A stretch of 64,000 bases of DNA from Gammaproteobacteria bacterium (GTDB taxonomy: Bacteria > Pseudomonadota > Gammaproteobacteria > UBA4575): assembly GCA_011523795.1 (NCBI GenBank), contig WTFY01000009.1, positions 62,001-126,000 on the forward strand, read 5' to 3'. Shown piece by piece: positions 1-64,000 of the stretch; position 1 is the first letter of the stretch; each line of letters opens with the position of its first letter. The translations under genes were made by a program, and so were the position numbers. The notes beneath the pieces were generated by a model. That model made no database searches. It worked only from the letters and a program-made list of their open reading frames with translations, and was not told the DNA's origin.

Positions 1-235
1 ATGTCTTGTCTTCAAGCAGTTCGTCGATGAGGTCCGGCTGATCTTTGAGGTGTGCGAAGGTCTTCTTGCGGAGTTGTTCGCGTTTGCTGTCGAACTCGTC
101 GGAAAGTCGCTTCAGGAACAGCATGCCGAAAATAAACTCCTTGAACTCCGAGGCATCCATCTTGCCTCGCAGGATGTCGGCGGCCTTAAGGAGGAAGGAC
201 TCGAGTTGTGCGAGGGTGATCTTCTCCTGTTTCAT
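1..235 (-). CDS. hsdM: Type I restriction-modification methylase subunit HsdM, N-terminal part (runs off the window)
   Basis: The minus strand from an ATG at 235 reads without a stop to the window edge, giving 78 residues that begin [20 protein letters not shown] and contain [18 protein letters not shown]. This is the typical helical N-terminal domain (HsdM_N) of the type I DNA adenine methyltransferase subunit. In this family HsdM pairs with the specificity subunit HsdS to methylate host DNA and with HsdR to restrict. The SAM-binding and NPPF motifs would lie outside the window, so whether the gene is intact is unknown. It starts 12 bases after the Mrr-like gene stops, so both probably share one transcript. 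Confidence 0.85.
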
Positions 236-247
236 CAGGCGTATGTG

Positions 248-1192
248 CTACAGCTCTTCCTGTTCAAAATAGTCTTCGTCGACCCGCTTGATCTCGTAGC
301 GATCGCGTGTCCGTACTCCTACACCGTGTTGGACCATAAGCCGGGCCAATTCTTCTCCATCGATCAGAATGATTCGCTTTGGACTGCGTGCGATGTAATC
401 CCGCGCAGATCGCGTGAATCCGGCTGTGGTGACGAAAACACCCTTGGACGTGCCTGCCGCGTCGATGGCCCCTGCAAAGTTTCGCAAGTCGCTTTCACCG
501 ACGTTGCTGCCTTCGGCGTACTTCTTGGCCTGAACATAGACCTCGTCCAGACCGAGCGCGTCTTCCCTGATTGTACCGTCGATGCCGCCATCCCCTGAGC
601 GTCCTGTCACACGGCTCTTGGCTGCATCACCTCCACCATACCCCATCGCAACCAGTAGATCGACAATCACATGCTCAAGAAACTCGGGAGGAGAACTGCG
701 GACAAGATCCAATATTTCAGACTCCAGCATGGTACGCAGTTCCTCGGCAGCACGCCCCAGTTGTTCTTCAGGAGTCTCTTCGGAGCCAGGCACTTGGGAC
801 TGTGTTGGCGCAGCCTTGATTGTGCCCTCATGTTCCTTCCGTTGCTGCACCAAACGCTTCCACTCTGCATACGCTGGATAAGTACGAAGTACAGTCTTAT
901 CCACTCTCTCCGGTGCTTCACTCAGTAACCGGTGACCCTCAGTTGTTAGTTGATACACTGCGCGGCGTACCCGTTTCACCAGCCCGGCCCGTTCCAGGTA
1001 GAGTAACGACCAGCTTATGCGATTGTTCAAGACCGTCTGCTGCCCACTTGGCACCCGTTGGGAGAGTTCTTCCTCAGTCAGCTTTTCTGAAGCAGCAACA
1101 TGGGCTCGTATCTTGGATAGTGGAGCCTCCAACCCGTCGGCGAGTGCCTTGAGGACTGGAAGCATGAGCGACTGATAGTCACCGATAGGCAT
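248..1192 (-). CDS. mrr: Mrr-family restriction endonuclease
   Basis: 314 residues, close to the length of E. coli Mrr. Residues 1-95 form the winged-helix Mrr N-terminal domain, followed by a charged linker. Residues about 165-290 are the Mrr catalytic (PD-(D/E)xK-like) domain, with the pattern GDGGIDG (Asp205) followed by VYVQAKK (Gln221, Lys223) and then FVTTAGFTRSA. Mrr enzymes cleave methylated DNA as type IV restriction enzymes. This one is directly upstream of hsdM (12-base gap), an arrangement in which a modification-dependent nuclease and a modifying enzyme are co-expressed. The alternative is that it is an accessory of the type I system rather than an independent type IV enzyme. Start chosen at the ATG at 1192. 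Confidence 0.9.
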   Translation of the reverse strand: MPIGDYQSLMLPVLKALADGLEAPLSKIRAHVAASEKLTEEELSQRVPSGQQTVLNNRISWSLLYLERAGLVKRVRRAVYQLTTEGHRLLSEAPERVDKTVLRTYPAYAEWKRLVQQRKEHEGTIKAAPTQSQVPGSEETPEEQLGRAAEELRTMLESEILDLVRSSPPEFLEHVIVDLLVAMGYGGGDAAKSRVTGRSGDGGIDGTIREDALGLDEVYVQAKKYAEGSNVGESDLRNFAGAIDAAGTSKGVFVTTAGFTRSARDYIARSPKRIILIDGEELARLMVQHGVGVRTRDRYEIKRVDEDYFEQEEL

Positions 1193-1619
1193 ACAGTATA
1201 ATTCTTTTATATATCAAAGTGCCAAGTTGTCACACACTGTTGAACCTGATATTCCTTCGTAATATGCGCTTAGCTAAGTGCTTGAGCTTCTTGTAGGTAT
1301 GGCTACAGTTGCGATATTGTCCAGAAGTGGTGCGTCTACTGCAACACCATGTGGAGGTTCAGCAAATGATATTGCTCGTTCTTGCTCTGCCCCTTAAACT
1401 TGCCCCAGTTTATGGGAAGCCTGTTAGGATTCAGCGCTCCTTAGGAAGTACAATTAAAAACAGAACTTTCTAAAAGCCTGAACAGACAATGGCTTAAGAC
1501 TATTATTCGAATCCTGCTCGGCCAATATACATTTTTATGTATGCCCATACACCCTCAGATCATGGTCTCAAAACTGCAGGGCATTTTTCGGCAAATGCTT
1601 TCTTTTGGGGAATTGAGAA
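1193..1619. other. Non-coding A/T-rich stretch between mrr and the IS remnant
   Basis: No convincing gene. It holds the presumed promoter region of mrr on the minus strand, the outer inverted repeat of the IS remnant (1396-1421), and the left copy of the tRNA-like direct repeat (1504-1521). The rest is A/T-rich sequence with stops in every frame. Confidence 0.5.
1504..1521 (+). repeat. Left copy of an 18-bp tRNA-3'-end-like direct repeat (putative att)
   Basis: TATTCGAATCCTGCTCGG is present here and exactly again at 7851-7868. TTCGAATC plus the following bases look like the T-loop, T-stem and acceptor strand of a tRNA. This copy continues CCAAT while the right copy continues GGCACCATT, so the left one may have lost four bases before CCA. 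Tyrosine integrases often use tRNA 3' ends, so the pair may mark island borders. No full tRNA gene is attached to either copy. Confidence 0.5.
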
Positions 1620-2502
1620 ATGGCTGAAATTAATCTGATTTCCCTGATTGACCGTTTCAATTGTGATTGTTGCATGCCGTCAGACTTTGGAGCAAATTCG
1701 ATGGCCTACCGGCATTTACTACACCCAATGTGGCGATAGAGACGTTCTTGAATTGCCCAAGCACAATCGTTGGGAGTGCAAGAACTGCAAATATTAGTTC
1801 AGCGTGACATCGGGAACCATCATACATGACTCTCACCTTCCGCTTAGAAAATTGTTTCTCGCCATCTACCTGATATACAAATCAAAGAAAGGAATATCGG
1901 CTAACCAGCTTCACCGTACCCTTGGAATTGCTTACTGTACAGCCTGATATCTATTCCACCACATTCGTGAAACAATGAGCAATAACCCGCATGAAGGCCC
2001 TACTCTATTCGGCATAGTGGAAGTCGATGAAACGTTGGTTGACAGCAAGGTAAAAAGTAAAGGACGCCGATATACGAGAAACAAGATGTGGCTAGCTGGA
2101 GCCATTCAAAGGGAAGGCAAGATTCGAGTAGAGTTTTTGCCCGATATCAAAAAGCGTACCTTACATAACTTTATTGCCAGAGCCGTCAAGGGTGAGGCTG
2201 AGGCAATTTTCACGGATGAACTAAGATCGTATCTTGTGCAGACCGTAACACCTGCCATGAGACGGTCAATCATTACCAATGAGTAATGGGTGATTGGAGA
2301 CGTGCATACCAATAGTATTGAAGGTGTGCGGACCTTGTTCAAGCGATCTTTAATGGGCACCTTTCACAGAAGGAGCAAAAAACACATGGATCGCTATCTT
2401 GAAGAACTGAAATGGCGATTCAACAATCGTGATAACGATCACATATTCAGGTATATGCTGGCACACAGCATGAATACCAAGAACATACTCTACCTAACTT
2501 AA
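1620..2502 (+). pseudogene. IS1595-family (ISXO2-like) transposase, pseudogene
   Basis: The reading starts at ATG 1620 (MAEINLISLIDRF), shifts frame near 1672, and continues through a damaged zinc-ribbon (first Cys lost, CGDRDVLELPKHNRWECKNC kept). It then passes in-frame stops at 1795 (TAG), 1945 (TGA) and 2284 (TAA) to the stop at 2500-2502. Between them the ISXO2-like DDE domain is clear: IVEVDETLVDSK holds the first catalytic Asp, FTDELRSY the second, and VHTNSIEGVRTLFKRS plus DRYLEELKWRFNN match the C-terminal part. One frameshift and three stops make it non-functional. Confidence 0.85.
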
Positions 2503-2560
2503 TATGAAGTGGTCTTCTCTCCATAAAACTGGTTCAAGTTAGATAGAAATTCTAGGCTGC

Positions 2561-3415
2561 CTAGCTGTTCCTTTCCGATGGTATATACGTTGTATTTCGA
2601 ACACGAGCTACCTCAGCCCAAACAGACGGCCAATCGTCGAACGACATGGGGCCGTCGACCTCAATGGTGGGGCTGGCTTCGGTTCGTTCTTTCTTAGGCT
2701 TCCACCCTGTGAGGTACCTCGATCTGGAACCTGCCAGTAATGCTGCATCATAGTCTTCCAGACGTTCCATGAAGCGCTTTGTTGCAGTAATCTTGTCACG
2801 AGTGGCGCCAGCCTTGGTTAGACAACGAAGAATACGATCTTCATCAAACTCGCCCAAGTCGGGATCAGTTAATGCTGTAGGATGCAAAAAACAGTGATCC
2901 TCATAGAAGCACAGTAGCCTGCACCAATGTTCTGACCACGAGATGAAAGTATACAAGCTCGGCGACACAAGAATCCCACAAACCTCCTGAACAACTCTGC
3001 TCCTTTTCTCCGACATCCGGTAGGCGTCCAAGAAGCCTCGCCCGAGAAAGAGGTCACGCCGATGCACGACCGGACCAAAACCTAACCCCCCACGCGCAAT
3101 AAATCCATTCAAGAGCAGCTGGTGATATAACAAAGAACCAGCAATGAGGTATTTGCCTGGCTGATTTTTAACTCGTTTCTTTGAATACAATATGAACATG
3201 TCATTCAACCGGAGCGTAGTAAAATCCCTTGTACCAAACACCCGTTTGCGACCAACCATTATTAATTTGTGCGGAACTTTAGATCTGAATCCATGATACT
3301 GCTCATCTAGCTCTGTCACCAGATCCATAAGGCTGTCAGGATTTCTGCACTTGTCTATCTTACTACTCATCCCAAGGGCATCAAGCACAAGAACCGGTGA
3401 TAGGATAGGACGCAT
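2561..3415 (-). CDS. Divergent class III nucleotidyl-cyclase-like protein
   Basis: 284 residues, not confidently assigned. The N-terminal half has the order of motifs seen in bacterial class III adenylate/guanylate-cyclase-like proteins: VLVLDALGMSS (Asp12 at the first metal site), RLNDMFILYS (Asp72 at the second), ARGGLGFG (residues 107-114) and GRGFLDAYRMSEK (125-137). The C-terminal 130 residues are helical and charged with no motif I know. Whether it makes a cyclic nucleotide is inference; base-selecting residues could not be placed. It lies alone on the minus strand between the IS remnant and the ART-like gene, about 520 bases from the latter, inside the A/T-rich island. Alternatives are an inactive cyclase fold or a regulatory protein. 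Confidence 0.55.
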   Translation of the reverse strand: MRPILSPVLVLDALGMSSKIDKCRNPDSLMDLVTELDEQYHGFRSKVPHKLIMVGRKRVFGTRDFTTLRLNDMFILYSKKRVKNQPGKYLIAGSLLYHQLLLNGFIARGGLGFGPVVHRRDLFLGRGFLDAYRMSEKRSRVVQEVCGILVSPSLYTFISWSEHWCRLLCFYEDHCFLHPTALTDPDLGEFDEDRILRCLTKAGATRDKITATKRFMERLEDYDAALLAGSRSRYLTGWKPKKERTEASPTIEVDGPMSFDDWPSVWAEVARVRNTTYIPSERNS

Positions 3416-3932
3416 TTATCCATTTTACATCGCGAATTGTGCGCCGGACAACCAAGCTAAAAGACCGCTTCTCCTACGGCGCTGCTATCTCCTCGGCAAC
3501 TTTCATCATCCTAACTTAGTCCGGAACTTGATAACTGTTATTGGACTGTCCTCGGCCACCATACTTCGGCAAAATCTCTACTTCTTTGTCATCCCACAGC
3601 AACCTGAGAAATACAATTCGGCAGTATTCCTCAAAGACCTTCCGCATTGCATTAGCCATACTGCACGGCTCATCTGACGACTCGATCCACTCATACGATC
3701 CATACCGGGCCGTCACTAATCGAAGCTAGACCTCGCTCATTGAGCATCACCACGACCAATTTCGTACCAGTCTTTATTCAGTTGATGTAGTGCTTCGATT
3801 CTGTGTCGACTTTGTCATTTGTCAAACCCGATTGTGCAGCCTGCTAGCAGGTGCATATCGCCCCTCTTAGACACACCTAGCCCGTGAGGTAACAACTCAA
3901 TCCTGAGATCACTCGACTTGGCTGCCGATCGC
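3416..3932. other. Possible gene debris between the cyclase-like and ART-like genes
   Basis: No intact gene. On the minus strand a GTG-started 66-residue frame at 3716-3516 (contains MANAMRKVFEEYCRIVF and LLWDDKEVEILPKYGG) has protein-like composition. Upstream of it another minus frame reads LLPHGLGVSKRGDMHLLAG, a stop, then RHRIEALHQLNKDWYEIG, a stop. Consecutive protein-like stretches broken by stops suggest a decayed gene. No family was recognised and none has a convincing ribosome binding site. Confidence 0.3.
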
Positions 3933-4595
3933 TCAGCGTACCAACTCGGCTAAGATCTCATTTGCCACGCCACGCTTCACGTCAATGATCGCCTCCTTGA
4001 TCCTCTCTACCCGTTCCAACACGCATACCTCAGCAACTGCACCTTTCCTTCCTCGCGTTTTTTTCCGTATCTCGAATGGATAGTCTTGGAATCGCTTGAA
4101 CAAGCTCATATCTCTGGGGTGTGCAATAGGTTTCGTGCACCCGCTGTTCATCCATGAGAGTCGAATGTTGGGTTCCTCCAACCCAACTAGTGTTTTCGCA
4201 TTAATAACTAACACGTCATGCGTCACTTCTTTGTACGCCGATGCTGAGATCATCGTCTTTAACCGCTCTTTTGTCGGCCAGAAAAACACCATCGAGTTGA
4301 TCAGATCGTACCACTGCCATGGTTCTGCCGTACCACAAAGTGCCCGCCGTAAACCTCCATCAGTCAAAGGCTTCTGGTCTCGTAGCACCGCCCGAGGCCG
4401 ACCTGGACAATCGATCGCCACCCAATGCGGTCGTCGTGACCGTGTAAACTTCTCGATCTCTTCATCACTCTTATCATACAGCTGCAAGAGCGCCTTCGAT
4501 GAAAGTAGCCCATGCTCCTCTATGCTTGGCCAACTGCCTCCCCATGCGATGTGATACAGCACTGGATAGTAGTGCCACAGGTCTTCAGGCATCAT
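3933..4595 (-). CDS. DUF7002-type putative ADP-ribosyltransferase (DarT-like fold)
   Basis: 220 residues from the ATG at 4595. The start contains VLYHIAWGGSWPSIEEHGLL, which resembles the NAD-binding opening of DarT (DUF4433) and related ART-fold toxins, where a His is followed by S-I-x-x-x-G-L. A large conserved middle (HWVAIDCPGRPRAVLRDQKP, WYDLINSMVFFWPT, MNSGCTKP) fits my memory of DUF7002. A late VAEVCV supplies a candidate catalytic Glu (about residue 189). By analogy it would transfer ADP-ribose to a nucleic acid, nucleotide or protein; the substrate is unknown. Its ATG overlaps the stop of the upstream gene as TGATG, so translation is coupled. The macro-domain gene two positions upstream is the natural counter-enzyme. 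Function is inference. Confidence 0.6.
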   Translation of the reverse strand: MMPEDLWHYYPVLYHIAWGGSWPSIEEHGLLSSKALLQLYDKSDEEIEKFTRSRRPHWVAIDCPGRPRAVLRDQKPLTDGGLRRALCGTAEPWQWYDLINSMVFFWPTKERLKTMISASAYKEVTHDVLVINAKTLVGLEEPNIRLSWMNSGCTKPIAHPRDMSLFKRFQDYPFEIRKKTRGRKGAVAEVCVLERVERIKEAIIDVKRGVANEILAELVR

Positions 4596-6208
4596 CACCA
4601 ACGCCTTCTGTCAATGACGCACTTGTGGTCGAATCGATTTCCAATCAGCGAACAAGGTACTCCCCCCACGTTTTCTACCTCTTCCACAAACTTGATTGTC
4701 TCCAGTGACAACTGGTCAAAGCGGACAGCATCGCGGTTGCGTACATCCAAGTAGTCAACGAACGTGAGCGCAATATCCGTTGGGGAGTTTAAATGGCAGG
4801 CGCGACGAAGCATGTACCAGTCGAACTCACCCACTCTTCTCTGCTTCGATGAACGTGATCCTACTTCGTGCTTTAGTAATTCGTCTTCCGGGATTCCTGA
4901 GCGTTCCGATATCGTTTTCCAATTGATTTCTTTCGAGAATTTACCCGAATTTCCGCCGACCCGAATCGGGTACGTCCGGCATACTAGGACTATCTTGCGC
5001 ACCCTCCTAGGGCTAATACCAGCCTCAGAAATACAGCCCGATACAGTGGTGTCTCGCGATGTCACTGACGGATAGTCACCATGGAATATGCTCAAACCTG
5101 TCCCTTGCGTTCCCTCCAGCAAAATTTTCTCGCCTCTTGCATAGGCCAATTCCATACGCTCCACCGTGGAACTGATGTAGGGCTTGAGTTCCCGGAATTG
5201 TTGCCCTAGATCCTTAGCAAGTTTACAGCCCCTATCGTCATGAAATCGGTCTGTTACGCGTCGTGCAGTAGCTTTACCCACTCCCTGAGCCGTAGACCCA
5301 ATCCCAGGCTCCAAGTACTTTTTTTCCCATTGCTGATCCTGGGAGGAGACAACTACCGCATGTTCATCTATGATAAGGCGCTCAGGTTCGACTTCGCATT
5401 CACGTATTTCCTTGAGCAAGAGATGGGGCTCAATTACAGCGCCTGGTCCGATCAGCAATTGCGACTTATTACTCTTTCGCGTCCCACAAGGAAGTGAAAT
5501 ATGCGTGTAAGGGGGTTCCTCGTAAACCTTATGTCCCGCATTGGGTCCTCCAACTCTCATTAGTACGTCGTAGTCGGGTGACAGGTAGTCTGCAATGTTC
5601 CCTTTTCCCTCGCTACCATACTGACCACCTACCAGTACATCAACCAACTTTTCAGATGAACGAGAATGTAGGTTAAGTCTGGCACTGACCTGACAAAGCA
5701 CATCCTTTTCCGTATGGCGCGCTGTGTCAATCACCATATCAGCTTGATGCTTGAGCTTGTCTACTTGGCGCTCTGATGGGTCATTGATCACTTCCTCGTA
5801 ACACAGACCTATATCCTTGTGGCGTTTCGAATTCTCAAATCTTTCCTTTTGAGTTACACAGTCCACAGACAAATGGACGTGCCTAACATTTCGGTGACCA
5901 ATCGCATTCTGAATCTCTGCCATTTGCTTCGGTTTTCGTACACCTTCCAACACAATGGGCATTTCGTCATGGTTACTATGAATTTCTTCTGCGATTTTGA
6001 TAGCAATCCAAGCACATCCAGTCTTTTGATCCAGCCTATTCCCTGCACGTTGAAGGGAAACACGATCACCATCGATCTTTGACATCTGTTCTCGAATGAG
6101 ATCGCTCGTTTTAATGACACGGCATCCGTGGTCTGCCCTGAGTCGATTTGCGAGAACGGTTTTGCCACTTGCCATCCCACCGCTGATCACAATCAGTCTA
6201 ACTGTCAC
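4595..6208 (-). CDS. P-loop nucleotide kinase fused to a PurZ-like adenylosuccinate synthetase
   Basis: 537 residues from a GTG at 6208. Residues 1-180 are a P-loop kinase (VISGGMASGKT Walker A, then VLEGVRKPKQ), similar in layout to dNMP/dephospho-CoA kinases. Residues 188-537 are a short, archaeal/phage-type PurA domain: VGGQYGSEGKG (195-203), GGPNAGH with His226, IGSTAQGVGKA (303-313), EGTQGTGLSIFHGDYPSVTS (365-384), and SKQRRVGEFDW plus PTDIALTFVDYLD. The catalytic Asp of PurA (GDEGKGK, seen in the housekeeping PurA at 26.6-27.9 kb) is Ser199 here. From memory, the same replacement marks the phage enzyme PurZ, which joins aspartate to dGMP on the way to 2-aminoadenine. It is 15 bases downstream of the macro-domain gene and coupled to the ART-like gene. 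Substrate and product are unproven. Confidence 0.75.
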   Translation of the reverse strand: MTVRLIVISGGMASGKTVLANRLRADHGCRVIKTSDLIREQMSKIDGDRVSLQRAGNRLDQKTGCAWIAIKIAEEIHSNHDEMPIVLEGVRKPKQMAEIQNAIGHRNVRHVHLSVDCVTQKERFENSKRHKDIGLCYEEVINDPSERQVDKLKHQADMVIDTARHTEKDVLCQVSARLNLHSRSSEKLVDVLVGGQYGSEGKGNIADYLSPDYDVLMRVGGPNAGHKVYEEPPYTHISLPCGTRKSNKSQLLIGPGAVIEPHLLLKEIRECEVEPERLIIDEHAVVVSSQDQQWEKKYLEPGIGSTAQGVGKATARRVTDRFHDDRGCKLAKDLGQQFRELKPYISSTVERMELAYARGEKILLEGTQGTGLSIFHGDYPSVTSRDTTVSGCISEAGISPRRVRKIVLVCRTYPIRVGGNSGKFSKEINWKTISERSGIPEDELLKHEVGSRSSKQRRVGEFDWYMLRRACHLNSPTDIALTFVDYLDVRNRDAVRFDQLSLETIKFVEEVENVGGVPCSLIGNRFDHKCVIDRRRW

Positions 6209-6223
6209 TAGATCAACTCATGC

Positions 6224-7540
6224 TTATCTAGGTGCAAACTCGAACACCCTAACCTCCAATCCAGTTGATACTAGATGCTCCCGGATTAATCCCTCTATTA
6301 CAGACCAATTCCCTCTTGCTTGCCCTGTACCGATCTTTGGCATCTGTACCATCGTAACGCCTGCTTTGCTGAGTACTTCCCCTGCTTGCCTTAGAGACTT
6401 ATCCAATGCATCGTAACGAATCCTCGGTTTCACTGATTTCCCATATCCCCGCTGTGCAACAAGACTCACAACAAATTTATTGTCAGGCAATCTCGCTACA
6501 TGGACTGCACCAAGTTTTTTTTCCATGGTTCGCTTAGTGGCCCACCACGTATAGTCGTCATAGGCCGTAGGGTGTTCTTCTCTAACTGCAGGCGCAAATC
6601 CCCGTCTTCCCCAACGATTCGCAGTGTCATTCACAATATGGAGTATCGCTACATTTGAGTCGGCAACAAACCGTGCAGCGCTGCCCTGCCTATACCCAAT
6701 TCCTCTTACATTTGGCACCTCAGATGTTGGGCGAATGAAACCCGCTACTCTCAGATTCTCAGTACCTGGTAGAGGGGGTAAAGCAACTCCCTCCACATGT
6801 ACTTCTGGACCATTTTTGTCCCATTGTTCTACCCCCTTTGCTGTAGTACCAATTGCTACGCACTGATCCAGCACCTTGGATTTAAGCCGACGCGGAGCTT
6901 GGCGCCTTGCCCAGTCCAACCAATGTGACGATCCGATTCGGTAATCAATCCGGTACTCCATTAAACTCCTAGCTTTTGCTATTCTGGTTGCTGAGAAACA
7001 TGCCACCCTTGAAGATGCCAGCTTCACTAATCTGATCAAAATAGCCTCCGCGGAAACCTGATACTCTCTTCGCAATTGCATTAGTTCTTCTATCGTCACG
7101 ACAGAATCGCTATTCAGTAGAAACGATCCAACAGGCATCATCATCTCCGCCGCACCTACATTGCAAAGCAGCTCTAACTGCCAGCTATGCCGCTCCCACT
7201 TATCCCGGCTTCGGTTCCGAATCTCATTAGCACAATCTGTAAAAAACGTGTGGGCTATTTCATGGGCGATTGAGAAGTTAACCCTGCTGCGGGGCTTATG
7301 TGGGTTGTATTCAATGACGAAACGGCCATTGACCCAAAACACTCGTGCATCGGCCAATGCGGCATTTGGTCGGACATCAATTCCTCTTTTTTTAGCCAGT
7401 TGGACTGGATCAAATGGTGGACCGCTCCATCCCTGATCCACTGCCTGAAAGACAGCCTGTCGAGCTATGCGTTCCATCTTCTCAATGGGGTCTTCGTCAG
7501 CCGCAAAGCTGACCACAGATTTGTCTGTCCACTTAGCCAT
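6224..7540 (-). CDS. ImmA/IrrE-type metalloprotease fused to a macro (ADP-ribose-binding) domain
   Basis: 438 residues from the ATG at 7540 (a TTG at 7552 would add four). Residues about 45-190 form an ImmA/IrrE peptidase: NFSIAHEIAHTFF contains the HExxH zinc motif (93-97), and GAAEMMMP supplies the third ligand Glu132. No helix-turn-helix precedes it. After a linker, residues 284-436 look like a TARG1/Poa1-type macro domain: AILHIVNDTANRWG, FVVSLVAQRGYG, then VTMVQMPKIGTGQARGNW. The residue that I align to the catalytic Asp125 of human TARG1 appears to be Ala, so it may bind rather than cleave ADP-ribose. First gene of the three-gene operon, the usual place for an antitoxin. ImmA proteases relieve repression or immunity in mobile elements, so the protease part may control the system. 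Confidence 0.75.
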   Translation of the reverse strand: MAKWTDKSVVSFAADEDPIEKMERIARQAVFQAVDQGWSGPPFDPVQLAKKRGIDVRPNAALADARVFWVNGRFVIEYNPHKPRSRVNFSIAHEIAHTFFTDCANEIRNRSRDKWERHSWQLELLCNVGAAEMMMPVGSFLLNSDSVVTIEELMQLRREYQVSAEAILIRLVKLASSRVACFSATRIAKARSLMEYRIDYRIGSSHWLDWARRQAPRRLKSKVLDQCVAIGTTAKGVEQWDKNGPEVHVEGVALPPLPGTENLRVAGFIRPTSEVPNVRGIGYRQGSAARFVADSNVAILHIVNDTANRWGRRGFAPAVREEHPTAYDDYTWWATKRTMEKKLGAVHVARLPDNKFVVSLVAQRGYGKSVKPRIRYDALDKSLRQAGEVLSKAGVTMVQMPKIGTGQARGNWSVIEGLIREHLVSTGLEVRVFEFAPR

Positions 7541-8188
7541 GTTTTCTAACAACTTACCTATAAGTACGAATCATCAACATGACGCTGTTTCTCCTACCTA
7601 CTCAGACCGAGTGGAATATGGATATTAATACTGTAATTGTCAAGGCCGATGCTGAAGTCGCCTCTCAAACAGAAGTTGCTTAACTTAGCTGATTCTAAAT
7701 TTCTCAAGTTGACTAGTGGCTTACATACTTATACCACGTGTCTTTAATTCCCCAAAAGCCTCTTAATCTTGAAGCTAGCGAGGGTAAGAACGTTGGTAAA
7801 GGTAAGAAACTATCATGTTATATTAAATAATATCAGCAACTTGTACTAACTATTCGAATCCTGCTCGGGGCACCATTTGGAGCCTGAACTCCCATGTCGA
7901 CCAGTGACTGCTGTTCAGTGTCAAGTCCCCTGGTGATATACCAGTGTTCGTAAAAAGCCATGAGCGGCTTGCCCACCCCCAGAAACTGGTACAGTAGGAC
8001 AGAGCCGAGGAGTTCATCCAAGACGATTTATGGCACCCATTGGGCAGCTCATACAGGTTACTTGTTTAGCGGAATTAAGCGCTCTTAGCGTATAATGATT
8101 TCCAGTGTGATACTGACTGCAGGATTTTCAAATTTTTGCTGCCGGCCATGAATCCCTTTTTGCTCCCGATCAGTACGAGGCCCTTAAA
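7541..8188. other. Island right border: operon upstream region and tRNA-like repeat, no clear gene
   Basis: Bases 7541-7850 are strongly A/T-rich, have stops in all frames and should hold the promoter of the macro-domain operon. The tRNA-like repeat lies at 7851-7868. From there to 8188 base composition returns towards the backbone. A TTG-started 62-residue minus frame (8021-7833) reads into the repeat and has no ribosome binding site or family; I do not call it. Confidence 0.45.
7851..7868 (+). repeat. Right copy of the 18-bp tRNA-3'-end-like direct repeat (putative att)
   Basis: Exact copy of the repeat at 1504-1521, here followed by GGCACCA, so the sequence through 7874 looks like a complete tRNA 3' end with encoded CCA. 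The expected 5' half of the tRNA (an acceptor strand beginning GCCCCGA) is not present in the preceding 90 bases. It is similar to but not the same as the end of tRNA-Leu(CAG) at 22181. The two copies bracket about 6.35 kb of A/T-rich accessory DNA. Confidence 0.55.
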
Positions 8189-8407
8189 TTGAAATTTTGG
8201 CTCTATATGTTCCTGGTTGGCAGCGCGTTTATTGCTTCACTGGGAGCGATGGCAGTCCTGCTGACTCGATTGCCATCCATGGGGATATCTTCCGTGTCGG
8301 ATGGGATTCAGGCGATCTTGCTGCTCGGCGTACTGGGCGGTGCCATCATATGGACGGGTGGCGTGATAATTCTAGCAATCAGGGGATATTCAAACAGGAG
8401 AGAATAA
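8189..8407 (+). CDS. Small two-span membrane protein, unknown function
   Basis: 72 residues from a TTG at 8189 with GAGG eight bases upstream; an internal ATG at 8207 is the alternative start. Two hydrophobic segments are visible (about residues 4-27 and 41-64), ending in a positively charged tail GYSNRRE, so the C-terminus is probably cytoplasmic. No family recognised. It stands alone, convergent with the zinc operon that ends at 8529. The upstream in-frame codons also look protein-like, so the real start could lie further up at a non-ATG codon. Confidence 0.5.
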   Translation: MKFWLYMFLVGSAFIASLGAMAVLLTRLPSMGISSVSDGIQAILLLGVLGGAIIWTGGVIILAIRGYSNRRE

Positions 8408-8528
8408 AGCCACTCATGTGCCAGCCCCGGTACATGGTCTTCTCCCCATGACTGGCCGGCCAGTCAGTATTTTGACAGAAATCGGTACAGTTGACACGTG
8501 AGTGACCTGACCCGTGTCCTCGGCGTAC

Positions 8529-9098
8529 TCAATATTCCCACGAGTACGGCTCGATACGTGTAGCCTGCATGGTGTATCCGGCGTCACCGATATCGTTCAG
8601 GTGCCCCAGGGTGCTGATCACTCCTGTCACCCATACCGGGTCAAACAGCTCGTCCAGCGGATAACCCAAAGTCGTCTTCACGTAGACGATCTGGTTTGAG
8701 GGTGGTGGAGGCACATGGATACAGGCCCCAAAGAAGGGGACGAGCAGGAACTCAGAGGTATCCGTACCTTCGAAGTCGAGTGGTATGACGAACCCCGGAA
8801 GCCGCACCCTTTGCCCGTCAAGCTCACTGACTACGGGCGCCTGCCGGGCCGCATCCAGATAGGCTTCGTACAGCTCCTCGGCTCGAGCATCGTCGTCAGG
8901 GAGGTCCTGTTCGAAATCTCCCAACAACAGATCAAGCTCAAGCATGGGATCCCAGTCTTCGGGCATGAGATCTTCCCATTCGAGATTTCGCACCTCGTCC
9001 TGGGCTGCTGCCTGCGTGATGGTGGATGCGAAGGACAGTGCAATCGTGACAGTTACTGCTGCAGTAACCGCAAAGGCCTGTAGAGGTTGTGTGAGCAT
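8529..9098 (-). CDS. DUF3299 periplasmic protein of the zinc-acquisition operon
   Basis: 190 residues from the ATG at 9098, with an upstream AGGA. It begins with a signal peptide (MLTQPLQAFAVTAAVTV... ending near TITQAAAQ), so it is exported. The mature part has the DUF3299 core: VRLPGFVIPLDF, FLLVPFFGACIHVPPPPSNQ (one Cys and one His close together, a possible metal site), and VWVTGVI near the end. Its exact role is not established; the family is common beside FtsX-like permeases and DUF2796 proteins. It starts two bases after the permease stops, so it is co-translated with the transporter. Together with the ATPase, permease and ZrgA it resembles the Zrg zinc-import operon described in Vibrio cholerae. 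Confidence 0.8.
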   Translation of the reverse strand: MLTQPLQAFAVTAAVTVTIALSFASTITQAAAQDEVRNLEWEDLMPEDWDPMLELDLLLGDFEQDLPDDDARAEELYEAYLDAARQAPVVSELDGQRVRLPGFVIPLDFEGTDTSEFLLVPFFGACIHVPPPPSNQIVYVKTTLGYPLDELFDPVWVTGVISTLGHLNDIGDAGYTMQATRIEPYSWEY

Positions 9099-9100
9099 GT

Positions 9101-10360
9101 TCAATTCCTGATTGAAAGACCGTCCGCGAGCGACAGGCGATAGGCGCGTATGGCAGGAATGCTGCCCGCCACACCACCGGCCAACACTACAGCACCGATA
9201 ATCCACAAGTCTTCCAGTGCAGGCAGTTCAACCGGAATATGCAGACCGAACTCTCGCGACATAATTGGCTGGCCAACCAGTACAGCCACGTAAAGCAAGG
9301 CTATCCCGATAGCCGCTCCGAGCAGTGAAAATATTATCGCCTCGCTCATGAACAGTGTAAAGACATGCAGGGGTCGAGCTCCAACGGACCGCAGGACTGC
9401 CATTTCACGCCGCCTCGACTCAAGACTTGACAGGATCACGGTCAGCATTCCGAGCAGGCCGGTTACGACAACCATGGAAGACACGACCCGGAGCACGTTT
9501 TCTGCAACACTCATCAAATCCCAAAGCTCCTGCAGCGCCACGCCAGGAATGATCGCGAGGAGCGGCTCTTCACGATATTCATTGATTTTCCGCTGGACGG
9601 AAAAAATGGAAATTTTCCTGTCCAGCCCGACAAGAAATGCAGTGATGGTCTTGGGTGTGAGATCCATGGCACGTGCCTCGTCCGCGGAGATGGTCAATCC
9701 GGGTATCCGGGCACCGGCTTTCCAATCAATATGCATCGCAGTAAAGCCTTCAATACTGACATGCACGGTGCGGTCGACCGGAGTCCCGGTAGGCGCCAGA
9801 ATCCCGGCCACCCGGAAAGGTTTGTCGTCGTGATCCAGAAAGCTTACTTCACCGGCGCCGTGGGAAATAATGAGTTTGTCACCGAGAACATAACCAAGCC
9901 GTTGTGCAACCTGTGCTCCAAGTACAGCATCGAAAACATCTTCAAACGGGGCGCCCTCTGAAAATGCCAGTGATTCGGTACGGGCATACCGGTAGTGCTC
10001 GAAGTAGGCACCTGAAGTCCCCATCACCCGGAAACCTCGATGTGAGTCACCAAGCGCAATCGGCACCGTCCACCGGACCCGGGGAAAGCCGGCGACGTCT
10101 TCGTAACTCTCCCAGGAAATATTGCTGGTGGCATTCCCGATCCGGAAAATCGAGTAGAGCAAGAGCTGGATAGCACCGCTGGGCGCACCGACAATCAGGT
10201 CCGTGCCCGATATGGTGTTGGCAAATGCACCGCGCGCATCGCGACGCACTTTCTCCACACCAAGCAGCATCGCGATGCTGAGTGCGATCGCGAGAAGTGT
10301 CAGCCCCGCCGTGACACGACGGTTCAGCATGCTCAATAAGGCTAGGCGAATGATCGCCAT
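9101..10360 (-). CDS. FtsX/MacB-type ABC transporter permease
   Basis: 419 residues. One N-terminal membrane span (LTLLAIALSIAMLLGV) is followed by a large periplasmic MacB-like core (about residues 40-260) and three C-terminal spans: MVVVTGLLGMLTVILSSL, a pair around EAIIFSLLGAAIGIALLYVAV, and DLWIIGAVVLAGGVAG. SRRREMAVLRSVGARP is the typical FtsX cytoplasmic loop. In this family such permeases couple ATP hydrolysis to work on periplasmic substrates rather than simple import. It lies downstream of the ATPase and upstream of DUF3299. By context it belongs to a Zrg-like zinc system, but the transported or released molecule is not proven. Confidence 0.85.
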   Translation of the reverse strand: MAIIRLALLSMLNRRVTAGLTLLAIALSIAMLLGVEKVRRDARGAFANTISGTDLIVGAPSGAIQLLLYSIFRIGNATSNISWESYEDVAGFPRVRWTVPIALGDSHRGFRVMGTSGAYFEHYRYARTESLAFSEGAPFEDVFDAVLGAQVAQRLGYVLGDKLIISHGAGEVSFLDHDDKPFRVAGILAPTGTPVDRTVHVSIEGFTAMHIDWKAGARIPGLTISADEARAMDLTPKTITAFLVGLDRKISIFSVQRKINEYREEPLLAIIPGVALQELWDLMSVAENVLRVVSSMVVVTGLLGMLTVILSSLESRRREMAVLRSVGARPLHVFTLFMSEAIIFSLLGAAIGIALLYVAVLVGQPIMSREFGLHIPVELPALEDLWIIGAVVLAGGVAGSIPAIRAYRLSLADGLSIRN

Positions 10361-10460
10361 GGACCGTCCGCTTGCAGAAGAACATTCAGGGATTTGCTCA
10401 AGCCATGATCCCTGGTCCTCTTTCCTTGCATCGCATACCCTCTCCAGGCACTACGCTTTT

Positions 10461-11174
10461 TCACGTGGGTTCCTTGGGCTGTCCGGGAGCAGCCCGGTTT
10501 AACTCGATGAGAGACACCCTGCGATCAAACATGCTGCTGAGCCGCATATCATGACTCGCGAACAGAAGGGATGCACCCATCTCGTCACACTGAGCTGTCA
10601 ATACTTCCAGGAAACGCTCGCGTGTACCCTCATCAAGAGAAGATGTTGGTTCATCGGCCATGATCAGCTCAGGCGCTCCAATGAGTGCCCGGGCAATGGC
10701 GACTCGCTGCTGCTGGCCGATGCTGAGGTCCGTCACGGGCCGCCCATGCAACTCGTGCTGGTCGAGTCCGAGACGGTCGAGCAGGCGACGGGCTTCGGCT
10801 TCGGGCGATTCCGCCCGTGACCTCACGCGCTTTCGACGCAAAAGTGAAAAGCGGCACGGCAGCGTGACGTTATCCAGCATCGAAAGGTATGGCACCAGAT
10901 TGAACATCTGGAACACGAACCCGATGTGATCCGCACGGAACAGATCGCGACGGTGTGCGGGCATACGCGACAGATTGGTCTGGAGAACCCGGACAGTTCC
11001 TTCCCGGGGACTCACGACTCCCCCGAGCAAACTGAACAGCGTGCTCTTGCCGCTGCCACTCGGCCCTTCAATGAATACCCGCTCCCCTGCTGAAACCCGG
11101 AAACATTCAATGTCGACAACATCGCGTTGACCGGGTTTCCAGGCAAACCGGATGCCATCGACCTCTACGGTCAT
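10461..11174 (-). CDS. ABC transporter ATP-binding protein (LolD/MacB type, Zrg-like zinc system)
   Basis: 237 residues from the ATG at 11174 (MTVEVDGIRFAW, preceded by GGTGAA); the open frame extends 22 codons further but without family similarity. Walker A is GPSGSGKST, the Q-loop is GFVFQMFNLVPYLSML, the signature is LSIGQQQRVAIARAL (ABC transporters more often have LSGGQ), and Walker B is LIMADEPTSSLD followed by the switch His in FASHDMR. It powers the FtsX-like permease 100 bases downstream. Confidence 0.88.
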   Translation of the reverse strand: MTVEVDGIRFAWKPGQRDVVDIECFRVSAGERVFIEGPSGSGKSTLFSLLGGVVSPREGTVRVLQTNLSRMPAHRRDLFRADHIGFVFQMFNLVPYLSMLDNVTLPCRFSLLRRKRVRSRAESPEAEARRLLDRLGLDQHELHGRPVTDLSIGQQQRVAIARALIGAPELIMADEPTSSLDEGTRERFLEVLTAQCDEMGASLLFASHDMRLSSMFDRRVSLIELNRAAPGQPKEPT

Positions 11175-11449
11175 CGTCTTCACCCTGTTCTCATGCCAGG
11201 CGCACAATCCCGCCACCGCTGACGGTAGCGGCCTGCACACTCACCCATGCCAGCAAGAGCTGACTCGAAACACCCACAATTCGCTTACTGCCCCTGGATT
11301 CCTTGACAAGCACCTGATGATATCAGTCATGCGGGAAACCGGGCAGTACCTCCTCGATCCCGCCAGTCAGCGGGCGGGCGAGAACCGGGCACCCAGTATT
11401 GCTACAGCTTGCAGGAGTGAACCAGCTCCGCCTTCCAATCGGTTACAGG

Positions 11450-12100
11450 TCACGGTACCAACTCGATGACAGTCTTTCCCGCGTGCAGCGTCAACGCCCT
11501 CTGTGCATCCGGTGTTACCAGGCGCACATCGATCTCTTCAATGTCGCGCAGATGCTTCAGCACACGCATATCAACCTGCCGGAGTTGCCCCGGTACATGA
11601 CAGTGAAGATGATAGGTTGCATGCAGTTCAGAATGATCTTCCTCATCGGCTTGCACTTCATGTTCCTCGTGCCCGTGCGTATCATGACCATGCTGCTCAT
11701 GGCCATTAGCTGCTTCATCCTGGTGCCTTTCGCCCTCGTGTGTCATGCCAGCGATACTTGCTCTGATATTCTCGACCTCACACCCAGCTTCGCCGGGCAA
11801 CACGAATGCAGATGAAGCGTCTTCAAACGGTACGAGTGCATGGCGAATCGCCTCACGTTCCTCGTCGTCTCGCGGGGCATGCTCAAACCCCACCACGTTC
11901 ACCGCCGGGATCCTGATTTCTATCACCACCTCCTCAGCTTCCATTACGATATCAATGGCACCGTGCCCATGCTCATGAGGCGCGTGCTCACGATATTCTT
12001 CCCCAGATGAAGCGAATGATGCAGGCACGAGAATGAAGGGTATCGCTACAATGAAAATCAGCATCCAGCATGCACGATTCAGCCTAAACTTGAGTTTCAT
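11450..12100 (-). CDS. zrgA: ZrgA-type zinc-binding periplasmic protein (DUF2796)
   Basis: 216 residues from the ATG at 12100 with GGAGAG seven bases upstream. A signal peptide (CWMLIFIVAIPFILVPASFAS) is followed by EHAPHEHGHGAIDIVMEAEE, the DUF2796 opening. A long His/Glu-rich loop (residues about 125-170, many HGH, HEEH and HQDE clusters) is typical of zinc-binding transport proteins, then ATYHLHCHVPGQ. It is the first gene of the operon with the ATPase, permease and DUF3299 protein. A Zur-box-like palindrome lies 57 bases upstream, so induction under zinc shortage is likely. The symbol follows the V. cholerae homologue. Confidence 0.85.
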   Translation of the reverse strand: MKLKFRLNRACWMLIFIVAIPFILVPASFASSGEEYREHAPHEHGHGAIDIVMEAEEVVIEIRIPAVNVVGFEHAPRDDEEREAIRHALVPFEDASSAFVLPGEAGCEVENIRASIAGMTHEGERHQDEAANGHEQHGHDTHGHEEHEVQADEEDHSELHATYHLHCHVPGQLRQVDMRVLKHLRDIEEIDVRLVTPDAQRALTLHAGKTVIELVP

Positions 12101-12156
12101 TGGTTCTCTCTCCAAAAGGTCCGTGTGCGAAGCAGCACACGCTTGTTCCCAGGCAA

Positions 12157-12176
12157 TGTAATATTATAAAGTAACA
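12157..12176 (-). promoter_or_regulatory. Putative Zur operator upstream of the zrgA operon
   Basis: TGTAATATTATAAAGTAACA is a 20-bp imperfect palindrome. It resembles the gammaproteobacterial Zur box (AATGTTATA-N-TATAACATT type) and the two palindromes upstream of zur at 62721-62760. Position 57-76 bases before the zrgA start suits repression by zinc-loaded Zur. Binding is inferred. Confidence 0.6.
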
Positions 12177-12295
12177 TCTTGGTATGCAAAGTTCCACTTT
12201 CCAGGCATGCGATACAGCAAACAGTTCCCGTCAGGTGATTGATTCGGTGTGCGTTACAGGCGAATCATTTCTCCCCGGAATTCTCAGACAGCAGG

Positions 12296-12628
12296 TTACT
12301 CAAATTTTGTACGAACAACCGGATTGAGCCGGTCCTGGTAAAACGTGACGGCCTCCGGAGTCAGTACAATATGATCACCTTCTTTCGAATACATCTTGAA
12401 CCCGTTAGTATGCTTGTAGTCCCAGTGACCCACAGGCTGATCACCTGGACCCAGCAGCACAAACTCCCTGGACTTGATCTTGTCAGCAAAGATGATGCTT
12501 GAGCCCGAATCCCGGGAAATCACATCGTAGATCAGGAATCCTACAAAGATGATAATGGCTATCCTGACCGTCCGCAGTGTACGTTCCAGCTTCTGTACAC
12601 GCTCCTCAAGACCTAGTTCTTTTTTCAT
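12296..12628 (-). CDS. Membrane-anchored hypothetical protein with N-terminal coiled coil
   Basis: 110 residues from the ATG at 12628, with GGGAG nine bases upstream. A short coiled coil (GLEERVQKLERTLRTVR) is followed by one membrane span (IAIIIFVGFLIYDVI) and a soluble domain of about 70 residues: KSREFVLLGPGDQPVGHWDY, then DHIVLTPEAVTFYQDRL. The soluble part resembles beta-strand domains found in small uncharacterised membrane proteins, but I cannot name a family. It is monocistronic, between the zinc operon and ispG. Confidence 0.65.
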   Translation of the reverse strand: MKKELGLEERVQKLERTLRTVRIAIIIFVGFLIYDVISRDSGSSIIFADKIKSREFVLLGPGDQPVGHWDYKHTNGFKMYSKEGDHIVLTPEAVTFYQDRLNPVVRTKFE

Positions 12629-12941
12629 CACTCATACTCCCGTGTCATTATCCCGGTAACCGGAGAACTGCCTGATACATTAATATTTTTCGATACCATT
12701 TAGCGTGCACCCATGATACACCCCGTTCACTGAACCCACAGGTACATTGACCGGTTCATTCAGTCAAGGCTCCTGTGTCTGATTGTATGTGCACAGATTC
12801 TAACTGAAATCCAGGACGGCAAGACGCTCACCGTATTTAGGACAGGACTTGCATTCCGGATTGCAGTCCGGTCCAGTTCGGATACAATTGGACACACGCC
12901 TCACCAGGACACACAGCCGAAATGATACCCGGACAACAAAA
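12629..12941. other. Divergent upstream region between the coiled-coil protein and ispG
   Basis: No separate gene seen. It should contain the promoters of both neighbours. The ispG frame is open back to a TTG at 12849, but the translated leader (12849-12941) lacks family similarity. Confidence 0.4.
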
Positions 12942-14180
12942 GTGATTACCCGACGCAAAAGCACAACCGTGCAGGTGGGCGGCGTCTCGGTAGGGGGCCA
13001 GTCTCCCATCGTTGTACAGTCCATGACCAATACCCACACGGCAGACATCGACAAAACGACTGAACAGGTTGCAGCCCTTGCAGAGGCCGGGTCTGAAATC
13101 GTCAGGATTACGGTCAATGACAAGGAAGCTGCCCGGGCAGTACCGGAGATCAGGAACCGTCTCATGGCCAGAGGGATCAAGGTTCCCCTGGTAGGGGACT
13201 TCCATTTCAACGGCAACCGCTTGCTGAAAAAATACTCCGAGTGTGCCCAGGCCCTGGACAAGTATCGTATCAATCCCGGCAATGTCGGCCGTGGCAACCT
13301 GCATGACAAGCAGTTCTGTGAAATCGTGGAAATCGCGTGCCGAAACAACAAGCCTGTACGCATAGGCGTCAACTGGGGAAGCCTGGACCAGGACCTGCTT
13401 GCGAGGAAACTGGATGACAACTCGAAATTGCCCGAGCCCAGGTCTCTCCCTGAAGTCATGCATGAGGCACTTATCGCATCGGCTATGGAAAGTGCCGTAC
13501 TGGCTGAACAGATCGGGCTGGCCCATGACAGGATCATCCTGTCCTGCAAGTTAAGCCAGGTCCGGGCGCTGGTCAGCGTGTACAGAGACCTTGCTGCACG
13601 CTGTGATTATGCGCTGCACCTGGGTCTGACCGAGGCTGGTATGGGAACCAAAGGCGTGGTGGTATCCTCCGCTGCGTTGTCTGTATTGCTGCTGGAAGGA
13701 ATCGGCGACACGATTCGAATCTCACTGACACCCGAGCCAGGGGGTGACCGTACCCAGGAAGTACGCGTGGCACAACAGGTCCTGCAGTCCCTGGAACTGC
13801 GTTCATTCACACCAGCCGTTACAGCCTGTCCCGGATGCGGCCGTACTACCAGCGAGTTCTTCCAGCACCTGGCGGCAGACATCCAGGGGTATCTGCAGAT
13901 GAACATGCCCAAGTGGAAGCAGCAATACCCGGGAGTCGAGGCCATGAAGGTTGCAGTCATGGGCTGTGTCGTGAATGGCCCTGGAGAAAGCAAGCATGCG
14001 GACATTGGTATCAGCCTGCCAGGCACCGGTGAGGCTCCCGTCGCAGTCGTGCATGTAGACGGAAGCAAGTTCACCACCCTGCGGGGTGAAAACATTGCCA
14101 TGGACTTCCAGAACATCGTGGACGAATACATTCACAACCGGTACAGCCGTCCAACCCGGTCTGAAAACCGGCCAAGCTGA
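12942..14180 (+). CDS. ispG: 4-hydroxy-3-methylbut-2-en-1-yl diphosphate synthase (IspG/GcpE)
   Basis: 412 residues from a GTG at 12942 that opens [19 protein letters not shown], where the family consensus begins; a TTG at 12849 would add 31 residues. IspG is the [4Fe-4S] enzyme that converts MEcPP to HMBPP in the non-mevalonate isoprenoid pathway. [14 protein letters not shown] and [11 protein letters not shown] mark the TIM barrel. The cluster ligands are in [13 protein letters not shown] and [20 protein letters not shown]. It is longer than E. coli IspG (372 residues), with extra sequence after GVNWGSL, as in the longer proteobacterial variant. It is not linked here to yfgA or hisS as in E. 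coli, and is convergent with fadD. Confidence 0.95.
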
Positions 14181-14234
14181 AACATCACTGCAGCCGGCAC
14201 AGGGGGATCCTGCATGGCCGGGCGGGCGTGCAAT

Positions 14235-15926
14235 TTAATGACTGGGAGGCTGTGATGCGTGCGATGCCTCCTCACGCAGGACCCGGCGCAGGATTTTCCC
14301 CACATTTGACTTGGGCAACTCGGAATAAAATTCAATGTGCTTGGGCCACTTGTAGCGGGTCAGGCGGTCCTTGCAGAATTCCAGTACTTCCGTTGCGGTC
14401 AACGCGGGATCTTTTTTCACGATACACAGCTTCACCACTTCCCCCGACTCTTCATCGTCGACCCCGATCGCTGCCACCTCCAGTACTCCGTCATGATCTG
14501 CCACAACATTTTCAATCTCGTTAGGGTAAACGTTAAACCCTGAAACCAGGATCATGTCCTTTTTCCGGTCCACGATGCGCACGTAGCCCTTATCATCCAC
14601 CACAGCGATGTCGCCGGTATGCAACCAGCCGTCTTCGCTCAAAACCTTCCTGGTTTCAACAGGATCATTCAGGTACCCCCGCATGACCTGCGGTCCCCGT
14701 ACACAAAGCTCTCCCACTTCTCCCAATTCGAGGTGCCGGCCATCATTGTCCTGTATGGAGATTTCGGTATTTGGAATTGGCAGCCCGATGGAACCGTTGT
14801 ATTTTCCCAGGTGAAAGGGATTGATGGTAACCGCAGGTGAGGTTTCCGTAAGACCGTAGGCTTCAGTCAGCACGCACCCCGTCACCTGGCACCATTTTTC
14901 AGCCACGGATTCCTGCACGGCCATGCCTCCCCCCAGTGAAATCTTGAGGTTTGAAAAATCCAGGGCAGCAAAGCCTTCCGCATTCAGCAACCCGTTGAAC
15001 AGGGTGTTGACACCCGTGATGACAGAGAACCTTACCCTGCGCAGTTCCTTTACAAAGCCCTTCATGTCACGGGGATTGGTAATCAGGTAATTCAGGCCTC
15101 CCAGGCACGTAAACAGGAAACAGTTCGCCATGAGAGAGAAGATATGGTAAAGCGGCAACGCCGTGATCACGGTCTCCTTTCCATCTTCCAGAACCAGCCT
15201 GAACCAGGCTTCCACCTGGGCCAGGTTAGACAGCACATTGCCATGACTCAGAACAGCCATCTTTGCCAGGCCCGTTGTACCTCCGGTAAGCTGCAGGAAG
15301 GCGGTATCTTCCCGGTTCAGTTCCGGCTTGACCAACTGCCTCTGCTGGCCCGTGGCCAGGGCCTGCCTGAACGTTACGGTTCGGTCCAGCGTGTACTCCG
15401 GGATCCTGCGGTGAACATGCTTCAGGGCAAAATTCACAACTGCAGATTTCGGGAAACCCAGCATGTCCCCTACCCTTGCGATGATTACCTGCTCGACATG
15501 CGTTTCCATGACAACCTCGGCAAGCACGTCGGCAAAATTTTCAAGGATCACGATCACCTTGGCTGCAGAACCGTTCAGGGCTTCGCCAAGTTCTCTCGAG
15601 GTATACTGCGGATTGATGTTGACCGCCGCCAGACCGGCCCGCAGGATGCCGTAGACCGCGACCGGGAACTGCAGGATGTTGGGCAGCATGACTGCCACGT
15701 ACTCGCCTTTCCGCAGTCCCAGTTCCGTCTGCAGGTATGCAGCAAAATTGTAGCTTTCGATATTGAGTTCAGAGAAGCTCAGGCTTGTGCCCATGTTCGC
15801 GAAGGCGGGCAGATGCCGGTACCGCTCGGCACAGTCATCAAACATATGCGCCAGGGAAGCGTACCTTTCCAGTTCGACGAATTCGGGAATCCCGGTCGGG
15901 TAGCTTTTCAGCCAGACTTTCTCCAT
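14235..15926 (-). CDS. fadD: Long-chain fatty acid-CoA ligase
   Basis: 563 residues, the length of E. coli FadD. It activates fatty acids to acyl-CoA through an acyl-adenylate at the inner membrane. Motifs of the ANL superfamily are present in order: the P-loop LQLTGGTTGLAKMAVLSHGN, the A4/A5 region EAYGLTETSP, GWLHTGDIAVVDDKGYVRIVDRKKDMILVSG (hinge Asp and the FACS signature), and the C-terminal catalytic Lys in LPKSNVGKILRR. It stands alone, tail-to-tail with ispG and nine bases after dnaB stops, so read-through from dnaB is possible. Confidence 0.93.
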   Translation of the reverse strand: MEKVWLKSYPTGIPEFVELERYASLAHMFDDCAERYRHLPAFANMGTSLSFSELNIESYNFAAYLQTELGLRKGEYVAVMLPNILQFPVAVYGILRAGLAAVNINPQYTSRELGEALNGSAAKVIVILENFADVLAEVVMETHVEQVIIARVGDMLGFPKSAVVNFALKHVHRRIPEYTLDRTVTFRQALATGQQRQLVKPELNREDTAFLQLTGGTTGLAKMAVLSHGNVLSNLAQVEAWFRLVLEDGKETVITALPLYHIFSLMANCFLFTCLGGLNYLITNPRDMKGFVKELRRVRFSVITGVNTLFNGLLNAEGFAALDFSNLKISLGGGMAVQESVAEKWCQVTGCVLTEAYGLTETSPAVTINPFHLGKYNGSIGLPIPNTEISIQDNDGRHLELGEVGELCVRGPQVMRGYLNDPVETRKVLSEDGWLHTGDIAVVDDKGYVRIVDRKKDMILVSGFNVYPNEIENVVADHDGVLEVAAIGVDDEESGEVVKLCIVKKDPALTATEVLEFCKDRLTRYKWPKHIEFYSELPKSNVGKILRRVLREEASHASQPPSH

Positions 15927-15935
15927 GCCATCTGC

Positions 15936-17336
15936 TCAGGCGAACCGTTCCCCGTCATGAATCTCGGGAATGAAATTTTCAAACCGTGTGTACTGGCCGA
16001 GGAAAGTAAGCTTGGTCTTGAACCGGGGGCCGTTGCGCTGCTTGCCAACGATGATCTCCGCAGTACCCCGATCCTGGGAATCTTCATCGTATACTTCATC
16101 ACGGTAAATGAAGACAATCAGGTCCGCATCCTGCTCAATGGCGCCGGACTCGCGCAAATCCGACATCACGGGCCGTTTGTCCGAGCGCTGTTCCAGGCCC
16201 CGGTTGAGCTGGGAGAGCACTACAACCGGCACGTTCAATTCCTTGGCAAGTGCTTTCAGTGAGCGGCAGATTTCTGAAATTTCCGTGGCACGATTCTCGG
16301 CAGTTCCGCTGATTGACATGAGCTGCAGGTAATCCACGACGATCAAAGACAGGTCATGCTCACGCTTCAGTCGACGCGCGCGGGCACGCAACTCGGTCGG
16401 AGACAGTACCGCCGAATCATCGATGAACAGCTTCGCCTCGGAAAGCATGGCCACAGCACTGGTGAGGCGCGGCCAGTCATCATCATTCAGCCTGCCAGTA
16501 CGGACACGCTGCTGGTCAATCCTGCCCATCGAAGAAATCATGCGCATGGCCAGGGAGCGGCCGGGCATTTCCATGCTGAATACGGCTACACAGGACTTCA
16601 TGTGCAGGGCAGCGTATTCGACGATGTTCATGGCGAAACTGGTCTTTCCCATCGAGGGGCGGCCGGCAATGATGATGAGTTCACCATCCTGCAGGCCAGC
16701 TGTATTCTGGTCAAATTCTTCGAAACCGCTCGGAATTCCCGTGATGTGGTCTGCACGTTCATACAGCTCGTCTATCTGCTGGACCGTGGTCGTCATCAAC
16801 GACTTGATGTTGACAAAACCTGGCCCGGTCTGGGCGCTTTGATCCGTGATCTGGAATATTTTCTGCTCCGCATCGTCCAGTAACTGGTGAATATTCTTTC
16901 CGCCGGGTGCATATCCGCTGGTGGATATGTCATTGCCTACCCGGATCAGTTGCCGGAACACGGATTTTTCACGCACGATGTCCGCATAGGCCTGAATATT
17001 CGAGGCGCTGGGTATTTCATGGGCCAGAGTCCCCAGGTAGGCCAGTACGTTGGTGCCCTCGATCTCGCTTTTCTCACGCAGGAAATCGGACAGGGTAAGC
17101 ACGTCAAACACCTGGTGCTTGTCAACTAGCTCAAGGATCGCGCGAAAGATGAGCCTGTGGTCGAATAGATGGAAATCCTCTTCGTTGATACGGTCTGCAA
17201 CCTGGTCCCAGGTAGAGTTATCCAGTATCAGCCCTCCCAGCACGGCCTGCTCGGCTTCCAGCGAAAAAGGAGGCGTACGCAGGCTGTCTGCCGTGGTGAC
17301 GCTGTAATCGGTACCAGTTTTACTCAGTTCAGCCAC
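15936..17336 (-). CDS. dnaB: Replicative DNA helicase DnaB
   Basis: 466 residues from a GTG at 17336. The N-terminal domain starts PFSLEAEQAVLGGLIL. The RecA-like motor has Walker A in IIIAGRPSMGKTSFAMN, Walker B in LSLIVVDYLQLMS, and the arginine/sensor region in VVVLSQLNRGLEQR and ESGAIEQDADLI. It is the hexameric helicase of the replication fork that recruits DnaG primase. It follows rplI on the same strand, the classical rpsF-rpsR-rplI-dnaB order. No intein is present. Confidence 0.96.
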   Translation of the reverse strand: MAELSKTGTDYSVTTADSLRTPPFSLEAEQAVLGGLILDNSTWDQVADRINEEDFHLFDHRLIFRAILELVDKHQVFDVLTLSDFLREKSEIEGTNVLAYLGTLAHEIPSASNIQAYADIVREKSVFRQLIRVGNDISTSGYAPGGKNIHQLLDDAEQKIFQITDQSAQTGPGFVNIKSLMTTTVQQIDELYERADHITGIPSGFEEFDQNTAGLQDGELIIIAGRPSMGKTSFAMNIVEYAALHMKSCVAVFSMEMPGRSLAMRMISSMGRIDQQRVRTGRLNDDDWPRLTSAVAMLSEAKLFIDDSAVLSPTELRARARRLKREHDLSLIVVDYLQLMSISGTAENRATEISEICRSLKALAKELNVPVVVLSQLNRGLEQRSDKRPVMSDLRESGAIEQDADLIVFIYRDEVYDEDSQDRGTAEIIVGKQRNGPRFKTKLTFLGQYTRFENFIPEIHDGERFA

Positions 17337-17388
17337 AGGGCATTTCCCGCACGCTCATCTTGCATCCTGCGCCAACGTCGTGAATCTG

Positions 17389-17841
17389 CTAATCCTCACC
17401 CGTTATCTCCAGGTTGACTGTTACATTCACGTCAGTATGCAAATGTATATCCACTTGGTACTCCCCGGTCTGCTTGAATGCGCCCGAGGGTAAACGGATT
17501 TCCCTTTTTTCCACTGCTTTTCCAGCCTCGTTCAGCGCATGAGCGATTTCTGCAGTGCCCACCGAACCAAACAGCTTGCCATCTTCCCCGGAAGTCTTGG
17601 CAGCTACGGTGATTTTAAAACCGTCCAGTTCTTCCTTGCGTACCGCAGCACTCTTCAGCTGTTCGGCCGCCTTCTGCTCCAGTTCTGCCCGCAAAGCTTC
17701 AAACTCGGCAATATTCTCTGCCGTCGCATATTTCGCTTTTCCGCTAGGAACAAGAAAGTTGCGTGCATAGCCTGGCTTGACCCTCACCTTGTCACCCAGG
17801 TCTCCAAGGTTATCCACCTTGGTCAACAAAATTACTTCCAT
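17389..17841 (-). CDS. rplI: 50S ribosomal protein bL9
   Basis: 150 residues from the ATG at 17841 (MEVILLTKVDNLGDLGDKVR), matching the normal length; the open frame extends further upstream but without similarity. The N-terminal RNA-binding domain (VRVKPGYARNFLVPSGKA) is joined by the long helix to the C-terminal domain. It sits between DUF2232 and dnaB, as expected for the rpsF-rplI operon. Confidence 0.96.
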   Translation of the reverse strand: MEVILLTKVDNLGDLGDKVRVKPGYARNFLVPSGKAKYATAENIAEFEALRAELEQKAAEQLKSAAVRKEELDGFKITVAAKTSGEDGKLFGSVGTAEIAHALNEAGKAVEKREIRLPSGAFKQTGEYQVDIHLHTDVNVTVNLEITGED

Positions 17842-17896
17842 CTCGATCTCACTTTTTGTCTGTAATGTATCATTATAAGTGCTGCTTGCATGTCTC

Positions 17897-18814
17897 TCAC
17901 AACCCGGATTTCGCAAACCGTTTGCGGAAATTTACCAGGCCGTCCAGCACGCCGGCTGATGCAAGCATCAAAACCACCTGAGGCGCCGCAAAAAACATCA
18001 GGCCGTATACCAGTATAAACCCCATGACCGGCCTTCGAAGTTTTCCGATCAGCGCATGCGCAAGACCAAGACCGTGCAGGAAAAACATGCTTAGGCACAC
18101 GACCGTCAACTGCCACAGTACGGGTGCCTTCATGAACCATGCCGCAACGCCAAGTGCCGCAGTGACCGCTGCCAGGACCTGGCCCAGGTCAAGGCTGGCA
18201 AACTCCTTGCGAAACGTGTTCATGTCGGCCATCAGGCCATGCCACCAACCTCCAAGGAACAGGGTAAAGCTCACTGTCAGCAAATACACGGCAACCACCA
18301 CGCCTGTCATCACGGATGCCACCCTGGGCAGATGCTCCTGCACCCTGTCCAGGTCTATGGCCGGGTTCGGCAGCATGAGCTGCAAAGAAGGGGTTTTCCC
18401 GACTGCTTCCAGCATATTCCTGAGATAGCTCTGCCAGGTTAGCTGCAGGTCCGGAAACAGCAGTGCTGCCAGTGCGGTTACCACTACGCCAAATACTGTC
18501 AAAGCCTGCAGTACAACACTCAGTGACCGGAAATTCCTGTACAGATAGGCTGCAGCAAGCACCGACACCCAGACCACAAGTGTACCGGTAGTGATACCGC
18601 CCAACAGAAAATAAGCGATTGCACCCACGACCAGAACGCATATGACCAGCACCCTGATGGCCTCCCTGATGCCAATTTCAAGCGCAATCAGGGCCAGTGC
18701 GCCGCCACTCAGGATGATCAGAAAGGGAAAAAGAAACGAGAGCAAGGCAAAACCGGATATCACCGCAACCGCCTGGAATGGCCCGGTAAGGACAAATTTC
18801 CCCAGCGTGCGCAC
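17897..18814 (-). CDS. DUF2232 membrane protein of the rpsR-rplI operon
   Basis: 305 residues from a GTG at 18814. Around eight hydrophobic segments are visible, starting with FQAVAVISGFALLSFLFPFLIILSGG trimmed to a typical DUF2232 (YybS-like) opening, and ending RPVMGFILVYGLMFF. In gammaproteobacteria this family commonly sits between rpsR and rplI; its function is unknown, possibly transport or membrane assembly. The spacing to rpsR (44 bases) and rplI (55 bases) supports one operon. Confidence 0.85.
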   Translation of the reverse strand: MRTLGKFVLTGPFQAVAVISGFALLSFLFPFLIILSGGALALIALEIGIREAIRVLVICVLVVGAIAYFLLGGITTGTLVVWVSVLAAAYLYRNFRSLSVVLQALTVFGVVVTALAALLFPDLQLTWQSYLRNMLEAVGKTPSLQLMLPNPAIDLDRVQEHLPRVASVMTGVVVAVYLLTVSFTLFLGGWWHGLMADMNTFRKEFASLDLGQVLAAVTAALGVAAWFMKAPVLWQLTVVCLSMFFLHGLGLAHALIGKLRRPVMGFILVYGLMFFAAPQVVLMLASAGVLDGLVNFRKRFAKSGL

Positions 18815-18858
18815 GACTGACTACCGGTCAACTACTGCGGTTGTGCCCGCTCTGAAGC

Positions 18859-19083
18859 TCAATGTTGGTCGCTGTACGGCAGCAGTGCAAGATACCTGGC
18901 ACGCTTGATCGCGGTCGACAACTGCCGCTGGTACCGGGCTTTCGTACCCGTGATTCTGCTTGGAACAATCTTTCCTGACTCGGTAATAAAATCCTTGAGC
19001 AACTTGACGTCCTTGTAGTCGATTTCTTCCACGCCTTCTTCGGTAAAGCGGCAATATCTTCTTTTTCTGAAATTGTGTGCCAT
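18859..19083 (-). CDS. rpsR: 30S ribosomal protein bS18
   Basis: 74 residues from the ATG at 19083 ([20 protein letters not shown]), the normal length. The core [15 protein letters not shown] and [20 protein letters not shown] is highly conserved. bS18 binds with bS6 on the small-subunit platform, and rpsF is the preceding gene. Confidence 0.96.
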
Positions 19084-19136
19084 GTCAACCCCCCTTTCTT
19101 CCACAAGATGACCCCGTCACAGGTTTCCATAGGCTA

Positions 19137-19595
19137 TCATGAATCTTCATCGGTGCTCTCCTGCTCCACTTCGGCTTTTGACTCCTGATCCTGCTTGTCA
19201 GCATCGCCGGGTTCGTTATCAGATTCCTTCATTTCCTCGGCTTCCCGACTCCTGGTTTCCGCCTTCTCGCTTTCGATAAGTTCCATCATTGGTGAAGGTT
19301 TGGTGACGGCTCTCTTCCTGGAAATCACCATGTTGCGAATCACGGCGTCGTTAAAGCGAAATGCATTATTCATTTCATCCAGCACATCCAGGCCACATTC
19401 AATATTCATCAGCACGTAGTGAGCCTTGTGGACTTTCTGTATCGGATACGAGAGCTGCAAACGGCCCCAGTCTTCAAGCCTGTGAATCTTGCCACGTTTC
19501 TCCTTTTCGATCATCGAGCGGTAGCGCTCGATCATGGCAGGTACTTGGCCACTCTGGTCCGGGTGAACGAGGAACACAATTTCATAATGACGCAT
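19137..19595 (-). CDS. rpsF: 30S ribosomal protein bS6
   Basis: 152 residues starting [20 protein letters not shown]. The ferredoxin-like RNA-binding fold ([30 protein letters not shown]) occupies residues 1-100. The last 45 residues are an acidic tail rich in Glu, Asp and Lys, longer than in many relatives. Partner of bS18 in the ribosome platform. First gene of the rpsF-rpsR-DUF2232-rplI-dnaB run. Confidence 0.96.
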
Positions 19596-19645
19596 TCGGT
19601 TCTCCTTATGGATTCATGTCTCCTGGCGGTTATGGTTGACGCTCA

Positions 19646-19792
19646 GTGAAACAAGGAATTAACGATGCTTTCAGGGTCGCGAAGTCTACGGGATATGTCT
19701 TCTTCGGGCAAGACCCATACCCCGATGACATGGCCGGGCATGCGCTTGCGGGAAACCGTTTGGCCAACGTGCTGGAAATGAATCCGGAATAA
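19646..19792 (+). pseudogene. Uracil-DNA-glycosylase-like fragment (probable remnant)
   Basis: A plus-strand frame of 48 codons from GTG 19646 to TAA 19792 contains NDAFRVAKSTGYVFFGQDPYP followed by GHAL. This matches the Ung pattern of a helix (E. coli has [22 protein letters not shown]), the water-activating GQDPY loop and the following GxAHGL. No other part of an Ung protein is present: the reading stops 30 residues later, and the Leu-loop motif HPSPLS is missing. It lies between rpsF and rnr, both on the other strand. It could be a leftover of a deleted gene or a chance match in a short stretch. Confidence 0.35.
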
Positions 19793-19806
19793 CAATCTGC
19801 TTGCGA

Positions 19807-22032
19807 TTACTTCCTGCGCCTGGCCTGCCTTTTCTTCTTATGCCCCGAACTTTCCCGAAAGTCCGACAGTACCAGGTCGATTTTCCGCTCATCGAGGCTT
19901 ACCCTTGAAACGATCACGTTTACCGGGTCTCCAAGCCTGTATCGTTTCTTGCTTTGCTCTCCAAACAGGCATTGGGATGCTTCGTCAAAATGATAGTAAT
20001 CATTACTCAGTGTCGTGACATGTACCAGTCCATCTACCAGTATGTCATCCAGCATCACGAAAAAACCGAATGCCCTGACAGACTGGATAACCCCGGAAAA
20101 CTGCTTGCCCAGCTTGTCCAGCATGAACTCACATTTGAGCCATGCTTCCACGTCACGCGTGGCCTCATCCGCCCTGCGTTCACACATCGAGCATTCCTCA
20201 CCGAGCAACTTCAGGTCGTTTTCAGAAAGCGGGAACGAATCCGCACCGTTTCCAGCCAGTACATGACGTATGGTCCGGTGCACGACCAGGTCCGGATACC
20301 TGCGGATCGGTGATGTGAAATGAGCATAGCGTGGCAAAGCCAGCCCGAAATGGCCAATGTTGTCCGGACTGTAGACCGCCTGTGCCATGGAACGGAGCAG
20401 CATGAGCTCGATAATGTGCCTGTCCTTGCGGTGTGAAATCCTTTTGAGCGTTGAAAGATAGTCTTCGGGTCTCGGCCTGCTGGAACGCGTAAAGCCGATT
20501 CCCAGGGAATGCAGGAACTCTCTCAGTTCACCCGTTTTTTCATCTGTAGGTTTGTCATGTACTCGATACAGGGTAAGCAGCTTTCGCCTGGAGATGAACC
20601 GGCCTGCCGCCATGTTTGCACAAATCATGCATTCTTCAATGATCCTGTGGGACTGCAGGCGCTCACGTGGAATGATAGCCTTGATCTTTTTTTTCCTGTC
20701 AAACTCGAAAAACGTTTCCCGGGTATCAAAATCTATCGCACCTCTTCTTTTGCGCTGTTTTTGCAGGGCTCGATAGACGTCCTGGACATGTTTCAGATCC
20801 GATCTTACCTGGGCATACTTCCTGCCCATCGACCTGCCCTTTTTATAGAGAATCTGCTGCACCTCGTCATAGGTGAGCCTGGCCCGTGAACGCATGACCG
20901 CTTCGTAGAACCGGTAGTTCCTCAAAGCGCCCTCTGCTGAGACAAACATTTCGCATACCATGCAAAGGCGATCCGAGTCAGGTGTCAGCGAGCAAAGCTC
21001 ATTAGAAAGCTGTTCAGGAAGCATCGGAACCACATGCTCCGGAAAATACACGGAGGTCCCTCGCTTGCGGGCCTCGACATCCAGTGCCGAATCCGGCAGC
21101 ACGTAATGCGAGACATCTGCAATCGCCACCCACAAGCGCCAACCGGTTTCACGCGGTTCGCAGTACACGGCATCATCGAAGTCCCTGGCATCACAGCCAT
21201 CAATGGTGACGAACCTGAGTGTGCGCAAGTCACGTCGGCATTTGACCTGACTGCCGATCGAGCTTTCGCTGAATTGCCCAGCTTCGCGCAAGGCTTCCTC
21301 CGGCCATTGATGGGGAATATCATAGCTGCGAATTGCAACGTCGATCTCCATGCCTGGAGCAAGGTGGTCTCCCAGGATCTCAACGATTTTCCCGATCGCC
21401 TGCCGGGACCTGTTTGGATGCTCGATGATGGATACGACAACGAACTGTCCGTTCGTGGCACCATTGGCGGAATCCGGGGGGATCATGATGTCTTGGCCCA
21501 TTCGCTTGTCGTCTGGCACCACGAAACCGATCCCGGATTCCCTGTAATACCTGCCTACCACCTGCTTGTTGTGGCGCTGGGTGATTTCCACCAGCTTGCC
21601 CTGAAGGCGATTCCGCTTGAAATCCCTTTCAGGCCGCACAACCACACGATCCCCATGCATCAAGGTACGCATCTCGTACGGCGGCAAGTAAATATCCTCC
21701 CCTCCATCGTCAGGAACCAGAAACCCGAAACCTTTAGTGTGGCCGATCACCCTGCCTCGCACCAGGTTCACCCTGTCAACTGGCAGGTAGTGATTTTGAC
21801 GGTTTCTGATGATCTGGCCATCGCGTTCCATGGCCCTGAGCCGGCGCTTTAATGCCTCCGCGGCCTGACTGGGCTGCATACCCAATGCCTGGTGCAAGTC
21901 TGGAAGGGACAGGGGGCCCTCACTGCCTTCCAGAGTTTCAAGGATAAACTCCCTGCTGGCAATCGGATGCTTGTATTTTGCACCCTCGCGTATGGCAAAG
22001 GGATCCCTGGAAATTTTCCTGCTACGAGCCAT
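19807..22032 (-). CDS. rnr: Ribonuclease R
   Basis: 741 residues. Order of parts: winged-helix N-terminus (about 25-90), cold-shock domains (GRVIGHTKGFGFLVPDDGGE), the RNB catalytic domain with TIDGCDARDFDDAV (the acidic metal ligands) and YAHFTSPIRRYPDLVVHR, and a C-terminal S1 domain (FSGVIQSVRAFGFFVML) with a basic tail (HKKKRQARRRK). It degrades structured RNA 3' to 5' and acts in RNA quality control. rlmB, often downstream, is absent here. A tRNA-Leu gene lies 150 bases upstream on the opposite strand. Confidence 0.96.
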   Translation of the reverse strand: MARSRKISRDPFAIREGAKYKHPIASREFILETLEGSEGPLSLPDLHQALGMQPSQAAEALKRRLRAMERDGQIIRNRQNHYLPVDRVNLVRGRVIGHTKGFGFLVPDDGGEDIYLPPYEMRTLMHGDRVVVRPERDFKRNRLQGKLVEITQRHNKQVVGRYYRESGIGFVVPDDKRMGQDIMIPPDSANGATNGQFVVVSIIEHPNRSRQAIGKIVEILGDHLAPGMEIDVAIRSYDIPHQWPEEALREAGQFSESSIGSQVKCRRDLRTLRFVTIDGCDARDFDDAVYCEPRETGWRLWVAIADVSHYVLPDSALDVEARKRGTSVYFPEHVVPMLPEQLSNELCSLTPDSDRLCMVCEMFVSAEGALRNYRFYEAVMRSRARLTYDEVQQILYKKGRSMGRKYAQVRSDLKHVQDVYRALQKQRKRRGAIDFDTRETFFEFDRKKKIKAIIPRERLQSHRIIEECMICANMAAGRFISRRKLLTLYRVHDKPTDEKTGELREFLHSLGIGFTRSSRPRPEDYLSTLKRISHRKDRHIIELMLLRSMAQAVYSPDNIGHFGLALPRYAHFTSPIRRYPDLVVHRTIRHVLAGNGADSFPLSENDLKLLGEECSMCERRADEATRDVEAWLKCEFMLDKLGKQFSGVIQSVRAFGFFVMLDDILVDGLVHVTTLSNDYYHFDEASQCLFGEQSKKRYRLGDPVNVIVSRVSLDERKIDLVLSDFRESSGHKKKRQARRRK

Positions 22033-22180
22033 AAGGCATGCACTGTACCGTGTTCAGGACCAAACTGAAAATTTTGTTCTTCCGGCCGGTGGGATAGAAA
22101 TGTTCGCCAGCCATGTTGACAAGTGTCCAAGTGCTTCGTAGAGTGCTCCACCACCCGAGCTATCGGGTTGATCCGGATAT

Positions 22181-22267
22181 GCCGAGGTGGCGAAATTGGT
22201 AGACGCGCTAGCTTCAGGTGCTAGTGGGAGCAATCCCATGGAGGTTCGAGTCCTCTCCTCGGCACCA
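22181..22267 (+). tRNA. tRNA-Leu (anticodon CAG)
   Basis: 87 nucleotides including encoded CCA. The acceptor strands GCCGAGG and CCTCGGC pair perfectly. The D-arm has GGCGAAATTGGTAGACGCG. The anticodon stem CTAGC/GCTAG holds loop TTCAGGT, anticodon CAG at 22215-22217. A long variable arm (TGGGAGCAATCCCA) and T-arm GGTTCGAGTCC follow. It has all class II leucine features. Confidence 0.97.
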
Positions 22268-22488
22268 GCGCTGTATTTCATGCATTCCGCATTCTTCTCG
22301 TTTATTCAGATAAGTACTTGTATTATATTTAGAATTCTGGATCTTCAGTTTCGTTCGATTCCCCTGAATTCCTGGATATAACCAAGCGCTTGACATCCTG
22401 TATACCAGATACTTATATGTTCTCTGTAAACCAGTATAAAAAGACGTGTCACCAACCAGTAACCAAGTACCTACTAAGGAGAATCAAT

Positions 22489-22719
22489 ATGACTGATGAA
22501 GAAATTGCAGCACAAGCGTTGGCAGTACATGCTCGAATCTCCCTGGTTCGGAAAATATTACTGGAAGATTATGAAGTTGAAAGTGCTGACCTGAATAACC
22601 GCTTACCCGAAACAGACTGGACAGAAAAATACACTGTAGCCTTGAGAATGGTAAATAAATTGAAACAAGGCTGCCCGGATCCAGAGCTTCTTGTGCACAA
22701 GATTCAGAATTACCTCTAG
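22489..22719 (+). CDS. Small hypothetical protein
   Basis: 76 residues from the ATG at 22489, chosen because AAGGAG lies seven bases upstream; the frame stays open upstream but without a binding site. The sequence (MTDEEIAAQALAVHARISLV, then LNNRLPETDWTEKYTVALRM) is acidic, helical and soluble, with no motif known to me. It stands alone between tRNA-Leu and the SulP gene. Confidence 0.6.
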   Translation: MTDEEIAAQALAVHARISLVRKILLEDYEVESADLNNRLPETDWTEKYTVALRMVNKLKQGCPDPELLVHKIQNYL

Positions 22720-22942
22720 TCTGCAGCTTCTGGTAGTTAGTGTTTCCTTCCTCCTAGATGAATGGAATGCATCTCAGGAATGAAGCACTGCTGTTAAAAC
22801 TTCCACTTTTCCCGAAACCATCCCTCACTGAATCTCACCTCAACGGATCGCGGTAAACCAGTGATCTCCAATTCATCGAATCGCTTACGCATGATGCCTT
22901 GGCCATCTTCATCGGTCCAGATACCCTTTCTCGAAAATTCAC

Positions 22943-25186
22943 TCAGGATTCTCCAGGTCGATGGCCGGCTTGACCTGATAAGTGCCCGGCGAGCAGGTAT
23001 CGATAAAGCTTGAGGGCAAGCCGTTCCTCTTTTTTTTCCAAACGGCTCTGGGCGTCCGGTGTCAGCATCATGGTGTAGCATGCCTCGTCCGCGACCACCG
23101 ACGTCGCCTGCTCACCTTGTGTGTGGGCCAACCAGATCGCGTCACCGGGGCTGAACTGGTAGAGACGCGCGCCCGCACAATCGTAGGCGGAAGCTCGACC
23201 GGAGATAATCAACTGAAGCCCCTCAAGCGGCAAATCAGGTCCTACCAGCACTTCATCGGCAGTGTAGTTGCGTGGTGTGAGCCATTTGTGAAGTTCCTCC
23301 ATCAGGTCCTCGAAATGTATTTGCCGCTGCAGATGGCGTTCGAGGTCGTCTGCAACATGTTCCAGCAAGGCCGCACGTTGGTTGTCAGCCATGGTTGAGT
23401 CCTTTCCCCACTTGGCAATGATAGTCTCTTCACAATACTCAAGGGCACTATCCTCATTCGGCTCTAAGACCAAATCGGCAAATACCGGGGCAGGAAGGTT
23501 GAGTTCCAAGTCTGATCTGAACTGCTCCGGCACCGCGCTAAGCACAACCTTCACCCCAGCCTTGTTTGTCGCCTGCAAGAATCGAGACAGCACACTCACT
23601 GCCGAGAAGTCAAAGCCGGAGACGGAGGCAAAGTCCAGCATCAGGCAGGTGGGACGCGAAGGCCCTTCCAGGGAGCTTTTGAGATGGTCGGTCAGGGGAG
23701 CGGCACTGCCAAAGAAGATGTAACCACGCAGCTGGTAAACCAGCACACGCCAGCCTTCTTCCAGAAGGATCACACGATCGGGTATGGGACGGGCTTTGCT
23801 GCTGTGATGTTCACGGCACGTGAACCGGGTTTTGATTGGGTCTACCCGGCTGAGGCGCACGACGAAAAAAATGAGGGTAGCCAACATTCCGGCGCCCACG
23901 CCCTCGATCAGGCCGAAAAAGATAATGATGATGAAGATGACCAGGATGATGCTTAACTCCACCCAGGGAAGGCGCTTGTAACTCCGCACGAGCCCTTCGT
24001 CCAGCATGCCGATCCCGGCGAAGACCAGGATGCCGCCGATAAGTGCCGTGGGAATAAACTCCAGCATCCCATCGCCAAAAAACAGGGCTATGCCGACGAC
24101 GAAGGCTGCTACCATTCCAGTCAGCCGGGTGGTGGCCTTGAGATGCTTGCTGCGAAGCGAGGAAGGTACAATCAGCGTTGCCACTGTCCCCCCGCCCAGT
24201 CCTGCGAAAATGGTGGCAAATCCGCTCGCCCTGAATTCTCGGTTCCACTCAAGTTCACGATTTGCCGCGACTTCCAGCCCGGCAATATTCATGGTCACAC
24301 AGATGAAAGCAATGAGCATGAACGTCAGCATGTTGGGTATCTGGCCAGCCATCGCGGCCCAGTTCACGTGTACCAGATCGGCCGGGAACAGCACAGGCCA
24401 CAGGTTTCCGTCTGCCGTGCCTGTAAGCAGCAGACCCATCACTCTCGCCTCTTCACCGGAGATGTCTAGTGCGCCGAGGGTGAGATGGTAGCCACCTATT
24501 GCAGCGACGGCGCTTAACGGCAGAATCAGCACATTACCCCAGCGCTTGACCGCGATGTAAAGCACGATCCCGTACGCAGCACCTGGAAGCCACGTCCACA
24601 GTACGGAGGGCTCTAGAAATGATGCAGCCTCATGCCACCCGAATTCCACTCCCATGAGTGACATTGCGCCCAAGCACACAGTGCCCCCGATTCCGGCTAC
24701 GAATCCCGCGGCAACCGGGTAAGGAATGAAGCGTACCAGATTGGCGAGGTGAAAACGCCCTATCAAGAGACAACACACCCCGGTGGCGAGTGCGCAGATT
24801 ATCAGTGCACTCGCAGTGGTAACGAATAGCGCCTCCCCGCGTGCGTCCATCGTGGCTGCGATCGTGGCCATGATGATCACCAGTGCAGTAGGCAGCCCCG
24901 CAATCGCTCCGCGATAACCGCTTACCAGCGCCACGAGCAGGCAAGCAGCGAAGTTCCCAAACAGAATCAGGCCCACACCCTGGGAAGTATAGGGCGTTAA
25001 CGCGCCAGAGAAAATAAAGCTTCCGAAAGCCACCTCGGCGACCAGCAGCCCGAGCCCGGATGTGAAGCCAGCCGACAGCGCGGGAATCGTCTTCTCGGAC
25101 AGGATATCCTCGCGAAGTTCGGACCCAAATTCCCGAAATACAGACGTCACACTTATCGCTTTGAAGTCAGGAGCACAGATTAGCAA
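22943..25186 (-). CDS. SulP-family anion transporter fused to STAS and cyclic-nucleotide-binding-like domains
   Basis: 747 residues. Residues about 30-430 hold the SLC26/SulP transporter with 12 or more hydrophobic segments (VEFGWHEAASF, MNIAGLEVAANRELEWN, FALGGILVFAG-type loops). Residues about 445-545 are a STAS domain: LVYQLRGYIFFGSAAPL and CLMLDFASVSGFDFSAVSVL. Residues about 630-735 look like a cNMP-binding beta-roll (EGLQLIISGRASAY, LYQFSPGDAIWL). Such three-part SulP proteins are presumed anion or bicarbonate/sulfate transporters with built-in regulation; the ligand is unknown. The frame begins at TTG 25186; a GTG at 25150 is an alternative start. Monocistronic. Confidence 0.85.
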   Translation of the reverse strand: MLICAPDFKAISVTSVFREFGSELREDILSEKTIPALSAGFTSGLGLLVAEVAFGSFIFSGALTPYTSQGVGLILFGNFAACLLVALVSGYRGAIAGLPTALVIIMATIAATMDARGEALFVTTASALIICALATGVCCLLIGRFHLANLVRFIPYPVAAGFVAGIGGTVCLGAMSLMGVEFGWHEAASFLEPSVLWTWLPGAAYGIVLYIAVKRWGNVLILPLSAVAAIGGYHLTLGALDISGEEARVMGLLLTGTADGNLWPVLFPADLVHVNWAAMAGQIPNMLTFMLIAFICVTMNIAGLEVAANRELEWNREFRASGFATIFAGLGGGTVATLIVPSSLRSKHLKATTRLTGMVAAFVVGIALFFGDGMLEFIPTALIGGILVFAGIGMLDEGLVRSYKRLPWVELSIILVIFIIIIFFGLIEGVGAGMLATLIFFVVRLSRVDPIKTRFTCREHHSSKARPIPDRVILLEEGWRVLVYQLRGYIFFGSAAPLTDHLKSSLEGPSRPTCLMLDFASVSGFDFSAVSVLSRFLQATNKAGVKVVLSAVPEQFRSDLELNLPAPVFADLVLEPNEDSALEYCEETIIAKWGKDSTMADNQRAALLEHVADDLERHLQRQIHFEDLMEELHKWLTPRNYTADEVLVGPDLPLEGLQLIISGRASAYDCAGARLYQFSPGDAIWLAHTQGEQATSVVADEACYTMMLTPDAQSRLEKKEERLALKLYRYLLAGHLSGQAGHRPGES

Positions 25187-25516
25187 GTGTAGTCGTCAGT
25201 CTGCAAGGTCCGCGTGACAAACAAAAATTGCACCGGCGGATTATGACCCGGACGATTCAATGAACATTGGCTTCAGCTTCAAGGTGCTGGTGCCGCGCTG
25301 ATTGGTCAACGTCTCATGTCCAGTCTGAAGCCGGAAAAGCCCGGAGCAACCTGACTTTTGACCCGTCACTTCCAGTAACCATGTTGATCGAATCCTCCAA
25401 TTGGCAGAGCGGAGAAATGTCATGGGTGGCAGTGAATGTCATCCGGTTGCCGCAGAATGGCAAGAATTATGTCGATGTCGAAATGATCCAGCTTCCATGG
25501 ATGCAGTTCCCGGCCC
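25187..25516. other. Gap between the SulP gene and DUF411 gene, no secure gene
   Basis: A plus-strand frame ending at 25542 reads SWVAVNVIRLPQNGKNYVDV, which is protein-like, but it has no clear start or binding site and overlaps the end of the DUF411 gene. I do not call it. The rest is presumed upstream DNA of the SulP gene. Confidence 0.3.
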
Positions 25517-26011
25517 TTACTGGTACTGTTCCCCTGCACTGAGAACTTCCCTGAAAACCTCTCGGCTGCCGTCTGTTTTGAGCACGAAGATTCGGTAGGG
25601 AGAAAACCTCCTTCCCATCTCCATGCCGGGACTGCCAGCCGGCATCCCGGGCACTGCCAAGCCCCGCGCATTTTCTGGAGGATTGCTCAAAAATTCCTGG
25701 AGATACCTGGCCGGTATATGACCCTCAAACACGTACCCCTCCCTGGTGACAGTGGTGTGGCAGGACTGGTAATGGGATGCGATGCCATGATCAGTCTTGA
25801 TTCGGTCCAGGTCGGCCGGATGATTTACAGCAACTTCGAACCCTGCCGATTGAACATGCTCCACCCATTTCGTGCAGCATCCGCACGTCGGGCTTTTGAA
25901 TACCTCCATCCCCGACTTGCCTGCCTGGCCGGCAGCGTGTTCAGCTTCTCCCGAATGAACCACGGCACCCAGTGAAAGTACGAAAACTGTCAGAAACCTC
26001 AAGTAACCCAT
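25517..26011 (-). CDS. DUF411 metal-binding periplasmic protein
   Basis: 164 residues from the second of two ATGs (26011), five bases after GGAG. A signal peptide (YLRFLTVFVLSLGAVVHS) precedes the DUF411 core: MEVFKSPTCGCCTKWVEHV (CGCC motif), SCHTTVTREGYVFEGHIPA, LAVPGMPAGSPGMEM. The Cys and Met residues suit copper or silver binding, and the family often accompanies copper-resistance genes. None is next to it here, so the metal is inference. Confidence 0.88.
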   Translation of the reverse strand: MGYLRFLTVFVLSLGAVVHSGEAEHAAGQAGKSGMEVFKSPTCGCCTKWVEHVQSAGFEVAVNHPADLDRIKTDHGIASHYQSCHTTVTREGYVFEGHIPARYLQEFLSNPPENARGLAVPGMPAGSPGMEMGRRFSPYRIFVLKTDGSREVFREVLSAGEQYQ

Positions 26012-26568
26012 CATAGCTCCTTAACCAATCAAATCTCTTTCAGCCTGCAGTAAAGGAGGGCATTCTGGGAATACAGAACGAAGTCCACTCGTGCCTGAAG
26101 ATGCCATGCCCTGCCTTAGACTGTAGTGGGGCGTTGTAGAATACAATTGCACATTCCCCATGCCAGCACGTAGAATATGTCAGTCTACAATACAAGAATC
26201 AATGCCCGGAGCAAATATGTACGAAATCATCTTCCTGATCATGGCTGTAGTTGGAGTGATCATTGTCTGGAGCAACCTGAAATCTCTCTGACGAACCTCT
26301 CATAACCTGACTTCCCTCCGGCCATTTCGTTCCCGGATGAACAACAAAAGCCGGGGCTAATACAGAACAATTGCCGGACACCCCTGGCTGACAGGACGCA
26401 AAGTCCTGTAGATTCTGCTCCACAGCTTTACTTTATATGCATGGCTTGTCCAATCCTCATTCAGAAAGCCGCTATTCGCCTGCAAATTCGATGACGGTCG
26501 TACCACGCGGTTCCATTGGTGCCGGAAACGGCTGGAAACAGCCCCAGGCGTTGGGCTTACCGCAGCAA
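26012..26568. other. Intergenic region holding one possible micro-ORF and a small hairpin
   Basis: Besides the 24-codon frame at 26217-26291 there is a seven-base-pair hairpin with a GCAAA loop at 26391-26409 and otherwise no coding signal. The region separates purA's end from the DUF411 gene's start. Confidence 0.4.
26217..26291 (+). CDS. Possible 24-residue single-span membrane peptide
   Basis: ATG at 26217 with GGAG eight bases upstream opens MYEIIFLIMAVVGVIIVWSN, then LKSL and stop. A single hydrophobic helix with one acidic residue at the start and one Lys near the end is typical of bacterial membrane micropeptides. Nothing else supports it; it is too short to judge by codon use. Confidence 0.4.
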   Translation: MYEIIFLIMAVVGVIIVWSNLKSL

Positions 26569-27858
26569 TCAATACACTTCATTGCACACGATGTTGTGGC
26601 ACCTGTCTGGTCCTGTCGAAACCAAATCCAACTGTACGCCAGACAGTTCGTGAATCTTGTCCAGATAGGCCCTGGCCTGCTTCGGCAAATCGCTCATTTT
26701 GGTGGTTCCGGACGTAGAGCGGTGCCAACCCTCCATCTCCAGATAAACCGGCTGGCACTGGCTGAATGCTTGACCGTCCATGACCATGGGGTCGAATGGG
26801 TGTCCTTCATGCGTATAGCCCGTACAGATCTTGATCGTATCCAGTCCGTCCAGTACATCAAGCTTGGTTACGCAAAGTCCTTTCACACCATTGATCCTCA
26901 CAGCGTGACGTAATGCCGAAGCATCGAGCCAGCCACAGCGTCTGGCACGACCGGTCGTGGCACCAAACTCGTTGCCGCGTTCGGCAAGATGCCTGCCTAC
27001 ATCGTCAAACAGCTCTGTAGGGAATGGCCCTCCACCCACACGGGTTGTGTAGGCTTTCACCACGCCGAGTACATGATCAATCACATCTGGACCTGACCCG
27101 CTGCCTGCACAGGCACCGCCGGCCAAGGTGTTGGAGGATGTCACGAATGGATAGGTGCCATGATCAATATCCAGCAGTGTACCCTGGGCACCCTCGAAAA
27201 GAATATTCTTCCGGGCTTCCCTCAGCATATGAATTCGGGCCGAGACATCGCCCAGCAGCGGCGCAAGTACCTCAGCATAACCCCTGCACAGATCCTTCAT
27301 CTCCTGCAAGTCGACCGTATCAGACCCGAAATATTCCCTGAGTACGAAGTTGTGAAAATCCACGACTTCCTCAAGACGCCGGTTGCAATACGATTCATCA
27401 AACAGGTCAGCGACTCTCATGCCCCGTCTTGACACCTTGTCTTCGTATGCAGGACCGATTCCACGCCCAGTAGTGCCAATTGCGGCCTTGCCCTGCTTCC
27501 TTTCCTTGGCCAGGTCCAGCAGCACGTGGTACGGCATGATCACTGGACAAGCAGGGGAGACACGTAACCGTCCGGTAACCTGCACACCCTTGCCATCCAG
27601 CATGGTTATTTCTTCCTGCAAGGCATCCGGTGCCAGCACCACGCCATTCCCGATCAGGCACTCGACACCATCATGCAGGATGCCGGAAGGAACCAGATGA
27701 AGGATCGTCTGCTGGCCCTCGACAACAATCGTGTGGCCTGCATTGTGTCCACCCTGGAAGCGGACCACGGCATCTGCATGCTCAGTAAGCATGTCCACGA
27801 CCTTTCCCTTTCCCTCGTCGCCCCACTGGATTCCGAGGATGACTACGCTTCTGCTCAT
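26569..27858 (-). CDS. purA: Adenylosuccinate synthetase (housekeeping)
   Basis: 429 residues from the ATG at 27858 ([19 protein letters not shown]). It joins IMP and aspartate with GTP in AMP synthesis. The catalytic Asp in WGDEGKGK, the general-acid His in GGHNAGHT, the IMP loop [35 protein letters not shown] and the aspartate loop [11 protein letters not shown] are all present. It is seven bases downstream of hisZ, the common gammaproteobacterial order. It provides an in-window reference for the unusual homologue at 4595-6208. Confidence 0.97.
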
Positions 27859-27865
27859 ACCGAAT

Positions 27866-29050
27866 TCAACACAGTGGCACGACCCGCCATGTCCCGCCTT
27901 CCCTTTGCAGGATACGGTCGCACTGCATGTCCTGTGCACCCCCATGCTGTCCATTCAACTCGCAAATCACCCGCTCACCCTGACTCCTTAATCGACCAAT
28001 CGCTGCAAGGAGTTCAGGGTCCTCCTCACAAGGAGCAAATATGCCTGTCCGGGCATGCTGTACACGCGGCGACAGTTTGGCTATCGCCCTCAGGTCCAGG
28101 CTGAACCCGGTGGCAGGGCGGGAACGGCCGAACACCTTGCCAATCATGTCGTAGCGGCCTCCACGGGCAATTTGCTCGCCCTGGCCAGATATGTATGCGG
28201 CAAAGACTGCACCGTTCTCATAGCGGAATCCGCTCAGGGCAGCGAAATCAAAATGCAGGCGAATACCTGCTACACGCTGGCTGACCCGCTTTGCAAGCGT
28301 CTCGACGTAATCGATATGACTCTTCGCGCTGCCTTCCAAATTTCCGAGTACCTCCCGCGCATACGCAATAACACGCTCATCACCACTCAGGTCCGAAAGC
28401 GCCAGCATGATTTCCTGGCTCTCTTCCGTCAACGCGCAACCTGACAGAAACTGCTCGTATTCCGGGAGAGCCCTTTGCTGAAGCAGCGTCTGCAGTGTCC
28501 TTTGCTGGTCCTGCCGAAAGCCTGCCTGTTCAACGATTTCATCAAAGATTCCGACATGTCCCAGGTCCAGGCAGATATCCTCAATCCCGACCAGTTTCAG
28601 TGCCTCCAGCATCAGGCATATCACTTCCACATCACTGTCCACCCCGGCGTGACCATACAGCTCTGCACCCAGCTGCAAGGGGCTGCGCGTCAGGTCCCGC
28701 CCGCCCGGGCGGGTACGCAGAACCGTGCCCAGATAGCATAATCGTGCCGGGGCATCCCGCTTGAGCATGTGTGCGTCGATGCGCGCAACCTGGGGGGTCA
28801 TGTCCGCACGCACCCCCATCATGCGCCCGGTCAACTGGTCCGTAAGCTTGAACGTCTGAAGATCGAGGTCATCGCTTGGACCCACCAGTAATGACTCCAG
28901 GTATTCAATCAGTGGCGGGATTACCAGTTCATAGCCCCACGATGCAAACATGTCCAGCAGTTCACGCCGGTGCACCTCGAGCCAGGCCGCTTCATCCGGC
29001 AGGGACTCCTCTATGCCGTCTGGCAACAGCCAGCGATTTTGATCGTTCAT
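27866..29050 (-). CDS. hisZ: ATP phosphoribosyltransferase regulatory subunit HisZ
   Basis: 394 residues with a class II aminoacyl-tRNA-synthetase-like fold related to His[39 protein letters not shown] trimmed at motif 2, [13 protein letters not shown], and [22 protein letters not shown]. HisZ lacks tRNA charging and forms the active first enzyme of histidine synthesis with the short HisG, which must be encoded elsewhere. It sits between DUF2065 and purA with gaps of six and seven bases. Confidence 0.95.
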
Positions 29051-29056
29051 GAGTAA

Positions 29057-29251
29057 TTAATTGCCCAGTCTGACAAGATACAAAACGATAATCCCGATTA
29101 CCATGCTCACCAGCCCTGCCACTCGAAGGGACCGGCTGGACAACTGGCCGATCAGGGACAATGTCTGCCTGAATTTTTCCGGTGCCAAAAAAGGAATTAT
29201 GCCTTCAAGTACAAGCACCAGTGCAATTGCGGAAAACAAATCGTCCCACAT
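29057..29251 (-). CDS. DUF2065 small membrane protein
   Basis: 64 residues with two hydrophobic helices (LFSAIALVLVLEGIIPFLAP and LRVAGLVSMVIGIIVLYLV). This is the YjeT-like family regularly found between hflC and hisZ/purA. Function unknown; it probably shares their transcript (gaps of 26 and 6 bases). Confidence 0.9.
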   Translation of the reverse strand: MWDDLFSAIALVLVLEGIIPFLAPEKFRQTLSLIGQLSSRSLRVAGLVSMVIGIIVLYLVRLGN

Positions 29252-29277
29252 GTAAACACAGGCGGCGGGTTACCTGC

Positions 29278-30141
29278 CTAGTCTTGTACAGATTTCTTGA
29301 AGTAGCGAAAAAAATCAGAATCCGGCTGCATGATCAGGAAATCGTTGTTTCCACTAAAGGTATTGATGTATGCCTTCAAACTCCTGGTAAAACTGTAGAA
29401 CTCTTCATTAAGCAGGTAGGCATCCGCATAGATCTGGGCAGACCTGGCATCCCCTTCCCCCCGGATCTTTTCTGCCTCCTTGTAGGCATTCGCCAGGATT
29501 ACGGTGCGTTCCTTGTCTGCCCTAGCACGGATCACCTCCGCCTGTTCCTTGCCTCGTGCCCTGAAATCCTTGGCCACACGATCCCTTTCAGCACGCATGC
29601 GATTGAACACCGAGTCGCTTACATCGTCAGGCAGGTCAATCTTGCTGACCCGCACGTCCACGACCCGGATACCAAAATTCTTGGCATCCTCATTCGACTG
29701 AACCTGGATTACATCCATGATTTCACTGCGCTCTCCAGAAACAACTTCCTGGATCGTGCGTTTACCAAACTCGTTCTTGAGTCCGTCTACAAGAATCAAT
29801 TCCAGGCGCTGGTTGGCCCTGAGTTCCTGTCCGCCTGTTGCAATGAAATACCTTTCCACATCCTCAATGCGCCATTTCGCATAGAAATCCACCTTGACGT
29901 ATTTTTTCTCGCTGGTAGGAAACTCGGTCGGCGGCACATCCAGGGTCAGGATACGGCCGTCATTGCGCCTGACCTTGTGCACGACCGGAATTCTGAAATG
30001 CAGCCCGGGCTCCAGGGTCGCATCCTTGATTTCACCGAACTGCACCTTGATAACTTTCTGCCGCTGGTCCACCTGAAAGGCAAATGCCCAGATCGCTATC
30101 ACCGCAAGTGCAAGGACTCCCAGAATGATCTTGAAATTCAT
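29278..30141 (-). CDS. hflC: Protease modulator HflC
   Basis: 287 residues: one N-terminal membrane span (MNFKIILGVLALAVIAIWAF) followed by an SPFH/band 7 domain (QKVIKVQFGEI, GLHFRIPVVHKVRR) and a long coiled-coil stretch (RDRVAKDFRARGKEQAEVIR). With HflK it forms a membrane complex around FtsH and modulates its proteolysis. It starts one base after hflK stops. Confidence 0.95.
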   Translation of the reverse strand: MNFKIILGVLALAVIAIWAFAFQVDQRQKVIKVQFGEIKDATLEPGLHFRIPVVHKVRRNDGRILTLDVPPTEFPTSEKKYVKVDFYAKWRIEDVERYFIATGGQELRANQRLELILVDGLKNEFGKRTIQEVVSGERSEIMDVIQVQSNEDAKNFGIRVVDVRVSKIDLPDDVSDSVFNRMRAERDRVAKDFRARGKEQAEVIRARADKERTVILANAYKEAEKIRGEGDARSAQIYADAYLLNEEFYSFTRSLKAYINTFSGNNDFLIMQPDSDFFRYFKKSVQD

Positions 30142-30142
30142 G

Positions 30143-31282
30143 TCAGCGCTCCCCCCGGCCTCTTCCTGGCCGTGTTATTCCACCTTGCTGGCTCAGCGCG
30201 TCGTCTGAAGAGAACCGGTCCTGCACCGTTGTGCTGTCTGTTGTGCCACGCTGCCTGATTAACTGGTCCAGCGGCAGGTAAATCAGGTTGTTCCCCCCCT
30301 CAACGTCCATCAACAGCTTGTTGCTACTTGCATACACTGACTCCACGGCCTCCAGGTATAGCCTTTCACGCGTCACATCCGGCGCTTTCTCGTATTCACC
30401 CAGCAGCTTCAGGAACCGTTTGGCCTCACCCTCCGAATTGGCCGTCACGCGGTCCCGGTAAGCATTGGCCTCCTGAAGCAGTCTCGCGGCTTCTCCACGC
30501 GCCAGGGGAACTATGCTGTTTGCATAGGCCTCGGCCTCCTTGATGTAGCGGTCATAGTCCTCCCTGGACTTGATCGCATCCGAAAAGGCTGCCTTGACCT
30601 GGTCCGGAGGCAGGGATTTTTCCAGGTTGACTTTCTGGATGTAGATACCGGCCTTGTATTCATCCATGATCGTCTGCAGCAGTTCACGAGTAGCACTCGA
30701 AATCTGGCCCCGCCCTTCGAAAAGCACAAAATCAATCGTGCTTTTTCCTACAATTTCCCGCACGGCACTTTCCATCGCGTCTTTCACGGTAAGGTCAGGA
30801 TCACGCAAATTAAACAGGTAGTCTTCCGCGCTCTTTATCTTGTATTGTGCCTCCAAGGCAACTTCAACGATGTTCTCGTCCTGTGTCAGCATGGACGTCT
30901 TGTTCGTGACCTCTCGCACTTCATCGATGTTCACGATCTCGACTGTCTCGATTGGAAACGGAATGTGCCAGTTCAGCCCCGCGGTTGTAGTCTGAACATA
31001 TTTCCCGAAGCGCAATTCCACGCCTCTTTCAGCCTGCTGCACGGTGTAAAAGCCGAATTTGTCGTAGACTCCCCAGACCGCGATGGCTGCGATCAGCACA
31101 ATCCAGCCATAGGGCCTTTTCTTGCGTCCCCCAGAACCGCGCGGGGCTCCCGAACCGAAGATCCCGCCGAACCTTTTACCCAGGTTGCGAAACACTTCAT
31201 CCAGGTCCGGCGGCCCCTGTTGATTGGATTGTTGACCCCATGGGTCATCATCTCTTCCGCCTTTAGGACTGTTCCAAGGCAT
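30143..31282 (-). CDS. hflK: Protease modulator HflK
   Basis: 379 residues. A Gly/Pro-rich cytoplasmic head (MPWNSPKGGRDDDPWGQQSN) leads to one membrane span (YGWIVLIAAIAVWGVYDKFG), an SPFH domain (AERGVELRFGKYVQTTTAGL) and helical repeats. The tail is Gly/Arg-rich (GGITRPGRGRGER). Partner of HflC in the FtsH-modulating complex. Directly follows hflX in the operon. Confidence 0.95.
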   Translation of the reverse strand: MPWNSPKGGRDDDPWGQQSNQQGPPDLDEVFRNLGKRFGGIFGSGAPRGSGGRKKRPYGWIVLIAAIAVWGVYDKFGFYTVQQAERGVELRFGKYVQTTTAGLNWHIPFPIETVEIVNIDEVREVTNKTSMLTQDENIVEVALEAQYKIKSAEDYLFNLRDPDLTVKDAMESAVREIVGKSTIDFVLFEGRGQISSATRELLQTIMDEYKAGIYIQKVNLEKSLPPDQVKAAFSDAIKSREDYDRYIKEAEAYANSIVPLARGEAARLLQEANAYRDRVTANSEGEAKRFLKLLGEYEKAPDVTRERLYLEAVESVYASSNKLLMDVEGGNNLIYLPLDQLIRQRGTTDSTTVQDRFSSDDALSQQGGITRPGRGRGER

Positions 31283-31362
31283 GTTTCTCTCCGAAAATGG
31301 TTATCGCATCACTTCTGAAATCCGAGAGCCCGTCATCATGACGGCACAGGAGCGCATCCACC

Positions 31363-32667
31363 TCAACCCGCCAGCTGTTCGGACTGCATGGTGATCCGGT
31401 ATTGCGCAAAATCCCCGACTCTCTGCACAGGCACCTCGGCCTCAATCTGCCAGTACCCGTTGTCATCAACAAATTCCTGCATGACACGGTCCTCGGCATA
31501 CAACTCACTGCGAATGTTCCCTGCGGAAGGGGGCAAACGCAGCCAGATACACTCACTCTTGATATCGAAATACTGTCGCAGTGCCTGAGCCAGCAAATCC
31601 AGCCCCTGATCCTGCTTGGCAGAGACCCAGACCTGCTGGATGCGGCCATGCTGGTTCAGTTGTATATTGGGCAGCATATTGAGCCGATCAGTCTTATTGT
31701 AAACCATAATCTGTGGGATATCCAAAGCACCAATCTGGCGTAGCACGGATTCAACTTCCAGGATGTGGCTGGACCGGTTCTCATCGGCCGCATCCACGAT
31801 GTGCAGCAACAGGTCCGCCTCCATGGTTTCCTGCAGGGTCGCGTGAAACGCTTCGATCAGGTCATGCGGGAGATCCTGTATGAAGCCGACCGTGTCAGCC
31901 AGCACCACATGTTGCCTGCTGGAGAGCGGCATGCGACGCAAGGTGGGATCCAGCGTGGCAAAAAGCTTGTCTGCGGAATACACGTTCGCATCGGTCAGCC
32001 GATTGAACAGGGTGGATTTGCCCGCATTGGTATAGCCAACCAGTGCAACGGTCGGAGTGGTGGTCTTGCGTCGTGCAGCACGGCCCTGGTTGCGCTGGAT
32101 GCGAAGTTTCTCCAGGCGGCCAGAGATCTGCTTGATTCTCAACCTGAGCTGCCGCCTGTCCGATTCCAGTTGCTTCTCACCCGGACCCCGCAGCCCAATA
32201 CCACCTTTTTGACGCTCCAGATGGCTCCATCCGCGTACCAGCCGGGTTGAGAGGTACTTCAGCTGTGCAAGCTCGACCTGCAGCTTGCCTTCATAGGAGC
32301 GTGCACGCTGGGAAAAGATGTCGAGGATCAGCCCGGTGCGGTCCAGTACCCGCCTCTTGCAGATTTTTTCCAGGTTTCGCTCCTGGCTAGGAGTCAGGGA
32401 ACAATTGAATATCAGTACATCGGCATTCAGCAACCCGGCCAGCTTGCCCAGCTCTTCGGCCTTGCCGGTTCCGATCAGCAGCTTTGCATCCGGCGTGTCA
32501 CGGCGCACGGTAGTCACGGTTGCAATTTCAGCACCGACTGAACGTACCAGATCCCTGAATTCGTTCAGATTCTGATTGTCTTTCGCACTCCGAAAGACCA
32601 GATGCACAAGGATGACGCGCTCACCTATTTCCGGACGTTCAAACAAGCAATTGCTCCCGGCTGACAC
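31363..32667 (-). CDS. hflX: GTPase HflX
   Basis: 434 residues. The N-terminal glycine-rich HflX domain (ATVTTVRRDTPDAKLLIGTG, FNCSLTPSQERNLEKICK) is followed by a TRAFAC GTPase with G1 VALVGYTNAGKSTLF, G3 VLADTVGFIQDLP and G4 VYNKTDRL. HflX splits stalled or stressed 70S ribosomes. It is 17 bases downstream of hfq, as in E. coli. Confidence 0.95.
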   Translation of the reverse strand: MSAGSNCLFERPEIGERVILVHLVFRSAKDNQNLNEFRDLVRSVGAEIATVTTVRRDTPDAKLLIGTGKAEELGKLAGLLNADVLIFNCSLTPSQERNLEKICKRRVLDRTGLILDIFSQRARSYEGKLQVELAQLKYLSTRLVRGWSHLERQKGGIGLRGPGEKQLESDRRQLRLRIKQISGRLEKLRIQRNQGRAARRKTTTPTVALVGYTNAGKSTLFNRLTDANVYSADKLFATLDPTLRRMPLSSRQHVVLADTVGFIQDLPHDLIEAFHATLQETMEADLLLHIVDAADENRSSHILEVESVLRQIGALDIPQIMVYNKTDRLNMLPNIQLNQHGRIQQVWVSAKQDQGLDLLAQALRQYFDIKSECIWLRLPPSAGNIRSELYAEDRVMQEFVDDNGYWQIEAEVPVQRVGDFAQYRITMQSEQLAG

Positions 32668-32684
32668 CGTTCATCAAATATCAA

Positions 32685-32921
32685 CTACTCCCGCCATTCA
32701 TCACTCGGAGGAATCTTCACCATACGGGACGGGACAATCGTTGAAATTGCATGCTTGTACACCATCTGGCTCACGCTGTTTTTCAACAACACTACAAACT
32801 GATCGAAAGAGTCAATTTGGCCTTGCAGCTTGATACCGTTAACGAGATAGACTGAAACCGGAACCTTCTCCCTGCGCAACGCATTCAGGAAAGGCTCCTG
32901 CAGAGTTTGGCCTTTTGACAT
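32685..32921 (-). CDS. hfq: RNA chaperone Hfq
   Basis: 78 residues from the ATG at 32921 ([20 protein letters not shown]). Sm1 ([20 protein letters not shown]) and Sm2 ([13 protein letters not shown]) are intact. The tail after residue 70 is very short, as in minimal Hfq proteins. Assembles as a hexamer and pairs small RNAs with mRNAs. Located between miaA and hflX, the conserved order. Confidence 0.97.
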
Positions 32922-32980
32922 CACAGTAGTACCTCTAGTTTTTTTTATTCATTCTTAATCAGTCCAGCCTTGCGCCGACT

Positions 32981-33943
32981 TTATGCATCGGTAGTGTAAC
33001 AGGTCAGTGCTTCCAAATGGGAGTGGATTGTACCAAAAATATGGCCGGCAACTTCCTGCCCCGCAGGAATCCGGGTAAGTCCTGACTCGCTCCGCAACCA
33101 GGTGAGCTGTCTTTTCGCAAGCTGTCTCGTTGCAATGATCGCCGTCTCGCGCATGGCCTCATAGCTGCATTTTCCAGCCAGATATTGCCAAGCCTGACGG
33201 TAACCGACTGATCGTATGGAAGGCAGATCCGAGTGCAGTTCCTTTCGCTGCCACAATGCCACAACCTCGTCCAGGAATCCATTTTCCAGCATGGCCTCGA
33301 AGCGATGCCGGATCCGCTGGTGCAGAAGGCTGCGGTCCTCGGGAATCAAGGCCAGCTTCAGGGGACGGAACTCCTGTACTGGAGACTTGGACCTCGCGCG
33401 CCAAGTGCTGATGGGAATCCCGCTTGCCTCGTAGACTTCGAGGGCGCGCTGTATCCGCTGCGGATCATTGGGATGAATGTTCGTCGCAGCCTGCGGGTCG
33501 ACTTGCTCGAGCCTTGCGTGCATGACCTCCCAGCCATACTGAGCAGCTAACCGGTTGATTCGTTGCCGGATACGGGCATTCGCACCAGGCATGACAGACA
33601 GCCCGCGCTGCAAGGTGCTGAAATAGAGCATCGTGCCACCTGTCAACAGCGGAACATTCCCCCGCCCGTGAATTTCCCTGATCAGGCGCAGTGCATCGGC
33701 CCTGAAATTGGCCGCCGAGTAGACTTCCGCCGGATCCAGAATATCGATCAGGTGATGCGGGCAGGCCCGCAGCACCTCCTTGCCCGGCTTGGCAGAACCG
33801 ATGTCCATGTCACGGTAAATCATGACCGAGTCCACACTGACAATTTCGCAAGGGAATTCCGCTGCAATTTTCAGTGCAAGATCAGTCTTCCCACTGGCCG
33901 TGGGGCCCATCAGGAACACTGCCGGAATCATTTCCAATGACAC
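32981..33943 (-). CDS. miaA: tRNA dimethylallyltransferase MiaA
   Basis: 320 residues from GTG 33943; an ATG at 33931 is also possible. The P-loop FLMGPTASGKTDLAL, then VSVDSVMIYRDMDIGSAKP and the DPNDPQRIQRALEVYEASG-type tRNA-contact region are typical. It adds the isopentenyl group to A37 of tRNAs reading UNN codons. It lies between mutL and hfq. Confidence 0.95.
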   Translation of the reverse strand: MSLEMIPAVFLMGPTASGKTDLALKIAAEFPCEIVSVDSVMIYRDMDIGSAKPGKEVLRACPHHLIDILDPAEVYSAANFRADALRLIREIHGRGNVPLLTGGTMLYFSTLQRGLSVMPGANARIRQRINRLAAQYGWEVMHARLEQVDPQAATNIHPNDPQRIQRALEVYEASGIPISTWRARSKSPVQEFRPLKLALIPEDRSLLHQRIRHRFEAMLENGFLDEVVALWQRKELHSDLPSIRSVGYRQAWQYLAGKCSYEAMRETAIIATRQLAKRQLTWLRSESGLTRIPAGQEVAGHIFGTIHSHLEALTCYTTDA

Positions 33944-33985
33944 GCGACCGAGTCAGTCAGGTCGTCTGGCACCGCCCGCCACTTA

Positions 33986-35821
33986 TCACTGGCCACGCTT
34001 GAACAGCCTGTCAAGTTGGTCCACACTCAGTTGCACCCAGGTCGGGCGCCCGTGGTTGCATTGTGCACTGCGTTCCGTGGCTTCAATGTCACGCAGCAGG
34101 GCATTCATTTCTGTTATGGTGAGCATTCGGTTTGCACGCACGGAACCATGACAGGCCATGGTTGAAAGCAGTTCATGGCCCGCCTGTTCAAGCTTGCCGG
34201 AAGATTCGTAGACAACGAGATCGGACAGTACATCCCGAACCAGACGTTCAAAGTCCGTATCCGCCCGCTGCAGCAATGCCGGGACCTCGCGAACCACGAC
34301 GCTCGTATCGCCGAATCTTTCGACCCTGAATCCATGTTCCAGAAACAGGTCCTCGTGCTGTGCTGCAATGGCTGCTTCCTGCTGGCCGACATCGATAGCA
34401 AGCGGCACCAGCAGGGCCTGCGTGGGAATGCCCGACTGGTACTGGATCTTCAACTGCTCATAGACGATACGTTCATGGGCAGCATGCATGTCAACGATGA
34501 CCAGGCCCCTGTCATTCTGCGCAAGGACATAAATCCCGTGCAACTGGCCCACTGCATAGCCCAACGCGGGCATCTGCGGGGTGGCTTCTGGGTCGGAACC
34601 ATCAGTCCGATGTGCCATTGCAAAGTCCCGGGATGATGCATTCGCTGCGTACAGTTCGACGGCAGCCTGTACAGGGAACGGACGGCCCCCGGGCCATGCG
34701 CTATGTACCAGTCCGGGTTTGTCTGGAGTACCGGCCTGGGGGCGGACATAGTCATCGACGATTTCACGGTATTTCCCGGCATCCTGCTGCTCGGCTTCAG
34801 GCATCGTTTCCGCGATGGCCTTGCCAACCGTGTAGCGCACAAAGTCATGCACGAGCCTGGACTGGCGAAAACGGACTTCATGCTTCATGGGGTGGGCATT
34901 GACATCCACCTGCGCCGGGTCGACTTCCAGAAACAGCACGAAGGCAGGAAACCGTCCATGGTACAGGACATCCTGGTAGGCCTGTTTGACTGCATGGGAA
35001 ACGACCTTGTCACGAATTGCACGTCCGTTAACGTACAAGTGCTGCAGGTCCGGCTGGCTGCGGGAAAATGTAGGCAAGCTGATCCATCCGTTCAACCGTA
35101 TATCCTGTGCCGCATGCCCGATGCGGATACTTTGCTCGACAAACTTTTTCCCGCATGCACGCCTGAGGCGATTTTCCTCGTCTTGCTGGCCATTCGCCAC
35201 ACCCAGTTCCAGACAACTGCGTCCATTGTGCAGGGCAGACAGGCCCACATCGAAGCGGCTCAATGCAGTCTTGATCAGCATGGACTGGCAATGCTGGAAT
35301 TCGGTCTGTTCGGTACGCAGGAATTTCCTGCGTGCGGGCACATTGAAAAACAGGTCGTTGACTTCAACCGTCGTGCCCTTCACCTGGCGCACGGGCATGC
35401 CCTCGCCATCCAGTTCACCACCTTCCCCCGCCACCTTCCAGCCTTCATTCGTGGTCTCCAGCGGGTTGGTGGCCAGGCTAAACCTGGAAACCGATGCAAT
35501 GCTTGGCAGGGCTTCCCCGCGAAAACCGAGGGTTGCAATACGTTCAAGGTCCTCCAGGACAGAAATCTTGCTCGTTGCGTGGCGCTGCAGGGCCTGCATG
35601 ACCTGGTCCCTGGGAATACCGTGGCCATCATCGGTGACCCGTATGGTCTTTGCGCCGCCGCTCTCCAGTTCGACAGAAATTTTTGTCGCCCCGGCATCCA
35701 GGGCATTCTCAAGCAGTTCCTTCAAAACCGAGGCCGGACGTTCGATGACTTCCCCCGCCGCAATCTGGTTGACGAGCTGGGAAGGCAGCAGCCTGATCGG
35801 TTTCACGGCCAGCAGGTTCAC
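33986..35821 (-). CDS. mutL: DNA mismatch repair protein MutL
   Basis: 611 residues. The GHKL ATPase domain has IRLLPSQLVNQIAAGEVIER, ENALDAGATKISVE, TDDGHGIPRD and TLGFRGEALPSIASV. The C-terminal dimerisation domain contains YVLAQNDRGLVIVDMHAAHE and ACHGSVRANR. No DQHAX2E endonuclease motif, as expected where MutH-like or Dam-type repair exists. Its ATG overlaps the stop of the upstream unknown gene by four bases (ATGA), so translation is coupled. Confidence 0.96.
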   Translation of the reverse strand: MNLLAVKPIRLLPSQLVNQIAAGEVIERPASVLKELLENALDAGATKISVELESGGAKTIRVTDDGHGIPRDQVMQALQRHATSKISVLEDLERIATLGFRGEALPSIASVSRFSLATNPLETTNEGWKVAGEGGELDGEGMPVRQVKGTTVEVNDLFFNVPARRKFLRTEQTEFQHCQSMLIKTALSRFDVGLSALHNGRSCLELGVANGQQDEENRLRRACGKKFVEQSIRIGHAAQDIRLNGWISLPTFSRSQPDLQHLYVNGRAIRDKVVSHAVKQAYQDVLYHGRFPAFVLFLEVDPAQVDVNAHPMKHEVRFRQSRLVHDFVRYTVGKAIAETMPEAEQQDAGKYREIVDDYVRPQAGTPDKPGLVHSAWPGGRPFPVQAAVELYAANASSRDFAMAHRTDGSDPEATPQMPALGYAVGQLHGIYVLAQNDRGLVIVDMHAAHERIVYEQLKIQYQSGIPTQALLVPLAIDVGQQEAAIAAQHEDLFLEHGFRVERFGDTSVVVREVPALLQRADTDFERLVRDVLSDLVVYESSGKLEQAGHELLSTMACHGSVRANRMLTITEMNALLRDIEATERSAQCNHGRPTWVQLSVDQLDRLFKRGQ

Positions 35822-36183
35822 GTCACGGGAACAGGCTGCTCGTCATGCAGCTGCAGCATCTGCTGAAACCCCAGCAGGGCAAAAGCTACAAATGCATCCT
35901 GACTGGCCCATTTGCTGGACTGGTCAATGATTTTCCCTGACTCTTCCGGCCCGAGTTGCGTGGCAAAAACCCTGACAGCATGCTGGACTCCCTCCTGGCG
36001 GTCCATGAACCTTTCACAGGTGATGTAAATTTCCGGCTCGCTGTGCCCGTCCTGCACGGCCGCGAGCAGGTATTCATACTCCACCTGGTCTTCGGATTCA
36101 ATCTCTCCCAGTACGATGATCGTGTAGGCGCCAAGCCTGTATCGCTGTTTCGGGATCGCGCTGGAAATGTTGGGTTTTTGCAT
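35818..36183 (-). CDS. Hypothetical protein coupled to mutL
   Basis: 121 residues, soluble, no motif I recognise. It contains RYRLGAYTIIVLGEIESEDQ, EPEIYITCERFMDRQ and WASQDAFVAFALLGFQQMLQ. The four-base overlap with mutL and strong gene-like codon pattern make it a real gene; a shared repair role is only a guess from position. It starts 74 bases from the divergent RibD-C gene. Confidence 0.75.
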   Translation of the reverse strand: MQKPNISSAIPKQRYRLGAYTIIVLGEIESEDQVEYEYLLAAVQDGHSEPEIYITCERFMDRQEGVQHAVRVFATQLGPEESGKIIDQSSKWASQDAFVAFALLGFQQMLQLHDEQPVPVT

Positions 36184-36257
36184 GGGCCCTGGATATTACA
36201 TGCTAGGATAATACTATATCTTACGCATACCCAGGCATTTGACCACATGTCAGGCAC

Positions 36258-37103
36258 ATGAGCGCAAAACGGCTGCTGCGGCTTTTCCCACTGCCCTGTG
36301 CAGAAACCGGGCTGAACAATATCTACCTTGAAGAGTTTGGCTGGCACCGGTCTGACCCGGACAAGCCAGTTGTAGCTGCCAATTTCGTGACCAGCCTGGA
36401 TGGCAGGATCGCTGTGACCAGTCCGACTGATCCAGGTATGGGCCTCCCGGACTCCCTGACCAGCAGGGAGGATTTCAGGCTGTTCCTGGAACTTCATGCC
36501 CAGGCAGACTGCCTCGTCACGCATGGGGAATACCTGCGCAAGCTGGAGGATGGAAAACTCGGAAACATCCTCCGACTGCCAGACGAACCCGAGTTTTCGG
36601 ACCTCTACGCGTGGCGCAGGGAACGAGGGCTGGCACCGTGCCCAGACATCGTGATCGCAAGCTCGAGCATGGTTTTCCCACTGCCCTCATCGGTAAAAAA
36701 GGGAAGTACCGAACAAAAATTCTATGTTGCAACCGGAAAAGCCACTGACCAGGCCCTGCACGATCCATGGCATCGGCGGGGGCTGGAAGTACTGCAGGCA
36801 GGATCGTCTTTTGCCGTGGAAGGCGGACCTCTGGTCGCAGAACTCGCCCGGCGCGGTTACCGGAACATTTACCTCGTTGCCGGACCGAAAATGCTCCATA
36901 CTATGATCCGGGACCGACAACTGGACAAACTGTATATCAGTGTCTCGCACCAGTTGCTGGGTGGCATGGACTTCAAAACCATGCTGGACGGAGAACCATT
37001 GAAGCCCTGCAGACTTCGCCTGAATTCCCTGTTGCTGGACAAGTCCTCGGATAACGGCTTCGGACAGTTCTTCACGAGTTTCGAATGTACCTATGACGAA
37101 TAA
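36258..37103 (+). CDS. RibD C-terminal-domain (dihydrofolate-reductase-like) protein
   Basis: 281 residues. VVAANFVTSLDGRIAVTSP near the start, DCLVTHGEYLRKLEDG, a conserved FAVEGGPLVAELARRGYRNI and KLYISVSHQLLGG are the pattern of RibD_C, the NADPH-dependent reductase half of RibD. There is no deaminase domain, so it is either a free-standing pyrimidine reductase of riboflavin synthesis or a reductase with another substrate. It is followed 20 bases later by sohB. Confidence 0.8.
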   Translation: MSAKRLLRLFPLPCAETGLNNIYLEEFGWHRSDPDKPVVAANFVTSLDGRIAVTSPTDPGMGLPDSLTSREDFRLFLELHAQADCLVTHGEYLRKLEDGKLGNILRLPDEPEFSDLYAWRRERGLAPCPDIVIASSSMVFPLPSSVKKGSTEQKFYVATGKATDQALHDPWHRRGLEVLQAGSSFAVEGGPLVAELARRGYRNIYLVAGPKMLHTMIRDRQLDKLYISVSHQLLGGMDFKTMLDGEPLKPCRLRLNSLLLDKSSDNGFGQFFTSFECTYDE

Positions 37104-37123
37104 CCAATCAAGGGGCACGCGAC

Positions 37124-38152
37124 ATGCTTGAGTTCATTTCAGAATACGGACAATTTTTAGCCAGGACACTGACCGTGCTGGTGTTTATCTGGATAATTGC
37201 CAGCCTCGTATTTTCCTTCTCGAAGAAAGCGCGGAGTGCTGACCACTTCGAAATCACGCACCTGAACAGTAAATACAAGTCCATAAAAAACACGCTGTTC
37301 GCTTCCCTCCTGCCCAAAAAGGAATTCAAGAAATCCATGAAGCAGGCCAAAAAGGAAGACCAGAGAAAAAAGAAAAACGCCTCCAGTGAAACCAGGAAGC
37401 GAATATTCGTCCTGAATTTTCTGGGGAATATCCGTGCCACGGCAGTACGACACCTGCGCAAGGAAATTACGGCCATTCTGTCCGTGGCATCCAGCAGGGA
37501 CGAGGTGGTGGTATGCCTGGAAAGCACGGGTGGCCTGGTACACGAACACGGCCTCGCCGCATCGCAGCTGCAGCGAATCAAGCAGCAGGGTATTCCACTC
37601 ACCGTCGCAGTGGACAAGGTGGCTGCAAGCGGAGGCTACATGATGGCCTGTGTGGCGGACAAGATCATCGCAGCACCCTTCGCAGTTATCGGCTCGATTG
37701 GCGTCCTGGCGCAGTTGCCAAACTTCAACCGCATGCTGGACAAACACGGGGTTGACTTCGAGCTCATGAAAGCCGGCGACCTCAAGCGCACGATGACCAT
37801 GTTTGGCAAAAACACGGAAGAAGACCGCGAGCACATGAGTGAGCAACTGGAAGACACACATTCGCTGTTCAAGGAGTTCGTGAAAAACCACCGCCCAGGA
37901 CTCGATATCGAAAAAGTGGCAACTGGCGAACACTGGCTTGCCAGCCGTGCACTCGGGCTCAACCTGGTGGATACCCTGATGACCAGCGATGACTACCTCA
38001 TGCAGGCAAGTGATGGCGCGGATATCTACGAGGTCACCTGTACGGTGTCACGAACGATCAGCGAACGGATTGCAGCGACCGTCCAGTCCTGCACGGAAAG
38101 GCTGTTTTTCAGCTGGTGGCAACAGGACCGGAATTCAAGGTTTTTCGGATAA
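37124..38152 (+). CDS. sohB: Inner-membrane serine protease SohB (S49 family)
   Basis: 342 residues. An N-terminal membrane span (LARTLTVLVFIWIIASLVFSF) is followed by a basic linker (KEDQRKKKNA) and the S49 peptidase domain: VVVCLESTGGLVHEHG, DKVAASGGYMMACVAD (nucleophile Ser), and AVIGSIGVLAQLPNFNRML with the general-base Lys region downstream. It is close to the length of E. coli SohB. It likely acts on membrane or periplasmic proteins; the substrate is unknown. Confidence 0.93.
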   Translation: MLEFISEYGQFLARTLTVLVFIWIIASLVFSFSKKARSADHFEITHLNSKYKSIKNTLFASLLPKKEFKKSMKQAKKEDQRKKKNASSETRKRIFVLNFLGNIRATAVRHLRKEITAILSVASSRDEVVVCLESTGGLVHEHGLAASQLQRIKQQGIPLTVAVDKVAASGGYMMACVADKIIAAPFAVIGSIGVLAQLPNFNRMLDKHGVDFELMKAGDLKRTMTMFGKNTEEDREHMSEQLEDTHSLFKEFVKNHRPGLDIEKVATGEHWLASRALGLNLVDTLMTSDDYLMQASDGADIYEVTCTVSRTISERIAATVQSCTERLFFSWWQQDRNSRFFG

Positions 38153-38323
38153 ATCCCCGGAAACGCATTCCTGTCAGGGCTGCCGGCACCAGAGAGAAGC
38201 CACCAGGCTGCAGGCTCAACCTGCTGCTTTTCGGAACAGGGGAAAACCTGCCTGGATTCAGTGACCTTCAGCGATGTCCCCTGATGCCCGTCCCGTACCC
38301 GGAACCGTCAATCCGTGGTGTCC

Positions 38324-39679
38324 CTATGTTCCAGTGGAATCCGGAATCACCAGTACCTGCCCCACGTGTATGATATCGGACGTGAGTGCATTCACCCTGC
38401 GTATATCACCGATACTCACCTGGTAATAGCCCGCAATGATAGACAGGGTTTCTCCACGCTGGATCACATGCCTGCTGCCGTTGCCTGCTATGAGCATTCC
38501 ATTATGCGCATGGTCCTTCAGGTAGCGGCGCAAGCCTTTCAGGATAGCCAGTGCCAGTTTATACTGATGCGAACTGCTGCGCAGCCGACGCTCCTCGTGC
38601 GGATTGGAAATGAAGGCGGTCTCAACCAGCACTGAAGGGATGTCCGGGGATTTCAATACTGCAAATCCAGCCTGTTCCACTCGATTGCGCAGCACATTTC
38701 CAATCAACCTGAGTTCACCCAGAATGTCTTCCGCCAGGTCAATACTGGCGTCTATGGTTGCCGTCTGGGACAGATCAACCAGTACCGACTGGAGTGTCTT
38801 GTCCTTGTCCTCCAGGCTCACGCCACCAATCCTGTCGACTGAATTTTCACGTTGCGCCAAGATTCGTGCCGCCTCACTGCTTGCACCGCGCCTGGACAAT
38901 ACATATACCGATGAGCCCCTTGCGTTGCGGTTTACCGCCGCATCGGCATGTATAGAAATGAAGATATCGGCATTCATCCGGTTTGCCTTGCGGATACGGG
39001 TGCGGAGCGGGATATATATGTCACGATTTCGGATCATCACACCACGCATGCCAGGTTCCTTGTCAACAAGCTTCTTGAGCCTCTTGGCAATCGAAAGGAC
39101 GATTACCTTTTCATGGGTACCCCTGCGCCCGATTGCACCCGGGTCCTTGCCACCGTGTCCGGCATCAATGGCTACGATGACATCCCGATGCTTCGAGGGC
39201 ACATCCGGCATGGTCAACACAGGCTTCGACCGGGATCGGGCGGCAACCGAGACCAGGTCCAGTACTAGGCGGTGGCCTTTCCCGTCTGCCGGGCCCAGCA
39301 GCCAGCTTTTCGGCGACACAGCAGCATGCAGATCAAATACCACGCGCAAATCGTTCGGGGCCTTACGCGCATGACGCACGCTTTTCAGCAGGGTACTCGA
39401 GCCCAGAAAGGAACCGAGCCTCCCATTTGCATTGCACCGCTCGATATCCAAGACAACACGCGGCGGATGATCCAGGATAAATACCTTGTGCCGAACCGGG
39501 GCCGACAGGTCAAATACCACACGTGTACTCTCCCCGCGGTCCGCGACGCGAACACCATGAATTTTGCTTCCGGAGGCACTTGACAGGCAGGGATATACAA
39601 GCAGGACCAGCAGAACCAGGAGCGTGCTCATGCCCGGACGGAACCGATTTCCATCAGATGAAAATGCCCGCAACTTCAT
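38324..39679 (-). CDS. amiC: N-acetylmuramoyl-L-alanine amidase AmiC-type with LysM domain
   Basis: 451 residues from the ATG at 39679, six bases after GGGGAG; a GTG at 39694 would add five residues. A signal anchor (MSTLLVLLVLLVYPCLSSAS) is followed by an AMIN domain (VVFDLSAPVRHKVFILDHPP), the Amidase_3 zinc domain (VIVAIDAGHGGKDPGAIG with the first His ligand, DIFISIHADAA, VETAFISNPHEE), and a LysM repeat at the end (VIQRGETLSIIAGYYQVSIG). It cuts peptide stems from murein in cell separation. Follows tsaE on the same strand, the conserved order. Confidence 0.95.
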   Translation of the reverse strand: MKLRAFSSDGNRFRPGMSTLLVLLVLLVYPCLSSASGSKIHGVRVADRGESTRVVFDLSAPVRHKVFILDHPPRVVLDIERCNANGRLGSFLGSSTLLKSVRHARKAPNDLRVVFDLHAAVSPKSWLLGPADGKGHRLVLDLVSVAARSRSKPVLTMPDVPSKHRDVIVAIDAGHGGKDPGAIGRRGTHEKVIVLSIAKRLKKLVDKEPGMRGVMIRNRDIYIPLRTRIRKANRMNADIFISIHADAAVNRNARGSSVYVLSRRGASSEAARILAQRENSVDRIGGVSLEDKDKTLQSVLVDLSQTATIDASIDLAEDILGELRLIGNVLRNRVEQAGFAVLKSPDIPSVLVETAFISNPHEERRLRSSSHQYKLALAILKGLRRYLKDHAHNGMLIAGNGSRHVIQRGETLSIIAGYYQVSIGDIRRVNALTSDIIHVGQVLVIPDSTGT

Positions 39680-39814
39680 GCCAATCTCCCCCACCCCGAA
39701 AATTAACTGTCCCGGTTACGCAGCCGTAGGCGGATTGTGACAGACTTCTTAAACAGTCTCAAGGACTTTTTATAATGAAATTATAAAGCTATGTACCATA
39801 GTTAGAGTCTAATC

Positions 39815-40279
39815 TCATAACATGCCGATAATTGACCCGCCTCGAACTGACCTGGCCTGCCACAAAACACTCCGGCCACTCCCCTGATGGGCAAAGGCAA
39901 ACTCCAAATCGGCTTCTTGTACTGCCTCTCCTGCGCGTTCCGGCCACTCGATCAGGCAAACGGCGTCTTCACGGGCCATGACGTCCCGAATCCCTATAAA
40001 TTCGACTTCATGCGAACTGCGAATGCGGTACAGGTCAAAATGGAACAGGCTCATGTTTTCGAAAACATAGGACTCCTCGAGTGAAAATGTCGGGCTTTTG
40101 ACCCTTCCTGGGTAACCAAGCTCACGCACAAAACCCCTTGCAAAGGTAGTCTTTCCGCTTCCCAGGTCTCCTCTCAGGAAAATGACCAGAGGTGGAATGC
40201 AGCAACGCGCCACCCTTGCTCCCAGTTTCCGGGTAGCCTCATCGCTTTCCAGATATACGGTCTTCACTGTCCGAATCAT
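39815..40279 (-). CDS. tsaE: tRNA threonylcarbamoyladenosine biosynthesis ATPase TsaE
   Basis: 154 residues. Walker A FLRGDLGSGKTTFARGFVRE, VKSPTFSLEESYVF and LFHFDLYRI are the family signature, with LIEWPERAG near the end. It is the P-loop ATPase that works with TsaB and TsaD in t6A formation on tRNA. The first 41 bases overlap the 3' end of nnr in another frame. Confidence 0.95.
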   Translation of the reverse strand: MIRTVKTVYLESDEATRKLGARVARCCIPPLVIFLRGDLGSGKTTFARGFVRELGYPGRVKSPTFSLEESYVFENMSLFHFDLYRIRSSHEVEFIGIRDVMAREDAVCLIEWPERAGEAVQEADLEFAFAHQGSGRSVLWQARSVRGGSIIGML

Positions 40280-41744
40280 TTACCAGCTTGCGCAGCGGGC
40301 CAAACAGGTCACTTGCCAGCATTCCACGCATACCTTCGCGTGCGGCGATGTCCGCACTTTGGGCGTGCAGTTGCACACCCAGGCAAGCTGCATCGTTCAG
40401 TCCCAGTCCCTGTGCCAGCAAGCCTGAAATGATTCCAGTCAGTACATCACCCATTCCACCCGAAGCCATCCCGGGATTGCCGGCTGTACACACTGAAACC
40501 ATGTTTTCGCAAGCGACCAGCGTGCCGGAGCCTTTCAGGACACACACCCCTCCGAATTTCCGTTGCAAGGCCTGCACCCGCACGAGACGCTGCTGCTGGA
40601 CCTCTTGCGATGTGGTCCCGGTTAACCTGGCAGCTTCTCCAGGATGGGGGGTAAGTATCCAGTTCTGTTTTTTCAGGGGATCCCGGGCAAGCAAGTTCAG
40701 CGCATCGGCATCCATTACCGTTGGCAGGTCCAGTTCGAGTATCCTGGCAAGCATGGTTTTGGCCCAGCTGTCCTGCCCTAATCCTGGCCCGATTGCAACG
40801 ACTGATGCACGTCGGACCAGTTCGTCGAGGTTCGCCACACTCTCCACACCATGAACCATCACTTCGCGGCATGCAGCACTCAGCATGGGGGCATGCCGTG
40901 AGACGGTCGCCACAGAGACCAGTCCACAGCCTGTTCTGGCCGCTGCCTCGGCAGCGAGCATTACAGAACCCGTCATGCCCGAATTGCCTCCTATCAGCAG
41001 CACATGTCCGTATTCCCCTTTATGCGCATCGGCGTGGCGCTCCGCCATCCGTGCCCTCAGTTTTCCCGGGTCAATAACCTGGCAGGCAGCCCGAACTGAC
41101 TGCTGCACGGCATCTGGAACTTGCAGGTCACTGAAGTAGATCTTGCCCGAGTGTCGCCTGCCGGCTCCGGTGATCAAGCCCAGTTTCATTCCTACGAATG
41201 TAATGGTTGCCCGGGCGGTCACCGTGTCTCCCAGAGGCACACCTCGGTCTGCATCGAGCCCGGACGGAACGTCCACGCTCAACACCGGTGCGCGGTGCGT
41301 ATTCATGCACCGGATTGCCGCGGCAAATTCACCCTTGACCGGACGTGTCAGGCCAGATCCCAGCAGGGCATCCACGATGAGATCACTGCCAGGCAACTCT
41401 CCGGAAAACACATCACAGGACCCACCACACTCCACGTATGCATCATGGGCGCTTCTGGCGTCCCCTTGCAGCGAGGTGTGATCTCCTGCCTGAAAAATCT
41501 GTACCTGCATCCCTGCAGACCGGGCCATGCGGGCGATGACATACCCGTCTCCACCATTGTTGCCTGGACCCACGAGCAACACGATGCGCCCGGCATCCTG
41601 CCAATGCTCACGAATCAGGTCAAATGCGGCCTCACCGGCACGCTGCATCAGCGTGTAACCCGGTATCCTGAATTTCTCGATCGCAATCCGGTCCATCTCG
41701 CGAACCTGTCTGGCAAGATAGACACTTTCAGGAATCAACTCCAT
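40239..41744 (-). CDS. nnr: Bifunctional NAD(P)H-hydrate epimerase / dehydratase
   Basis: 501 residues from the ATG at 41744; the open frame extends into the divergent queG promoter but without similarity. The N-terminal YjeF epimerase domain has LVGPGNNGGDGYVIARM and SVDVPSGLDADRG. The C-terminal ribokinase-like dehydratase has HVLLIGGNSGMTGSVMLAAE, LTPHPGEAARLTG and ASGGMGDVLTGIISGLLAQG. It repairs damaged (hydrated) NADH and NADPH. It precedes tsaE with a 41-base overlap and is divergent from queG (55 bases). Confidence 0.95.
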   Translation of the reverse strand: MELIPESVYLARQVREMDRIAIEKFRIPGYTLMQRAGEAAFDLIREHWQDAGRIVLLVGPGNNGGDGYVIARMARSAGMQVQIFQAGDHTSLQGDARSAHDAYVECGGSCDVFSGELPGSDLIVDALLGSGLTRPVKGEFAAAIRCMNTHRAPVLSVDVPSGLDADRGVPLGDTVTARATITFVGMKLGLITGAGRRHSGKIYFSDLQVPDAVQQSVRAACQVIDPGKLRARMAERHADAHKGEYGHVLLIGGNSGMTGSVMLAAEAAARTGCGLVSVATVSRHAPMLSAACREVMVHGVESVANLDELVRRASVVAIGPGLGQDSWAKTMLARILELDLPTVMDADALNLLARDPLKKQNWILTPHPGEAARLTGTTSQEVQQQRLVRVQALQRKFGGVCVLKGSGTLVACENMVSVCTAGNPGMASGGMGDVLTGIISGLLAQGLGLNDAACLGVQLHAQSADIAAREGMRGMLASDLFGPLRKLVNDSDSEDRISGKR

Positions 41745-41799
41745 TGATGAATTATACTCAATTAGAGCCTGTGCAATTTCGAAAAGTCGAACCCAGCCT

Positions 41800-42864
41800 G
41801 TGAATGCCTCCATTACAGATTTTTCCAGCCTGGCCCGGGAAATCAAAACCTGGGGCATCGAGCTTGGGTTTGATGCACTGGGGATCACCGACACCCGCCT
41901 GGACAGGCATGAAATTCACCTGATGAACTGGCTCGCTGCCGGATATCATGGAGAAATGCACTATATGAGCCGACACGGAAGCCGGCGTTCCCGACCGGAA
42001 GAACTCGCCCCCGGCACCGTGCGCATTATTTCGGCACGCATGAACTACAGGGCACCTGATACGACGGATGAGAGAGAGGTGCTGGGAAACCGGAACCTGG
42101 CCTACATCTCCAGATACGCACTGGGCCGTGATTATCACAGGGTGGTTCGCAGGCGCCTGCAGAAACTGGCGGACCGAATTGCAGAAAAGACTGGGCCCTT
42201 CGGGTATCGGGCTTTTACTGACAGTGCCCCGGTGCTGGAAAAGGCGCTTGCTGAAAAAGCTGGGCTGGGATGGATCGGCAAGCACACGAATCTGATCAGC
42301 CGGGAATCGGGATCCTGGTTTTTTTTGGGCGAGCTGTACACGAACCTGCCTCTCCCCGTAGACCCGCCAGCAGAAAATCACTGTGGCATCTGCCGCACCT
42401 GCATGGACGTATGCCCGACCCAGGCTATCATTGCCCCGTATCAACTCGATGCAAGGCGATGCATCTCGTATCACACGATCGAACTGAAAACGTCGATTCC
42501 TGTTAAATTCCGGAAAGCGATGGGTAACCGGATTTTCGGCTGCGATGACTGCCAGTTGTACTGCCCGTGGAACCGGTTCGGAGAAAAAAGTCCTCTGGCG
42601 GACTTTGCCGTGCGTCATCAACTGGATGCACCGCAACTCGTCGAATTGTTCAGTTGGACCCGTTCAGAATTTCGAGCCCGCACCGAAGGATCCGCAATCC
42701 GTCGCGTTGGCTACACCTGCTGGCTCAGGAATCTCGCTGTGGCGCTGGGCAATTCAGCACCCACTGCGGAGGTGATCCAGGCGCTGAAAGACAGGCAACA
42801 TCACCCGAGCGAACTGGTGCGCGAACATGTCGCCTGGGCACTGGATCAACACGGTGCCCGGTAG
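41800..42864 (+). CDS. queG: Epoxyqueuosine reductase QueG
   Basis: 354 residues from a GTG at 41800. A cobalamin-binding N-terminal domain (LGFDALGITDTRLD, RDYHRVVRRRL) is followed by two [4Fe-4S] motifs, CGICRTCMDVCPTQAI and CDDCQLYCPWNRF, and a C-terminal HEAT-repeat tail. It performs the last step of queuosine synthesis on tRNA. Divergent from nnr, as in many gammaproteobacteria. Confidence 0.95.
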   Translation: MNASITDFSSLAREIKTWGIELGFDALGITDTRLDRHEIHLMNWLAAGYHGEMHYMSRHGSRRSRPEELAPGTVRIISARMNYRAPDTTDEREVLGNRNLAYISRYALGRDYHRVVRRRLQKLADRIAEKTGPFGYRAFTDSAPVLEKALAEKAGLGWIGKHTNLISRESGSWFFLGELYTNLPLPVDPPAENHCGICRTCMDVCPTQAIIAPYQLDARRCISYHTIELKTSIPVKFRKAMGNRIFGCDDCQLYCPWNRFGEKSPLADFAVRHQLDAPQLVELFSWTRSEFRARTEGSAIRRVGYTCWLRNLAVALGNSAPTAEVIQALKDRQHHPSELVREHVAWALDQHGAR

Positions 42865-42911
42865 GCACACCCTGCCAATCGAAAAGTCCAGGTTTTGCCG
42901 AACCGCGCAAT

Positions 42912-44492
42912 TCAGGAGTGTTTGCGGTAATAGTCCAGTACCGCGCGTGTAGCAGAATTCTCCTGAGAATCAGGTGCTTTGCCCTCTTGCAGCCGCTCAA
43001 ACAGGCGCTTTGCAAGGATTTTGCCCAGCTCGACTCCAGGCTGGTCAAAGGAGTTTATGTTCAGTATGACTCCTTCCACAAACACTTTGTGCTCATACAG
43101 TGCCAGCAACTGCCCCAAGGTACGTGGCATCAGTTCCTTCAGTAAAATCATGCTGCTTGAGCGGTTACCCGGAAACAGCATGTGTCCGGTCTGCTGATTG
43201 CCAGCATTGCCGCGTAACTCTTCAGCCAACCGGCCAACCATCAGGGCCTCGGCCTGCGCGACCATGTTGGCCAGTAGCATGTCGTGCTGCAGCCTGTTTG
43301 AATGCCCGGGCCTTACTACCCCGATGAAGTCGCAACTCACTGTGCTGGTACCCTGATGCAGAAACTGGAAAAACCCGTGCTGGGCGTTTGTCCCGACATC
43401 ACCGAAAACCACTGGAGAACTTGGCACATCCAGTTCCCTACCCTCACGGTCCACGCACTTTCCGTTGCTCTCCATCTCCAGTTGCTGAAGGTAGGCCGGC
43501 AGGAGACGCAACCGGGTATCATAGGGTAAGACTGCATGTGCAGAGGTGCCCAGAAAGTGCCGGTTCCAGATACTCAGCAGGGCAAGCAGAATCGGTACGT
43601 TTTCCCGGGGAGTGGCCGTTTTGAAGTGTTTATCCATCTCCCAGGCCCCTTGCAGAAATTCCATGAAGGCAGGCATGCCGAGATGAAGCACGATGCTCAG
43701 CCCTGCTGCAGACCAGACAGAAAACCGTCCGCCGACCGCGCCCATCAACGGAAAGACGAGTTGGGGCAGGATCCCCCAGGATACTGCTTTTTCAACTTCA
43801 GCAGTTACCGCGCAGAAATGCCTCTCAATGCGCTTTCCTGCCCGCTGACGTGAAGACAGCCAGCTTCTGGCTGTCCCGGCGTTGGCCAGGGTCTCCGGGG
43901 TAGTGAAACTTTTCGAGATAACTATGAAAAATGTCCTGTCAGGCAACAGGTTCTCAAGCACGCGATTGATCTCGCCGGCATCAGCGTTACCGGCGAAATG
44001 GATGTCCAGACCCTTGTTGGCTGCATGGCTGAACGCATCACAGACCAGTTCCGGACCAAGGCGCGACCCACCTGAACCAAGGCTGACCACGTCCTTGAAG
44101 CCTGCTTGACTGACACGCTCGGCAAGATGAATCATGCGCGACAATACATCGTCACGCTGCTTGGCAGGCTCTGAAGAAACGTCACCCAGGTCACGAAGCT
44201 TGGTGTGCTGTACTGCCCTACTCTCGGTCAGGTTGATGCGGGACCCTGCAAACAGCCTGTCGCGCCAGGCTTCAACCTCGCATTCGAAAAACAGGGCCAG
44301 AAGCTTGTCCAGAGTTTTGCTTGAAACCCGGTTCCTGGAATAGTCAAACAGGAAATCCTCGTGCTCAATGGAAAATTGATCGAACCTCCCAGGATCACGG
44401 GCGAACCATTCACGAAGGGTATGGGCACTGATTTCCCGCGCATGCGCCCGGAGTGCCTGGTAGGAGGCAAGTTGTGAAAGCGGCTTGCGCAA
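42912..44492 (-). CDS. pgi: Glucose-6-phosphate isomerase
   Basis: 526 residues from a TTG at 44492, a start with only a weak binding site; no ATG lies within the conserved N-terminus. It interconverts glucose-6-P and fructose-6-P. FSIEHEDFLFDYSRN, the phosphate loop SLGSGGSRLGPELV (usual form GIGGSDLGP), SKSFTTPETLANA, GGRFSVWSAAGL and SFDQPGVELGKILAKRL are present. The Asp in the phosphate loop is Arg here, and the protein is about 20 residues shorter than E. coli Pgi. Convergent with queG. Confidence 0.93.
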   Translation of the reverse strand: MRKPLSQLASYQALRAHAREISAHTLREWFARDPGRFDQFSIEHEDFLFDYSRNRVSSKTLDKLLALFFECEVEAWRDRLFAGSRINLTESRAVQHTKLRDLGDVSSEPAKQRDDVLSRMIHLAERVSQAGFKDVVSLGSGGSRLGPELVCDAFSHAANKGLDIHFAGNADAGEINRVLENLLPDRTFFIVISKSFTTPETLANAGTARSWLSSRQRAGKRIERHFCAVTAEVEKAVSWGILPQLVFPLMGAVGGRFSVWSAAGLSIVLHLGMPAFMEFLQGAWEMDKHFKTATPRENVPILLALLSIWNRHFLGTSAHAVLPYDTRLRLLPAYLQQLEMESNGKCVDREGRELDVPSSPVVFGDVGTNAQHGFFQFLHQGTSTVSCDFIGVVRPGHSNRLQHDMLLANMVAQAEALMVGRLAEELRGNAGNQQTGHMLFPGNRSSSMILLKELMPRTLGQLLALYEHKVFVEGVILNINSFDQPGVELGKILAKRLFERLQEGKAPDSQENSATRAVLDYYRKHS

Positions 44493-44557
44493 CGTATCTG
44501 CCGCAGGATTGCAAAGGTGTACGCCGGATTATAGCTCGGCTTTGGCAGGCAGACCCG

Positions 44558-44686
44558 CTAGGAATTTTCTCTGCTGATGCGCTTGAACTGGACCAGTTGA
44601 GTCACCTTCATGTTAAACAGGTCCAGCTGTGCCCACACCGCAATTACAAACACTACGGCAACCAAGGCAACGACCACAATCCACAT
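44558..44686 (-). CDS. Small membrane protein (42 residues), unknown
   Basis: ATG at 44686 has AGGAG six bases upstream, an excellent site. The product opens MWIVVVALVAVVFVIAVWAQ, a single membrane span, then a short amphipathic tail LDLFNMKVTQLVQF ending KRISRENS. No family recognised. It is in the same direction as panC (46 bases upstream) and pgi, so it may be co-transcribed with the pan genes. Confidence 0.65.
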   Translation of the reverse strand: MWIVVVALVAVVFVIAVWAQLDLFNMKVTQLVQFKRISRENS

Positions 44687-44732
44687 AGTTTTCTCCTGAT
44701 CAAATTGAAACTGATACCGGAAGTATACCGGT

Positions 44733-45584
44733 TTATCTGAATCGTACCAGAAAATTGTCGATAAGGCGTGCCTTGCCCAGCCAGGCGGCAGCCAGCACGG
44801 CTATGAAGCCACTTTCATGTTGGGCCACTTCCAGCGTGTTGCCATCACGTATCGATACGTATTCCGGGCGAAACCCTGCCTGGTCGAGGCGATGTGCAGC
44901 CTGTGTCTCGAGGAGCGTGTACGTATGTACCCCACTCCTGATTTGCTGTCCAACGCTGACCAGTTCAGCATACAGCCGGGGGGCCAGGGCACGCTGTTCC
45001 GGGTCCAGATAGGCATTGCGCGAACTACATGCCAGGCCATCTTCTTCTCGCTGGGTAGGAACCTGTTCAATATGTATGTCCAGGCCGAGATCCCTCACCA
45101 GCTGCCTGATGATCAACAGCTGCTGATAGTCCTTCTCACCGAAAACCGCCACATCCGGCTTTACCATATGGAAGAGTCGCGTGACCACCTCCACCACCCC
45201 CTCGAAAAATCCTGGCCGGTACCGGCCGCACAGTTCCCTGCACAAAGGATTTTCGGGGATATTCCTGTCCACCTGATACTGCTCTGAATACACCTCATCG
45301 TGTTCCGGCATGAACACCAGGTCAGTACAGGCATGCTGCAGGGCATCCAGGTCCTCTTGGGGGGTCCTGGGGTATGTCGCCAGGTCTTCCTCGCGGTCAA
45401 ACTGGAGGGAGTTGACGAAAATGCTGCAAACCACTTTGCTGCCACAAGTGTGCGCACGACTGACCAAGGCAAGATGTCCTGCATGCAGGTTCCCCATGGT
45501 GGGGACCAGTACGATACGCTCTGCCCTGGCCTGCCATAAGGAAACCTGCCTGCGAAGCGCAGCTACCGTGGTGACCGTTTGCAT
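44733..45584 (-). CDS. panC: Pantothenate synthetase
   Basis: 283 residues. The nucleotidyl-transfer motif PTMGNLHAGHLALV (HIGH-like), FGEKDYQQLLIIRQLVRDL and QREEDGLACSSRNAYL (KMSKS-like SSRN) are present. It joins pantoate and beta-alanine with ATP. It starts 16 bases after panB stops. Confidence 0.96.
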   Translation of the reverse strand: MQTVTTVAALRRQVSLWQARAERIVLVPTMGNLHAGHLALVSRAHTCGSKVVCSIFVNSLQFDREEDLATYPRTPQEDLDALQHACTDLVFMPEHDEVYSEQYQVDRNIPENPLCRELCGRYRPGFFEGVVEVVTRLFHMVKPDVAVFGEKDYQQLLIIRQLVRDLGLDIHIEQVPTQREEDGLACSSRNAYLDPEQRALAPRLYAELVSVGQQIRSGVHTYTLLETQAAHRLDQAGFRPEYVSIRDGNTLEVAQHESGFIAVLAAAWLGKARLIDNFLVRFR

Positions 45585-45600
45585 TGGATTTCGTAAATGA

Positions 45601-46380
45601 TCAGGCAGGAAAACCGGAGTTTTTCACAGCTTCCACATAGGCGGCTATTGCGGCCTGGATATCCGCTGCACTGGTCATGAAATTTCTTGCAAATTTCGGT
45701 GTAATACCCTGCGTGATTCCAAGAACATCATGCAAAACCAGTATTTGCCCGTCACACTCCGGCCCGGCACCGATACCGATAACAGGTATGGAACACTCAC
45801 GCGTAATTCTGCCTGCAAGTTCTCCAGGAACGCATTCCAGCAACAGCATGTCTGCACCTGCGGCCTCCAGGCTTTTAGCATTGCTGAACAGCTCTTCCGC
45901 ACTTTCATCGCTCTCACCCTGCATCGAGTACCCTCCAAGCTTGTACACATACTGTGGGCGCAAGCCCAGGTGAGCACAAACTGGCACCCCGCATTCACTG
46001 AGTTCTCGCACGACACTTACCTGACGGGCTGACGCTTCCAGCTTGACCATTTGTGCGCCACCAATCTGAATCAGGTCAGTCGCATTGCGAAGTGCCTGCT
46101 CCACGTTTGTATACGACATGAAAGGCATGTCCGAGATCACAAAGCTGCGTCGCACCGCCATGCTCACACAGCTTGTGTGATAGATCATGTCCTCCATGGT
46201 CACAGAAACTGTACTGGAATGACCCTGTACAACCATACCCAGTGAATCCCCCACGAGGATCACATCCACTCCCGCCTGGTCCAGCAGGGCTGCAAAGCTT
46301 GCATCATATGCAGTCAGACAGGCAATTTTCACGCTGCCTGACTTCATTTTATCCAGCCGCTTGAGTGTCACATTTTCCAT
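45601..46380 (-). CDS. panB: 3-methyl-2-oxobutanoate hydroxymethyltransferase
   Basis: 259 residues. It forms ketopantoate from ketoisovalerate and methylene-THF. ITCLTAYDASFAALLDQAG-type opening (seen as KIACLTAYDASFAALLDQAG), LVGDSLGMVVQGH and metal-binding VPVCAHLGLRPQYV and LLLECVPGELA are typical. Second step of the pan pathway with panC downstream. Confidence 0.96.
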   Translation of the reverse strand: MENVTLKRLDKMKSGSVKIACLTAYDASFAALLDQAGVDVILVGDSLGMVVQGHSSTVSVTMEDMIYHTSCVSMAVRRSFVISDMPFMSYTNVEQALRNATDLIQIGGAQMVKLEASARQVSVVRELSECGVPVCAHLGLRPQYVYKLGGYSMQGESDESAEELFSNAKSLEAAGADMLLLECVPGELAGRITRECSIPVIGIGAGPECDGQILVLHDVLGITQGITPKFARNFMTSAADIQAAIAAYVEAVKNSGFPA

Positions 46381-46422
46381 TCGCCTGGCTCCACTTAACA
46401 GGATCGTCGTTCTCTCATCTAC

Positions 46423-47073
46423 TCAGCTAGCAAATGGGAGGGGATTGAAATAGCGTTTACCCGCCTTGGTGCTCAAAATTTCCTGAAGCAGCTGTTCGTA
46501 ATCCCGATCGTTATTGATGAAATCGATTTCACTCGCATTCACAATCAGGCACGGCGCATCTTCATAGTTGTAGAAAAACTTGGCATATGCAGCATTGAGC
46601 TGTTCCAGATAGGCTGATTCGATCAGACGTTCATAGCCACGTCCCCGTTTGCGTATCCGCTGCAGCAATACTTCCACAGGTGCCTGAAGATACACTACCA
46701 GGTCGGGCTTTGGCGCATCAATTGTAAGATAGGAATACACCTGCTCGTACAAGTCGTACTCACTGGCATTCAGGGTAACCTGGGCAAACAGGCGGTCTTT
46801 ATCGATTAGAAAATCAGACACCCTTACGGGAGAAAATATGTCTGCCTGCCTGAACTCCTGTAGCTGCTTGGTACGTCGCAGGAGAAAGTACAGTTGTGTA
46901 GACAGCGCAGCCTCCCTGGGATTCTGGTAAAACCGCTCAAGAAATGGGTTGTCCTCGACATTCTCCAGCAGCAGGTATGAGCCGAACTCGTCACCAAGGC
47001 GTTGTGCGAGGCTGGTTTTCCCCACGCCAATCGAGCCTTCCACGACAATGTAATTGAGGTTATGGTCCAACAT
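46423..47073 (-). CDS. Deoxynucleoside kinase
   Basis: 216 residues. P-loop VVEGSIGVGKTSLAQRL, the ERS-like region replaced by RVSDFLIDKDRLFAQ, VVYLQAPVEVLLQRIRKRGR and lid Arg residues match the dNK/dGK family (not the thymidine kinase type). It salvages a deoxynucleoside to its monophosphate; base preference cannot be read. Its first 14 bases overlap the end of folK, and panB follows, so it belongs to the folK-dNK-panB-panC operon. Confidence 0.88.
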   Translation of the reverse strand: MLDHNLNYIVVEGSIGVGKTSLAQRLGDEFGSYLLLENVEDNPFLERFYQNPREAALSTQLYFLLRRTKQLQEFRQADIFSPVRVSDFLIDKDRLFAQVTLNASEYDLYEQVYSYLTIDAPKPDLVVYLQAPVEVLLQRIRKRGRGYERLIESAYLEQLNAAYAKFFYNYEDAPCLIVNASEIDFINNDRDYEQLLQEILSTKAGKRYFNPLPFAS

Positions 47074-47563
47074 GCGGTGTCGCTATCTTCTTCAGCCGGT
47101 AGCAGGGAAGCTTCTCTATCATTTCGCTCAGGCTGCCCTGTCCCGGAATAATGAGGTCCTTTTCTATCTCCTGTAAAGGGATTAATACGAATTCCCGCTC
47201 ACTCATGCCAGGATGCGGTATCCGGAGTCTCTTCGTGTCAATTTCCAGGTCCTCGTACAGCAAGATATCAAGGTCCAGGGTTCTTGGCCCCCAGCGCTGG
47301 GGCTTTCGTACGCGCTGGTGTAAATGCTCGATACGCTGTAGCACCGTCAGCAGCCCCGTAGGGTCAAGCACTGTAGAGACCTTGGCAACCGCATTCACAA
47401 AATCTGGCTGCTCAGAAGGGCCCATGGGCTGGCTCTGATACAAGCTTGAACTTTTCAGCAACTCCACACCGGGAAGCCCCTGCATGGTAAGCAGGGCCCG
47501 GCGAATCTGATTTTCAGGATCCTGGAGGTTGCTGCCAAGACCGATGTATGCCTGCTTGGCCAT
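47060..47563 (-). CDS. folK: 2-amino-4-hydroxy-6-hydroxymethyldihydropteridine pyrophosphokinase
   Basis: 167 residues from the ATG at 47563 (MAKQAYIGLGSNLQDPENQI). QPDFVNAVAKVST, QRWGPRTLDLDILLYEDLEI and RIPHPGMSEREFVLIPL are the HPPK signature. It pyrophosphorylates the pterin for folate synthesis. It starts 32 bases after pcnB stops; the pcnB-folK order is standard. Confidence 0.96.
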   Translation of the reverse strand: MAKQAYIGLGSNLQDPENQIRRALLTMQGLPGVELLKSSSLYQSQPMGPSEQPDFVNAVAKVSTVLDPTGLLTVLQRIEHLHQRVRKPQRWGPRTLDLDILLYEDLEIDTKRLRIPHPGMSEREFVLIPLQEIEKDLIIPGQGSLSEMIEKLPCYRLKKIATPHVGP

Positions 47564-47595
47564 GCCCTGTCCCGTTAGGCGTACAGCCTGCATGG

Positions 47596-48885
47596 CTAGT
47601 GATAGGTCCTCTTTGCTGAGCCACGCTGGGATTTCCGCGGCCTGCCGCGACGAGCGTTTGTCATTTTTCTTTTCGTTGGCAAATCTGCTTCCTGAAAGGT
47701 TGTCCACCATTCGCACAGCCGGTCAACCGGCTCACCCGCAGCGGCACGCAGGCACAGAAAATCATATGCTGCACGGAACCGGGGATGCCGGTACAGGCGA
47801 AAGGCCGAGTTCCCGTATTTACGATAGAATCGGAACTGCAGATCCCAAATCTCGCGCATGGGATGCTGCAGCCGTTTAGGTATCGAGGTGAACCGCATTT
47901 GCGATATCACGGTGTTTTCCACGGCGGCTGCATGAGCAACCTTGTGAGACAGTCCATCCAGCTCAAGTTGACGAACCAGTGCCCGAAGAGGTCCCCACAG
48001 AAACACGGCGTACAGAAACGAAGGGGTCACGTGCTTGCCGGTGCGGATTCGCTCATCCGTTCTCTGCAGGGCAGTGTAGACCAACGCAGAAAACGTCTCG
48101 CCGGACCTGCCGCACAATTCCTTTTCCGTCATCGGAAACAGATGCTGGAAGAGCCCGAATTCACGCAAGGCATCGAAAGTACGCACTGCGAAGCCTGTGT
48201 AAAATAATTTAACTATCTCGTCGAACAGGCGTGCCGGATGGACCTCGGACAGCAAATGACCCAGGCGATAAATAGATTCTTCAGCCTGTTTCTCCACCTG
48301 GAAATCCAGCTTGACCGACAACCGGACCGCACGGAGCATGCGTGCCGGATCTTCCCTGAACCGCAAATCCGGCTCACCAATGACACGTAACATCCTGGCA
48401 TCCAGGTCCTGCAAACCGCCTACCAGGTCCAGTAACCTGGCTTCATCGGGATCGTAGTACAGTGCATTGGCAGTAAAATCCCTGCGAAAAGCGTCTTCGT
48501 CAATGCTGCCGTACGTGTTGTCTGCAATGATTCGGCCTTTCTGGTTCACGTGAGCGCGCCCTGCCGCACGAAACGTAGCAACTTCCACAAGTCCCTTCGA
48601 GCCATATACATGCACGATCCGGAAACGTCGCCCAATTATCCTGCTGTTGTCGAACAGCTTTCGTACTTCCTCCGGGTGGGCATTCGTGGCAATGTCAAAG
48701 TCCTTTGGAGAATGCCCAAGCAGAAGGTCACGTACACCTCCACCCACAAGATATGCTTCATACCCGGCGTCATGTAACTTTGAAATGACCCGCAGTGCAT
48801 TCCGATTGATACAGGACGAGTCGATCTCGACCGGTATGCACGGGCTTGGACTGTGCTTGCTTGGTTCAGGTGTAGCGCGTCTCAT
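47596..48885 (-). CDS. pcnB: Poly(A) polymerase I
   Basis: 429 residues. The nucleotidyltransferase core has AYLVGGGVRDLLLGHSPKDFDIATNA (catalytic DxD), RFRIVHVYGSKGLVEVATFR, RRDFTANALYYDP and FREDPARMLRAVRLSVKL. The C-terminus is basic (NARRGRPRKSQRGSAKR) as in bacterial PcnB. It adds poly(A) tails that start RNA decay. Confidence 0.94.
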   Translation of the reverse strand: MRRATPEPSKHSPSPCIPVEIDSSCINRNALRVISKLHDAGYEAYLVGGGVRDLLLGHSPKDFDIATNAHPEEVRKLFDNSRIIGRRFRIVHVYGSKGLVEVATFRAAGRAHVNQKGRIIADNTYGSIDEDAFRRDFTANALYYDPDEARLLDLVGGLQDLDARMLRVIGEPDLRFREDPARMLRAVRLSVKLDFQVEKQAEESIYRLGHLLSEVHPARLFDEIVKLFYTGFAVRTFDALREFGLFQHLFPMTEKELCGRSGETFSALVYTALQRTDERIRTGKHVTPSFLYAVFLWGPLRALVRQLELDGLSHKVAHAAAVENTVISQMRFTSIPKRLQHPMREIWDLQFRFYRKYGNSAFRLYRHPRFRAAYDFLCLRAAAGEPVDRLCEWWTTFQEADLPTKRKMTNARRGRPRKSQRGSAKRTYH

Positions 48886-49027
48886 GTCTGAAATCGTTGA
48901 ATGGAATCAGCCCGGTTCATCGGTATTCCAGTGAATCATAACCTTGTTGCATGCAAAAACAACCTGAACGTGCATTCCGATAACTGTCCCGAAGCCACTT
49001 GTAACTTTCCCTGGCGTGCAATTCGAC

Positions 49028-49417
49028 TCATGACTTTCCGCTTGCTTTTCGCAACTGGCGGCGCTGACGCTTGTCAGGTCTCCCACTGGACCGAGGTAAG
49101 CCAGCGCTCAGCAGCTTTCTCTGCTGAATGCTGACTTCGCGGCGCTCGACACTTGCCTGCGTCTCCTCATACAGCGTCTGAGCCACTTTTGCCGGACCTC
49201 TTTTGATACTCACCCGGCAAACCTTGACGGTGACCTGGTGCGGTCCTCGTGTGACATCGATCATGTCTCCAATTTGCACTGCGCGGGCAGGCTTCACACG
49301 CTGGCCGTTCACATGCACCTTGCCACCGTTCACCGCTTCAGCGGCCAGTGTACGGCCCCTGAAAAAACGGGCTGCCCAAAGCCACTTGTCAATTCGAACT
49401 TTTTGTAAAGTCATCAT
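49028..49417 (-). CDS. hslR: Ribosome-associated heat shock protein Hsp15 (S4 domain)
   Basis: 129 residues from the ATG at 49417 (the first of two adjacent ATGs). S4 RNA-binding domain: VRIDKWLWAARFFRGRTLAA, GGKVHVNGQRVKPARAVQIG. A basic C-terminal tail (GRPDKRQRRQLRKASGKS) follows. Hsp15 rescues free 50S subunits carrying nascent chains. Divergent from the GST-like gene by 59 bases. Confidence 0.92.
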   Translation of the reverse strand: MMTLQKVRIDKWLWAARFFRGRTLAAEAVNGGKVHVNGQRVKPARAVQIGDMIDVTRGPHQVTVKVCRVSIKRGPAKVAQTLYEETQASVERREVSIQQRKLLSAGLPRSSGRPDKRQRRQLRKASGKS

Positions 49418-49476
49418 TTCCTTTTGACAAGCAGTTCGTATAATGAGTAGCTTTCTGAACCTCATACCTGATCATC

Positions 49477-50133
49477 ATGAACCTGGAACTTGTCAGCTTT
49501 AACGTATGCCCGTTTGTACAGCGTAGCGTCATTACCCTGAATTACAAAAACTGTGACTACAAGATTACCTTCATCGATTTGAACGATCCACCGGAGTGGT
49601 TCCTGGAGATTTCACCGCTGGGGAAAGTACCGGTGCTTAAGGTCAATGAGACGGAAGTGCTATTTGAGTCTGCTGTCATCAATGAATTCATTGATGATGT
49701 AACACCCGGCACATTGAAACCATCAGACTTGCTCATCCTGGCAAAAAACCGGGCATGGATTGAATACGGCAGCACATGCCTGGGAGATCTGTACATGATC
49801 GCGGATGGCAAGACGGAAGAGGATATGCACCGGAGAATGAATGAATGCACTGAACGGCTTGAGCGAGTGGAAAACGTGCTCGGTCATTCCACCTTCTTCA
49901 ATGGTGAAAAGCTGGCCCTGATCGATGCAGCCTACGCGCCTTTGCTGATCCGCCTGGAATTCATGCGCCAGAACATAAACCTGCTGAACTGGAACCGGTT
50001 TCCCAAGCTGGAAAGGTGGAGGAAAGACCTGCTCGGCCTTGAAGCCGTGCAAAAATCAATCATTGACGGATTCGATCTGCATTACACGAACAAGATCAAG
50101 GCACAGAACGGATACCTCGGAAGCGTGTTATGA
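49477..50133 (+). CDS. Glutathione S-transferase-like protein
   Basis: 218 residues. A thioredoxin-like N-terminal half (LVSFNVCPFVQRSVITLNYK, with Cys in the active-site place, PLGKVPVLKV, ESAVINEFIDD) and an all-helical C-terminal half. The CPF motif points to the omega/CLIC-like or SspA-like subgroups, not a classical Tyr/Ser GST. Substrate unknown. Monocistronic. Confidence 0.88.
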   Translation: MNLELVSFNVCPFVQRSVITLNYKNCDYKITFIDLNDPPEWFLEISPLGKVPVLKVNETEVLFESAVINEFIDDVTPGTLKPSDLLILAKNRAWIEYGSTCLGDLYMIADGKTEEDMHRRMNECTERLERVENVLGHSTFFNGEKLALIDAAYAPLLIRLEFMRQNINLLNWNRFPKLERWRKDLLGLEAVQKSIIDGFDLHYTNKIKAQNGYLGSVL

Positions 50134-50177
50134 GGATTCATCCACTCCATGCAGAATAATCGATAATCGTTCAAATT

Positions 50178-52070
50178 TCAGACTGCTATTTCACTGATCA
50201 GCCGGTTGAGCCTGCTGACAAACCCTGCCGGATCTTCGAGTTGTCCGCCTTCTGCCAGGATAGCTTGGTCCAGGAGGATTTTTGCCCAATCCATGAACCG
50301 GTCTTCTGCCTGCTCCTCTTTCATGCGCTTGACCAGGGTATGCCCGGGGTTGATCTCCAGAACTGGCTTGCTTGAAGGCAGTTCATGCCCAGCCTGCTTC
50401 ATCAGGTGCTGCATGTAAAGTGCCATGTCGTGCTCGTTCAGGACAATGCATGCAGGAGAAGTGGTGAGACGTTGCGATACCCGCACTGCCTCGACTTTGT
50501 CCTGCAGGACTTCTTCAATTTGCTGGACCAGTTTTTTCGCTTCTTCTTCCTTCTTTTCCTGCTCCCTTTTGTCCTCTTTACTGCTGATCTCGCCCAAATC
50601 CAGGTCACCCTTGGCAATTGATGCAAAGTGTTTTTCCTGGTATTCGCTCAAATGGCTCATCAACCACTCATCCACACGATCTATCAGCAGCAGGACCTCG
50701 ATTTCCTTGTCACGGAATATCTCCAGGTGGGGGCTGTTCTTTGCGGCAGCATAACTTTCAGCAGTGATGTAATAGATCTTGTCCTGTCCTGGTTTCATGC
50801 GGGCCAGGTAGTCTTCCAGTGAAACTTCCTGAGCCTCGTCCTCACCATGCGTCGAGGCAAATCTCAATAGCCCTGAAATTTTTTCCCTGTTTGCAATGTC
50901 TTCTCCGGGTCCTTCCTTGAGTACCTTGCCAAATGCAGACCAGAAATCCCGGTATTTTTCTGCCTCATTCTTGGCCATGCTCTCAAGCAGTCCCAGAATC
51001 TTTTTCACCGAGCCGGAACGTATGCTGTCGATGATCTTGTTATCCTGCAGAATTTCACGTGAGATATTTAACGGCAAATCATTGGAATCAATTACACCCC
51101 GTACAAAGCGCAAGTACCTTGGTAACAGCTTTTCGGCATCATCCATGATGAATACTCTCTGCACATAGAGTTTCACGCCATGTGCAGGATTTGGATCAAA
51201 CAGGTCAAAAGGAGCATTTTTAGGAATGTACAACAGCGAGATGTACTCCGTTTTGCCTTCAACACGGTTATGTACCCAGGCTAGGGGCTCTGAAAAATCA
51301 TGACTCACGTGCTTGTAAAATTCCGTGTATTCCTCGTCACTGATTTCTGTTTTGGCCCGTGCCCAGAGCGCCGATGCCTTGTTCACCGTTTCCCAGCTTC
51401 CCGTTGGCTCACCCTTGTCATTCAGTTCGCGCATCTCAATCGGTAGCGGCACATGGTCTGAATACTTGGTAATGATTGCACGCAATCGCCAGGGATTGAG
51501 CAGTTCGTCTTCTTCCTCCTTCAGATGCAGGACGACTTCCGTACCGTACCGGGCCCTTTTCACATTCTCGAGCGTATAGGATCCCGTTCCCTCGGATTCC
51601 CAGCGTACTGCCTGATCCGGTTCCATACCGGCCTTGAGTGTGGTGAGAGTGACTTTATCGGCAACAATAAATGCAGAGTAAAACCCGACCCCGAATTGAC
51701 CTATGAGGTGTGAATCCCTGCTTTGATCGCCCGTAAGCTGATCCAGAAACTCCCGGGTGCCTGACCGGGCGATCGTGCCTATATTCTGAATCACTTCCTC
51801 GCGGTCCATGCCTATGCCGTTATCCCTGACCGTCACGGCACGGCTATCCTTGTCAAATTCCACCTGGATCTTGAGCTCGGAATTCTTGCGCAGCAGGGAA
51901 CTGTCCGACAGGGCTTCGAAGCGCAGCTTGTCACACGCATCCGACGCATTGGAAACCAGTTCACGCAGGAAAATTTCCTTGTTGGAGTAGAGTGAATGGA
52001 CCATCAAGCGCAGTAACTGCGCCACTTCCGTTTCAAATTGCAGGGTCTCTTTTCCGGTTTTCGTGCTCAT
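50178..52070 (-). CDS. htpG: Chaperone protein HtpG (Hsp90)
   Basis: 630 residues. The GHKL ATP-binding domain has REVSNASDACDKLRFE-like RELVSNASDACDKLRFEAL, VRDNGIGMDREEV and IGQFGVGFYSAFIVADKV. The middle domain has FDLFDPNPAHGVKLYVQRVF and GVIDSNDLPLNISRE. A charged linker (KREQEKKEEEAKKL) precedes the C-terminal dimer domain. A small gene follows upstream in the same direction. Confidence 0.96.
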   Translation of the reverse strand: MSTKTGKETLQFETEVAQLLRLMVHSLYSNKEIFLRELVSNASDACDKLRFEALSDSSLLRKNSELKIQVEFDKDSRAVTVRDNGIGMDREEVIQNIGTIARSGTREFLDQLTGDQSRDSHLIGQFGVGFYSAFIVADKVTLTTLKAGMEPDQAVRWESEGTGSYTLENVKRARYGTEVVLHLKEEEDELLNPWRLRAIITKYSDHVPLPIEMRELNDKGEPTGSWETVNKASALWARAKTEISDEEYTEFYKHVSHDFSEPLAWVHNRVEGKTEYISLLYIPKNAPFDLFDPNPAHGVKLYVQRVFIMDDAEKLLPRYLRFVRGVIDSNDLPLNISREILQDNKIIDSIRSGSVKKILGLLESMAKNEAEKYRDFWSAFGKVLKEGPGEDIANREKISGLLRFASTHGEDEAQEVSLEDYLARMKPGQDKIYYITAESYAAAKNSPHLEIFRDKEIEVLLLIDRVDEWLMSHLSEYQEKHFASIAKGDLDLGEISSKEDKREQEKKEEEAKKLVQQIEEVLQDKVEAVRVSQRLTTSPACIVLNEHDMALYMQHLMKQAGHELPSSKPVLEINPGHTLVKRMKEEQAEDRFMDWAKILLDQAILAEGGQLEDPAGFVSRLNRLISEIAV

Positions 52071-52102
52071 GGCTTCTTCCGCAGAAGTTATTGGTGATGA
52101 AT

Positions 52103-52312
52103 TTATCGGTTGATTTCTCCCCGGACTTCCAGGGTCAGCACACTGTCCGGCTGCAAGCTGCCATAATCAGTCTGGTCCTGCAGACTAATCTTGAGCTTGA
52201 GCATGCGAGTAGCCGGATTCCTGGCCAGATGCTGCACGATGGCTTCATCAGCCTGGACTCCGAATGTCTTGAGCAGCGCCCGTATGTCTTTCCTGCTGTT
52301 GTCTTCCATCAT
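52103..52312 (-). CDS. Small hypothetical protein
   Basis: 69 residues from the first of two adjacent ATGs (52312, alternative 52309), behind a strong GGAGGAG site. It reads SRKDIRALLKTFGVQADEAI then RMLKLKISLQDQTDYG, soluble with no recognised motif. 32 bases before htpG on the same strand. Confidence 0.65.
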   Translation of the reverse strand: MMEDNSRKDIRALLKTFGVQADEAIVQHLARNPATRMLKLKISLQDQTDYGSLQPDSVLTLEVRGEINR

Positions 52313-52343
52313 TACTCCTCCGGGTTATACAACCACTACCCGT

Positions 52344-53051
52344 TTATATGGGCAAATTCTGAAAAATAAAGGTCCTGAGGAATTCCTCAAGTATGTTCTG
52401 GGCATTGCGAAACTTTTCGACCGGAGCCAGCATTTCATCCTCGCCCTGTATATAGGTTCCGGTAAGTGCTGGTCTGCCACATTCGCGGTAGATGGCCTCA
52501 ACGTGGCTGGGCAGCATCTCAAGGTGGAACTGCAGGCCCAGAACGTTATCACCGTACACAAAGGCCTGATTGGCACAGCCTTCGCTGGAAATGAAATTGC
52601 GTGCTCCGGATGGAATCGAAAATGTTTCACCATGCCAGTGTAACGCATCAAAACTGTCTGGCAGGTGTTGAGCCTGTTCATCCGCAACAATCCCCCTGGT
52701 AAGCCGGACCGGATACCAGCCAATTTCTTCGTAGGCATTTTTCACTACCGATGCACCCAGCACGGCTGCAATCAGCTGGGCACCCAAGCAGACGCCAAGA
52801 ACAGGCACTTCACGTTTGAGCGCGCTGTAAATAAAATCCTTTTCCCGCCTTAACCAGGGATACCCTGCTTCCTCATTCACACTCATCGGCCCGCCCATAA
52901 CAACCAGCACATCAAGCTCGTCTACAGGCGGCAAGGACTGATTCAGGTAGAAACTTGTGTTTGAGATCTTGTGGCCCTTGGAAACAAAATAGTTTTCCAT
53001 GCTTCCCAGGCCCTCAAACGGTACATGCTTCAGATAATGAATGTGCATCAC
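52344..53051 (-). CDS. Class I glutamine amidotransferase (GMP-synthase-like)
   Basis: 235 residues. The nucleophile elbow VLGVCLGAQLIAAVLG (Cys), VVMGGPMSVNEEAGYPWLRRE and VLGLQFHLEMLPSHVEA (His, Glu) complete the triad. Stand-alone proteins of this type are annotated as GMP-synthase-related but their amine acceptors are unknown. It is followed by the small protein at 52103 and htpG; 24 bases after the methyltransferase at 53076. Confidence 0.85.
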   Translation of the reverse strand: MMHIHYLKHVPFEGLGSMENYFVSKGHKISNTSFYLNQSLPPVDELDVLVVMGGPMSVNEEAGYPWLRREKDFIYSALKREVPVLGVCLGAQLIAAVLGASVVKNAYEEIGWYPVRLTRGIVADEQAQHLPDSFDALHWHGETFSIPSGARNFISSEGCANQAFVYGDNVLGLQFHLEMLPSHVEAIYRECGRPALTGTYIQGEDEMLAPVEKFRNAQNILEEFLRTFIFQNLPI

Positions 53052-53075
53052 GCTAACAAGGCTTGGCCGGTGAAT

Positions 53076-53549
53076 TTACCCCGTGCAGGACCGGTGCTTT
53101 CGTTCATGCTCCAGCAACCACTCCTTGCGCCTGACCAAGCTTCCATCGATATCTCCCATGAATCCCCCCAATCCCGTAACGGCCACAACCCGGTGGCAAG
53201 GAACAATGAGCAACAGGCGGTTACGCCGGCACGCATTGCCCACAGCTCTCGGCCCGGACCTGATTTTCCTTGCAAGATCACCATATGTCCGGGTTGCACC
53301 AAACTCGATTTTGCTGATCTGTTCCCAGACCCGTATTTGAAAATCTGTTGCATCTGGATACAGGTATGGAATTTCAAGACGCATCAAGTTGCCAGAAAAC
53401 CAGGCCTGCAGCTGTGCCTGCACTTCCCTGGCAAAAGGTTCCTTGGCTTTCGAGACGGGTGCGGGAGTCGAATAGACTGCCGTGACGAATTCCCCTTCAA
53501 TTTCGACCGCCAGATTGCCGATGGGGGTTTGGGTAACCAAGATACTCAT
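53076..53549 (-). CDS. ogt: Methylated-DNA-[protein]-cysteine S-methyltransferase
   Basis: 157 residues. The acceptor Cys lies in LLLIVPCHRVVAVTGLGGFMG, with GATRTYGDLARKIRSGPRAVG and NACRRNRL forming the DNA-binding helix. It transfers an alkyl group from O6-alkylguanine to its own Cys in one turnover. Stand-alone Ogt-type, without an Ada domain. Confidence 0.93.
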   Translation of the reverse strand: MSILVTQTPIGNLAVEIEGEFVTAVYSTPAPVSKAKEPFAREVQAQLQAWFSGNLMRLEIPYLYPDATDFQIRVWEQISKIEFGATRTYGDLARKIRSGPRAVGNACRRNRLLLIVPCHRVVAVTGLGGFMGDIDGSLVRRKEWLLEHERKHRSCTG

Positions 53550-53722
53550 GTGGGTAGCAAGCTTGAACCTGGGTCTTCATGGTCCAGGCCTTTCTTCGGG
53601 GTCACACCAGTCATGGCCTGCAGAAGGAACGGTATTGGCAAGGCATGCCTGTGCACGCAGCCCATGCTTTCAGCATCCTCCCGCAACAGTGACTCGGTGG
53701 ATGAGATGTGGCTGCACTGGAC

Positions 53723-54067
53723 CTAGATTTTTTCCTTGATTCGGGCTGCCTTGCCCGTCCTGCCACGCAGGTAATACAGTTTAGCTCGCCGGACTTTGCC
53801 CCTGCGCTTCACCTTGATATCCGCAATCAGGGGGCTGTGGGTCTGGAAGGTCCTTTCCACGCCTTCTCCGTGAGAGAGCTTTCTTACCGTGAAGGCCGAG
53901 TTCAGTCCGCGGTTACGCTTTGCAATCACGACTCCTTCAAAAGCCTGCAGCCGTTCCCTGTTTCCTTCCCTTACCTTGACCTGCACTACCACAGTATCTC
54001 CCGGACCGAAATCCGGGATACCCTGTTTAAGTTGTCGCCGGTTTAACTCTTCAATAATATTGGTCAT
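53723..54067 (-). CDS. rplS: 50S ribosomal protein bL19
   Basis: 114 residues: [39 protein letters not shown] and [18 protein letters not shown], full length. Its ATG overlaps the trmD stop by four bases. Confidence 0.97.
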
Positions 54068-54828
54068 GACTCTCCTTTACCCTGTTTTCTGCTGACACCC
54101 AACTCCTGCAGGTATTCATCCAGCATGGCGAGTTGCTCATCAGTTAGACTCAGCCTGGCAAACAGGTCTGGCCTGCGCAGATAGGTTCGGCCCAATGACT
54201 GTTTTCTTCTCCAGCGCTCGATAGCCTGATGGTTCCCCTTGAGCAGTACTTCAGGCACTGTGCGGCCAGCAACTCTTCCCGGTCGCGTATAATGCGGGCA
54301 ATCGAGCAGTCCGTCAACAAAGGAATCCTGCTTGGCGGATTCTTCATGTCCCAGTACCCCGGGAAGATGCCTGACCAGCGCGTCGATCAGCAGCATGGCT
54401 GGCAATTCCCCACCACTGACGACGAAATCTCCTACTGAAAGCTCTTCGTCAGTCTCTGCCTCAATAAGCCTCTCGTCGATGCCCTCGTAGCGCCCCGCCA
54501 CCAGCACCAGATTGGGGCAGTTTACCAGTCTCGTCACATCTTCCTGCCCGAACAGCTTGCCCTGTGCAGACAGGCACACTACATGACTGTTTTTTTCACC
54601 CTTAATCGCCTGCCGGATTGCCTTTTGCAGCGGTTCAAACTTCATTACCATTCCCGGCCCACCCCCGTAAGGACGGTCATCCACGCGACCGTGAAGATCT
54701 GTGGAGAAATCACTCGGATTCAGCACGCACATTTCCACGAGATTGTTTTCCAAGGCCCGGCCAATCACACCGAATCTGGCCAGAACCTGCACCATCTCGG
54801 GAAACAACGTTATGATCTGGATACGCAT
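54064..54828 (-). CDS. trmD: tRNA (guanine37-N1)-methyltransferase
   Basis: 254 residues. SPOUT fold with [35 protein letters not shown] and [18 protein letters not shown] (SAM knot), and [18 protein letters not shown]. It makes m1G37 and prevents frameshifting. Second from last in rpsP-rimM-trmD-rplS. Confidence 0.97.
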
Positions 54829-54840
54829 GACACAGAATTC

Positions 54841-55359
54841 CTAGTCGAAATTCACCTCCCAAGCGACCACCATCCGCTGCAGGTCAAGATCCACCCCTTT
54901 TACCACTTTGCCCCGGACATATGGAATCAGTATCTCGCCATTTCCTGACTTGTCTCTCACCACGAGCACGTCATGCGCACCGGTTTCCATCAGGCTCATC
55001 ACCTTACCCAGTTTCTGTCCGGCAACCGTGACCACGTCTAGACCGGCCAGCTGATACCAGTAATACTCTCCTGCAGGCAACTCAGGCAAGCATGCTTCGG
55101 GTACCCATATCCGCGCATGCCTGAGCACCTCAGCAGCGGAACGGGTGTCGACTCCAGACAGATGGGCCACGATGCCGCGGCCATGCGGCCTGCCCTTATC
55201 CAGGCGGTAAACCTTTGAATCATTGTTCAAGTACAAATGCCACGACGTGTACTTAAGAATCTGTTCTTTCGGGCGGCAATAAGAAGTGATTTTCAGCCAG
55301 CCTTGTATGCCAAAGGCTCCCTGAATGCGCCCTACAAGAATGCCTTCAGCCTGATCCAA
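54841..55359 (-). CDS. rimM: Ribosome maturation factor RimM
   Basis: 172 residues. GILVGRIQGAFGIQGWLKIT, VYRLDKGRPHGRGIVAHL and EYYWYQLAGLDVVTVAGQ mark its two beta-barrel parts. It helps assemble the 30S head with bS19. Between rpsP and trmD. Confidence 0.95.
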   Translation of the reverse strand: MDQAEGILVGRIQGAFGIQGWLKITSYCRPKEQILKYTSWHLYLNNDSKVYRLDKGRPHGRGIVAHLSGVDTRSAAEVLRHARIWVPEACLPELPAGEYYWYQLAGLDVVTVAGQKLGKVMSLMETGAHDVLVVRDKSGNGEILIPYVRGKVVKGVDLDLQRMVVAWEVNFD

Positions 55360-55386
55360 ATTTTCGGATGGATCTCCCAGAACAGG

Positions 55387-55638
55387 CTATTCTGCCTGTC
55401 TGGAGTGCTGATTCACGAGGTGTGCAACCCGCTCGGATGGTTGGGCTCCATGGCCCAGCCAATGCGCATACCGTTCCGTTTCGATAAAGAAGCCGGTTTC
55501 CTGCGCCTTGGCGACGGGATTGAAATAGCCGATGCGTTCTATGTACCCGCTATCCCTGCGCTTGCGGGAATCAGTCACTACAATGCTGTAAAAGGGGCGC
55601 TTTTTTGCTCCACCCCGAGACAATCGAATCGTTACCAT
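55387..55638 (-). CDS. rpsP: 30S ribosomal protein bS16
   Basis: 83 residues beginning [20 protein letters not shown], then [19 protein letters not shown], normal length. First gene of its operon. Confidence 0.97.
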
Positions 55639-55810
55639 AACCTAGTTCAGCTTGTATCTTGATCAAGCATGATCAAATCGAGTCGCACATTGTACGCATT
55701 TGGCCGCGAAAAGAAAGCCGGCAGTTGAAATTGCAGCACCGCACGCATGGTCCAGGTGAATCGGCAAGGGCAGGTGGAAATATTTTGCACTGGCAGTTCC
55801 GGGTCCATCC

Positions 55811-57166
55811 CTACTGCGGCGGTGGCACCCTGCCCTGCATGGTCTGCAGCATCCTTTGCATGCCGCCTTTCTTGGAAACCTTTCTCATCATTTTCTTCAT
55901 CTGCAAGTGTTGTTTGAGCAGGCGGTTCACATCCTGAACCTGGGTGCCGGAACCGGCTGCGATCCTGCGTTTGCGTGTACTTTTTATTATATCAGGGAAC
56001 CGCCTTTCATGGGGTGTCATCGAACTTATGATAGCAATCATGCGTGGCAGCATCCTGTCATCCGCCAAGGCCTTGCTGCTTTTCTGCAAACCGACATTGC
56101 CAGGAATCTTGTCCACAAGGCCAGCCAGGCCTCCCAGGTTCATCATCTGCTCAAGCTGATCCTTCAAATCAGCCAGATCAAACCCCTTGCCTTTCCTGAC
56201 CTTTTTGGCCAGTTTCCGCGCTTGCTTGCGATCGACTTCCTGCTCGACTTTCTCGACCAGGCTTACAATATCGCCCATGCCCAGGATTCGGGAAGCTATC
56301 CGGTCCGGATGAAACGGTTCAAGCGCCGTGATCTTTTCACCTGTGCCCAGGAACTTGATAGGCTTGCCGGTTATCCTTCGCACAGATAAGGCTGCACCCC
56401 CGCGGGCATCGCCGTCCGTTTTGGTGAGTATTACACCAGTAAGAGGCAGGGCGTCATTGAAGGCCTGCGCTGAAACTGCGGCATCCTGACCACTCATACT
56501 GTCCACCACGAACAGGGTTTCAAGAGGCTGCACTGCCTCGTGCAATGCTGTGATTTCCTGCATCATGTCCTCATCGACATGAAGACGGCCCGCCGTGTCG
56601 ATCAGCAGTACATCCTTGAACTGCCTCCTGGAATGTTCCACAGCACGCTTGGCAATGGCAACCGGAGACTCCGAGGACTGGCTCGGAATGAACTCCGCAC
56701 CAACCTGCATGGCAAGTGTCTGCAACTGTTCAATTGCAGCAGGCCGGTATACGTCACCACTGACCACTGCAACACTCTTTTTATGCTGCTCACTGAGCCA
56801 AAGAGAAAGCTTCGCAATGCTGGTGGTCTTGCCAGAGCCTTGCAAGCCCGCGACCAGGATGACTACCGGAGGGGATGCTGCGAGATCGAGCGTCTCATTC
56901 GCGTCCCCCATGAGATGTACCAGTTGATCATGTACCACTTTGATGAAGGACTGACCCGGGGAAAGACTTTCCAGCACTTCCTTTCCAAGCGCTTTGAGCC
57001 GCACGCTTTCAACAAACTCCCGTACCACTGGCAAGGCCACATCTGCTTCAAGCAGCGCCATCCGCACTTCACGCAGCGTACCCTGGATATTCTCTTCGGT
57101 AAGACGCGCCTGACCGCGAAGTTTTTTTACAGTTCCGGTAAGCCGGCTGGATAGGTTTTCAAACAT
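55811..57166 (-). CDS. ffh: Signal recognition particle protein Ffh
   Basis: 451 residues from the ATG at 57166 (MFENLSSRLTGTVKKLRGQ). The NG GTPase domain has VILVAGLQGSGKTTSIAKL, GDVYRPAAIEQL, DTAGRLHVDEDMM and TKTDGDARGGAALS. The Met-rich M domain ends MRKVSKKGGMQRMLQTMQGR. It binds 4.5S RNA and signal peptides for co-translational targeting. Divergent from the CcsA-type gene. Confidence 0.96.
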   Translation of the reverse strand: MFENLSSRLTGTVKKLRGQARLTEENIQGTLREVRMALLEADVALPVVREFVESVRLKALGKEVLESLSPGQSFIKVVHDQLVHLMGDANETLDLAASPPVVILVAGLQGSGKTTSIAKLSLWLSEQHKKSVAVVSGDVYRPAAIEQLQTLAMQVGAEFIPSQSSESPVAIAKRAVEHSRRQFKDVLLIDTAGRLHVDEDMMQEITALHEAVQPLETLFVVDSMSGQDAAVSAQAFNDALPLTGVILTKTDGDARGGAALSVRRITGKPIKFLGTGEKITALEPFHPDRIASRILGMGDIVSLVEKVEQEVDRKQARKLAKKVRKGKGFDLADLKDQLEQMMNLGGLAGLVDKIPGNVGLQKSSKALADDRMLPRMIAIISSMTPHERRFPDIIKSTRKRRIAAGSGTQVQDVNRLLKQHLQMKKMMRKVSKKGGMQRMLQTMQGRVPPPQ

Positions 57167-57436
57167 TAACGGTTCCTCGCGCTTCGCGCCTGCGGGCCCT
57201 GCAGGCAAATTGGTACACCGGAAGTATAACTCAATCCGTCACGCCTCCATGCCATTCACGTACTCCCGCGAAAGCCAAGCAAAAGCTTCCACACGCGATT
57301 TTGTACCAGTACCATATAATGGCCTGAACCGCACCGCTGCAATTTGTATACTTAGCTGGCAATGATGAACATCACAACACGATCACGGTACCGCCCATGA
57401 CAGCTGCCTACTCACCCTCCTTTTCATCACCCTGTC

Positions 57437-58264
57437 ATGTCTAGCATCCTGAAGTATGCCGCAATTGTCCTGTATGCGGCGGCCTTCGCCGTGATTCTGT
57501 GGCGCACATATGGGCCGAACAGTAATGAACAGAATCACAAACGAGGAATGATGATATTTGCCTGGACCGTCGGATGCCTTCTGCATGCCGCCTACCTCTA
57601 TCCACAAACCTTCACCGCGCAAGGCCTGAACCTGACTTTTTACAACAGTGTGTCGATTGTATGCTTCATGGTGGCAATACTGGTTCTGTGCGTATCCACC
57701 ACCAGAAGAACGGATTTCCTGGGCATACTCGTACTGCCCATAGCCGTGGCCAGCATTGTTCTAACAGTCCTGAAACCGGAAGTGGCGGCATCCTCACTCA
57801 ACCTCCATGGCCTGCAACTTCATATCGTGGTCTCGCTGTTTGCCTTCAGTGTACTGGCGATCTCGGCCCTGCAGTCCATTTTGCTGTTTACCCAGGACCG
57901 TCATCTTCGCAGGCACCAGCTTGGCGGAATGACTCGAGCACTGCCTCCCTTGCACGATACAGAAAAATTCCTGTTCCAGACGATTGCGGTAGGATTCATC
58001 CTGCTCGGTATCGCGCTCATCACAGGCTTCCTGTTTCTGGAAAACATGTTCGAGCAGCATGTCGCCCACAAGACCATACTGTCAATCCTCGCATGGGTAG
58101 TATTTGCACTACTACTTTGGGGCCGCTGGCAGTTCGGCTGGCGAGGAACTAGTGCCATGCGATGGACACTGGCTGGCTTTGGATTCCTTGCTTTTGCCTA
58201 CTTGGGCAGCAAGTTTGTCCAGGAATTGATCCTGCACAGGGTCATTACCATCCCAGTGACTTGA
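57437..58264 (+). CDS. CcsA/YpjD-type cytochrome c assembly family membrane protein
   Basis: 275 residues with about eight membrane spans (KYAAIVLYAAAFAVILW, SIVCFMVAILVLCVST, LGIALITGFLFLENM). LNLHGLQLHIVVSLFAFSVL holds the conserved His region of the CcsA/YpjD family. It is the usual neighbour of ffh on the other side. Its exact role (haem handling or inner-membrane stress) is not settled. Confidence 0.88.
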   Translation: MSSILKYAAIVLYAAAFAVILWRTYGPNSNEQNHKRGMMIFAWTVGCLLHAAYLYPQTFTAQGLNLTFYNSVSIVCFMVAILVLCVSTTRRTDFLGILVLPIAVASIVLTVLKPEVAASSLNLHGLQLHIVVSLFAFSVLAISALQSILLFTQDRHLRRHQLGGMTRALPPLHDTEKFLFQTIAVGFILLGIALITGFLFLENMFEQHVAHKTILSILAWVVFALLLWGRWQFGWRGTSAMRWTLAGFGFLAFAYLGSKFVQELILHRVITIPVT

Positions 58265-58315
58265 CAATTCACGCCACACGGCCGTTAATGTAGGTATCTT
58301 GGTTACCGGAGGGTC

Positions 58316-59602
58316 GTGCAGACCTTGGATGATTATTCGATAGGCACACTGCTTTTGGTGCTGCTTATTCTATTTTTCCTTTCAGCATTTTTCTCTGGCT
58401 CGGAAACGGCACTGATGGCGCTGGACCGGTATCGCCTGCGCCATATGGTGTCCACAGGAAGACGTGGTGCGAAGCAGGCACTGAAACTGCTGGGAAAGCC
58501 CGATCGACTCATCGGGTTGATCTTGCTGGGCAACAATGTAGTCAATATCCTGATTGCACAGCTGTCCGCCTACATCGGTTACCGCATCCACGGTGATATT
58601 GGCATCGCGGTCGCCACTTTCATCCTGATCTTCGCGATCCTGATCTTTGCAGAATTGACTCCGAAGACACTTGCTGCATTGCACGCGGAAAAGCTGGCGC
58701 TCCCGGCAGCCATCATTTACGCTCCCTTGCTTGCAGTCATGTACCCTTTTGTGTGGGTGGTCAACCTGTGTGCCAATTCCTTGTTGCATCTGATCGGCGT
58801 CGATGTGAAAGAGAGTCCGCTTACCTCGCTGAGCCATGAGGAACTACGCACTGTTGTGAATGATGAAAGCACTGCCATATCCAGTGAGCATCAGCAGATG
58901 CTACTGGGTGTACTGGATCTCGAAAAAATCACAGTCGACGATATCATGATCCCGAAAAATGAAATCGTTGCCATAGATCTTGAAGACAACTGGGAAGAAA
59001 TTCTTAACCAGCTGGAAAACATCTCCTACACGAGAATCCCTGTCTGCCGTGGTAACATTGACAACGTAATTGGTTTTCTTCATCTAAGAAAGCTGCTGCT
59101 CAGCTTCATCCACAAGGACATCGAGCGCGAAGATCTGGAACAGTCGCTGCGTGAGCCGTACTTTATTCCCGAAGGTACGAACTTGAAGAAGCTGCTGTTT
59201 GAACTACAGGATAAGAAACGCAGGTTCAGCCTGGTTGTTGATGAGTTCGGGGATATTCAAGGCTTGGTAACCCTGGAGGATTTACTAGAGGAAATCGTCG
59301 GCGAAATCACCAACGACCCGGCTACCTATGACGTGGAAATACATCCCCAGCAGGATGGTACATATGTGGTTGACGGTGGGACACATGTGCGTGATATCAA
59401 CAAGGCGTTGAACCTTGAACTGCATGATGACGGACCCAAAACAGTCAATGGCCTGATCCTTGAGCAGATGGAATCAATTCCGCAACCCGGGACCAGCGTA
59501 CTTATTGACGGCTACCCCATTGAAGTCGTTCAAATTCACAAAAATGCAGTACGTACCGCAAGAATTAGCCCCCGCTTGCCCAGACGTGAAGAAACTGCCT
59601 AG
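58316..59602 (+). CDS. CorC/HlyC-type membrane protein (DUF21-CBS-CorC)
   Basis: 428 residues from GTG 58316 behind GGAGG. DUF21 domain with three or four spans (LLVLLILFFLSAFFSGSETA, LAEKLALPAAIIYAPLL-like), a CBS pair (VDDIMIPKNEIVAID, FSLVVDEFGDIQGLVTLEDL) and a C-terminal CorC_HlyC domain. This YfjD-like family is linked to Mg/Co export and is commonly next to the CcsA-like gene and ffh. Confidence 0.92.
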   Translation: MQTLDDYSIGTLLLVLLILFFLSAFFSGSETALMALDRYRLRHMVSTGRRGAKQALKLLGKPDRLIGLILLGNNVVNILIAQLSAYIGYRIHGDIGIAVATFILIFAILIFAELTPKTLAALHAEKLALPAAIIYAPLLAVMYPFVWVVNLCANSLLHLIGVDVKESPLTSLSHEELRTVVNDESTAISSEHQQMLLGVLDLEKITVDDIMIPKNEIVAIDLEDNWEEILNQLENISYTRIPVCRGNIDNVIGFLHLRKLLLSFIHKDIEREDLEQSLREPYFIPEGTNLKKLLFELQDKKRRFSLVVDEFGDIQGLVTLEDLLEEIVGEITNDPATYDVEIHPQQDGTYVVDGGTHVRDINKALNLELHDDGPKTVNGLILEQMESIPQPGTSVLIDGYPIEVVQIHKNAVRTARISPRLPRREETA

Positions 59603-59648
59603 ACTCCGGGACTGAACTGTCCGGATCCATACAGAAAAACGTAGTACA

Positions 59649-60494
59649 GTGCGCTCACCGTATCGACCACAGATGTCACAGCAGGGACTTGCACCCACGC
59701 ATGCTGTCAAAGTTGTCAACCAGTTTCATGAACAGCGGGTAGTCCACGTTGCCGGCGAATCTCCACTGACGCTGAAGGTAAACGGCCGTGAGCTTGTGAC
59801 CTTGATGACGCTGGGTACTCACCCTGAAGAACTGGCCCTGGGGTATCTGCGCAACCAGCGGCTGCTGGAAGACCTTTCAGATATAAAATCCGTCAATGTC
59901 GACTGGGACAGGGAGACTGTTGAGGTCGTAACCCGTCCAGGCAGGGAAATTACGGACTGGGAGAAAAAACTGGGCAGGCGCACGGTCACGTCTGGCTGTG
60001 GGCAGGGAACCGTGTTCAGTTGCACCCTGGACAAGCTCTATGATGCAAGGCTTCCGCAGGTCTCGCTGAAACAGTCCACAATCTATGATTTGCTTGCCGA
60101 GATCACACGCTTCAACGAAATCTACAAACGTGCTGGCGCGGTGCATGGGTGTGCACTTTGCAGTGGCGTTGCAATCCTCAAATTTATCGAGGATGTGGGC
60201 CGACACAATGCAGCCGATGCCATATCAGGTTGGATGTGGCTTGAACATGTCCCGGGTCATGACAAGATTTTCTACACTACCGGCCGCCTGACCTCAGAAA
60301 TGGTCATGAAATCTGCTCATATGGGAATTCCGGTTCTACTTTCCCGCTCCGGCGTGACACATATGGGCCTGGAACTCGCACGGGACCTGGGGATTGTAAT
60401 GATCGCACGGGCCAAGGGCCGTGCATTTCTGGTGTACCAAGGCTCAGAGCAGATTGAATTCGATGCAAAGCCAAAGCACCCGCCTGCATCCTGA
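59649..60494 (+). CDS. fdhD: Formate dehydrogenase accessory sulfurtransferase FdhD
   Basis: 281 residues; GTG 59649 or ATG 59673. GTHPEELALGYL, the redox CxxC in AVHGCALCSGVA, FIEDVGRHNAADAISG and SEMVMKSAHMGIPVLLSRSG are the FdhD pattern. It carries sulfur from IscS to the molybdenum cofactor of formate dehydrogenase, which implies such an enzyme elsewhere in the genome. Confidence 0.94.
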   Translation: MRSPYRPQMSQQGLAPTHAVKVVNQFHEQRVVHVAGESPLTLKVNGRELVTLMTLGTHPEELALGYLRNQRLLEDLSDIKSVNVDWDRETVEVVTRPGREITDWEKKLGRRTVTSGCGQGTVFSCTLDKLYDARLPQVSLKQSTIYDLLAEITRFNEIYKRAGAVHGCALCSGVAILKFIEDVGRHNAADAISGWMWLEHVPGHDKIFYTTGRLTSEMVMKSAHMGIPVLLSRSGVTHMGLELARDLGIVMIARAKGRAFLVYQGSEQIEFDAKPKHPPAS

Positions 60495-60545
60495 ACATTT
60501 TCCAGTGCCAAAATTCCGAACACTGTCATACCACCCGTCCCCAAT

Positions 60546-61373
60546 TCAGGACGAGCGTACCTGGCGCGAACCGAATGCCCGCGTCAGGGGCCGAACCGTA
60601 AGGCTGGCGAGAAATATGAGCATTGCCACTACAACAATGGATGGGCCTGAAGGAGTGTCGAACGCGAGCGAGCTTAACAACCCGCTGCTACAGGAAACAA
60701 TTCCGATCACGGCCGCCAGCATGGCCATCTGCTCAGGGGTGCGTGAAAATGATCTGGCCGCCGCCGCCGGAATGACCAGCAAGGCAACTACCAGCAGCAT
60801 ACCAACTACTTTCATGCCGGCCGCAACGGCACCAGCTACCAGGAGCATGTAGATAACCTGGCAGCGAACAACAGGGGCTCCTTCCGCACGCGCGAGATCC
60901 TCATGCACGGTAATCGCCACCAGCGGGTGCCACACCTGCATCAAAACAATCAGACAGACGAAGCCTCCCACCCAAACGAGGACAAGATCGCTCCATGTCA
61001 CAGCCAGTACATCACCGAACAGATAACTCAGCAGGTCATGTCCATATGCATGGCCGGACATTGCGAGGATAACGAGTCCGAGTGCAAGGGTGGAATGGGA
61101 GAGCAGCCCCAGCAGGGTATCGCTTGACAACCGAACGGCTTTTTGCAGGGCTAACAGTAGCAACGCGGTCGCAAACGCTATGGCAAATACACCTGCAAGA
61201 GGTTTGATGCCCAGCAGGGTGCCGACAGCGATTCCAAGTAATGCCGAATGGGCCATGGTATCCCCGAAATAAGCCATCCTGCGCCACAGGAGGAAGCAGC
61301 CTAGTGGGCCAGCAACACAGCCTATGCCTGCCGACACAAGCAGTGAACGAATGAAGAAATCATCCAGAACCAT
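60546..61373 (-). CDS. znuB: High-affinity zinc uptake permease ZnuB
   Basis: 275 residues from the ATG at 61373, inside the last 14 bases of znuC. About eight spans of the ABC-3 type: SLLVSAGIGCVAGPLGCFLLWRR-type start, MAYFGDTMAHSALLGIAVG, LLSHSTLALGLVILAM, LLVAGAVAAGMKVVGMLLVVAL. Inner-membrane zinc channel fed by ZnuA, which is not in this window. Confidence 0.93.
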   Translation of the reverse strand: MVLDDFFIRSLLVSAGIGCVAGPLGCFLLWRRMAYFGDTMAHSALLGIAVGTLLGIKPLAGVFAIAFATALLLLALQKAVRLSSDTLLGLLSHSTLALGLVILAMSGHAYGHDLLSYLFGDVLAVTWSDLVLVWVGGFVCLIVLMQVWHPLVAITVHEDLARAEGAPVVRCQVIYMLLVAGAVAAGMKVVGMLLVVALLVIPAAAARSFSRTPEQMAMLAAVIGIVSCSSGLLSSLAFDTPSGPSIVVVAMLIFLASLTVRPLTRAFGSRQVRSS

Positions 61374-62163
61374 TTTGCTCCCCCATGGCTCCGGCATGAC
61401 TGTGGGAATTACGAACGGTCGCAGAAACTTCCCCGGAAAGACCATGCTCATGGTCATGGTCATGTTGGTACACTGCTGTCACAACGCCCGCTCTGCTACC
61501 AAACAAGTGCAAGAAATTTCCGTCTTTGACTACTTCTTGCGGCACCCCCGAACAGCAAATGTGATGATTGATGCAGACCACCCGGTCAGTTGCTGCCATC
61601 ACAATATGAAGATCGTGACTCACCATCAACACCCCGCACCCGCGCCGGGCAACGATATGGGCAATGAGCGCATACATGTCTGCCTCTCCAAGATAATCCA
61701 CGCCCTGAACAGGTTCATCTAGTACAAGAAGGTCTGGACTGCGCAACAACGCACGGGCTAGTAGCACCCTGCGCAACTCGCCACCTGAAAGATCCGCCGC
61801 ATTGGCTTCGAGCAAATGTCCAGACCCGGTTTCTTCAAGCGCAGCTTCAATTTCAACCCTGGCCGGCCTTCGGGTCAACGCCATCATGCGGGCAACAGAC
61901 ATCGGCATGACAGGGCCAAAGTGCACGTACTGGGGGACATACCCTACACATACCGATGAAGGCAGGTGAACAGAACCAGAATCAGGCTGCAGTAATCCGA
62001 GGAGCATTCGTACAAGCGTGGTCTTGCCTGCTCCATTCGGCCCGATCAGGGTCACCACTTCTCCCAGACCGACACTGATATCCACCTGGTCAAGAATCTC
62101 GCGGCCGTTTCTGCGAAAGCTTACTCCTCGGGCCTCAACCAGCGCGGCCCTGTCTGCAGTCAA
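61360..62163 (-). CDS. znuC: Zinc import ATP-binding protein ZnuC
   Basis: 267 residues from a TTG at 62163 overlapping the zur stop as TTGA. Walker A LIGPNGAGKTTLVRMLLG, signature DLSGGELRRVLLARALLRS, Walker B LLVLDEPVQGVDYLG and MVSHDLHIVMA. A His-rich tail (YQHDHDHEHG and SHSHAG) may bind zinc, as in other ZnuC proteins. Confidence 0.94.
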   Translation of the reverse strand: MTADRAALVEARGVSFRRNGREILDQVDISVGLGEVVTLIGPNGAGKTTLVRMLLGLLQPDSGSVHLPSSVCVGYVPQYVHFGPVMPMSVARMMALTRRPARVEIEAALEETGSGHLLEANAADLSGGELRRVLLARALLRSPDLLVLDEPVQGVDYLGEADMYALIAHIVARRGCGVLMVSHDLHIVMAATDRVVCINHHICCSGVPQEVVKDGNFLHLFGSRAGVVTAVYQHDHDHEHGLSGEVSATVRNSHSHAGAMGEQNGSG

Positions 62164-62672
62164 GTTTCCGCCCTTTCGAAATCCAGGGTGTCAGAGCATG
62201 CTGGACACAGCCCGCTGACTTCAATCAAGTGGGTATGAGCCACGAAGCCGGAACTTGCCGACAGGTTATCGATAGCGGTCAGCATCTGGGTGCCCTCTAG
62301 TTCCGCCACCAACTCACACCGCTCGCATACCAGAAATATTGCTCCCTTTTGATGTCCGGGCCTGTTGCAAGCAAGATAGGCATTCCGGCTGGCAATTCGG
62401 TGAATGAGACCCAGCGATTCCAGAAATGCAAGCGCCCGGTAAATTTGTGCAGGTGCCGGTCGCCGATTCTTCCAGTCAAACTGTTCTACGATTTCATATG
62501 CACCCAGTGGACGATGGCCAGCCAGCAGAAGTTCCAGTACCGCGCGCCGGTTTTCGGTAAAGTGCTCATTATGATCCATACACGCCGCTTCGGCACGCTC
62601 GATGCATTCCTCGATGCAGACCTGATGGTCATGCTGACGGTACGGAAAATCCGGTTTTCCCCTGTCAGACAT
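62160..62672 (-). CDS. zur: Zinc uptake regulator Zur (Fur family)
   Basis: 170 residues from the ATG at 62672. The winged helix (NRRAVLELLLAGHRPLGAYE, PAQIYRALAFLESLGLIHRI) is followed by a Zn-binding core: ACNRPGHQKGAIFLVCERC (CxxC-type site) and VSGLCPACSDTLDF (second CxxC). A His-containing N-terminal extension (YRQHDHQVCIEECIERAEAAC) with extra Cys is typical of Zur. It is first in the zur-znuC-znuB operon and probably represses both this operon and zrgA's. Confidence 0.92.
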   Translation of the reverse strand: MSDRGKPDFPYRQHDHQVCIEECIERAEAACMDHNEHFTENRRAVLELLLAGHRPLGAYEIVEQFDWKNRRPAPAQIYRALAFLESLGLIHRIASRNAYLACNRPGHQKGAIFLVCERCELVAELEGTQMLTAIDNLSASSGFVAHTHLIEVSGLCPACSDTLDFERAET

Positions 62673-62720
62673 GGCCCCTGCCTTGCCTGGTACATTGCAG
62701 CAATTGTGGGGCGCTGATGG

Positions 62721-62738
62721 CAATACTATATAACATTG
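62721..62738 (-). promoter_or_regulatory. Putative Zur operator upstream of zur-znuCB
   Basis: CAATACTATATAACATTG is an almost perfect palindrome; its minus-strand half AATGTTATA equals the Zur half-site. A second degenerate copy follows directly at 62741-62759. The distance of about 50-90 bases from the zur start suits autorepression. Binding is inferred. Confidence 0.6.
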
Positions 62739-63074
62739 CAAACACTATAACATAACATTCTACCCGGAATATCTTACTGTCTTTACAGGCAGAACGCCTG
62801 GAAATGAATCTTCAGCCGACACAAGACAATCAATGGGAATTGTGAAATCCTCCACTTACTTCCTGCATACCAGGATTTTGTGACGGATTCAGATCAATGC
62901 CCGGTGAATTGCAGATTGAAGGTGGCCGTAGCGCAGTGCAAGGATACTGCCAAAGGCTGTTGCCTGAACCGAAATAAGCGCCTGGTTTGAGCGTGGCAAT
63001 GACATGCCGGCTCGCACCCGGCCAGAATTGCATTCAGGCATGTGGTCCTGGAACGATCAGGGAATTCCGGATAA

Positions 63075-63119
63075 GGAAGGTGCTTCAATAAAAGCGGGAA
63101 ATATTTTGAAGCACCTTCC
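63075..63119 (-). terminator. Strong inverted repeat after katG (terminator-like)
   Basis: A perfect 14-bp stem (GGAAGGTGCTTCAA pairing with TTGAAGCACCTTCC) with a 17-base loop lies 13 bases past the katG stop. There is no T-run on the katG strand, so it may end transcription poorly or protect the 3' end of the mRNA instead. Confidence 0.5.
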
Positions 63120-63131
63120 TAGTTTCTAGGA

Positions 63132-64000
<869 letters not shown>

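Follow-up and report, generated by a model that had tools for sequence, protein, structure and literature searches.

The window, a 64,000-nucleotide stretch of a gammaproteobacterial contig (WTFY01000009.1, positions 62,001 to 126,000), carries a predicted cyclase-fold gene, P0001, near its left end. The features at this locus were as follows:

248 to 1192, minus strand: Mrr-type methyl-directed (type IV) restriction enzyme, in another segment of the same island
1504 to 1521, plus strand: left repeat of 18 nt and left-hand bracket; its 16-nt core equals part of the 3' end of a tRNA-Arg
1975 to 2502, plus strand: IS1595-type transposase, broken, separating the left repeat from P0001
2561 to 3415, minus strand: P0001, predicted cyclase-fold protein of 284 aa; intact ATG-to-stop ORF
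3933 to 4601, minus strand: DUF7002 protein (termed ART in the first-pass annotation), in the operon adjacent to P0001
4595 to 6208, minus strand: P-loop/adenylosuccinate-synthetase-like fusion, found with DUF7002 at two of four other loci
6224 to 7552, minus strand: protein with an ImmA/IrrE-type peptidase domain and a weak DarG-like macro domain
7851 to 7875, plus strand: right repeat and right-hand bracket; this second copy is extended by a tRNA-like end that includes CCA

An exact 18-nt direct repeat (1504–1521 and 7851–7868) encloses the IS1595 debris, P0001 and the DUF7002/PurA/macro operon. A tRNA-Arg(CCT) gene located 12.4 kb before the window start (contig C7:49520–49596) contains the 16-nt core in its 3' end, and with no more than one mismatch the core was found at three places in the 2.07-Mb assembly, the two repeats and this tRNA. 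Between the tRNA and the left repeat, PADLOC matched GajB and GajA of Gabija, together with a type I restriction enzyme and the specificity and methyltransferase subunits of type I systems. The earlier proposal that P0001 and the operon share an island was therefore strengthened, with tRNA-derived repeats bracketing both inside a defence island. In one sister genome (G658) the tRNA-Arg is followed by 285 bp, a homologue of window 12296–12631 and then ispG, and compared to this site the window's genome carries approximately 24.7 kb extra at tRNA-Arg. A second sister genome (G659) has 3.3 kb between tRNA-Arg and ispG, where the other right-flank window proteins had no match. The site was readable in these two of the four sister genomes, as the remaining two (G657 and G660) have the tRNA and ispG on separate contigs.

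The interval from tRNA-Arg(CCT) to ispG (G000:C7:49520–74296) is a variable site among the sister genomes. The stretch from 7876 to approximately 12250 is also absent from the G658 site, yet lies outside the repeats, and ORFs within it (window 8529–11240) resemble ABC transporter/FtsX-type genes by eye. Just before the left repeat, window 1447–1517 is 82% identical to G000:C17:110202–110272 (L165); a similar tRNA-end-like stretch follows there with no tRNA gene found, perhaps the end of a related element. No integrase was noticed on inspection of the ORFs listed for the island.

The ORF and four motifs reported for P0001 by the first-pass annotation were all present in the order described, namely Asp12 (LDALGMS), Asp72 (LNDMFIL), RGGLGFG (residues 108–114) and GRGFLDAY (residues 125–132), and the gene is intact. 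Two relatives, at approximately 69% identity, come from a MAG labelled Poribacteria (L002), with an intact frame, and a MAG labelled Gammaproteobacteria (L003), in which the frame is broken. Compared to L002, the proportion of differing sites was 0.19 for nonsynonymous and 0.73 for synonymous sites (dS approximately 2.8, saturated), and identity by codon position was 0.75, 0.84 and 0.46. Judged from the sequence, P0001 is a genuine protein-coding gene with a purifying pattern relative to L002. GC content was 0.48 in P0001, against 0.49 in the PurA and macro genes, 0.51 in DUF7002 and 0.57 in ispG.

P0001 had no match in Pfam (none at E 1), NCBIfam or PADLOC, and direct searches of PDB sequences, plasmids, phages and viral contigs returned nothing useful. 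A wider family was reached through very weak P0001 matches in 398 genomes of the phylum; among four weak foreign matches, two (L004 and L005) were members that opened the family. A further candidate, L006, was rejected, the ORFs listed for it not resembling members. Family proteins are mostly 215–320 aa long and start with V-A-F-I-D-I-L-G-F; they also carry F-S-D, R-G-G and G-x-A-x-x-x-A-Y.

Profile–profile comparison (hhalign) of 23 members, without P0001 and L002, with 26 class III cyclases gave a probability of 94.1% with collinear motifs, and 92.8% when P0001 and L002 were added, compared to 0.7% for the reversed cyclase profile and 0.8% for the best of 30 column shuffles. The cyclase set represented 26 of 30 loci, leaving out L084 (stops) and L083, L102 and L111 (no sequence). 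P0001 and L002 matched the 23 members at 97.3% (reversed, 0.4%), and scored 1.0% when compared alone with the cyclases; the link of P0001 to the cyclases is therefore transitive, via the wider family. The class III cyclase model PF00211 had no match in P0001 at E 1, short of its curated cut-off, and matched one of 25 members (E 0.0036). A PDB search with the 25-member profile returned adenylate cyclases at E 0.038 and weaker, ranked below repeat-protein artefacts; neither an 8-member profile nor L004 alone returned a cyclase from the PDB, and BFVD gave no match at E 0.001.

The AlphaFold2 model of P0001 had a pLDDT of 70 and a pTM of 0.68, with confidence below 50 at residues 40–62 and most of 234–284. 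The best 50 Foldseek matches listed for it (best E 2.1e-4) were class III cyclases or a class III cyclase-like protein, and VIA aligned 158 residues with Rv1625c (Z 11.8, rmsd 3.4). The model of a relative, L033, was of higher confidence (pLDDT 85, pTM 0.85), with a Foldseek E of 5.2e-5 and a VIA Z of 14.9 (rmsd 3.2, 157 aligned). Both models have the predicted fold of a class III catalytic domain. The similarity to class III cyclases proposed from the sequence alone thus held in the family profile comparison and in the predicted fold; with both found, P0001 is not the protein lacking class III similarity that would have overturned that proposal. Together, the profiles and predicted models place P0001 in the class III fold as a divergent protein rather than a canonical cyclase.

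The residues aligned with the cyclase active site map to the following codons:

3380 to 3382, minus strand: Asp12, first of the two predicted metal ligands; invariant across the 37 members
3200 to 3202, minus strand: Asp72, second of the two predicted metal ligands; likewise invariant across the 37 members
3086 to 3094, minus strand: Arg108-Gly109-Gly110; Arg in 36 of 37 members, first Gly in 37 of 37
3017 to 3043, minus strand: G125-R-G-F-L129-D-A-Y-R133, in the register of the canonical G-D-t-V-N-l-A-a-R, with Leu129 in place of Asn

Asp12 and Asp72 are in register with the cyclase Asp pair, and across 37 members conservation was complete for Asp12, Asp72, Gly15 and Gly109 (37 each), followed by Arg108 (36) and Ala131 (35). 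We take the purine Lys and Asp positions, and those of the transition-state Asn and Arg, to have the roles they have in class III cyclases. The available part of PMC4886424 agrees with these roles and reports established cyclases that lack the transition-state Asn, so loss of the Asn alone is compatible with activity. The four canonical residues (Lys, Asp, Asn, Arg) are kept in 2, 3, 2 and 5 of the 37 members, compared to 21, 22, 24 and 19 of the 26 cyclases. P0001 itself has Leu68, Arg126, Leu129 and Arg133 at these positions; with Arg133 in register, it therefore lacks only the Asn of the transition-state pair. Leu68 and Arg126 do not form the base-specifying Lys/Asp pair (or Glu/Cys), and with that pair lost the substrate is not predictable. 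Given the missing canonical residues, activity may have been lost or may differ.

The 37-row set comprised 24 of the 25 rows of alignment A4 (without L067, a near copy of L068) and 13 genome loci. It retained the similar pair L072/L073 and excluded L133 (the L043 protein), L141 (internal stops), L127 (a 78-aa piece), L077–L082 and all plasmid members. A4 used 23 of 25 viral-contig proteins, excluding the near copies L055 and L069, and 16 of 41 loci were left untranslated.

The family has members on chromosomes and plasmids as well as in viral contigs. At E 1e-6 the A4 profile detected it in 14 of the 398 phylum genomes, among them the window's own, and one member matched 52 plasmid records, including Pseudomonadota, Bacillota and Bacteroidota. 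A PHROG of unknown function, phrog_23933, matched 25 of 25 A4 members at E ≤0.01 and 8 of 10 further or repeated proteins at E 0.001; phrog_21097 also matched many members. P0001 itself matched phrog_23933 weakly (E 0.0041; absent from the listing at E 0.001), as did the L003 piece, so the two probably form an outlying branch. Scans of 25 members with Pfam-A, PADLOC and NCBIfam gave weak matches to single members only, and the plasmid copies with features listed carry hypothetical annotations, which makes the family easy to miss. It was not named in the titles or abstract openings of the top-ranked open-access papers, and the mentions of 'cyclase' in the available part of PMC13092281 refer to other cyclases. 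Megablast found no E. coli copies of two members, and no annotated phage homologue was found, the one partial match being in an unannotated record.

No conserved partner emerged around P0001, L002 and L003, where the ORFs differ by eye and a DUF3800 gene, at L003, was the only one identified. It lies just upstream of the broken-frame relative (L003 4264–5109). The possible fusions L160 and L139 had no Pfam match naming a partner domain. Of 16 plasmid records examined (from 52), 5 had a defence-type gene annotated no more than 5 kb from the member, an uncontrolled count, and 11 lacked one by strict count; the genes counted were an annotated dsr1, an AbiEii toxin, a VapC/VapB-type toxin-antitoxin and a restriction-modification methyltransferase. 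OLD/AAA-type ATPase genes were found near two genome-locus members (L135 and L140). On an Agrobacterium plasmid (L027 4989–5840) the member lies directly downstream of the annotated anti-phage sirtuin dsr1. At L136 (4855–6711) the member begins 3 bp past a ParA-type ATPase gene of the same orientation, and the two may form one unit.

The first-pass annotation had suggested that P0001 may sense or signal within the operon, with a reservation over the gene debris separating them. That reservation fits the locus, where 517 bp separate P0001 from DUF7002 and the one ORF tested in between (66 aa) had no Pfam match. Across 19 genomes of the host's family, a P0001-type gene (E 0.01) or DUF7002 was found solely in the window's own; G438, of the same family, carries a distant cyclase-fold member (L146) in a different setting. 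In the phylum sample of 398 genomes, DUF7002 was present in four besides the window's own. The recurrence that the first-pass annotation had proposed to look for was absent, as none of these four other DUF7002 loci (12.6-kb stretches, approximately 6 kb around) had a cyclase-fold gene nearby and, conversely, none of 17 other cyclase-fold loci had DUF7002 nearby (several stretches being shorter than 12 kb). The pair of DUF7002 with the PurZ-like P-loop/adenylosuccinate-synthetase-like fusion was observed at L148 and L149, where the window's ImmA-macro protein was unmatched. No cyclic-nucleotide-binding (CNBD, PF00027) protein was detected in the assembly (approximately 97% complete) at E 0.001, compared to 10 of 14 control genomes positive, and PF00211 had no match in the window's genome at E 1e-10. 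Signalling within the operon was not borne out, as no effector was recognised alongside, PF00027 was without a match and the canonical purine-recognition residues are missing. The lack of recurrence, the 517-bp gap and the absence of PF00211 and PF00027 matches make a Pycsar-type relay inside the operon unlikely, and a functional link between P0001 and the operon is unsupported.

Compared to known class III cyclases (PF00211; Rv1625c, Rv1900c, Ma1120, soluble guanylate cyclase), P0001 is alike in predicted fold, motif order and metal Asp pair and, unlike them, lacks the Lys/Asp base residues and the Asn and is unmatched by the PF00211 model. According to the available part of PMC11224242, the Pycsar PycC enzymes have a class III fold and an Asp pair; P0001 resembles PycC (6yii, 7r65 and the enzymes of that paper) in these respects and in its defence setting, and differs in having no recognised PycTIR/PycTM partner and no PADLOC match. 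No adjacent PycTIR/PycTM effector was found, the recognised neighbours being transposase debris, Mrr and the DUF7002 operon. The clade A PycC 6yii ranked 32 among the Foldseek matches listed for P0001 and was the sole PycC recognised among the best 50 listed by Foldseek and VIA for P0001 and L033. PADLOC likewise gave no PycC-named match among 25 members, although its library may lack a PycC model. The DUF2652 cyclase-like proteins, as described in the available part of PMC4886424, likewise resemble class III enzymes, mostly retain the Asp pair and often have another residue instead of the Asn; unlike the P0001 family, most of their table entries show a Lys/Glu or Glu/Lys pair. The DUF2652 Pfam model matched none of the 25 members at E 0.1.

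The reading we prefer, to which we give an even chance, is that P0001 is a stand-alone divergent class III-fold protein carried as cargo of the tRNA-Arg island, likely a metal–nucleotide-binding homodimer that makes a nucleotide product. Asp12 and Asp72 would bind the metal–nucleotide at the homodimer interface, the bound nucleotide would be turned into a nucleotide product, and the base would be recognised by residues other than the canonical Lys/Asp pair. Such a protein may contribute to defence or take part in conflicts among mobile elements.

A pseudo-cyclase, in which the fold binds nucleotide and metal without cyclising and acts as a nucleotide sensor or regulatory subunit, is a tenable explanation that we consider somewhat improbable. 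The near loss across the family of the base-specifying Lys/Asp and the transition-state Asn is consistent with it, as is a genome without a PF00211 cyclase or a PF00027 protein at the thresholds above. Retention of both metal Asp residues in all 37 highly diverged members would, however, be unusual in a relic that has lost catalysis, P0001 has Arg133 in register, and established cyclases lacking the Asn are reported in the available part of PMC4886424. A decaying passenger gene without function is unlikely; the broken IS1595-type gene on one side of P0001, the stretch without a recognised gene on the other and the broken frame of L003 would fit decay, whereas the frames of P0001 and L002 are intact and the two genes show a purifying pattern. 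Least probable, and very doubtful, is a Pycsar-like system in which a cyclic mononucleotide would switch on an effector of this island, perhaps the ART/macro operon, since the fold and Asp pair shared with PycC (PMC11224242, available part), the 6yii match and the common repeat-bracketed segment are set against no effector gene recognised alongside, no PF00027 protein, no co-occurrence of DUF7002 and cyclase-fold genes at the 4 and 17 other loci, and no PADLOC match.

Signalling by cAMP and cGMP depends on class III cyclases, as does Pycsar signalling. With P0001 read as a stand-alone class III-fold protein, the new element is the unnamed family rather than the P0001 copy; the family is carried singly on mobile DNA, and P0001 lies inside a true defence island. 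That the family makes a new signal or decoy nucleotide through non-canonical base recognition, as a single-gene anti-phage or inter-element weapon, is a speculative and rather unlikely extension. With the metal Asp pair retained, the known base-recognition residues mostly gone and mobile DNA as its carrier, this large unnamed branch is a testable source of new nucleotide chemistry in the conflict between phages and bacteria.
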